From a virus: a stretch of DNA of 25,619 nucleotides. Of the stretch, positions 1-25,619 are shown one piece after another. The DNA lies in the IMG/VR virus record IMGVR_UViG_3300017708_001872, positions 1-25,619 of that record; one strand, 5' to 3'. The notes under the pieces are model-generated. The model searched no databases. It had not been told where the DNA came from and worked only from the letters and a program-made list of their open reading frames with translations. Every line of letters begins with the position of its first letter. The stretch's first letter is position 1. Both the position numbers and the translations under genes were made by a program.

Positions 1-1503
1 CCAACATCTTTAGTTGGATATGCTACTGAAGGATATGTTGATAATGCTGTATTAGGAATTGTAACTACTGGGCAAATTTCAGGATTTATTACTGCTGGTG
101 CTTCTGGTGCAGAATTCACTGCATTAACAGGTGCTGCTGCGGGTACATATGGTAATTTTGATAGATCCGCACGAATAACAGTTGATAATAATGGAAGAAT
201 TACTGGTATTACTGAAGTTGGAATAACAACAGATGGTGCTGGAATTGATGTTACTGGTATTTCTACATTTAATGATAATGTTTCATTTGCTTCAACCATA
301 TTAGTTGATGGTGCTGTAAATCTTACAGTTAATAATGCAACAATTGCAGGTACTGCTGGTTCAACTGGTGATATTAAGATGATTGGTGGTGCTCCATTCT
401 TCTATGATGGATCTTCTTGGAGAGAATTTTCTCTTGCTAGTGGAACAACAGTTACTGATGCTGAAGACACCGAGTGGGATAATGTCATCCTTAGATCTAC
501 TTTTGATACCGATTATAGTGATGTATCAAAAAGTAGTAATAATATTGATGCTATTGCTAATGCATCACTAGTCACATCTCCTGTTAAATATGGAGCAAAA
601 GCACTAAGACTTCAAGCAGGTTATGCTTCATATCCTCATGTATCTAACTATAATTTTACTGGAGAGTGGACTATAGAAGGATGGTTCTATTTTGATGCAA
701 TACCTATTAATGATATATCAAATGCAGATGTTTTAATATCAAAAACTGATGGTGGAGCAGCTAACAGTTGGGCCATTCTTGCGGAAGATTCAGGAAATAC
801 TGGTTACACTGATTTTAAATGGTGGAATCATGAAAAACATGGTTCTTCATATGGTGGTGTAGGAATTGGATCAGTAACTGAATCTTCTATATTCCAAAGT
901 TGGAATCACATTGCTGTTGTTAGAGAACCTGATAATGGTTCAATTCACTTTTACTTTAATGGAGTTGAATCTGAAAAAACAATAAATGATCAAGTTATTG
1001 ATAATAACATACAGACTGATAGTAGTGCAAAGATATATCTTGGTAAGAATCCTACGTTATCTGGTCAAGATGACTGGGATGGAGTAATTGATGACTTAAG
1101 AATTTCTACCGTTGCAAGATATACTTCTATTGGTAGTGCTACTACAACAACATTTACACCACCAACTGAAGCATATCCAACTTCAGGAACACTTACAACT
1201 ACAGTTAATCCACCAGGAGATAAGTATGGTGAGATTGGACTTGGAACTTCTCCAACTTGGACAGGAACATCTGGTGTTACTGTTTCACAACAAGGTCAAG
1301 GAGAGTATCGTTTAACATTCACATCTTCTTATACTGATGTTGATGATTACTTTGTTCTAACTCAACCAATGGATCAAGGTTTTTCTGCATATGTTGGTGC
1401 CGCAAGATCTACTACACATGTAGACTTCACAATTAATAAACAAAGTGATAATGTGGGAGTAAACACTGGTTCACTTGCAGTTCAAGTTACGAATCATTCA
1501 TAA
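1..1503 (+). CDS. Virion fibre-like protein with LamG/jelly-roll domain (5' end missing)
   Basis: The frame is open from the first base, so this is the C-terminal 500 residues of a longer protein. The first ~125 residues are Gly/Thr/Asn/Val-rich fibre-shaft sequence with a V-T-G-I-S-T-F motif that recurs in the next structural genes. From about nt 478 to 1130 a LamG/concanavalin-A-like jelly-roll is recognisable: it starts with VILRSTFD, has YGAKALRLQ, WTIEGWFYF, WNHIAVVRE, IHFYFNGV and ends with DGVIDDLRIS. Such domains usually bind glycans, which suits a tail fibre or receptor-binding protein. The last ~120 residues form a separate beta-rich, Thr-rich domain. A late-type promoter for the next gene follows the stop codon. 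The family is seen; receptor binding is inferred. Confidence 0.8.
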   Translation, partial: PTSLVGYATEGYVDNAVLGIVTTGQISGFITAGASGAEFTALTGAAAGTYGNFDRSARITVDNNGRITGITEVGITTDGAGIDVTGISTFNDNVSFASTILVDGAVNLTVNNATIAGTAGSTGDIKMIGGAPFFYDGSSWREFSLASGTTVTDAEDTEWDNVILRSTFDTDYSDVSKSSNNIDAIANASLVTSPVKYGAKALRLQAGYASYPHVSNYNFTGEWTIEGWFYFDAIPINDISNADVLISKTDGGAANSWAILAEDSGNTGYTDFKWWNHEKHGSSYGGVGIGSVTESSIFQSWNHIAVVREPDNGSIHFYFNGVESEKTINDQVIDNNIQTDSSAKIYLGKNPTLSGQDDWDGVIDDLRISTVARYTSIGSATTTTFTPPTEAYPTSGTLTTTVNPPGDKYGEIGLGTSPTWTGTSGVTVSQQGQGEYRLTFTSSYTDVDDYFVLTQPMDQGFSAYVGAARSTTHVDFTINKQSDNVGVNTGSLAVQVTNHS

Positions 1504-1536
1504 TCATCTAAATAGGTTACTTGACTTATTATCTTA

Positions 1537-1545
1537 CAATAAATA
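1537..1545 (+). promoter_or_regulatory. T4-like late promoter candidate (CAATAAATA)
   Basis: The octamer-like AATAAATA lies in the 60-nt gap before the 773-aa structural gene, 18 nt upstream of its ATG. It resembles the T4 late consensus TATAAATA, and near-identical sequences precede several other virion genes here. A second CTAAATA lies at 1508-1514. Confidence 0.45.
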
Positions 1546-1563
1546 CTTAAAATCTTAAAGAAC

Positions 1564-3885
1564 ATGGCAATAGATTTTCCTAATTCACCATCATTAAGTG
1601 AAATTTTCAATTTTGGAGGTAGTGCCTACATTTGGAATGGAACCGCATGGGTAGGATATGCTACTGATCTTACAGTAAATTATAATGCATCATCTGTTGT
1701 AATATCAAGTGCTGATGTTCCAGTTGGTGCTACAACTACATTAAACTTTGATAGTTCATTTTTCATAGAGTATGATGATGTAGGTATTGCAACTGTAAGT
1801 GGTGGTGGAGCAGGTGCTGGTGGAACAACTGGAACCTGGACATTAGGTGCTGATGGTGTCAGTAACTATACATTCACTGGTCCTGGTTTAACTGGAGCAG
1901 AGAATGATCCTACACTTTACTTAGTAAGAGGTCAGACATATAATTTCACTAATAATATGGGTGCTCACCCATTTAGAATTCAAAGTGATCCCAATGGATC
2001 TGCTGGAACACAATATGATGATGGTATTACAAATAATAATGTAACTAACGGAACTCTAGTTTGGGATGTTCAGCTTGATTCTCCAAAAATTCTTTACTAT
2101 CAGTGTACTGCTCACCCAAATATGGGTGGTCCAATTTATATTCTAGGTGAAGATGAGGTCAGTCCATCATATACTGACGTAAATGTTAGTGGTACTCTTA
2201 CAGTCAGTCAAGGAAGAATTCAAGCAAATGCTTCATCTAACCTAAGATTTGGTAATATTGCTGCTGGATCTGGTAGTGGTAGAAATATTGCAATTGGTGA
2301 TCAGGTTCTAGGTTCACTCTCTAGCGGTAATGGTAGAAACATTGGTATTGGTGAACTGTCACTTAATAATGTAAACTCTGGTGGATATAATGTTGGTCTA
2401 GGTATTAAAGCAGGACAACTGATTACTAATGGACAATATAACATTGTTGTTGGTGGATATGACGGTAACTCTGGTAGTCTAGACATTAGAGGTCTATCTA
2501 ATCGAGTTGTTATTGCTGATGGTGAAGGAAATATTAGACAATACATTAATAATGAAGGAAGAACTGGTATCAATACAACAGTTCTCACAGACATGCTAAC
2601 TGTTGGTGGTAGTGTTACTGCCACATCTTACTCTGGTGCTGCTTCTGGACTTACAGGATTGCCTGCTGGACAACTTACAGGAGTATTACCTGCACTCGAT
2701 GGTTCTGCACTTACTGGTGTATCTGCTGTTGGATCTGGTATTGAAATCAAGGATAGTGGTTCATCAATTGGTGCTGCTTCAACAGTTGATTTCTCTACTG
2801 GTTTAGATGTATCTCCAGTATCTGCTGGTGTTGTTACAGTTACAGCAGCTATTCCTGGTATCAGCACAACAGGAACTTCAGGATTTAGTGATATTACTAG
2901 CACTGGTATTGATGTAACTGGACATATTGAAACTGATACTCTGAAGGTTTCTGGTGTTTCTACATTCCAGAGTGTAGAAGCAACAAGTGTGAGTACTGGT
3001 GACGGTTTCAGTTCTGGATTGAAGGTTGGTGTAGATGATGATCTTTATATTTACGAAACTGGCAGTGATGTTGGTATTGCTTATCAACGAACAGGAACAT
3101 TGTTTATTCGTTCTGATGGAGATACCAAAATTGATAAAAATGGAAGTAAAAGATTACTTGCACATTCCGATGGTGCAGTTGATCTTTATTATAACAATAC
3201 ATTAAGACTTGAAACTGCAACTAACGGAATTACTGTTTATGGTGATGTAACACTTTCTGGTTCTGGTTCAGAATTTGTTGGTTCTGGTGCTGGTCTCACA
3301 AGTATTCCTTCAGGTGAACTTACTGGTGTATTACCTGCTATTGACGGATCTGCACTACTCAATGTTAATGCAACTGGTGATGGTGTTGTTGTTGAAAACA
3401 GTGGATCAAACGTTGGTTCTGCAAAGACTATCAACTTTGATGCTGGTCTAGATGTTAGTTACAGTTCTGGTATTGCTACTGTTACTGCATCTGGTGGTTC
3501 ACTACAAAATAGAACAATAGTTTCTGCATCCACAGGATCTATTGCTGATAATGCTGTAGGTCTTGTAACAGTTACTGGATTTAAGTCTTATGCACTGATG
3601 AAAGTTGGTTTATCTACGGCAGGTTGGATTAGAATATATACTGATAGTGAATCTAGAACTACTGATTCTAGTAGAAGTGTTGGGGAAGATCCAGCAGCAG
3701 GAAGTGGAGTTATTGCTGAAGTTGTAACGACAGGCATCTCTACTGAACAAAAAATCTCTCCATTCACAATGGGTGGAAACATGGATGATCCAGTTGATAC
3801 CATAATCTATATGGCAATTACAAATCTATCTGGAAGTACACAATCAATTAACGCAAACCTAACCATTCTCCAATTAGAGGCATAA
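1564..3885 (+). CDS. Large virion/tail fibre protein with cupredoxin-like domain
   Basis: A 773-aa protein in a late structural block. Residues ~1-35 (MAIDFPNSPS, then YIWNGTAWVGY) form a short attachment-like module. Residues ~91-195 look like a cupredoxin: YLVRGQTYNFTN and AHPFRIQ, then YYQCTAHPNMGGPIYI. His135, Cys181, His184 and Met187 match a type-1 copper ligand set, with the C-x2-H-x2-M spacing of amicyanin. Residues ~226-330 carry N-[IV]-x-[IV]-G repeats like those of trimeric adhesin heads. Residues ~360-440 and ~570-640 are two copies of a module containing LTGVLPA[LI]DGSAL and a G-S-x-[IV]-G-[AS]-A-x-T-[IV]-[ND]-F stretch; a weaker third copy of the latter is at ~40-80. The last ~120 residues form a distinct domain. 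The start is supported by AAAGAAC just upstream. A structural role is likely; copper binding is untested. Confidence 0.8.
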   Translation: MAIDFPNSPSLSEIFNFGGSAYIWNGTAWVGYATDLTVNYNASSVVISSADVPVGATTTLNFDSSFFIEYDDVGIATVSGGGAGAGGTTGTWTLGADGVSNYTFTGPGLTGAENDPTLYLVRGQTYNFTNNMGAHPFRIQSDPNGSAGTQYDDGITNNNVTNGTLVWDVQLDSPKILYYQCTAHPNMGGPIYILGEDEVSPSYTDVNVSGTLTVSQGRIQANASSNLRFGNIAAGSGSGRNIAIGDQVLGSLSSGNGRNIGIGELSLNNVNSGGYNVGLGIKAGQLITNGQYNIVVGGYDGNSGSLDIRGLSNRVVIADGEGNIRQYINNEGRTGINTTVLTDMLTVGGSVTATSYSGAASGLTGLPAGQLTGVLPALDGSALTGVSAVGSGIEIKDSGSSIGAASTVDFSTGLDVSPVSAGVVTVTAAIPGISTTGTSGFSDITSTGIDVTGHIETDTLKVSGVSTFQSVEATSVSTGDGFSSGLKVGVDDDLYIYETGSDVGIAYQRTGTLFIRSDGDTKIDKNGSKRLLAHSDGAVDLYYNNTLRLETATNGITVYGDVTLSGSGSEFVGSGAGLTSIPSGELTGVLPAIDGSALLNVNATGDGVVVENSGSNVGSAKTINFDAGLDVSYSSGIATVTASGGSLQNRTIVSASTGSIADNAVGLVTVTGFKSYALMKVGLSTAGWIRIYTDSESRTTDSSRSVGEDPAAGSGVIAEVVTTGISTEQKISPFTMGGNMDDPVDTIIYMAITNLSGSTQSINANLTILQLEA

Positions 3886-3888
3886 TAA

Positions 3889-5847
3889 ATGGCAGTCGCA
3901 ATCAATACAGTAGGAGTCAATACTGCCGACGTAGGCACCTGGAATGGTGAAGACGTTATTAACTTACTAGAACAACAACTAACTTGGTTAGAATGGCATG
4001 GTGATACTGATTATGGATTAGTTTCTGGAATAAGTAGTGTAAACGTTGGTAATAATGTACTTACTGGATCAGATAATGAATATTTTGAGGCATATGTAAC
4101 CGAAACAACTGGAATTGGAACAGGTGCCGAACTTTATGGACATAGAATAACTAATAATATTGACGGTTTTTACGACCATAATGGTGAATTAACTTTTTTC
4201 CAAGTTAATAGATGTGGAAAAAATTATGTGGGTGGAGAAGTTATAAAAATACCTTCATCTTACTTTGGTGGAACTTATGATCAAGATCATGTTACAGCTC
4301 AAGTTATTGTTGATTCAACAATTTCTGGTGGTGTTTCATATGCAGTAACATTTACAACCAATGTTGATTATTGGTATGCAACTGGTGAAGATAGAAATGG
4401 TTCAGTTCTTGGTCCTGGAACTACAATTACCATTAAAGAAGGTGATACCTTAACTCTTGTGGGTAATATGGGAAGTAGTAGTGCTAGATATTATATGGGA
4501 ATCGTTGACTCTGGAACTTTTGGTGGAAGTTTAGCGGGTTGTTATCAAACATCTGTTGTAGACAATGTTGATCATGCAGTAGATGTTCATTATTCAAATG
4601 GATACAGTAATGATGCAAACGCAACAGTGATTTGGACACCAGAATGGGGTCAGAGAGGAACATATTATGTAAAACCACTTAGAGATAGTACGACTATTGC
4701 AACTGATGAAGCATTACACCCAACAATCATTGTAGAACCTGCAGATGCTGGAAACATTTCAACAACTGGATATGGTTCTACTACAACATTTTATGATGCT
4801 TACAGAAACGGAAGTACTTCTTCCGCAGTTTGGAAACAAGTTATAGATGAAAATAAGAGATATGGAACAACTTGGAGAGGATTTGTATTTAACAATAGTA
4901 ATTCAACATTATATCTTTTAGCAGGTTCTGGTTATAACCCAACACCTACACAAGCAAATAATAGTACAACTTCTAAAACTGCAACTGGTGGTCATGGTTA
5001 TGGAAGACGTTTTTCTGGAACACCATACTTAGATTGGAGTAATCTTGATGTGATACACGGTTCTGAATCAAAACTATTACAAACTGGCAATCTGTATCAG
5101 CAGGGTCAAACATCTTTGAGTACAGGTGGTTCTACTACATATGAACTCAATTTAATTGTTTACAGATCTGGTATTGATCCGAATTTTGCAGTATTTTCTT
5201 TCTTCAAACCAACTGCTTCTAGTACAGTATTTGATACGACAACTAAAAGTACATTCTTCTTCAGTAATTATACAACTAATGTTTGGGATTTGGATTATCT
5301 ATATTTGAGTGGAGTGACAGTAATTGATGGTGAAGGAGGAAATACAACTGATCCTAAAATAAAATTTAAAACTTATCTTGAAGGAATTCATGAAGGTACT
5401 AACTATCCATCAAAAAGATCTGCAGAATTTGGTTATGATCAATATTATGGTGATACATCTGACACATTTTTTGAAGATACCTATGAAGCAAAGACTTATG
5501 AACAGACACTTTCTACAAATACTGTAAGTATTTACTATAGACCAGGAGGTACTGACAAGAGAACAACTGGTGGTATCTCCCAAGCAGGTCCAGATAAACT
5601 GGATCCTTCTACCGATTTTAATGCGGTAATTAAAGGTATTCCACTTTCAACAAAAATGATACCTTGCCCCTATTATCTACCAGATGATTTTGTTCTTATT
5701 CAGTTTGACTATAATCAAACAGGTGCAAATATTCAGCAAGGAGATACTATCACAATTAGTGGTTCTGAAATTTATAAAGTAATTGAAGCATCATATAATC
5801 AGACCACCAGGACAAGAGGAATTTTATTCTGTGCGAGGATAGTTTAA
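3889..5847 (+). CDS. Virion structural protein, first copy of duplicated long gene
   Basis: A 652-aa protein beginning MAVAINTVGVNT, starting 3 nt after the previous stop (TAATAAATG). It is clearly paralogous to the protein at 6142-7836. Both have an N-terminal stretch with FHGET- or WHGDT-like sequence and T-T-S/T-G-I-G-T-G, a central YGTT(W/Y)RGF segment, a DP(N/K)FA(V/I)FSF strand, and a nearly identical C-terminus with PCPYYLPDDFVLI, QGDTITISGSE and CAR. Extra sequence between residues ~135 and 290 is absent from the second copy. The stop overlaps the next ATG (TAATG), so the short partner at 5847 is probably translationally coupled. I cannot name a T4 counterpart; fibre or baseplate-decorating protein is inferred from context and composition. 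Confidence 0.8.
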   Translation: MAVAINTVGVNTADVGTWNGEDVINLLEQQLTWLEWHGDTDYGLVSGISSVNVGNNVLTGSDNEYFEAYVTETTGIGTGAELYGHRITNNIDGFYDHNGELTFFQVNRCGKNYVGGEVIKIPSSYFGGTYDQDHVTAQVIVDSTISGGVSYAVTFTTNVDYWYATGEDRNGSVLGPGTTITIKEGDTLTLVGNMGSSSARYYMGIVDSGTFGGSLAGCYQTSVVDNVDHAVDVHYSNGYSNDANATVIWTPEWGQRGTYYVKPLRDSTTIATDEALHPTIIVEPADAGNISTTGYGSTTTFYDAYRNGSTSSAVWKQVIDENKRYGTTWRGFVFNNSNSTLYLLAGSGYNPTPTQANNSTTSKTATGGHGYGRRFSGTPYLDWSNLDVIHGSESKLLQTGNLYQQGQTSLSTGGSTTYELNLIVYRSGIDPNFAVFSFFKPTASSTVFDTTTKSTFFFSNYTTNVWDLDYLYLSGVTVIDGEGGNTTDPKIKFKTYLEGIHEGTNYPSKRSAEFGYDQYYGDTSDTFFEDTYEAKTYEQTLSTNTVSIYYRPGGTDKRTTGGISQAGPDKLDPSTDFNAVIKGIPLSTKMIPCPYYLPDDFVLIQFDYNQTGANIQQGDTITISGSEIYKVIEASYNQTTRTRGILFCARIV

Positions 5848-6125
5848 TGGCAGACTGGTCTATTGCAAATTTAACAACCACAGTTACTGGGATTGCATCA
5901 ACAGCATTAAATGTTGATGCAGTTATTGGTACAACATATGACTATATTTGGCAAAGAGATGGAAGTGTTATTAAAATTGTAATGAATGGAACCAAAAGAC
6001 TTGGTTCAATTAGTTTTGAAGAAACAAAAACACTTTATCTTCCAGATTCCAAATCATTTGTAAGTCCAAATGATTCTCAAGATAGACCACCAAATGGTCA
6101 GATGTATCCTAGATTTAATAAATAA
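5847..6125 (+). CDS. Small virion-associated protein, first copy of duplicated short gene
   Basis: A 92-aa protein starting MADWSIANL, overlapping the preceding stop by one base. It is paralogous to the 76-aa protein at 7836-8066: both start MAD(W/Y)SI and end with a G-Q-M-Y-P-R motif followed by Asn-Lys-stop. The strict pairing with the long upstream gene in both copies suggests the two products act together, for instance as partner subunits. The final codons AAT AAA TAA also make a late-promoter-like sequence for the next module. No family is recognised. Confidence 0.75.
   Translation: MADWSIANLTTTVTGIASTALNVDAVIGTTYDYIWQRDGSVIKIVMNGTKRLGSISFEETKTLYLPDSKSFVSPNDSQDRPPNGQMYPRFNK
6116..6124 (+). 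promoter_or_regulatory. Late promoter candidate embedded in Asn-Lys-stop codons (TAATAAATA)
   Basis: TAATAAATA overlaps the last codons of the 92-aa gene and lies 17 nt upstream of the next ATG at 6142, the same kind of distance as the other TAAATA elements in this window. The same arrangement occurs at 8055-8065 after the paralogous gene. Confidence 0.45.
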
Positions 6126-6141
6126 CTAAAAATAAAAACCA

Positions 6142-7836
6142 ATGGCAGTATCCATCAGCACAATTACAAAATCAGCAGGTTGGGCAAGATCTGATGTCGT
6201 TCTTGCACTTGAAGAAGCATTTGAAATTGTAGAGTTTCATGGTGAAACTCTAACAGGTATTGTCACCTTTGTTACTCAGAGAAATGGTGGTGAATTAACT
6301 GCAAATGAGGACGATTATTATAACGTTGAAGCATCAACAACATCTGGAATTGGTACTGGTGCAACTTTTGATATTTACAGAAGTAGTGGTGTAATTATTG
6401 ATATACACGTAAATCGTCCTGGATATGGATATATTGATGGTGAGTATTTAACTTTTGATCCATCTTTAATTGGTGGTGGTGCTGCTATTGGATTAGGTAT
6501 TACTGTAAGTGTTGCTGGAAATGGTTCACCAACATCATATGGATCTACAACTACATTTTATCAAAAACATGTTGGAGTTGGAAGTGAATATCCTTTTGCT
6601 GTCTTAAGGCATGAAATTGAGTCTGGTAAAAAATATGGTACAACTTATAGAGGATTTCAAGTTTGGTCTGACTTTAATTTATCATTTGCTGTAGGGAGTG
6701 CATTCCATCCATATTCACCAAAATATACTGATACTGACAATGACAATAATCCATCACAGTCGCAGGCATCTAACACAACTGATGGTTCTTCTGGATTTCA
6801 ATATAGATTTGCTGGTCAATATCTTGTAGACACTACTGGTGTTAGTGGTAGTGACGTAGTAACTAGTGCCTCATCAGCATGGTATAATGTAACTTCAAAT
6901 GATGGATATGATCCCACTAGCAACACTTACCATACAGCATTTAGAAGTAACCAAGTGGGATCTTGCAATCCAAATTATAATACTTCATTTGCAAATGCTC
7001 TCAGATTTGCAACAACAAGTTCTCCGTCAACCCATGACTTAAAATTAAGGATATATCAGTCTGCTCTTGATCCTAAATTTGCAATATTTTCTTTTAGTCA
7101 ACCAACATTAGCAGGTTCATCAATTGATAATAATGTATTTCTAACATTCTTTTTCCATAATTACACTTCATCACTATGGGATTATGATTATTGCTATAAT
7201 AATGCAATAACTATTATTCGACCACAACGTTGTACTAATACAATTTATGGAAATTTTTCACAAATAAATTTTGACACACTAACTCATGGAAACTTTTATA
7301 ACTATTACACTGAGTCATCTCCACTTGATACTATGAATGGAGTTGCAAATTTAAGATCTGCATTTGTTGGTTATATGAATGCGAGAAGTAATTCCGATTC
7401 CATCGGAAGAACTGTTTTTGCAGATCAGTATCGAAGTACAATGTCATCAACGTCTGCCACTAATAATGATTATAATGGGCAGACCTCACAAGCATATGGT
7501 TATCATGAAAGCAATATTGGTGGTCCAAATGCAATATATGCAAGAACTTCAAATCATACCAAAGCAACTTATCCAGATAGTGTAAGTTCTCCCGCAGAAT
7601 TAGATTATAATTCTGTTATCAAAGGAATTCCAGTTTGCTCCAAAATGGTTCCTTGTCCATATTATCTACCAGATGATTTTGTTTTAATTGATTTTAAATA
7701 CTCTACTAGTGAAACAAACTTTACACAAGGTGACACAATCACAATTAGTGGTTCTGAAGTTTATGAGATAATTCAGGCTTCTTATAATCAACATACAGAA
7801 ACCTCAGGTATTGCACTCTGTGCAAGGAGAGTCTGA
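6142..7836 (+). CDS. Virion structural protein, second copy of duplicated long gene
   Basis: A 564-aa protein beginning MAVSISTITKSAG, paralogous to 3889-5847. The N-terminus (LALEEAFEIVEFHGET) aligns with LLEQQLTWLEWHGDT of the first copy, and both contain YGSTTTFY followed by KKYGTTYRGF or KRYGTTWRGF. The C-terminal ~70 residues are the best conserved part (PCPYYLPDDFVLI, QGDTITISGSE, ASYNQ). At DNA level a 24-nt identity covers 5671-5694 and 7660-7683. The middle is diverged, consistent with a conserved anchoring end and variable exposed part. The stop overlaps the next start (TGATG). The precise virion location is unknown. Confidence 0.8.
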   Translation: MAVSISTITKSAGWARSDVVLALEEAFEIVEFHGETLTGIVTFVTQRNGGELTANEDDYYNVEASTTSGIGTGATFDIYRSSGVIIDIHVNRPGYGYIDGEYLTFDPSLIGGGAAIGLGITVSVAGNGSPTSYGSTTTFYQKHVGVGSEYPFAVLRHEIESGKKYGTTYRGFQVWSDFNLSFAVGSAFHPYSPKYTDTDNDNNPSQSQASNTTDGSSGFQYRFAGQYLVDTTGVSGSDVVTSASSAWYNVTSNDGYDPTSNTYHTAFRSNQVGSCNPNYNTSFANALRFATTSSPSTHDLKLRIYQSALDPKFAIFSFSQPTLAGSSIDNNVFLTFFFHNYTSSLWDYDYCYNNAITIIRPQRCTNTIYGNFSQINFDTLTHGNFYNYYTESSPLDTMNGVANLRSAFVGYMNARSNSDSIGRTVFADQYRSTMSSTSATNNDYNGQTSQAYGYHESNIGGPNAIYARTSNHTKATYPDSVSSPAELDYNSVIKGIPVCSKMVPCPYYLPDDFVLIDFKYSTSETNFTQGDTITISGSEVYEIIQASYNQHTETSGIALCARRV

Positions 7837-8066
7837 TGGCAGATTATTCTATCCCATCATTAGGATCAGTTCAATCTTCTGGTTTATCTACTGGTTTTCA
7901 ATCAACAAAAGTAACAACAATAACATTAAATCCTATATTTCGTGATGCAAATTTACTTGGTGTTAATTTTTCTGTTGTGGGATTAACTACACAGCAACGT
8001 GGGTGGAATGCACCAGGGAGACCACAGTCTGGTCAGATGTATCCCAGAGGTGTATATAATAAATAG
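7836..8066 (+). CDS. Small virion-associated protein, second copy of duplicated short gene
   Basis: A 76-aa protein starting MADYSIPSLGS and ending G-Q-M-Y-P-R-G-V-Y-N-K. It shares the beginning and end with the 92-aa protein at 5847-6125 but has a shorter, diverged middle. It overlaps the stop of the upstream long gene (TGATG), so it is probably translated by coupling. The terminal AAT AAA TAG is part of a TATAATAAATA late-promoter-like sequence. No known domain is seen; a partner role for the long protein is inferred only from the repeated pairing. Confidence 0.72.
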   Translation: MADYSIPSLGSVQSSGLSTGFQSTKVTTITLNPIFRDANLLGVNFSVVGLTTQQRGWNAPGRPQSGQMYPRGVYNK

Positions 8067-8087
8067 CAGATTATTAAAAACTAAATA
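8055..8087 (+). promoter_or_regulatory. Two late promoter candidates before the 1022-aa gene
   Basis: TATAATAAATA at 8055-8065 overlaps the Tyr-Asn-Lys-stop codons of the preceding gene. A second element, CTAAATA, lies at 8081-8087 and is followed by the perfect 10-nt palindrome CTCTTAAGAG (8088-8097). Either could serve the gene starting at 8120; the sequence does not decide between them. Confidence 0.42.
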
Positions 8088-8119
8088 CTCTTAAGAGATC
8101 CACCTAGCTAAAGAAATAG

Positions 8120-11100
8120 ATGACTAGAAATAGTAGAGAATTATCTCAATTTGCATCTTTTGTTGAAATTAGAGATGCTAATCAAAACATAGGATTGTCA
8201 ACATCTATAGTGATGTTGGGTGGTGTGGGTATCGGTAGCACGGTCGGTGACTATCTAACAGAGAGAACATCAAGAGGTTCTAATGCCAATGACTCACTGA
8301 TCAACTTTAATGAGTCATATTTGTTAGATGATGTTTATATTGAAGGAAACTTAAATATTGATAATGGATCTAGTGGTTCTGTAACTGGTTTTGGTGCTAC
8401 ATTCCCCAAGTTAAACGTAGGTGGACTAACAACAACTAGGGATCTTGTAGTTACTGGAGTTACTACTCTTTCCCGTGACACTGGAATGGGAACGGTTTAT
8501 ATTGGACAACCGTCAGTTCCTGTTGCAAATGCTCAAGGTAGTGATCCATCAAATGGTAACGCAGATTTTGGTCTCAGTCCTGTTGGTCCTGGTGGTGGTT
8601 CATATGCTGATAGTGATAGCGTAGCACATGCTCTAGTTGTTATTGATAATGTTGGATCAGATGATCCTAAAGAAAGTGCATTATATGTTGCTGGTAGAGT
8701 ACATTTCAATGGTACTGATCCTGTAATATCTGGTCAACCAGGACTTGGAACAGAATTTGTTGTTGTTCCAGGTTCAATATTCTATGACACAGCAACCTTC
8801 ATGGAAGGTGTTGATGTTGTTCCAGCAGAAGGTGCCAGTGTTCGTCCAACATTAAGAGTTTTAAGTCCAGAATTTGAGAATAATCCTGGTATTGGAATCT
8901 CTGACAATTTTGCAAAACCAGCAATTTATACTAGTGGTGGTCTTCAAGTTGATTGTAACTTAGGTGTCGGTAAATCTACTAAAATTGATGGTTCCATTTC
9001 AGTTGGTTCTAGTATTGATTATAGTAACCCAATAGGTGCATCAGAGAACACTTTCTTTAATAATACTGCATTTAGAGTTCCAGAAGTTTATGTAGGAATT
9101 GATTCTGGTGATAAAAGATTTGTAGATGGAAGTGCTGCTGCCAATGGAAATAGAACAAGTATTAACTTTGGTACATCAACACTCACAGACTTATTACCAA
9201 AGATTGCTGATGGTAGACCACATGCGTTCATTGGATCTGAAAGTGGACGTTGGGAAACTGGTTTCTTCCACTTCTTAGATATTGGTCCTCTTGGAACAGA
9301 CAGTCAGGTAAATATGGTAAACCTAGACGTTGGTCTGGGTGCAACTATTGCTTACTTATCTGTTGCTGGTGCGGGAGGTGGAACTGATGAGAATGAAGTT
9401 TATCTAGATGTTGGTCCAGGTAAAGCAACATTTGCCAATGTTGATAGTGCAGGTTTCTTTAGTCATGTTGGTGTCGCAACAATCACTGGATTTTTAAATG
9501 TTATTAGTGATAGTTACAATAATGCATATGTAGCTACTGCTTTCCAAGCAAATAACGTAGATTTATATAAGCAAGACGAAAATAATAGTATAAATCCTGA
9601 GTTCTTCTATCCAGCAATGGGTAACTCTGGACAAAATCAAACTGCTGCTGGTGGCCAACTATTTGTCAACCCAGGTTTCTACTTGGATGCATTTAGTACA
9701 AGTCTATTCGTACATAACAACCTGAATGTTCTTGGTACTGCAATTAATGCAGACGAATCTGAAGTTGATTTAAGATTTGACCTATTAAATTATGGTGTTA
9801 AAGAACTCAATCTTGCAAGTAATGCAAGATTTATTGATATTGGTGAAGCAGAAAGTGCCGATGGTGGATTTACATCTATTAGAAGTAATGTAACTGAACT
9901 AACGAGACTTAGACTTTCGCAAAATGATATTCAGGCATCTACTGGTGACACAGCAATTAGACTTTTCGATAACACATATGTAGCAATTTCTGGTTGGGTA
10001 CAAATTGGTGGTACTTATATTAAGTGTGATCAAAACGATATCAATATCGCAGATACATCATTAAGAGCAGACCTATTTAAAAGTGCAACTGATATTGTAA
10101 TTGGTGGAAATGATATTGGTGTTACCACTATCAGAAGTAATGTTACCGAAATTTTTAGTTTCCTAAGACTTGGTAAGAACACTATTCAGGCAGATGATGG
10201 GGCAACTGCGATTACAGTCGGTACTGCTGGAACGTATGTAGAAACTACTGGTGATTTAATTGTTGGTGGTAATGACATTCAAACTGGGTTTGGTATTACT
10301 AACATCCAGATGATTGGTGATAGTAAAACTATTCTTTATGGTGATCTAGAAGTTCGTGGAAATCAAATTCTAGCATCTGACAGTACAGTTAATATCTTGA
10401 TGTTTGATGATCAAGAATTAACAAGTTTTACTGGTGATATTAGAGTTGAAGGTAATAATATCTTAGCAGGTACTGGTGATACTAATATCACTATGGTAGC
10501 AAATAATAATACCATATTTGCTGGACCAATTCAAGTCAATGGTGATATCATTCGTGCAAGTAATGGTCAAGATAATATCACAATGGACAGTGATGTAAAA
10601 ACGACTGTTGCAGGTGATTTACAGGTGGGCACAGGCACCATGCGTGCTGGTGGTGGAACTATTTGTATTGCAATGGAAGATGGAACTGGTAGTGTTGCAA
10701 TTTCAAGTGATGTTACTGCTAATAGTGCATTCTTTAATGGTATTGAAGCAAGACTGAATGTTCAGGATGTCAACATTAGAGATAACCTTCTCACACTTGG
10801 TCTCATTGAAGATCCACTCAATGAAGGTACACTCATTCCACCTAATGTAGCAGTAGGAAATACTGGTGATGCTGGTATTTTGATGGCACGTTATGATGTT
10901 GGTCTTTCAACTCATAAGTATGCTGGTATTTTCTATGATCAATCCGCAGGAAGAGTTGCAATTCGCACTGATGTAGATCCCGATCCTGGCACTGGTGAAA
11001 TTGGAAGAGATCGTTATGTTCTACCTCAAGGACTTCCATCAGAGATGGAGTTACAGAATCTCTATATTAATATAAACAATACTCTTGGACTTACTACAAT

Positions 11101-11188
11101 CTTTGAAGCAGCAACAGTTGACACTGGTGAAGAAGTTAAAGAAGTTCTGAATATTGTAAATGTTGAGATGGATGCTGGGTTCTATTGA
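8120..11188 (+). CDS. Very large virion fibre protein with C-terminal beta repeats
   Basis: A 1022-aa protein beginning MTRNSRELSQFASF. The composition (Gly, Thr, Asn, Val, Ile) and V-T-G-V-T-T-L type motifs match the other fibre proteins here. From about nt 10160 to 10720 there are about six units of 30-32 residues of the form G-N-x-I-x-A-x-x-G-x-T-N-I-x-M followed by G-D-[IL]-x-V, as expected for a beta-helix or repetitive beta shaft. The final ~100 residues (NIRDNLLTLGLIEDP, then GLSTHKYAGIFYDQ) are non-repetitive, with many acidic residues, and may cap or trimerise the shaft. Promoter-like TAAATA elements lie upstream and a hairpin follows the stop. The virion role is strongly suggested by context; no T4 homologue can be named. 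Confidence 0.8.
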   Translation: MTRNSRELSQFASFVEIRDANQNIGLSTSIVMLGGVGIGSTVGDYLTERTSRGSNANDSLINFNESYLLDDVYIEGNLNIDNGSSGSVTGFGATFPKLNVGGLTTTRDLVVTGVTTLSRDTGMGTVYIGQPSVPVANAQGSDPSNGNADFGLSPVGPGGGSYADSDSVAHALVVIDNVGSDDPKESALYVAGRVHFNGTDPVISGQPGLGTEFVVVPGSIFYDTATFMEGVDVVPAEGASVRPTLRVLSPEFENNPGIGISDNFAKPAIYTSGGLQVDCNLGVGKSTKIDGSISVGSSIDYSNPIGASENTFFNNTAFRVPEVYVGIDSGDKRFVDGSAAANGNRTSINFGTSTLTDLLPKIADGRPHAFIGSESGRWETGFFHFLDIGPLGTDSQVNMVNLDVGLGATIAYLSVAGAGGGTDENEVYLDVGPGKATFANVDSAGFFSHVGVATITGFLNVISDSYNNAYVATAFQANNVDLYKQDENNSINPEFFYPAMGNSGQNQTAAGGQLFVNPGFYLDAFSTSLFVHNNLNVLGTAINADESEVDLRFDLLNYGVKELNLASNARFIDIGEAESADGGFTSIRSNVTELTRLRLSQNDIQASTGDTAIRLFDNTYVAISGWVQIGGTYIKCDQNDINIADTSLRADLFKSATDIVIGGNDIGVTTIRSNVTEIFSFLRLGKNTIQADDGATAITVGTAGTYVETTGDLIVGGNDIQTGFGITNIQMIGDSKTILYGDLEVRGNQILASDSTVNILMFDDQELTSFTGDIRVEGNNILAGTGDTNITMVANNNTIFAGPIQVNGDIIRASNGQDNITMDSDVKTTVAGDLQVGTGTMRAGGGTICIAMEDGTGSVAISSDVTANSAFFNGIEARLNVQDVNIRDNLLTLGLIEDPLNEGTLIPPNVAVGNTGDAGILMARYDVGLSTHKYAGIFYDQSAGRVAIRTDVDPDPGTGEIGRDRYVLPQGLPSEMELQNLYININNTLGLTTIFEAATVDTGEEVKEVLNIVNVEMDAGFY
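10172..10720 (+). repeat. Tandem 30-32-residue repeats in the 1022-aa protein
   Basis: Equivalent Gly codons of successive units fall at 10172, 10268, 10358, 10451, 10541 and about 10631, giving steps of 96, 90, 93, 90 and 90 nt. The core pattern is G-N-x-I-x-A-x-x-G, then N-I-x-M, then T-x-x-x-G-D-L-x-V. DNA copies have diverged, so the repeat is old and kept at the protein level. Confidence 0.7.
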
Positions 11189-11195
11189 CAAGATA

Positions 11196-11231
11196 TCTAA
11201 ACCCTGCTAGACTACGTTTGTCAGGGTTAGA
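11196..11231 (+). terminator. Hairpin after the structural block, possible terminator
   Basis: TCTAAACCCTG (11196-11206) pairs with CAGGGTTAGA (11222-11231), giving about 10 bp with one bulged A and a 15-nt loop, 7 nt after the stop of the 1022-aa gene. There is no clear T-run after it, so it may be a terminator or an mRNA 3'-end stabiliser. Confidence 0.45.
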
Positions 11232-11242
11232 AAAGATAGCTC

Positions 11243-11272
11243 TAGACAATTCAGAGTAATCATCTATATAAT
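11243..11272 (+). promoter_or_regulatory. Sigma70-like promoter (TAGACA - 18 nt - TATAAT)
   Basis: TAGACA at 11243-11248 and a perfect TATAAT at 11267-11272, 18 nt apart, lie 30 nt before the 54-aa gene and just after the hairpin that closes the structural block. It fits a host-RNA-polymerase early promoter. Confidence 0.5.
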
Positions 11273-11301
11273 AATAGAAAATTACTAAAGGATATATTTT
11301 C

Positions 11302-11466
11302 ATGAACCCATCTGAGATTTCTTTAAGAACTCCATCAAAATCTTTTGAGTATGAAAGACTTTCAAGAGATATCGATAAAATTGAGGATATTGAAGAACTA
11401 AGAACGGCTCTTAAGTCATATATAAAATTATATTTTAAACAACAAGAAACACTTAAATTTCTCTGA
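11302..11466 (+). CDS. Small helical protein, 54 aa, unknown function
   Basis: A 54-aa protein starting MNPSEISLRTPSKSFEYERL and ending QQETLKFL. The ATG is preceded by AAAGGA (11287-11292) at a good distance, and a sigma70-like promoter lies upstream. After a short N-terminal arm the rest looks like a charged two-helix hairpin with a Tyr/Phe-rich face (YIKLYF). The layout, a helix with acidic residues, then a Leu/Tyr helix ending near the C-terminus, loosely recalls the small phycobilisome-degradation protein NblA. I see no motif that proves this, so it stays a hypothetical protein. It is not a shadow: no other gene covers this stretch. Confidence 0.6.
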   Translation: MNPSEISLRTPSKSFEYERLSRDIDKIEDIEELRTALKSYIKLYFKQQETLKFL

Positions 11467-11490
11467 TAGGAACAGTTCTTAAACTGTCAC

Positions 11491-11520
11491 AAGCACCTTG
11501 ACTTTAGGGTCTGGGTGCTT
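11491..11520 (+). terminator. Hairpin AAGCACC/GGTGCTT overlapping a promoter
   Basis: AAGCACC (11491-11497) pairs with GGTGCTT (11514-11520) across a 16-nt loop, 24 nt after the stop of the 54-aa gene. It could end the upstream transcript. The -35 box of the helicase promoter starts one base after the left arm and the -10 box directly follows the right arm. Confidence 0.4.
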
Positions 11521-11526
11521 TATAGT
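11498..11526 (+). promoter_or_regulatory. Sigma70-like early promoter of the helicase (TTGACT - 17 nt - TATAGT)
   Basis: TTGACT at 11498-11503 and TATAGT at 11521-11526 are separated by exactly 17 nt. An upstream dyad ACAGTT-N4-AACTGT (11472-11487) puts CAGTT 25 nt and TGTC 13 nt before the -35, the same positions as in the promoter at 22091. Predicted transcription starts near 11533, just before the GGAAAG ribosome site of the helicase. Confidence 0.6.
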
Positions 11527-11549
11527 ATATACATTGATACGGAAAGCAT

Positions 11550-12797
11550 TTGACCATCACTCTTCGTCCTCATCAGAAACGTGCTTGTGATGCTATGCTT
11601 AAGCATGACATCGGTCAAATCATTGTTCCTACAGGTGGTGGTAAAACTATCTGTATGATTCAAGATGTCATAGAGAATTGTAAGTATATTGACAACGGAA
11701 TGACGACTGTTGTTGTTGCTCCACGTATTCTGTTGGCAGAACAACTGTGCTCTGAATTCCTTGAGTTGATTGATACAACTCATACACATGTGATGCATGT
11801 TCATAGTGGTGAGACACAGCATTTCAGCACCACTAAAGCAGATCAAATCCACATGTTTGCTAATACTGCACGTGCAGTAGGTGAGAACTGCATCATTTTT
11901 ACCACATATCATTCTCTCCATCGTGTTATGGAAGCAGATATTGAGGTAAACAACATCTATTTTGATGAAGCACACAATTCTGTGACTCGTAACTTTTTTC
12001 CTCCTACTGAGTTTTTCAGTCATAATGCTGATCGTTGCTACTTCTTTACTGCAACTCCAAAGCATTCTATCACAGTGATGAAACCTGGCATGAATGATCC
12101 TGAAGTTTACGGTCAGGTTATTTGTCAGGTTCCTGCTCCTGAACTTGTGAATGGTGGTTTTATCATTCCTCCTAAGGTTGTTGTCAATCAATTAGATAAT
12201 GTAGATCTTTACCCTGATGTTCCTGTTCGGGATTCTACACATCTAATTAAGACTATTGACGAGACTGGTGCTGATAAAGCATTGATCTGTTCTAAATCTA
12301 CGCAGAACATTATCAATTTGATTGGTCAGTCTGACTTTACTTTTCAACTAGAATTGCGTGGTTATTCTTACATGTATATCACTGCTAAGACTGGTGCTAT
12401 CATCGATGGTCGTAAGGTCAACCGTGAGAAGTTCTTTGACACTTTGAGTGCTTGGGGTAAGGATGATACTAAAAAGTTTGTTGTGCTTCATCACAGCATC
12501 CTCTCAGAAGGTATCAACGTCTCTGGTCTTAATTCTGTTATTTTTATGAGGTCAATGAATTACATTGGCATCAGTCAGACTATCGGTCGTGTGATTCGAT
12601 TGCATAAAGATGATGCTGCTGGTCTTCGCAATGGAACTATTGTTCCAGGTAAACTTGATCAGTATACCAAATCTTATGGTTTGGTTTGTATTCCTGCTTA
12701 TAACAAAGTTGGTATTCAGACTGCTCAAAAGATTCAGAATGTTGTTGACATTGTGTTTGAGCAAGGTGCTGCTGCTGTTTCCGTAATTAAGAAGTAA
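11550..12797 (+). CDS. Superfamily 2 DEAH-box helicase
   Basis: A 415-aa ATP-dependent nucleic-acid helicase. Motifs in order: Q-motif-like TLRPHQKRA near the N-terminus, Walker A PTGGGKT at 27-33, VVVAPRILLAEQ (motif Ia), DEAH at 139-142, TATP at 167-170 (motif III), SEGINVSGL (motif V) near 320, and QTIGRVIR at 343-350 (motif VI). It resembles the DNA-repair/recombination helicases of T4-like phages (UvsW and relatives), but T4 UvsW is longer with an extra N-terminal domain, so I do not assign that symbol. The start is TTG (11550), preceded by GGAAAG (11541-11546), and behind a sigma70-like promoter. The codons are more C/G-ending than in the structural genes, as expected for an early gene of different origin or expression. 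Confidence 0.88.
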   Translation: MTITLRPHQKRACDAMLKHDIGQIIVPTGGGKTICMIQDVIENCKYIDNGMTTVVVAPRILLAEQLCSEFLELIDTTHTHVMHVHSGETQHFSTTKADQIHMFANTARAVGENCIIFTTYHSLHRVMEADIEVNNIYFDEAHNSVTRNFFPPTEFFSHNADRCYFFTATPKHSITVMKPGMNDPEVYGQVICQVPAPELVNGGFIIPPKVVVNQLDNVDLYPDVPVRDSTHLIKTIDETGADKALICSKSTQNIINLIGQSDFTFQLELRGYSYMYITAKTGAIIDGRKVNREKFFDTLSAWGKDDTKKFVVLHHSILSEGINVSGLNSVIFMRSMNYIGISQTIGRVIRLHKDDAAGLRNGTIVPGKLDQYTKSYGLVCIPAYNKVGIQTAQKIQNVVDIVFEQGAAAVSVIKK

Positions 12798-12800
12798 TTT

Positions 12801-13028
12801 ATGAAGTATACATACACTAACTCATCAATCTTACAATCTGTATATCGTAAGCAATTTTGTTCTGATGATGGTAATTTTGTTGTGATTCCGATAGCAGGTA
12901 AGAAAAAGAAATACACTACTATCATTGAAGGAAAACCAACAGGAACATTATATCGTAACTTTGACACAGCATTGTCAGCAGTGTTAAAATTGCAAAAAAG
13001 ACACCTTAAGAAACAAAAAAAGAAATAG
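12801..13028 (+). CDS. Small basic protein, 75 aa, unknown function
   Basis: Begins MKYTYTNSSILQSVYRKQF three nt after the helicase stop and ends in a very Lys-rich tail (KRHLKKQKKK). The middle has a short beta-like segment (FVVIPIAG, KYTTIIEG). The basic tail suggests contact with nucleic acid and the position suggests co-transcription with the helicase. No family is recognised. Confidence 0.6.
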   Translation: MKYTYTNSSILQSVYRKQFCSDDGNFVVIPIAGKKKKYTTIIEGKPTGTLYRNFDTALSAVLKLQKRHLKKQKKK

Positions 13029-13029
13029 T

Positions 13030-13698
13030 ATGACTGAATTTGCAATTTATGGTGATGTACCAAATGGAAATGAAGAATATTTAATTCCTATGTTCTCTAC
13101 TCCACTTCTACATCTTAAGATAGAAAATTGGGAGGAAAAGAAAAAAGAACTTCTTGAAATGTATGAGAGAAGAAAATCTGATAAATCTAAATTTAAAGTT
13201 GCCACAGGAAGTGAAACCAGTTTAGATGTAGAGACTGATTATCATTTTAATCATGACCATGGAGAGACCTATGATGAACTAATCATGGATCTTTTTAGGG
13301 ATGAGTTAGAAGCACTTGCTGATACATTTGAATGTGGTGTAGAAGTTTGTACTTCATGGTTTGAGAAAGCATCAACCACTAAGTTTCATCAAGTTCATAA
13401 CCATGGGTCTCAAGGATTCAGTGCAGTTTGTTTTGTTCAATTTGATCCAAAACATCATACACCAACTATCTTTTTGAATCCTAATCTGGCAGATGTTGAA
13501 ACCTGTAATATTATTCCACCTGGAATTAGAGAGGGATCAATGATATTTTTTCCATCATATGTTCTCCACTATACTGCACCAAATCAAAGTGATGTAGATA
13601 GAATAATTTTATCATTTAATGTTAATACGGAGTATGAAATCTTTTCATTTGAAGAAGAAAGTCAAAATTCAAGTGAATACTGCACAACCGATGTCTAA
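13030..13698 (+). CDS. 2OG-Fe(II) oxygenase-like protein, TIGR02466-type
   Basis: A 222-aa protein with the late half typical of the 2OG-FeII_Oxy_5 group. KFHQVHNHGSQGFSAVCFVQF gives the H-x-H pair at His123/His125, then FFPSYVLHYTAPN supplies the distal His180, and DRIILSFNV has Arg191, the expected 2-oxoglutarate-binding Arg. The first ~110 residues are helical and charged, and begin with a YLIPMFSTPLLH strand also seen in the gene at 14982 (RIELFTTPFFDYKL). The family uses Fe(II), O2 and 2-oxoglutarate; the substrate is unknown. It is the first of four closely packed genes of this kind, and its 3' end overlaps the next start by 8 nt. Confidence 0.75.
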   Translation: MTEFAIYGDVPNGNEEYLIPMFSTPLLHLKIENWEEKKKELLEMYERRKSDKSKFKVATGSETSLDVETDYHFNHDHGETYDELIMDLFRDELEALADTFECGVEVCTSWFEKASTTKFHQVHNHGSQGFSAVCFVQFDPKHHTPTIFLNPNLADVETCNIIPPGIREGSMIFFPSYVLHYTAPNQSDVDRIILSFNVNTEYEIFSFEEESQNSSEYCTTDV

Positions 13699-14254
13699 AT
13701 CATTTGTTCTCAGAAACTTTCTATTTCAAGATGATGTAAGAAAACTAAATCAATGGACTATTGATAACTGCTGTCAAGAGTTCTTTGAGGATGCTAACAT
13801 GGATCCTGATAATTCTGGAACAAGGTTTACAACTCGGTTTCCAAATGAATCAGTTGCTCCAAGTATAGATTATCCTGATGCCGCATACATTGCCAGACAA
13901 AGAATTATAAATTACTTTGACTTGTATGAATACAAAAGTCCTCCATCATATAGTCATGGGATTGTAAATGGTATTGGATATTCTGGTGGAAGAATAGAAG
14001 AACATATTGATCCTACATATTATCCAGATACGAAAACAGTTCATTTTAATGCCATTACACAACATGCCGATAGGGGTGGACATACTATCATTGGTGGTGT
14101 AGAATATACTGACTTAGATCCTACAGATCTTTTAATATATCAAGTATCTGAAATTCACCATGAAGTTACTGTAACCAAAGGTGATAATCCTAGAATACTA
14201 TGGGTGTTTGGTTTTTGTTTAGACGATGAAAAGATAGGAGAAATATTTTTATGA
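13691..14254 (+). CDS. 2OG-Fe(II) oxygenase-like protein
   Basis: A 187-aa protein starting MSKSFVLRNFLFQDD. The open frame extends upstream to an ATG at 13619, but that would overlap the previous gene by 80 nt with a Lys-rich N-terminus unlike the family; the ATG at 13691 overlaps by only 8 nt. GGRIEEHIDPTYYPD carries the H-x-D pair His105/Asp107, EIHHEVT has the distal His (156 or 157), and NPRILWVFGF has Arg168. Between them GGHTIIGGVEYTDLDPTDLLIY fits the jelly-roll core. An oxygenase role is likely and the substrate is unknown. The stop TGA overlaps the next ATG. Confidence 0.72.
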   Translation: MSKSFVLRNFLFQDDVRKLNQWTIDNCCQEFFEDANMDPDNSGTRFTTRFPNESVAPSIDYPDAAYIARQRIINYFDLYEYKSPPSYSHGIVNGIGYSGGRIEEHIDPTYYPDTKTVHFNAITQHADRGGHTIIGGVEYTDLDPTDLLIYQVSEIHHEVTVTKGDNPRILWVFGFCLDDEKIGEIFL

Positions 14255-14982
14255 GAGATTTGAGAAGAGATCCAACACTATTTGAGACTAATGATTTCTC
14301 AAATATGAATATTATTGAGTTTGTTGATGGTAATAGAGTATCTAATCTTTATTGGATGGATAACTTTTATAAAAGACCTGATGATGTTTATAGTTACTTA
14401 CTTTCGATTGAACCACCACTATGGAAAGTTGGACCAGAATGGGATTTAGGTAGAGGAACTCTTAATACCAAATACTTTGAAGATCGCAGACATATGATGA
14501 AACATCCTGGTATCTGTTCATTATATAATAAACTTAGCAATATTTGTAATCAACAACCTCTAGATGATGAGATTGTAACTAATTTCACAAGATTCTCGAA
14601 AGTTAAAGAAAACCCACATGACACTCATTTTTGGTGGCCACATCACGATGGAGGATATAATGGTATCTGCTATCTTTCAAAGAAAGAAGAGATTGGAACA
14701 AATTTATATAAACCAACTGTTACTGACAATCCAAAAATTTTACCCTTAGATGAGAATGGTGGTGTGAGAGATGAACATGCTATTCCATGGACACCTAAAG
14801 ATTTGTGGGAAATTGTAGTTAGATTTCGATCAAAGTTCAATCGATTTGTTATGTTTGAGGGATCTTACTATTATCACAGTATGGATCTTACGGGTAAAAA
14901 TTACTTTGCGGATCACTATAGTGATGCTGAGTTTAGAATTAATCAAGTATTTTTCTTCAGGAATCCTAGGGCAAGAGAATAA
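14251..14982 (+). CDS. DUF6445-like / 2OG-oxygenase-fold protein
   Basis: A 243-aa protein. FWWPHHDGGYNGICYLS gives an H-x-D pair (His131, Asp133) followed by the strand that normally follows it. FVMFEGSYYYHSMDL supplies a distal His209, and AEFRINQVFFFRNP has Arg229. The order and spacing fit the double-stranded beta-helix oxygenases, and the pattern resembles the DUF6445 group, whose function is not established as far as I know. It is coupled to both neighbours (ATGA overlap upstream, TAATG downstream). An unusually long segment (residues ~145-190) lies between the proximal and distal ligands. Confidence 0.65.
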   Translation: MRDLRRDPTLFETNDFSNMNIIEFVDGNRVSNLYWMDNFYKRPDDVYSYLLSIEPPLWKVGPEWDLGRGTLNTKYFEDRRHMMKHPGICSLYNKLSNICNQQPLDDEIVTNFTRFSKVKENPHDTHFWWPHHDGGYNGICYLSKKEEIGTNLYKPTVTDNPKILPLDENGGVRDEHAIPWTPKDLWEIVVRFRSKFNRFVMFEGSYYYHSMDLTGKNYFADHYSDAEFRINQVFFFRNPRARE

Positions 14983-15644
14983 TGACAGAGCATAGATTTA
15001 GACCAGAAGTAAAACCAAATGATGATAATTTTGTTCCTATAGAAGTAGAAACTAGGGATAGAATTGAATTGTTCACCACACCATTTTTTGATTATAAATT
15101 AGATTTTGATAATCAAGAAATTGTTGATGAGTGTTTTGAACTAAAAGATAAGTATCCGAATGGAGTTAGGAAATCTAACTTTGCAGATGGGTGGCAAAGT
15201 CAAGTTTTTGAATTATGTGAAATACGGAGAGGAGTTACACCTGCAATCCAAAATCTTGCTAGAAATGTTATTGACCTGACAAATGATATGTTAGAAGATT
15301 GTGGTTCTGGGTCAAGAGTTAGTGATGAGCAAATTGGTTGGTGGATTAACATCAACAAAGGAATGGGTTACAACGTCTTTCATACACATCCTGGTTGCTC
15401 AGTTATTGGAATCTATTATCCAATGATTCCTGATAATCTTGAAGAAAACGAGGGAAACTTAACTATTCTCAGAACTGATCCATCAAATCATAATGCTGCA
15501 TTTGCCGATGTCCCCAATCATTGTGAATGGGTAATTAAACCTGAGGTAAATAGGTTGTATTTAATGCCTTCTACAGTTGGGCATTATGTTACACCACATT
15601 TTAGTGACAATGAGAGAATATCTATCGCATTTAATATTGGATAA
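14982..15644 (+). CDS. 2OG-Fe(II) oxygenase, TIGR02466-type
   Basis: A 220-aa protein and the clearest member of the 2OG-FeII_Oxy_5 type here. WWININKGMGYNVFHTHPG contains His134/His136, VIGIYYP is the next strand, YLMPSTVGHYVTPH gives distal His201, and NERISIAFNIG gives Arg212 and the typical C-terminal end. Length and layout match the gene at 13030, so the two probably share ancestry. The substrate is unknown. It starts on TAATG of the preceding gene and its stop codon lies inside a late-promoter-like GATAAATAATAC. Confidence 0.8.
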   Translation: MTEHRFRPEVKPNDDNFVPIEVETRDRIELFTTPFFDYKLDFDNQEIVDECFELKDKYPNGVRKSNFADGWQSQVFELCEIRRGVTPAIQNLARNVIDLTNDMLEDCGSGSRVSDEQIGWWININKGMGYNVFHTHPGCSVIGIYYPMIPDNLEENEGNLTILRTDPSNHNAAFADVPNHCEWVIKPEVNRLYLMPSTVGHYVTPHFSDNERISIAFNIG

Positions 15645-15653
15645 ATAATACAC
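15640..15653 (+). promoter_or_regulatory. Late promoter candidate (GATAAATAATACAC)
   Basis: Overlaps the stop codon of the oxygenase gene and lies 28 nt before the short fibre gene at 15681. Its core ATAAATAATACAC is identical over 13 nt to 17501-17513, before another late-type gene. Confidence 0.5.
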
Positions 15654-15680
15654 GTATCCGTTGTTAGTAATTGGTATAAT

Positions 15681-16217
15681 ATGTCTATTCTGCAAACGAG
15701 TGGTATACAATTTGGACTTGATAATACTGTTTTAAACTCTAAGTATGGCATTATTCCTCAGAATAGTGTAGCAGTGTTTTATCAACCATCAGCACCCAGT
15801 GGATGGGCACAAGTAACCACTCATAATAATAAAGCACTTAGAGTTGTATCTGGTTCTGGTGGAGGATTTGGTTCTGGTGGAACTGCTGGTCCTGGTGGAC
15901 AACCATTCTCTACCATATTTCCCACATCAACTCGTCCAATTAGTGGAACTGTAACTGCTGTTGGTACTGTTGGAGGAACAACATTGACCACTCAGCAAAT
16001 TCCTGGACATACACACAATGCGGGTTCTCAAGTTAACGTAAGTCCTGGATCTCCTGGTATTGGTGGACGTGCTGTAAATTCTGATGCACCTGCAACATCA
16101 CCAACTGGTGGTGGAACATCACATACTCACCCATTTTCTGGTGGAGCATCACCATATTCTGGAAGTATTGATCTGAGAGTTCAATATATTGATGTCATTC
16201 TCTGTCGTTTTAGTTGA
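15681..16217 (+). CDS. Short tail fibre protein with paired H-x-H motifs
   Basis: A 178-aa protein starting MSILQTSGIQFG. Residues ~25-60 (GIIPQNSVAVFYQPSAPSGW) match the tail-collar/short-fibre module found in many phages. LTTQQIPGHTHN carries a G-x-H-x-H motif at His110/His112, and a second pair is at His148/His150. In T4 long and short fibres such H-x-H motifs bind iron or zinc along the trimer axis, so a metal-stabilised trimeric tip is likely. The Gly/Ser/Pro-rich stretch between the pairs would be the exposed, variable part. The C-terminus (LRVQYIDVILC) is almost identical to that of the next gene. A late-type promoter lies upstream. Confidence 0.78.
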   Translation: MSILQTSGIQFGLDNTVLNSKYGIIPQNSVAVFYQPSAPSGWAQVTTHNNKALRVVSGSGGGFGSGGTAGPGGQPFSTIFPTSTRPISGTVTAVGTVGGTTLTTQQIPGHTHNAGSQVNVSPGSPGIGGRAVNSDAPATSPTGGGTSHTHPFSGGASPYSGSIDLRVQYIDVILCRFS

Positions 16218-16227
16218 GGTATAAGAT

Positions 16228-17490
16228 ATGTCAATTTTAAAGGCAGACGGAATTCAGTTTGGTGGTGGCAGTCAGTTAAATAGTTTTTACGGGATTATTC
16301 CTCAATCCTCTACGATGGTATTTTACCAGGCGGCAGCACCAACTGGTTGGACTAAAGATATATCAGAAAACGATAAATCACTTAGAGTTGTTGATGGTAC
16401 TGGTGGATCATCTGCTGGATCTGTAAGTTTCACTACATTATTTAATGATTCTGGTGCAGACAGCACTGTTTCTTCAACTCTTTCAGGAAGCACTGGACCA
16501 ACAACATTAACAACAGATCAACTTCCTGCACATACACATAACACTGGAAGTAATCCTAATTCATATAGATCTTCCGAAGGTTCTTCACCATTTAGACAAA
16601 ATAATAGACAACCACGTGGATATAATATTAGAGCATCAACTAGAATTGTTCTAGACACTAGAGTTAGTGTCGATTTTAGACAACCAACAAATGTAAGACA
16701 ACCTCTTAACTATAGACAACCACAAAGGCAGAGAGTTCCACTTAGACAGAGACAACCAAGAAACTTTAGAGTTAGATATCAAACACGTTCTAGAAATCCA
16801 TTTACTTTCAGAGTTCCTGTTCCTTTCCGTGTTCCATTAAGATCTAGAGCACCATTTAGTTTCCGTCAGGGTGGTGGAAGAAGTAGAAGACCAATTCCAA
16901 ACTCTTTCCGTGTTGGTGTAAGAAGGAATGATAGAGAACCAAGAAGAAGAGGAGGGAGACGTAGAAGAAACGATAGATTCCCAAGAAGAGCAGTAAGAAG
17001 ACAACCTAGAAATACAAGTTATAGGCAAAGAAGGCAAACTCGAAGACCTGTATCTGGAAGACAGAGAAGATCTTTCCGTCAACCTCGTAACTTTAGACAA
17101 CCCAGAAATGGTAGGCAGAGAAGAGATTTTAGACAGAGGCAACCGAGAACATTTAGAGTGAGATATTCATTCAGGCAGAGAAATGGTTTCCGAGTGGATA
17201 TTCCGTTTAGAATAACAGTTCCTCAAAGAAATCCTGCATCCTATAGACAACCAAGAGCATATCGTACACCTCAAAGATATCCTCAAGTTACGAGTATAAG
17301 ATTCCCATTGAGAACTTTGAGTCCTGGTGGTACTATCAGGGCAAATAATACTCAAGCACCTGCAACATCATCAACTGGTGGTGGTCAAGCACACGTTCAT
17401 CCATTTACTGGATCTCCAATATCATTTACAGCAGGATTATCACCATTGAGAGTTCAATATATTGATGTGATTCTTTGCAGTTTGGATTGA
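16228..17490 (+). CDS. Short tail fibre paralogue with Arg-rich hexapeptide insertion
   Basis: A 420-aa paralogue of the 178-aa protein just upstream: MSILKADGIQFGG, YGIIPQSSTMVFYQAAAPTGW, LTTDQLPAHTHN at the start and LRVQYIDVILC at the end. H-x-H pairs are at His102/His104 and His389/His391. Between them, residues ~123-361 form an insertion rich in Arg, Gln, Pro and Phe/Tyr with a six-residue period, R-[QV]-[PR]-x-x-[FY]. I count about 74 Arg in about 240 residues and no Lys. The insertion would form an extended, very basic tip or shaft. The frame is intact and rejoins the conserved C-terminus, so this is not a frameshift product. GAGG overlapping the previous stop serves as ribosome site. 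Receptor or surface-polysaccharide binding is inferred. Confidence 0.8.
   Translation: MSILKADGIQFGGGSQLNSFYGIIPQSSTMVFYQAAAPTGWTKDISENDKSLRVVDGTGGSSAGSVSFTTLFNDSGADSTVSSTLSGSTGPTTLTTDQLPAHTHNTGSNPNSYRSSEGSSPFRQNNRQPRGYNIRASTRIVLDTRVSVDFRQPTNVRQPLNYRQPQRQRVPLRQRQPRNFRVRYQTRSRNPFTFRVPVPFRVPLRSRAPFSFRQGGGRSRRPIPNSFRVGVRRNDREPRRRGGRRRRNDRFPRRAVRRQPRNTSYRQRRQTRRPVSGRQRRSFRQPRNFRQPRNGRQRRDFRQRQPRTFRVRYSFRQRNGFRVDIPFRITVPQRNPASYRQPRAYRTPQRYPQVTSIRFPLRTLSPGGTIRANNTQAPATSSTGGGQAHVHPFTGSPISFTAGLSPLRVQYIDVILCSLD
16594..17310 (+). repeat. Degenerate 18-nt (hexapeptide) tandem repeat
   Basis: Protein pattern R-[QVAS]-[PR]-x-x-[FYV], with runs such as FRQPTNVRQPLNYRQP and FRQPRNFRQPRNGRQ. Most Arg codons are AGA, with some CGT. 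The period slips near the Arg-dense centre (residues ~231-262). Flanking DNA is shared with the 178-aa paralogue (CCTGCAACATCA, then CAACTGGTGGTGG on the right side), which marks the repeat as a module inserted into a common scaffold. Confidence 0.7.
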
Positions 17491-17498
17491 TCGTGCTA

Positions 17499-17513
17499 TA
17501 ATAAATAATACAC
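17499..17513 (+). promoter_or_regulatory. Late promoter candidate (TAATAAATAATACAC)
   Basis: Lies in the 36-nt gap before the gene at 17527. It shares ATAAATAATACAC with the element at 15641-15653. Confidence 0.5.
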
Positions 17514-17526
17514 TGAATTTTATCTT

Positions 17527-17913
17527 ATGACTAAATCAACTGGCAAGTGGTGTCCGCTTATTAAAAAAGATTGTGTCGAACATAAGTGTGCATGGTATAC
17601 ACATATCACTGGGCAAGATCCTAACACTGGAAATCCAGTAGATCATTGGTCTTGTGCAGTTCAATGGATGCCAATGTTGATGATTGAAAATAGTCAACAA
17701 CAAAGATCTACAAGTTCTGCTGTTGAATCATTCCGTAATGAAATGACAAAGGCACATGAAACTAATCAGAACATGTTAGATGCCGTTGGCAATATGTATC
17801 TTGATATGTGTGAAGCACAGGGTGTCAATGTTTCTGAATACATTGAACAAATCGAAGGTATAGATAATGAAGAAGAAAATTTACTACCCGAATCTGACGA
17901 GGAACAACAATGA
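17527..17913 (+). CDS. Cys-containing small protein, unknown function
   Basis: A 128-aa protein. The N-terminal ~45 residues carry Cys9, Cys16, Cys21 and Cys43, with His19 and His26 nearby (KWCPLIKKDCVEHKCAWYTH), the kind of arrangement that binds zinc or an iron-sulfur cluster. The remainder is predicted helical (ESFRNEMTKAHETNQNMLDA) with a very acidic C-terminus. A late-type promoter lies just upstream and the stop overlaps the next gene by 4 nt, so it should be co-expressed with the coiled-coil protein among virion genes. The function is not known to me. Confidence 0.68.
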   Translation: MTKSTGKWCPLIKKDCVEHKCAWYTHITGQDPNTGNPVDHWSCAVQWMPMLMIENSQQQRSTSSAVESFRNEMTKAHETNQNMLDAVGNMYLDMCEAQGVNVSEYIEQIEGIDNEEENLLPESDEEQQ

Positions 17914-19256
17914 AAATTTCCATCATCCCAGAAGATAAAAAAATTATTGTAGATGGTAAGACTGTTGATCTTGAGGATAATGCACCTTGGGACTTTGATG
18001 ATGAAACTGTCCATGCAATTCAGTGGAGAGATGGCAGAGGTGAATTAGAATATGAAGATGTCATTGGTGAAGATCCTGTACCAAATAAAATTTTTAGTGA
18101 AGATGAATTTGATACTATTGTTCAACCATATCTAGACTATTTTAATACATTCTTGTCAATCTATGAGCAGAGAGAACTTGCTGCGGCATTAGAAGAAGAG
18201 GAAAATCTTTCTAAGCAGATTGAAGAATTGAACATTGATAAACTTGAGAAAGAAGCACAACTTGTCATCATTAATGATCTTCAAAAGCAAAATGAAGAAC
18301 TTCGTAGTGAGAAAGAAAAACTTTACGATCTAAAATCTAAAGAAGAACAGAAAAGTGTCTATGATAGGCAAACCACTCTGATGGAACTTGAGAGAGAAAA
18401 AGCAGCAAGAGAAAGAGAAGTTGCAGCACTTGAACAACAAAAAGCAGATGAATTCTTTCAGAAAAAGTCTTTAGAACTTTCTAAAAAGTATGATGAACTT
18501 TATCATAGTTTTGAAAAAGAAAAGGAAGAATTTATTGAGGAAAGAAAGCAGTATCAAGAACTGCTTCAGATGGAACGTGATAAGATGGAAAGAGAAACAG
18601 AACTTCTCGAAAAGAACATTCTTGAAGATGAGCAAGAAAAAGAACTTAAGAGAGCAAATGATGATAAAGTTCGTGAACTTGAACTAGAACAAATTGAAAT
18701 TTCTAGAATGGAACTTGAACTTCAAAAGCAAGGACTTGAAACTGCATGGGGTGATGCACAATTTACAATGGAAGAAGTTGTGCGTGAGAGAGAAAAAATG
18801 AAACTTGATCATGAGTTGGAACAGAAAAAATTCCAACAGGAAGTTGATCATGAGATGGATATTATCATGAGATCTCATGAAGAAGTTCTTAAGAAAATGG
18901 ATATTGAACAGACATATGATGAACTTGATGATGCATTAGAGAGAGAATTTGATAGGGCAGAGAAAGAGTATAGAGAAGTGCAAAGAGCAAAACTTCTTGA
19001 ATCACATAAGGCAGAAAACACTGATCCAAGTCAACTATCTAAACTTGCTAAAGAAAGTATAGAGAGACAAGAAATTGAGAGTGGTCAAGAATATAGTGTT
19101 GATGACATTTTGTCACTCATGGATGAAATTGATCCAGAAAAACTATACACTACTCTTACAGATGATGAGAGAGACGATGGTAATGGAATGCCTCTAGATA
19201 AGGCAGTTAAATGGTTTGCTGCATTAAAAGAAGTTCTAGATAAAAACGATAAGTAA
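17910..19256 (+). CDS. Long coiled-coil protein with phage-type N-terminal domain
   Basis: A 448-aa protein. Residues 1-~80 (MKISIIPEDKKIIVDGK, HAIQWRDGRGELEYED) resemble a small domain often found in phage proteins encoded near tail fibres. From about residue 87 to 400 the sequence is an almost unbroken Glu/Lys/Leu/Gln coiled coil with very few Gly or Pro; the C-terminal ~60 residues (VDDILSLMDEIDPEKL) are shorter helices. By itself the coiled coil could span about 40 nm or fold back on itself. Context in a late block next to fibre genes suggests a fibre, whisker or assembly-scaffold part, but a non-virion role is possible. It starts at ATGA overlapping the previous stop. Confidence 0.7.
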   Translation: MKISIIPEDKKIIVDGKTVDLEDNAPWDFDDETVHAIQWRDGRGELEYEDVIGEDPVPNKIFSEDEFDTIVQPYLDYFNTFLSIYEQRELAAALEEEENLSKQIEELNIDKLEKEAQLVIINDLQKQNEELRSEKEKLYDLKSKEEQKSVYDRQTTLMELEREKAAREREVAALEQQKADEFFQKKSLELSKKYDELYHSFEKEKEEFIEERKQYQELLQMERDKMERETELLEKNILEDEQEKELKRANDDKVRELELEQIEISRMELELQKQGLETAWGDAQFTMEEVVREREKMKLDHELEQKKFQQEVDHEMDIIMRSHEEVLKKMDIEQTYDELDDALEREFDRAEKEYREVQRAKLLESHKAENTDPSQLSKLAKESIERQEIESGQEYSVDDILSLMDEIDPEKLYTTLTDDERDDGNGMPLDKAVKWFAALKEVLDKNDK

Positions 19257-19262
19257 TGACAT

Positions 19263-20624
19263 ATGAAACTTGAATTATTGAAAAACAACTACATTGTTGT
19301 TCCTGGTTTTATTGATTTAGATTATGCTAAAAGATTAGAAACAGAGTTTATCGTAACAGACGCACAATTTAAGTTTGAAGGTGATGAACAGGCACCAAAC
19401 TCTTCATCATGCTTTAACTTTCATCCTGCTATAGAATTACTCACCAATAAAACTAGCACAGTTAGTGAACTTATCGGTGAAACTGTTCTACCAACATATA
19501 CTTACTCCAGAATATATCGCAACGACAGTGTTCTTAAGAGGCACACAGATCGTCCTGCTTGTGAAATATCAATGACAGTACATCTTGGTGGTGATAAACC
19601 TTGGGCAATCTGGATTGAGACACCAGAAAGTGTAAAAAAATGCATCACTTTGAATCCTGGTGATGCTGTGTTATACTTAGGTTGTGTTTCTCCACACTGG
19701 AGAGGTAGATTTGAAGGTGACTATTATGCACAAATCTTCTTACACTATGTGAGAAGTAGAGGAATGTATGGTTGCACATATTTTGATAGACTAATCACAG
19801 AAGACATTGAAGATCATGAAGCACTACAAAAGGAGTATGATGAAATGAAAAACAAATTTGACCATGTATCCACAAAAACAATTCTCCCTAAAAAATATAG
19901 AGATCAACAGTCATCCTCATTAGATATTATTGAACAGGATGATGAAACAGAACAATATATCAATTTTGATGACGTTGTTATAGCAAATAGTAAATATGAA
20001 AAGTTCCTTAAACCTAAGAATACACCAGAAATACAAACTAAAACAAAGGAATTAAGTCGTTTTAGTTTGGAGCATTTTGTCTGGCACAAAGAAGAGTTTA
20101 TTGATCCAGATTTTTGCGATAAACTTTTGGAAGAATATGCTCCAACTAACTATTGGGAGAGTACATTAACTGGTGCTGGGCATGATCCAGATGCAAGAAG
20201 ATGTGAGTTTATTCCAATTTCAGATCAAGCAGTTATTGAGGAAAATAATCAAGAGGGTAGGAGAGAAATTGATAATTATCTCTTTAATGTTGTAAAAGGT
20301 ATCATTGAAGAATATCAGGAAAGTTATCCTGAATTTGAATTGGAGATTCAAGAAGATAGTGGATATGAACTACTAAAGTATGAAGAAGGTGACTTTTATA
20401 TTCAGCATACTGATTCATTTAAAGACCAACCTAGAGCATTGACTGTCATTATGTCAATGAATGATGGTTATGAAGGTGGTGAAGTTGCACTATTCAACCG
20501 TGAATTAGTGTATAAACTCAATGCTGGTGATGTATTAGTTTTCCCATCTAATTTTATGTACCCACATGAGATTTTACCTGTAACTGAAGGAACTAGATAT
20601 TCTATCATAACCTGGATTGTATGA
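19263..20624 (+). CDS. Two-domain 2OG-Fe(II) oxygenase
   Basis: A 453-aa fusion of two oxygenase domains. Domain 1 (~1-175): YSRIYRNDSVLKRHTDRPA has His94/Asp96, LNPGDAVLYLG precedes distal His145 (SPHWRGRF), and the strand YYAQIFLHYV follows; no Arg or Lys sits at the usual 2OG-binding place after the distal His, where Gln157 falls. A charged linker (~180-265) follows. Domain 2 (~270-453) is prolyl-4-hydroxylase-like: LLKYEEGDFYIQHTDSF has His382/Asp384, EGGEVALF is the typical strand, and NFMYPHEILPVTEGTRYSII gives His435 and Arg445. Domain 2 should be active; domain 1 may differ in co-substrate or be structural. Substrates are unknown. The stop overlaps the next ATG. Confidence 0.82.
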   Translation: MKLELLKNNYIVVPGFIDLDYAKRLETEFIVTDAQFKFEGDEQAPNSSSCFNFHPAIELLTNKTSTVSELIGETVLPTYTYSRIYRNDSVLKRHTDRPACEISMTVHLGGDKPWAIWIETPESVKKCITLNPGDAVLYLGCVSPHWRGRFEGDYYAQIFLHYVRSRGMYGCTYFDRLITEDIEDHEALQKEYDEMKNKFDHVSTKTILPKKYRDQQSSSLDIIEQDDETEQYINFDDVVIANSKYEKFLKPKNTPEIQTKTKELSRFSLEHFVWHKEEFIDPDFCDKLLEEYAPTNYWESTLTGAGHDPDARRCEFIPISDQAVIEENNQEGRREIDNYLFNVVKGIIEEYQESYPEFELEIQEDSGYELLKYEEGDFYIQHTDSFKDQPRALTVIMSMNDGYEGGEVALFNRELVYKLNAGDVLVFPSNFMYPHEILPVTEGTRYSIITWIV

Positions 20625-21274
20625 AGGATAGTGATTTTATTGGTGTTTATCTAAATTCATTAGATAAATCTACATGTGACAATGTTATTGAATACTTTGA
20701 ATCTAACTATAAACATCCCGACGATTCTGATTGTAAAATAAAAGCAGGATATGGTTCAGATGAAAGTGAGAGAGGTTATCTTGCTCGTCATGATGAACAA
20801 TGGTACTTGGAATCAGGCAATCCTTGTGCAGATCTTGTCCTAAAAGTTGTTGATCATTGTTGGGAACAATACCGTAAAAAGTATTGGGTTTCTGATTATA
20901 TTGATGTCTATTTTGATGAGGTAAAAATACAAAAGACTTCACCTAGAGGTGGATTTCATGATTGGCATTGTGAGGTAAATGATCTAGGAGTCGTTGACAG
21001 ATGTGTTGCATGGATGTTATATTTGAATGACATTCCTGAAGGTGAAGGTGAAACTGAGTTTCTTTGGCAAGGTCTCAGAGTACAACCAAAGGCAGGTACG
21101 ATGTTAATTTGGCCAGCATTCTACACTCATACTCATCGTGGAAATCCCGTATATTCTTGCAGTAAATATATTGCAACTGGATGGGGTTTATACTTAAGTG
21201 ACGATGATGTTGAAATGGTTGACCATTTTGAATGGGATAATGAAAAGAAAATCTACACAGGAAGAAAAAACTAA
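20621..21274 (+). CDS. 2OG-Fe(II) oxygenase, prolyl-4-hydroxylase-like
   Basis: A 217-aa protein. GGFHDWHCEVND gives His116 and Glu118, an H-x-E version of the usual H-x-D pair. WMLYLNDIPEGEGETEFLWQ is the hallmark of the P4Hc fold, VQPKAGTMLIWPAFYTHTHRG gives the distal His (170 or 172), and SKYIATGWGLY places Lys182 where prolyl hydroxylases use Lys to hold 2-oxoglutarate. Several of these features are closer to P4H enzymes than in the other oxygenases here. H-x-E can still bind iron but often changes activity. The gene overlaps both neighbours (ATGA upstream, TAATG downstream), so it belongs to the same transcript. Confidence 0.8.
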   Translation: MKDSDFIGVYLNSLDKSTCDNVIEYFESNYKHPDDSDCKIKAGYGSDESERGYLARHDEQWYLESGNPCADLVLKVVDHCWEQYRKKYWVSDYIDVYFDEVKIQKTSPRGGFHDWHCEVNDLGVVDRCVAWMLYLNDIPEGEGETEFLWQGLRVQPKAGTMLIWPAFYTHTHRGNPVYSCSKYIATGWGLYLSDDDVEMVDHFEWDNEKKIYTGRKN

Positions 21275-21489
21275 TGGCACTATCAGATCAAGTTAAAGAC
21301 GAATTAGACTCTGCTCAGACACATCTTCGTGAAGCATTAGCATTTGCTGCAAGAAATGAGAAACCTTTTATTGTTAAGACATTGGGTGAAATGATCCATG
21401 CCTTAGATACTTTAGGACATGCAGATGAGTTTATGGATACTATGAAGGACTTATTGGAGGAGCAGAATGATGAATTACCAGATTTTTAA
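21274..21489 (+). CDS. Small helical protein, 71 aa, unknown function
   Basis: Begins MALSDQVKDELDSAQTHLRE and is predicted all-helical, acidic overall, with no Cys. It starts on TAATG of the oxygenase stop and its 3' end contains GGAGG (21456-21460), the ribosome site of the next oxygenase, so the three genes form one tightly coupled unit. No family is recognised. Confidence 0.6.
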   Translation: MALSDQVKDELDSAQTHLREALAFAARNEKPFIVKTLGEMIHALDTLGHADEFMDTMKDLLEEQNDELPDF

Positions 21490-22063
21490 CGAACCATTTC
21501 CATACATTATCATAGAAGATACCTTCGATGCAGAACAACTAAAACTGATTTGGAGAGAACTTGAATTTCTTCTCGATAAATTGAATGATCCAGAAAAGTA
21601 TTATGCTGCAAAGGATGAAAATGGAAACTACATGACAACAGCAAAAGGTATGTCATTGGATGCACTGTATAGTCAAAGATCTGTCTCCGACATTCTAAAC
21701 ATTACTGGAGATATTTTCTTTAATGATGATAAATTTTTTGATGATTTGATACAAAATAATCAATATTGGGTGACATATGAAAAATCTGATACAGATTATA
21801 CCAAAGTTAGGAGATATTATCCTGGTGATGGATATGAACCACATACAGACTATTGGGTTCATGCTTTAATTAGTACCACATTATGCTATAAAGAGGATTC
21901 TGGTGGAAATTTATACTTTCCCAAGCAAGATCTAGAAATAGAAACAAAAAATAATAGAACAATTATATTTCCTGGATGGGTTGAGCACAGTGTTACAGAT
22001 GTTATCGAGAATGAAAGATATGCTGTCACAAAATTTGTTTGTTGCACGTCAGACAAAAAGTAG
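21467..22063 (+). CDS. 2OG-Fe(II) oxygenase-like protein
   Basis: A 198-aa protein. YYPGDGYEPHTDYWVHA supplies His126/Asp128, TTLCYKEDSGGNLYF is the following strand pair with the conserved Gly-Gly, IIFPGWVEHSVTDV gives His174, and ENERYAVTKFV gives Arg184. All expected ligands are present, so it is probably active. Two ATGs in a row (21467, 21470) follow GGAGG at 6 and 9 nt; either can serve. It is the last oxygenase of the cluster, and a dyad and early-type promoter follow its stop. Confidence 0.78.
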   Translation: MMNYQIFNEPFPYIIIEDTFDAEQLKLIWRELEFLLDKLNDPEKYYAAKDENGNYMTTAKGMSLDALYSQRSVSDILNITGDIFFNDDKFFDDLIQNNQYWVTYEKSDTDYTKVRRYYPGDGYEPHTDYWVHALISTTLCYKEDSGGNLYFPKQDLEIETKNNRTIIFPGWVEHSVTDVIENERYAVTKFVCCTSDKK

Positions 22064-22085
22064 GACAGTTGGCAAGGTGTCCACT
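22059..22085 (+). promoter_or_regulatory. Dyad (GGACA-N10-TGTCC) upstream of early promoter
   Basis: AGTAGGACA pairs with TGTCCACT, about 8 bp with one bulged A, right at the stop of the oxygenase gene. Parts of it, CAGTTGG and GTGTCCACTA, recur at the promoter 1.3 kb downstream, so it is more likely an operator/activator site than only a terminator. Confidence 0.45.
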
Positions 22086-22090
22086 AGGTC

Positions 22091-22119
22091 TTGACTTTGC
22101 CCCAGAAATACCTTATATT
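22091..22119 (+). promoter_or_regulatory. Sigma70-like early promoter (TTGACT - 17 nt - TATATT)
   Basis: TTGACT at 22091-22096 and TATATT at 22114-22119 with a 17-nt spacer, 22 nt before the ATG at 22142. The upstream element CAGTTGG...GTGTCCACTA ends 4 nt before the -35. Confidence 0.65.
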
Positions 22120-22141
22120 ATATTTGTTCTGAAGAAACCAG

Positions 22142-22537
22142 ATGACCACCACACCAGTGAACAAAGAATTTTCTGATTTCTGTGCTCAGAAGGATGCACA
22201 AAACACTATTCGACTGAACATTACTAAGTATTGTCTTATTTTGTGTGATGCACTAACACAAACTGCACCAAAAACTGGTAGTAACATAGGTTTCTATCTT
22301 GACTCCATGGGTCGTAAGTATCACAAGATCTTCATGACTAAAAATGGTAAGCAAGATTCAATTCATGCCTTCATTGATAAGAAGACTGGTGAGATGTATA
22401 AACCAGCATCAATCAAGGCACCTGCAAAAGGTGTACGTTTCAATCTCTTGATCATGCAAGAACGTCAGTTTGTGTTGGATAACTGTGAATGGTCTGGTGG
22501 TTATCTCTATCGTAATGCATACTATCAGGGTTCGTAA
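22142..22537 (+). CDS. Conserved phage-type hypothetical protein, 131 aa
   Basis: Begins MTTTPVNKEFSDFC and contains GRKYHKIFMTKNGKQDSIHA, then FIDKKTGEMYKPASIKAPAK. I recall this middle segment from hypothetical proteins of many unrelated phages, always without a known function. The compact alpha/beta core with many Lys and a final Tyr-rich strand would suit a nucleic-acid or nucleotide contact, but that is a guess. It is first behind a strong sigma70-like promoter, so it should be expressed early. Its codons are more C-ending than those of the virion genes. No Shine-Dalgarno stands out in the ~16-nt leader. Confidence 0.65.
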   Translation: MTTTPVNKEFSDFCAQKDAQNTIRLNITKYCLILCDALTQTAPKTGSNIGFYLDSMGRKYHKIFMTKNGKQDSIHAFIDKKTGEMYKPASIKAPAKGVRFNLLIMQERQFVLDNCEWSGGYLYRNAYYQGS

Positions 22538-22759
22538 ATGAAAACTCCAGATAAGGTCAAGAAAGATTACGAAACGTGGTTTGCAGACACATTCTGCGAA
22601 TTATGTGAGTATGATGATGGGGCAGAGGTTCTTCAGCACTGTATGAATCATGCTATCTCAAATCTTTCTTCATGGCATCTTAAAGAGTTACAGATTCTGA
22701 GTGACATGCACTCTATCACAGAAAAAACTTTTTCTCAACAAAACAATGCACCTGATTGA
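22538..22759 (+). CDS. Small acidic protein, 73 aa, unknown function
   Basis: Starts directly after the preceding stop (TAAATG) with MKTPDKVKKDYETWFADTFC. It has three Cys and two His in a helical sequence (ELCEYDDGAEVLQHCMNHA), too irregular for a firm metal-site claim. It overlaps the following nuclease-like gene by 14 nt if that gene starts at 22746. No family is recognised. Confidence 0.55.
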   Translation: MKTPDKVKKDYETWFADTFCELCEYDDGAEVLQHCMNHAISNLSSWHLKELQILSDMHSITEKTFSQQNNAPD

Positions 22760-23297
22760 CTCTCTCGAAACAAAAACTGACTGGGGAAAGATCTTCGGTA
22801 TTGTAGATTCTCTCTACAGTGACAAAGGATTCACCTCCAATGCTGATAACTTTGCTCGTGCAACTGCTGTAGAGAAAGGAATTGCAAAGTTCTCAGATCT
22901 TGAACGTGTTGATCAAACTGGTTATGATTTTCTCTTCGGTGATAAGAAAGTAGAACTGAAGATGGGTAAGAATTTATTCTATAAACGTAAAGATGTCAAT
23001 GCCACAAAAAAGTTCAAAGTCAAATCTTTCCTGAGTGAGACTAAAACTGTAGAAGATTTCAAGCAAATAAAAACATTTGACTACATGATGGTGATGGATC
23101 TTACAGCACGTCGTGTGGTGATTGTTGAAGATGAGAAGGCAAGATCACTCTATCAGGAAGGTGCTGACGGTGCCATGATTGAACTGAAGTTGGGTGACTA
23201 TTATGAGTGTGATCTGGGTGAGTATGATGTTACTCAACCACCATCATATCTGTCTGATGCTATCAACAAAGCAATCGAGGGTTATCTTGACTTCTAA
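22746..23297 (+). CDS. Possible PD-(D/E)XK nuclease
   Basis: A 183-aa protein starting MHLIDSLETKTDWGK. The open frame allows ATG 22701, but that would overlap the upstream gene by 59 nt; the ATG at 22746 overlaps by 14. The motif TGYDFLFGDKKVELKMG places Asp61, Glu70 and Lys72 as D-x8-E-x-K on a beta hairpin, the core of PD-(D/E)XK restriction/repair nucleases, and Glu43 in the preceding helix could be the extra acidic residue. The length is normal for the fold. The rest is helix plus a basic segment (YKRKDVNATKKFKVK) that could contact DNA. It precedes a ligase-like gene. Fold and activity are inferred from one motif. Confidence 0.55.
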   Translation: MHLIDSLETKTDWGKIFGIVDSLYSDKGFTSNADNFARATAVEKGIAKFSDLERVDQTGYDFLFGDKKVELKMGKNLFYKRKDVNATKKFKVKSFLSETKTVEDFKQIKTFDYMMVMDLTARRVVIVEDEKARSLYQEGADGAMIELKLGDYYECDLGEYDVTQPPSYLSDAINKAIEGYLDF

Positions 23298-23325
23298 GGA
23301 AAAACTTTTATTCATAAGTTCATTC

Positions 23326-23339
23326 TTCATCATGATGAA
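23326..23339 (+). promoter_or_regulatory. Perfect 14-nt palindrome (TTCATCATGATGAA)
   Basis: Lies in the 152-nt gap between the nuclease-like and ligase-like genes, upstream of the promoter at 23415. It could be an operator half-site pair or part of a weak hairpin. No other copy was noticed in the window. Confidence 0.3.
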
Positions 23340-23414
23340 TTGGGGAACTCGATTAACTTATTCTTTACTGAGTGGTTTTTGAGTGTGCCAGTTGGTTGAA
23401 GTGTCCACTATCAC

Positions 23415-23443
23415 TTGATTTCCCTGTCGTTCCGTGCCATACT
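23415..23443 (+). promoter_or_regulatory. Sigma70-like promoter with conserved upstream element
   Basis: TTGATT (23415-23420), a 17-nt spacer and CATACT (23438-23443). CAGTTGG at 23389-23395 and GTGTCCACTA at 23401-23410 repeat the sequences before the promoter at 22091, with the 10-mer again ending 4 nt before the -35. Transcription would start at or near the ATG at 23450. Confidence 0.55.
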
Positions 23444-23449
23444 AACAGT

Positions 23450-24349
23450 ATGAAAAACACAACCATGCAAAACAAGCACCAAGAGCATCCCGAAGATGAG
23501 ATCCTGACTGGTGATCTATCTGCCATTGATCTACTCTACAATTTCACACATGCAAGTGTGAAGATGGATGGTATTGCTATTGTTTGGGGCAAAGATCCTG
23601 CCACTGGCACATTCTTCGTTGGTAACAAAGCAGTTTTCAACAAGAAAAAGATCCGTATTGCACACTCTCCCGAAGAGATTGAATTCTTTTATGATGGTGA
23701 GATGGCAGAGATTCTTCATCTTGCTTATCAGTTTCTCCCTCGCACTGATAGAATCTTTCAAGGTGACTTCCTTGGTTGGGGTGCTGAACGTATCTTTACT
23801 CAGAATACTATCTCTTATGAATTTCCCGAGTATGTGACACAAAAGTTCATTGTTGCACCTCATACAGAATACTTTGCAGAAGATGATCTTCGCAATGCTG
23901 TAGCATCTCCACTTAAAGAACATTTTATTGACAATCAAAAGGTTAAGTGGGTTCAACCTTGTGTCGATTGGATGCGAGGACCAGAAACACCACGAATTGA
24001 TGTCAGTGAGGTTAAGTTTCTAGATCAACGTACAGCAGATTGTTGTAAGAAAATCATCAATGCTTTCATTCGAGAACAAAAAGCACTGACACATGAATTG
24101 CTGACGTTGGTGTTTGATTGTCCTAAACTTGCAAGTCTTTATCTCACTGTCATTGAGATGAAAGAGGATCTGATGGATAGTTTCAAGATCACAAATTGTC
24201 CCAAGTCTTTCATTGGGTCTCTGCAAATCAAGCAGGAGGGTTTCACTATTGCCGATGATTCTGGGATGGTGATTAAACTTGTAGATCGTGAAATTTTCTC
24301 GATGTTCAACTTTAACATGCCAAAACGGTGGGAGACACCTGGACGATGA
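23450..24349 (+). CDS. Ligase-like nucleotidyltransferase (RNA/DNA ligase superfamily)
   Basis: A 299-aa protein starting MKNTTMQNKHQEH. The frame is open to an ATG at 23372, but the promoter lies between the two, so 23450 (or 23465) is preferred. The nucleotidyltransferase motifs are in order: THASVKMDGIAIVW with Lys38-x-Asp40-Gly41 (motif I, adenylated Lys), GNKAVFNKK, RIFQGDFLGW near 101-110 (motif III place), QEGFTIADD with Glu263-Gly-Phe (motif IV), and VIKLVDR with Lys276 (motif V). It would join or adenylate nucleic-acid ends. No OB-fold domain follows, as in RNA ligases and minimal ligases. A transcript starting at 23450 would be leaderless. Whether it acts on RNA or DNA cannot be told. 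Confidence 0.68.
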   Translation: MKNTTMQNKHQEHPEDEILTGDLSAIDLLYNFTHASVKMDGIAIVWGKDPATGTFFVGNKAVFNKKKIRIAHSPEEIEFFYDGEMAEILHLAYQFLPRTDRIFQGDFLGWGAERIFTQNTISYEFPEYVTQKFIVAPHTEYFAEDDLRNAVASPLKEHFIDNQKVKWVQPCVDWMRGPETPRIDVSEVKFLDQRTADCCKKIINAFIREQKALTHELLTLVFDCPKLASLYLTVIEMKEDLMDSFKITNCPKSFIGSLQIKQEGFTIADDSGMVIKLVDREIFSMFNFNMPKRWETPGR

Positions 24350-24369
24350 AACAAGTGGCACACAGACCC

Positions 24370-24397
24370 TTGTAGATGCCTCTCAGTCGTGTATTAT
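24370..24397 (+). promoter_or_regulatory. Sigma70-like promoter candidate (TTGTAG - 16 nt - TATTAT)
   Basis: TTGTAG at 24370-24375 and TATTAT at 24392-24397 precede the 61-aa gene, which has its own AAAGGA ribosome site. The upstream conserved element of the other early promoters is absent or very degenerate. Confidence 0.4.
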
Positions 24398-24419
24398 TAA
24401 AGAGTCAAAGGAAAACACC

Positions 24420-24605
24420 ATGATCCTCTCACAAGCATCAAATCTTCAAACTCGTCAACGTGTCTGGATTGGTCGTAAATCTGATTTAGGTCCACAAATT
24501 GGATACGGTGATCAACCAACACAACTTGAATCTGAATGGATTGCTGGTGTTTATGCTGAAAAGTATGAAGAAGAAGCAAAGTCAAAAATCCCATGCTTTG
24601 AGTAA
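24420..24605 (+). CDS. Small protein, 61 aa, unknown function
   Basis: Starts MILSQASNLQTRQRVWIGRK, with AAAGGA (24407-24412) 7 nt upstream. The frame is open from 24288, but that start lies inside the ligase-like gene, before the promoter and without a ribosome site, so 24420 is chosen. The sequence has a GPQIGYGDQP turn and a helical acidic end. No family is recognised. Confidence 0.6.
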   Translation: MILSQASNLQTRQRVWIGRKSDLGPQIGYGDQPTQLESEWIAGVYAEKYEEEAKSKIPCFE

Positions 24606-24636
24606 TCCTTCCGAAGAACTTTCGTACTAAATTACA

Positions 24637-24936
24637 ATGTGTTATCCTACTATCCAATCACCTATGGACTACAATCAAATGTCTTACTCTGATCAACGTC
24701 GTGAACGTCTAAATGTTGCCATCTTTGACTACATTTCAGACGAAGAAACGGGAATGGAAGAACTATTTGATGATATTATTGCAGAGGTTCGTGATAGTCA
24801 TGAATACTTTGCAAGATATGAGAAAAAATGTGCAAATCTACTCGATAAATTGAATGCAGTCAGAGATGCATCTGCGGACGATTGGGAAGATTTTTGGAAC
24901 TCTACAGAAGAAGAAATCTCGTCGGACGATTGTTGA
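24637..24936 (+). CDS. Small acidic helical protein, 99 aa or shorter
   Basis: ATGs at 24637, 24664 (MDYNQMSYSDQ) and 24679 are possible starts; none has a clear Shine-Dalgarno. The body is acidic and helical (ISDEETGMEELFDDIIAEVRD; YEKKCANLLDKLNAVRD) with a very acidic end. The stop TGA overlaps the ATG of the deaminase (TGATG), so the two are coupled. No family is recognised. A highly acidic small early protein could mimic DNA or bind a host protein, but nothing in the sequence shows that. Confidence 0.55.
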   Translation: MCYPTIQSPMDYNQMSYSDQRRERLNVAIFDYISDEETGMEELFDDIIAEVRDSHEYFARYEKKCANLLDKLNAVRDASADDWEDFWNSTEEEISSDDC

Positions 24937-25322
24937 TGGAAAATCTTTTTAAACTTGCAACTGAGGTCGCAGAATCATCACCTTCAAAGAAAAAGGTTGG
25001 TGCTATTCTACTTAAAAAGAATCGTGTTCTTGTTTGTGCAACTAACAATGAGAAAAAAACTCATCCACTTCAAGCACATTGGGCACAAAAAGTAGGACGA
25101 CCACAAAAAATCTATCTTCATGCAGAATTATCTGCTTTAGTTAAATCTAAAGAAGATGGAGATAAAATTGTTGTTGCTCGTTTAGGAGGTCACAAACAAA
25201 ATGAACTTAGAATGGCAAAACCTTGTCCAATTTGTGAAGCATACCTCAGAGAATGTGGCATCAAAGATGTCTATTACTCTGTGACAAATAACAAATGGTC
25301 CTATGAACATTGGGAGGATTAA
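24936..25322 (+). CDS. Compact zinc-dependent dCMP/cytidine deaminase-like protein
   Basis: A 128-aa protein starting MENLFKLATEVAESS; the frame is open further upstream, but this ATG overlaps the previous stop as TGATG. IYLHAELSAL gives the H-A-E motif (His62, catalytic Glu64), and KPCPICEAYLRECGIKDVYYS gives the P-C-x2-C zinc ligands Cys97 and Cys100. It would deaminate a cytosine-containing nucleotide, plausibly dCMP to dUMP for thymidylate supply during phage DNA synthesis. It is shorter than T4 gene cd (about 190 aa), lacking extra segments around the zinc site. The exact substrate (dCMP, cytidine or other) cannot be read from these motifs. Confidence 0.78.
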   Translation: MENLFKLATEVAESSPSKKKVGAILLKKNRVLVCATNNEKKTHPLQAHWAQKVGRPQKIYLHAELSALVKSKEDGDKIVVARLGGHKQNELRMAKPCPICEAYLRECGIKDVYYSVTNNKWSYEHWED

Positions 25323-25325
25323 TTG

Positions 25326-25619
25326 ATGGCAACTTGGAGAGCATCTTGTTGGTTGGGTTCTTCTGCTGGAGAACAAATTTTAGAGGTCGAGGCTAACACC
25401 TTCCATGGTGCAGATTCTCAACTTAGAAGAATCTACGGTGCTGAACGTGTTAGTAATCTACATGAGGTTAGTTCTGGTGGAGGTTCTTCACTCTCCGACA
25501 TAGGAGATATGGGTGGTTGGTTTGTACTTGGTTGCATAGTATTTGCCACATGGTTGATGATGGAGTTCTGGTGGATTATTGTACCTATCGGAGCAATTTG
25601 TGCTTTAGGGTGGATTGCG
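25326..25619 (+). CDS. Membrane protein, 3' end beyond the window
   Basis: Open from ATG 25326, three nt after the deaminase stop, to the window end (98 codons). The N-terminal ~60 residues are soluble (ANTFHGADSQLRRIYGAERV) and are followed by a Gly/Ser linker (VSSGGGSSLSD). Then come two hydrophobic stretches, GWFVLGCIVFATWLM and WWIIVPIGAICALGW, separated by a short M-E-F turn, which look like a transmembrane hairpin. No signal peptide is seen. The soluble part resembles a small ssDNA- or nucleotide-unrelated alpha/beta unit that I cannot name. An inner-membrane location is inferred. Confidence 0.6.
   Translation, partial: MATWRASCWLGSSAGEQILEVEANTFHGADSQLRRIYGAERVSNLHEVSSGGGSSLSDIGDMGGWFVLGCIVFATWLMMEFWWIIVPIGAICALGWIA

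Follow-up and report, generated by a model that had tools for sequence, protein, structure and literature searches.

At positions 13030-22063, the stretch of DNA analyzed here (the window; 25,619 nucleotides) carries eight Fe(II)/2-oxoglutarate (2OG) oxygenase-like domains in seven genes. The presence of this oxygenase cluster in a virus of ocean cyanobacteria, beside tail fibers, is confirmed. Moreover, across marine T4-like phages, 2OG genes are concentrated around a helicase gene flanking the distal fiber block and not near the capsid gene, an observation that is new in relation to the literature examined. We tentatively regard the block as one instance of a large, fast-diversifying set of Fe(II)/2OG hydroxylases of marine T4-like phages (Kyanoviridae). 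Few gene families have expanded as much in abundant ocean phages as these oxygenases, to which the literature examined assigns no function; their recurrent location on the fiber/helicase side offers a concrete, testable lead that could replace the broad label "host metabolism".

The oxygenase block

The genes, named below by their start positions, are co-directional and mostly overlapping. The triads given here were taken from the translations, and invariance was judged in orthologue alignments.

11550-12797, + strand: helicase (phrog_16; T4-GC 36 homologue), conserved neighbor of 2OG clusters (positions in 13 of 15 phages)
13030-13698, + strand: 2OG oxygenase, PF13759/TIGR02466-like, HxH metal-motif variant (PF13759 40.8 bits; phrog_81 2.5e-38; H123xH125...H180 and basic R191, invariant in 14 alignment rows)
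13691-14254, + strand: 2OG oxygenase-like protein without a family model, this lineage only (H105xD107...H157 and basic R168 invariant; low-confidence model resembles PHD2/P4H)
14251-14982, + strand: DUF6445-like/phrog_1644 2OG-like protein (phrog_1644 6.3e-31; H131xD133...H209; basic R229 at +20, a longer spacing than usual; H131, D133 and R229 conserved in distant relatives)
14982-15644, + strand: 2OG oxygenase, PF13759/TIGR02466-like, HxH variant (PF13759 53.7 bits; H134xH136...H201 and basic R212, invariant in 12 alignment rows; PDB 3bvc, E 2e-4)
15681-16217, + strand: short tail-fiber tip-like protein with two HxH motifs (homologue gp128 of phage S-SCSM1 annotated as tail fiber, virion protein)
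16228-17490, + strand: fiber tip-like protein related to 15681 (homologue gp127, "short tail fiber protein")
17527-17913, + strand: small protein between the fiber genes and the coiled-coil gene (position conserved; no PHROG match)
17910-19256, + strand: Glu/Lys-rich, coiled-coil-like protein judged by composition, this lineage only (no family match)
19263-20624, + strand: two-domain 2OG oxygenase, both halves jelly-roll (N-half H94xD96...H145; C-half PF13640 59.2 bits, H382xD384...H435, basic R445)
20621-21274, + strand: 2OG oxygenase, P4H/PKHD (PiuC-like), HxE variant (PF13640 42.7 bits; H116xE118...H172, basic K182; profile matches to PiuC structures 3.6e-18 and P4H 1.6e-10)
21274-21489, + strand: small conserved protein (phrog_1179 match)
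21467-22063, + strand: 2OG oxygenase, PF13640 (38.4 bits; H126xD128...H174, basic R184; H126, H174 and R184 invariant in 7 alignment rows)

The start at 13691 overlaps the stop of the first gene, and the longest open reading frame opens at 13619. Rfam searches gave no match, and promoter and terminator scans stayed at chance level.

The metal triad is present and invariant among orthologues in all eight domains; 13030 and 14982 depart from the usual motif in having HxH, with these histidines as predicted ligands. In this superfamily, the C5 carboxylate of 2OG is bound by a basic residue about 10 residues after the distal histidine. As had been anticipated, most domains (seven of eight, counting 14251) have this Arg or Lys; the N-half of 19263 has Tyr155 at +10 instead, with R83, R147 and Q157 invariant. 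Among the families named in the earlier note, PF13759 (2OG-FeII_Oxy_5) in two genes and PF13640 (2OG-FeII_Oxy_3) in three were found above their gathering cut-offs (27 bits each), whereas TIGR02466 (29.3 and 48.2 bits; NCBIfam cut-off 62.5) and DUF6445 (PF20043; 19.6 bits for 14251, cut-off 24) fell short, the strong phrog_1644 match of 14251 notwithstanding. The PKHD-type hydroxylase models (PRK05467) likewise score below their equivalog cut-off of 143 bits wherever they match at all (46 at best for the C-half of 19263, 19.3 for 21467, none for 20621). Among Pfam and PHROG families, phrog_3531/2954 are the only ones matched by the 19263 N-half, and 13691 matches none; profile comparison of 13691 and 14251 against other families gave no significant result, and PDB profile searches yielded no match for 14251 and no convincing one for 13691. 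The assignment of these two draws on motif conservation, a poor model or sub-threshold matches. Taken together, the family matches and invariant triads bear out the claim of eight domains in seven genes with the coordinates originally proposed, and the seven proteins are very probably 2OG oxygenases of known kind.

Structure models cover 19263 and 13691 among the seven genes. The AlphaFold model of 19263 contains two jelly-roll domains (double-stranded beta-helices), of which the N-half superposes on P4H/PHD2 (VIA-align Z 16-18) and the C-half on the algal P4H 3gze (Z 16.6); the SnoN epimerase is also among the top fold matches. The jelly-roll folds expected by the earlier note are therefore evident in both halves of 19263, whereas the model of 13691 is poor (pLDDT 56); nearly all of the 50 matches listed for it are of the prolyl-hydroxylase type, the best with Z 10.0 and rmsd 4.2.

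Several database labels attached to such proteins appear misleading. "Minor coat protein" (phrog_1644) on 14251-type proteins looks wrong, as phrog_1644 and PF13640 match the same frames in other phages. We reject "DNA endonuclease V" (phrog_274), since all seven so-labeled proteins from five other phages match PF13640 (two of them above cut-off; E 1.9e-6 to 0.0019), and also "ferrochelatase" (phrog_2954/3531), two S-SCSM1 bearers of which match PKHD models below cut-off; two further ferrochelatase-labeled proteins, from Syn9 and HTVC008M, have no Pfam match.

Conservation and genomic neighborhood

Synechococcus phage S-SCSM1 (NC_070962) is the sister of the window. In it, ORF240-243, 248, 249 and 251 (gp132-129, gp124, gp123 and gp121) correspond to all seven oxygenase genes in identical order, with the fiber and coiled-coil genes placed as in the window and protein identities of 60-88%. 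The cluster as such is therefore not new: the 2022 S-SCSM1 paper counted 24 2OG genes, including the counterparts of these seven, and noted the two-domain ORF248; the portion of the paper available contains no discussion of the cluster, its fiber/helicase side or ligand conservation, and its passage on the virion proteome reports 45 proteins, no 2OG protein being named there (PMC9602691). Among 18 related loci, eight are interrupted by contig ends and 10 span the block; nine of these 10 keep the seven-gene order. The seven genes are under purifying selection (dN/dS 0.05-0.21 for genes 13030 to 14982, with one pair undefined, and 0.17-0.42 for the remaining genes). In S-SCSM1, seven of the 24 2OG genes fall inside 12 consecutive genes (P 0.003) and, together with the HMM E-values and dN/dS ratios, this argues against a chance cluster.

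The statement that single or few such genes are known in marine T4-like phages is not supported: besides the S-SCSM1 total, two Pfam models alone recover 21 2OG genes in P-SSM2, 19 in S-SSM7 and 16 in HTVC008M, counts that are lower bounds, as the same models find 19 of 24 in S-SCSM1 and five of seven in the window. Nor is the density unusual, with PF13640 plus PF13759 matches per 9 kb numbering 5 in S-SCSM1, 7 in Syn9, 6 in P-SSM2 and 5 in HTVC008M, so that Syn9, P-SSM2 and HTVC008M are equal or denser.

What does recur is location. In a rotation test on 13 marine T4-like genomes (from 15 records, two being excluded for want of the helicase marker; several were chosen for matching a window gene), 38 2OG matches lie within 12 kb of the helicase against 16.5 expected (P 0.0005), the P values being optimistic because the genomes are related and the S-T4 count being inflated by a part of its cluster that appears twice, near both record ends. 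The excess persists without S-SCSM1 (33 against 14.5, P 0.0008) and in a five-phage set of P-SSM2, S-SM2, Syn9, S-PM2 and S-SSM7 (18 against 6.8, P 0.008). The same test gives 32 matches against 19.8 expected near DNA polymerase (P 0.03) and 10 against 19.7 near the capsid gene; four of the 13 genomes (S-SCSM2R, RN05-S, ACG-2014f and S-SM2) are free of 2OG matches within 12 kb of the helicase. In S-PM2, Syn9, S-SSM7, ACG-2014b, Sf-CH8, S-T4 and HTVC008M, 2OG clusters have fiber, tail or baseplate genes next to them or close by. The earlier observation of different subtypes (HxH TIGR02466-like, HxD, HxE P4H-like and DUF6445-like) beside fiber genes is thus supported, and the fiber-side location recurs in other marine T4-like phages. 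For S-SCSM1 alone, 2OG genes show no significant closeness to structural genes: four of 24 adjoin one against 2.4 expected (P 0.20), with P 0.13 within three genes and P 0.04 within five. A second 2OG group lies in the replication block, both in S-SCSM1 and in P-SSM2, where it is the densest cluster. In Syn9, two tryptophan halogenases stand beside the fiber-side 2OG genes.

The two fiber genes that split the window cluster are not its general partners and lie outside the conserved helicase/2OG neighborhood: S-T4 and Sf-CH8 have the helicase and a 2OG cluster without them, and no 2OG gene is annotated around the related fibers of RN05-S (within 8 kb) or CRP-361 (within about 5 kb). Between its two HxH motifs, 16228 has an Arg-rich hexad-repeat insert, and in this fiber tip conservation is far stronger at the arginines than elsewhere; the insert profile has one weak match, in S-SCSM2R (6e-5). 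No collagen-like GXY run occurs in the eight window fiber and neighbor proteins. In the phage collection, homologues of 13691 (two records) and of the coiled-coil gene were found only in S-SCSM1.

Possible functions of the oxygenases

Our best overall explanation, held at somewhat less than even chances, is that these proteins are peptide or small-molecule hydroxylases that may act on late proteins such as fibers, encoded in a distal-fiber/helicase neighborhood where such genes recur. Each would work as a hydroxylase inside the infected cell, expressed from one of two probably translationally coupled runs (13030-15644 and 19263-22063), and none would act as a structural subunit. Their targets would be several different peptides or small molecules, as opposed to one linear pathway. 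The P4H/PKHD-type members would most likely hydroxylate side chains of late-made proteins, including fiber and baseplate proteins, and thereby could tune assembly, stability or receptor binding. The hydroxylase reading draws on the family matches, the invariant ligands, the two jelly-roll domains nearest to prolyl hydroxylases and the proximity of 20621 to PiuC and P4H structures; the odds that peptidyl hydroxylation is the main chemistry appear evenly balanced. The dN/dS values, the helicase-side excess, the fiber, tail or baseplate neighbors in seven phages and the S-SCSM1 proteome passage also favor the overall explanation. Against it stand the S-SCSM1 placement statistics, the second 2OG group in the replication block, the four genomes free of 2OG matches near the helicase, the missing basic residue in the N-half of 19263 and the non-significant profile comparisons of 13691 and 14251. 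Fibers as the main target seem rather doubtful. It is conceivable, if unlikely, that marine T4-like phages oxidatively decorate their own adhesins, with fiber-side hydroxylases modifying fiber and baseplate side chains prior to assembly; in this lineage, the Arg-rich fiber tip amid the battery is a possible substrate or receptor-binding surface. Among the papers listed on fiber hydroxylation and on PiuC, none was pertinent.

Alternatively, the locus might be a hot spot for insertions whose genes share no function, where flexible genes, including the many mobile 2OG paralogues and spare fiber genes, gather at the junction of the fiber block and the early genes. The low mutual identity of the S-SCSM1 2OG genes (at most 44.2% in the available portion of PMC9602691), the different subtypes side by side, the varying contents at the same place in different phages and the lack of 20621 in one relative (L018) all fit this less-than-likely scenario, whereas the retained gene order and purifying selection speak against it. 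Tailoring of glycans or small molecules, such as host-surface sugars or a secondary metabolite, gains some appeal from S-SCSM2R, in which a homologue of two-domain 19263 (38.5% identical, 100% covered) sits among glycosyltransferases, a radical-SAM protein and an amidinotransferase, from further S-SCSM1 2OG genes adjoining sugar genes and from the SnoN match; with no sugar or glycosyltransferase gene recognized within the window block, we consider it unlikely.

Draw-down or sensing of 2-oxoglutarate that would adjust host nitrogen and energy metabolism was proposed by Sullivan et al. (2010), who, in the part of their article available, report numerous 2OG-Fe(II) genes in 14 of 16 genomes along with NtcA sites (PMC3037559), and the idea recurs in the available text of PMC9602691. 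One abundant enzyme would suffice for this purpose, which leaves unexplained why seven active sites have diverged, differ in metal motif and are each conserved separately, and we judge the proposal improbable as the explanation of this block. Equally improbable in our estimate is nucleic-acid repair or modification, in which the adjacent helicase would assist base oxidation or direct repair of the AlkB type. The helicase is indeed the most constant neighbor, the C-half of 19263 has weak PF09859 and Tet_JBP matches (E 0.03 and 0.07), and a review, as far as its available text goes, relays the suggestion that the Syn9 2OG genes beside UvsX/UvsY serve in AlkB-like repair (PMC2984593). However, no AlkB family appears among the matches listed at E <= 1 for the seven genes, structural comparison places prolyl and PKHD hydroxylases closest, and the same portion of the review reports no evidence of modified nucleotides in cyanomyoviruses.

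Comparison with known systems

Returning to the hydroxylase interpretation, the best Foldseek matches of the two-domain 19263 protein are OGFOD1/Tpa1, tandem-domain prolyl-3-hydroxylases (E 6e-11); the likeness is good for single domains only, whereas whole-chain superposition fails (TM 0.27, rmsd 21). For 20621, the closest solved relatives by profile search are PKHD-type PiuC and bacterial and viral prolyl 4-hydroxylases (9ghl, 5hv0 and 5c5t). At the level of gene neighborhoods, the clusters of Syn9 (gp45-gp60), S-PM2 (p227-p233), S-SSM7, ACG-2014b, Sf-CH8 and S-T4 differ from the window in gene content, and no counterpart of 13691, of the coiled-coil gene or of the Arg-rich fiber insert was found in them. 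They resemble it in having several 2OG genes near fiber or tail genes and the same helicase, with PF13759, PF13640 and phrog_1644 members mixed.

Gene order and conservation of the cluster

With 84% coverage and 82% identity, Synechococcus phage S-SCSM1 (Kyanoviridae) is the isolate nearest to the window, itself a virus record 25,619 bases long. The IMG/VR contig L004 (153,808 bases) shows 100% protein identity to the window across the region compared. Genes are named here by their start coordinates.

Gene order from the virion genes to the end of the 2-oxoglutarate (2OG) oxygenase cluster
ending by 11188, + strand: fibre-like and other virion genes, first in the gene order
11302-11466, + strand: 54-aa ORF between the virion genes and the helicase
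11550-12797, + strand: helicase, followed by a small gene
13030-15644, + strand: four 2OG genes, after the small gene downstream of the helicase
15681-19256, + strand: a pair of fibre-tip-like genes followed by a small gene and by a Glu/Lys-rich one, between the two 2OG runs
19263-22063, + strand: three 2OG genes, a small gene separating the last two; closes the cluster

Neighbouring cluster genes abut or share a few bases, except at the fibre/coiled-coil interruption. The 54-aa ORF yielded nothing in a Pfam search at E 0.01; it resembles an nblA-annotated gene of S-SCSM1 in place (the fibre/helicase gap) and in length (both 54 aa).

The seven 2OG genes are all present and in order in nine of 18 loci (that of S-SCSM1 and 17 from IMG/VR); eight loci are truncated at contig ends. 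One locus, L018, lacks 20621 (position 8438-8444), its flanking genes being otherwise conserved. In two loci (L049 and L050) a separate 201-aa protein corresponds to the N-terminal domain of 19263. Relative to the window, dN/dS is 0.05-0.21 for genes 13030 to 14982 (one pair undefined), similar to the helicase (0.10-0.16); it is 0.17-0.42 for 19263, 20621 and 21467, and 0.16-0.40 for the fibre genes 15681 and 16228.

Evidence for eight oxygenase domains

The H-x-(D/E/H)...H pattern, mostly with Arg/Lys, that the earlier note had read from the sequence is borne out by conservation: the metal triad is retained in all eight domains (6 to 14 distinct orthologues each), and in seven a basic residue follows it. 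Profile searches and structure prediction bore out the proposed families and jelly-roll folds in part. Five domains passed Pfam cut-offs, 14251 reached DUF6445 below the cut-off, and neither 13691 nor the N-half of 19263 matched any Pfam family above cut-off. For 19263, the model (built on a 16-row alignment; mean pLDDT 70) comprises two jelly-rolls, of which the N-half superposes on prolyl hydroxylases (Z 16-18) and the C-half on the algal prolyl 4-hydroxylase 3gze (Z 16.6 over 160 residues, identity 24%). Even the best of five models of 13691 has low confidence (pLDDT 56, versus 29-32 for the remaining four), and therefore the membership of this protein depends on the conserved H-x-D...H...R pattern; among the matches listed for this model, nearly all are of the prolyl-hydroxylase kind (Z up to 10), and profile comparison of 13691 with two of the other families gave no support. 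Indirect support suggests that 14251 is a 2OG protein: the PHROG family to which it belongs, which bears the label 'minor coat protein', has seven of its 26 matches (17 records) in the same frames as PF13640, and H131, D133, R198 and R229 are retained throughout, or almost throughout, a set of 13 divergent members.

Density and position in marine T4-like phages

Contrary to the earlier suggestion that such phages carry single or few 2OG genes and that the density here is special, counting with PF13640 and PF13759 alone gave 3 to 21 places per record in 15 marine T4-like records (zero in phage T4), with peaks in any 9 kb of seven in Syn9, six in P-SSM2 and five each in S-SCSM1 and HTVC008M; the cluster is thus ordinary for its virus family. 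Annotations count too few 2OG genes, since the PHROG/RefSeq labels 'DNA endonuclease V', 'ferrochelatase' and 'minor coat protein' occur on 2OG-oxygenase-like proteins in the records of S-SCSM1, Syn9, S-PM2, P-SSM2, ACG-2014b, S-T4 and S-SSM7.

The helicase (phrog_16) was detected in 13 of the 15 records, and at least two 2OG places lie within 12 kb of it in nine of these 13 genomes. With P values that are all optimistic because the genomes share ancestry, 38 places were observed within 12 kb of the helicase versus 16.5 by random rotation (P 0.0005; 13 genomes), 33 versus 14.5 when S-SCSM1 was removed (P 0.0008), 26 versus 13.2 when Syn9 was removed as well (P 0.008), 18 versus 6.8 in five phages chosen independently of the window genes (P 0.008), and 32 versus 19.8 around DNA polymerase (P 0.03). 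The capsid gene had 10 places versus 19.7 by rotation. By annotation, 2OG genes lie beside fibre/tail genes, or between those and the helicase, in S-PM2, Syn9, S-SSM7 and ACG-2014b, immediately past the helicase and farther out than the tail genes in S-T4 and Sf-CH8, and between baseplate and neck genes in HTVC008M. Against siting at the fibre/helicase region, however, the densest P-SSM2 cluster is in the replication block, as are eight S-SCSM1 2OG genes; in S-SCSM1, gene-level adjacency to structural genes was not significant (P 0.20; P 0.04 within five genes).

Tryptophan halogenase genes adjoin the 2OG cluster in Syn9 (L068 4966-8071) and a 2OG gene in HTVC008M (L070 13764-15158), and lie close to baseplate genes in S-SCSM1 (L022 3512-4678). 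In S-SCSM2R (L054 8001-9284), the two-domain 19263 homologue heads a run encoding glycosyltransferases, a radical-SAM protein, an aminosugar-type synthase and an amidinotransferase.

The fibre genes inside the cluster

Relatives of 15681 and 16228 are few, occurring in eight and seven records, respectively, of the phage collection. No annotated 2OG gene lies within 8 kb of them in RN05-S or within about 5 kb in CRP-361, and S-SCSM2R has one about 1.3 kb from its related fibre. The two fibres are not general oxygenase partners; they could be local ones. Residues 112-380 of 16228-17490 form an Arg-rich insert (76 Arg in 269 residues) flanked by two HxH motifs, a region presumably akin to an extended fibre tip whose HxH motifs bind metal, as in the T4 gp37 tip. 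The insert has a period of 6 (38 at lag 6 and 42 at lag 12; 13 to 29 at other lags up to 15), and across nine rows 66 of the 76 Arg are invariant versus 66 of the 193 other residues. Among 17 phage records it is clear only in S-SCSM1, with a weak match in S-SCSM2R.

Function and comparison with known systems

The best-supported reading is that the cluster encodes separate hydroxylases, predicted to be of the prolyl-hydroxylase, PKHD and PF13759 kinds, which would act inside the infected cell. From their position and nearest structural relatives, their targets may tentatively be taken to be fibre proteins or other late ones, which we consider less likely than not. Alternatively, the cluster may be an insertion hot spot, or its products may tailor glycans or metabolites. 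It may also draw down 2OG; modulation of 2OG was the proposal of Sullivan et al. (2010), whose account, in its available portion (PMC3037559), describes 14 of 16 cyanophages as carrying numerous 2OG genes. A role in nucleic-acid repair may likewise be considered, an AlkB-like repair idea for the Syn9 2OG genes being related in the accessible text of a review (PMC2984593).

Clustering of 2OG genes on the fibre side is not discussed in the available portions of the S-SCSM1 (PMC9602691), S-CREM1 (PMC9964418) and Sullivan (PMC3037559) accounts. Within the same portions, S-CREM1 is credited with ten 2OG genes (PMC9964418) and S-SCSM1 with 24, in four subfamilies with pairwise identities of at most 44.2% (PMC9602691). 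Since the gene tags of the S-SCSM1 record, once put in consecutive order, match the ORF numbers in the accessible part of that paper, the present cluster corresponds to its ORF240-243, 248, 249 and 251.

Follow-up and report, generated by a model that had tools for sequence, protein, structure and literature searches.

In the window, the whole stretch of 25,619 nucleotides that was analysed, we identified a gene for a 420-residue fibre protein (16228..17490, plus strand) whose small scaffold is interrupted by a long insert rich in arginine and devoid of lysine. The DNA is that of a cyanophage and is colinear with Synechococcus phage S-SCSM1 (Kyanoviridae). With moderate confidence, we propose that this insert folds into a beta needle that runs out and back, carries a basic apex and serves as the adhesin tip of the phage tail-fibre head. 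Such a fibre tip, apparently of a kind not described before, would probably make contact with the surface of the host cell.

The needle fibre gene and its homologues

The N-terminal scaffold of the protein (residues 1-104; 16228..16539, plus strand), delimited by alignment and by its match to PDB entry 9qgo, ends with the motif HTH (residues 102-104; 16531-16539). The C-terminal scaffold (residues 389-420; 17392..17490, plus strand), delimited by the scaffold alignment, starts with HVH (residues 389-391; 17392-17400) and has a QYIDVILC motif at its end. Between them lies the 284-residue insert (residues 105-388; 16540..17391, plus strand), for which a needle is proposed on the grounds of residue parity, symmetry and composition. 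The chain contains these two H-x-H motifs only, none of them within the insert, and their four histidines did not vary among the 23 scaffolds sampled. A preliminary description had correctly located the repeat between these histidine pairs; the flanking motifs are P-A-H-T-H and Q-A-H-V-H and do not have the G-x-H-x-H form that it mentioned for T4 gp37. It had also recognized the same scaffold with a short insert in the neighbouring gene (15681..16217, plus strand), and our scaffold alignment agrees: this gene encodes a short paralogue of 178 residues that lacks the needle. Wherever a needle locus extends far enough, this short paralogue immediately precedes the needle gene.

A chance or frameshift origin of the open reading frame was rejected, since the frame is intact, the protein is conserved in more than 20 contigs as well as in an isolate, and dN/dS is below 0.5. 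The protein is 100% identical to that of contig IMGVR_UViG_3300017721_001026. Its direct orthologue in S-SCSM1, the only isolate with a needle in the phage collection, is SSCSM1_245, a "short tail fiber protein" of 421 residues that is 77% identical and lies in the same gene order. The GenBank record of S-SCSM1 marks the short partner as a virion protein and leaves the needle protein unmarked. Mass spectrometry of the S-SCSM1 virion detected 45 proteins, the needle protein not being named in the text, and neither the repeat nor the tail fibres are discussed in that paper (PMC9602691). An insert so rich in arginine would be nearly invisible to tryptic mass spectrometry.

Searches of IMG/VR by tblastn yielded about 30 needle proteins (411-528 residues, 31-100% identical), as well as about 100 different short proteins with the scaffold. 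The preliminary description had asked whether such repeats always sit between H-x-H pairs; in every full-length needle homologue found, the insert was situated between the two H-x-H motifs, and the searches gave no homologue with Arg-rich hexads that lacked the H-x-H scaffold. Comparison of insert lengths, which it had also suggested, gave 275-381 residues in needle proteins and a loop of 35-59 residues at the same site in the short relatives. Because the insert is always between the H-x-H motifs and a short loop occupies the same place in the relatives, it can be regarded as an expanded apical loop of the fibre scaffold. The short fibre proteins with two H-x-H motifs in other cyanophage contigs share this scaffold and often form a tandem pair, but differ from the needle proteins in the length of the loop and in having no oxygenase pair upstream. 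In a tree of the scaffold part, needle genes and their short partners fell into one group (support 92/69), and the needle label needed two changes. Judged from these sequences, the needle genes fit one cyanophage lineage and may have a single origin.

We also searched for (F/Y)-x-Q-P hexads. Every Arg-rich multi-hexad viral match with an intact fibre gene proved to be a scaffold needle, the remaining viral matches being either Q/P-rich low-complexity sequences or a different protein, and the bacterial matches that were examined were unrelated. This different viral protein (L170:7948-9324, with counterparts in L177 and L175) carries F-Q-Q-P-Y-x hexads in N- and C-terminal arms around a central non-repetitive domain, contains no H-x-H motif and has Pro spacings dominated by 4 and 6. 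No relatives of it were found among phage records. It may be another out-and-back shaft.

Composition and period of two

Residues 123-361 (16594-17310), for which about 74 Arg and no Lys had been reported, contain 73 Arg, 0 Lys, 27 Pro and 7 Asp/Glu among 239 residues, so that the earlier count was essentially accurate. The whole insert contains 76 Arg (27%), 0 Lys, 8 Asp/Glu and 31 Pro (11%). Base or codon composition was rejected as the source of the arginine, as the neighbouring proteins contain 2-5% Arg and 2-10% Lys.

The hexad R-[QV]-[PR]-x-x-[FY], described earlier as a period of six, occurs in 11 exact matches, whereas shuffled sequences (n=2000) gave 0.42 on average and never more than 4. 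It is thus far above chance and yet loose, with no unbroken array; the regularity that holds more generally is a strict period of two. Spectra revealed this period in several homologues. The separation between prolines is even in 0.83-1.00 of cases and that between proline and hydrophobic residues is odd in 0.70-0.90, and each of these fractions exceeded all 300 shuffles in each of the 28 inserts. Among nearest Pro-Pro distances, more than 90% are even; 2, 4, 8 and 14 are common, and 3 and 9 are rare. Such parity is what would be expected of an extended strand with two unlike faces. In all 28 homologues, one face holds the prolines and most of the arginines, and the other holds aromatic and aliphatic residues. 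In close orthologues, the proline face is about 42% Arg and 20% Pro, with the remainder mostly Asn, Ser and Thr; it is the more conserved of the two, the opposite face consisting of Val, Gln, Phe, Arg and Tyr. Tandem hexads alone would also yield parity. Therefore, the register shifts of 2, 4, 8 and 14 are more telling, since they reveal that parity survives where the hexad frame fails.

The same shifts bear on the possibility that the insert is a left-handed beta-helix of hexapeptide coils, or a polyproline or collagen-like helix, which we consider very unlikely. The hexad repeat itself and an Arg period near 3.1 in the orthologues closest to this protein would fit such a helix, but the shifts keep parity while breaking both six- and three-residue frames, the sequence has neither a Gly-x-y repeat nor an [LIV]-G hexapeptide, and most positions hold large Arg, Gln or aromatic residues. 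When the two forms were considered separately, the left-handed beta-helix was rejected because [LIV]-G-x4 hexads in 18-residue coils are absent and register shifts are common, and the collagen-like fibre because there are no Gly-x-y triplets and the Pro spacing is even rather than in multiples of 3.

Mirror symmetry, structure prediction and selection

In 24 of 28 homologues, over insert lengths of 275-366 residues, the densest Arg window is centred at 0.45-0.52 of the insert; in the other four (L015, L095, L096 and L121), it is off-centre. In the present protein, it forms the proposed apex NDREPRRRGGRRRRNDRFPRR in the middle of the insert (residues 234-254; 16927..16989, plus strand). The best internal direct repeats join positions whose sum is approximately the insert length. 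Here, the internal repeat search paired LRQRQPRNFRVRYQTRSRNPF on the out arm (residues 172-192; 16741..16803, plus strand) with FRQRQPRTFRVRYSFRQRNGF on the back arm (residues 301-321; 17128..17190, plus strand), at a ratio of sum to length of 1.00. Mirror-placed pairs were also present in L020, L094-L096 and L113, and these are unrelated in sequence to the pair found here. Among the top three internal repeats of 15 distinct inserts, 23 of 45 were mirror-placed, i.e. had a position sum within 0.98 +/- 0.06 of the insert length. The control test, run after the centre of 0.98 had been picked from the data, gave 7.3 +/- 2.2 such pairs when six-residue units were shuffled and 6.9 +/- 2.5 on rotation (maximum 14, n=120). 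An antiparallel hairpin, in which residues at equal heights have equal neighbours and the loop lies in mid-insert, would explain both the mirror-placed repeats and the central Arg peak. A one-way solenoid, as the helical alternative would have it, is unlike a chain whose ends meet at the scaffold base and whose arms are mirror-related.

AlphaFold2 monomer models had mean pLDDT values of 40 for the needle protein and 44.5 for the scaffold, too low for use, so that no structure supports the needle fold. The needle model, to which we gave no weight, has its only long strands at residues 137-157 and 328-348, which are mirror-placed.

In ten orthologues, dN/dS of the insert was 0.24-0.48, similar to that of the scaffold. 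Arg was present in all ten sequences at 69 insert columns, and at 17 of these the AGR and CGN codon families both occur. Arg and Lys were never seen to replace each other in the insert of these orthologues, although AGA to AAA is a single step. Conserved Arg without exchange for Lys suggests that the guanidinium group itself, and not charge alone, seems to be needed, perhaps for stacking or bidentate bonds.

These observations also bear on the idea that the insert is a disordered tether of low complexity, which would adhere to polyanions much as a polybasic tail does. Its high content of Arg and Pro and the low pLDDT are what such a tether would display. However, a tether would hardly account for the strict Pro/hydrophobic parity and the mirror symmetry in all families, for dN/dS and Arg conservation equal to those of the folded scaffold, or for the lack of Arg/Lys exchange, which simple charge would permit; we regard this explanation as unlikely.

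Comparison with known fibre heads

The scaffold profile matched PDB entries 9qgo ("Tail fiber protein"; E 7.2e-11, positions 8-164 of 180) and 9nxk ("Tail fibers protein"; E 4e-5). The alignment with 9qgo covers 157 of the 180 scaffold positions and includes both histidine motifs (YHYH and GHNH in 9qgo), but in 9qgo the two motifs are separated by roughly 40-60 residues and Arg hexads are absent, and the needle profile aligns with this entry over the scaffold parts only. No Pfam match was found for the scaffold, the phage tail collar domain included, and among PHROG families there were only weak "tail protein" matches for 3 of 23 scaffolds.

The closest analogue in overall plan appears to be T4 gp37, whose needle D11 lies inside D10 (residues 811-881 and 1010-1026), holds seven iron sites with iron-binding histidines along its length, and whose tip binds LPS and OmpC (PMC6957217). 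In both proteins, a small fibre head is interrupted by a long insert that is flanked on either side by H-x-H. On the other hand, the insert of T4 comprises 128 residues, contains seven H-x-H motifs, 1 Arg and 3 Lys, and lacks both Pro and a period-two signal, whereas the cyanophage insert has histidines at its base only. In view of these seven H-x-H motifs and the lack of proline and parity in the T4 needle, the cyanophage insert does not match the gp37 type of needle in detail. Comparison by hhalign with T4 gp37 and gp12 gave probabilities of 0.3 and 0.7% (E 0.18 and 0.08), single T4 sequences being a weak test. The gp37-like placement suggested previously is thus borne out by the position between H-x-H motifs and by the out-and-back symmetry, but not by any significant gp37 or gp12 profile match. 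By analogy, the insert resembles the gp37 needle in plan and in its placement in the tail-fibre head, while its sequence is unlike.

Proposed needle and its downstream neighbours

In the proposed needle, the apical loop of the fibre head would run out for about 130 residues as a beta strand, turn at an apex carrying RRRGGRRRR and return to the scaffold. If the protein is a trimer like its fibre relatives, three hairpins would form a six-stranded needle, with a length of at most about 40 nm when fully extended at 3.3 A per residue. Arg, Pro, Asn and Ser would line one side of each strand, and aromatic residues, Val and Gln the other. Which face is outside we infer, and the greater conservation of the Arg/Pro face could also mean that it is buried. 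A metal is probably coordinated at the base by the scaffold's four histidines, as in the H-x-H motifs of T4 gp37. The basic needle and its apex may attach to an anionic polymer on the surface of the picocyanobacterial host, with LPS, polysaccharide or an envelope glycoprotein as candidates.

Just downstream of the needle gene, 17527-17913 and 17910-19256 encode Glu-rich proteins; the product of the latter has 448 residues, is Glu/Lys-rich and is probably a coiled coil. It is possible that they are assembly partners of the basic needle. Their potential to neutralise the insert, together with its very high Arg content, would also suit a chaperone-like or assembly segment, or a module that binds nucleic acid or polyphosphate inside the infected cell, instead of an adhesin. 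We find such a role improbable, considering that the insert is fixed at the apex of a fibre scaffold and that the S-SCSM1 annotation lists the tandem paralogue as a virion tail fibre protein.

2OG-Fe(II) oxygenase genes upstream of the fibre pair

Four genes on the plus strand precede the fibre pair. Two encode 2OG-Fe(II) oxygenases that match PF13759 and phrog_81 (13030..13698 and 14982..15644, the second ending just upstream of the pair). Between them are an ORF without Pfam or PHROG matches of its own whose S-SCSM1 counterpart is annotated as a 2OG-Fe(II) oxygenase (13619..14254), and another with this annotation in S-SCSM1 and matches to DUF6445 (weak) and phrog_1644 (14251..14982). The PHROG family of the latter is named "minor coat protein", and one of its two names is probably wrong. 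A further ORF, 19263-20624, matches PHROG "ferrochelatase" families in its N-terminal part and a 2OG-Fe(II) oxygenase in its C-terminal part; either two genes have fused or the family has been misnamed.

Upstream DNA was available for 23 needle loci, L019 and L034 included, and each of them had 2-4 genes matching S-SCSM1 2OG-Fe(II) oxygenases within 3 kb upstream, and two upstream oxygenase genes were found at none of 26 short-fibre loci. PF13759 was detected in 22 of 53 upstream ORFs at needle loci versus 0 of 59 at short-fibre loci. Counts over whole contigs revealed PF13759 in needle and non-needle phages alike; the association is therefore one of position and not of presence. Moreover, as the tree is compatible with one needle origin, it may rest on a single event. 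Upstream of short-fibre loci (L026, L050, L052, L114 and others), the oxygenase position of needle loci is repeatedly taken by radical SAM/SPASM and carbamoyltransferase genes, as though every type of fibre came with modifying enzymes of its own.

It is conceivable, although doubtful, that the upstream oxygenases hydroxylate the regularly spaced Pro or Arg residues of the needle and that the basic needle, once modified, adheres to a broad range of polyanions on marine picocyanobacteria. Giant viruses provide a precedent with their collagen-modifying enzymes (PMC9546862), of which the oxygenases would then be the phage counterpart. According to the S-SCSM1 paper, the role of 2OG-Fe(II) oxygenases has not been specifically investigated in viruses (PMC9602691). 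The gene order described here suggests a testable substrate for the many phage enzymes of this kind.

The needle offers a defined candidate tip for the recognition of marine Synechococcus and Prochlorococcus by T4-like cyanophages, and S-SCSM1 carries this candidate tip in culture (on WH7803). In addition, parity combined with mirror symmetry provides a sequence rule by which other needle tips may be spotted without structure prediction.
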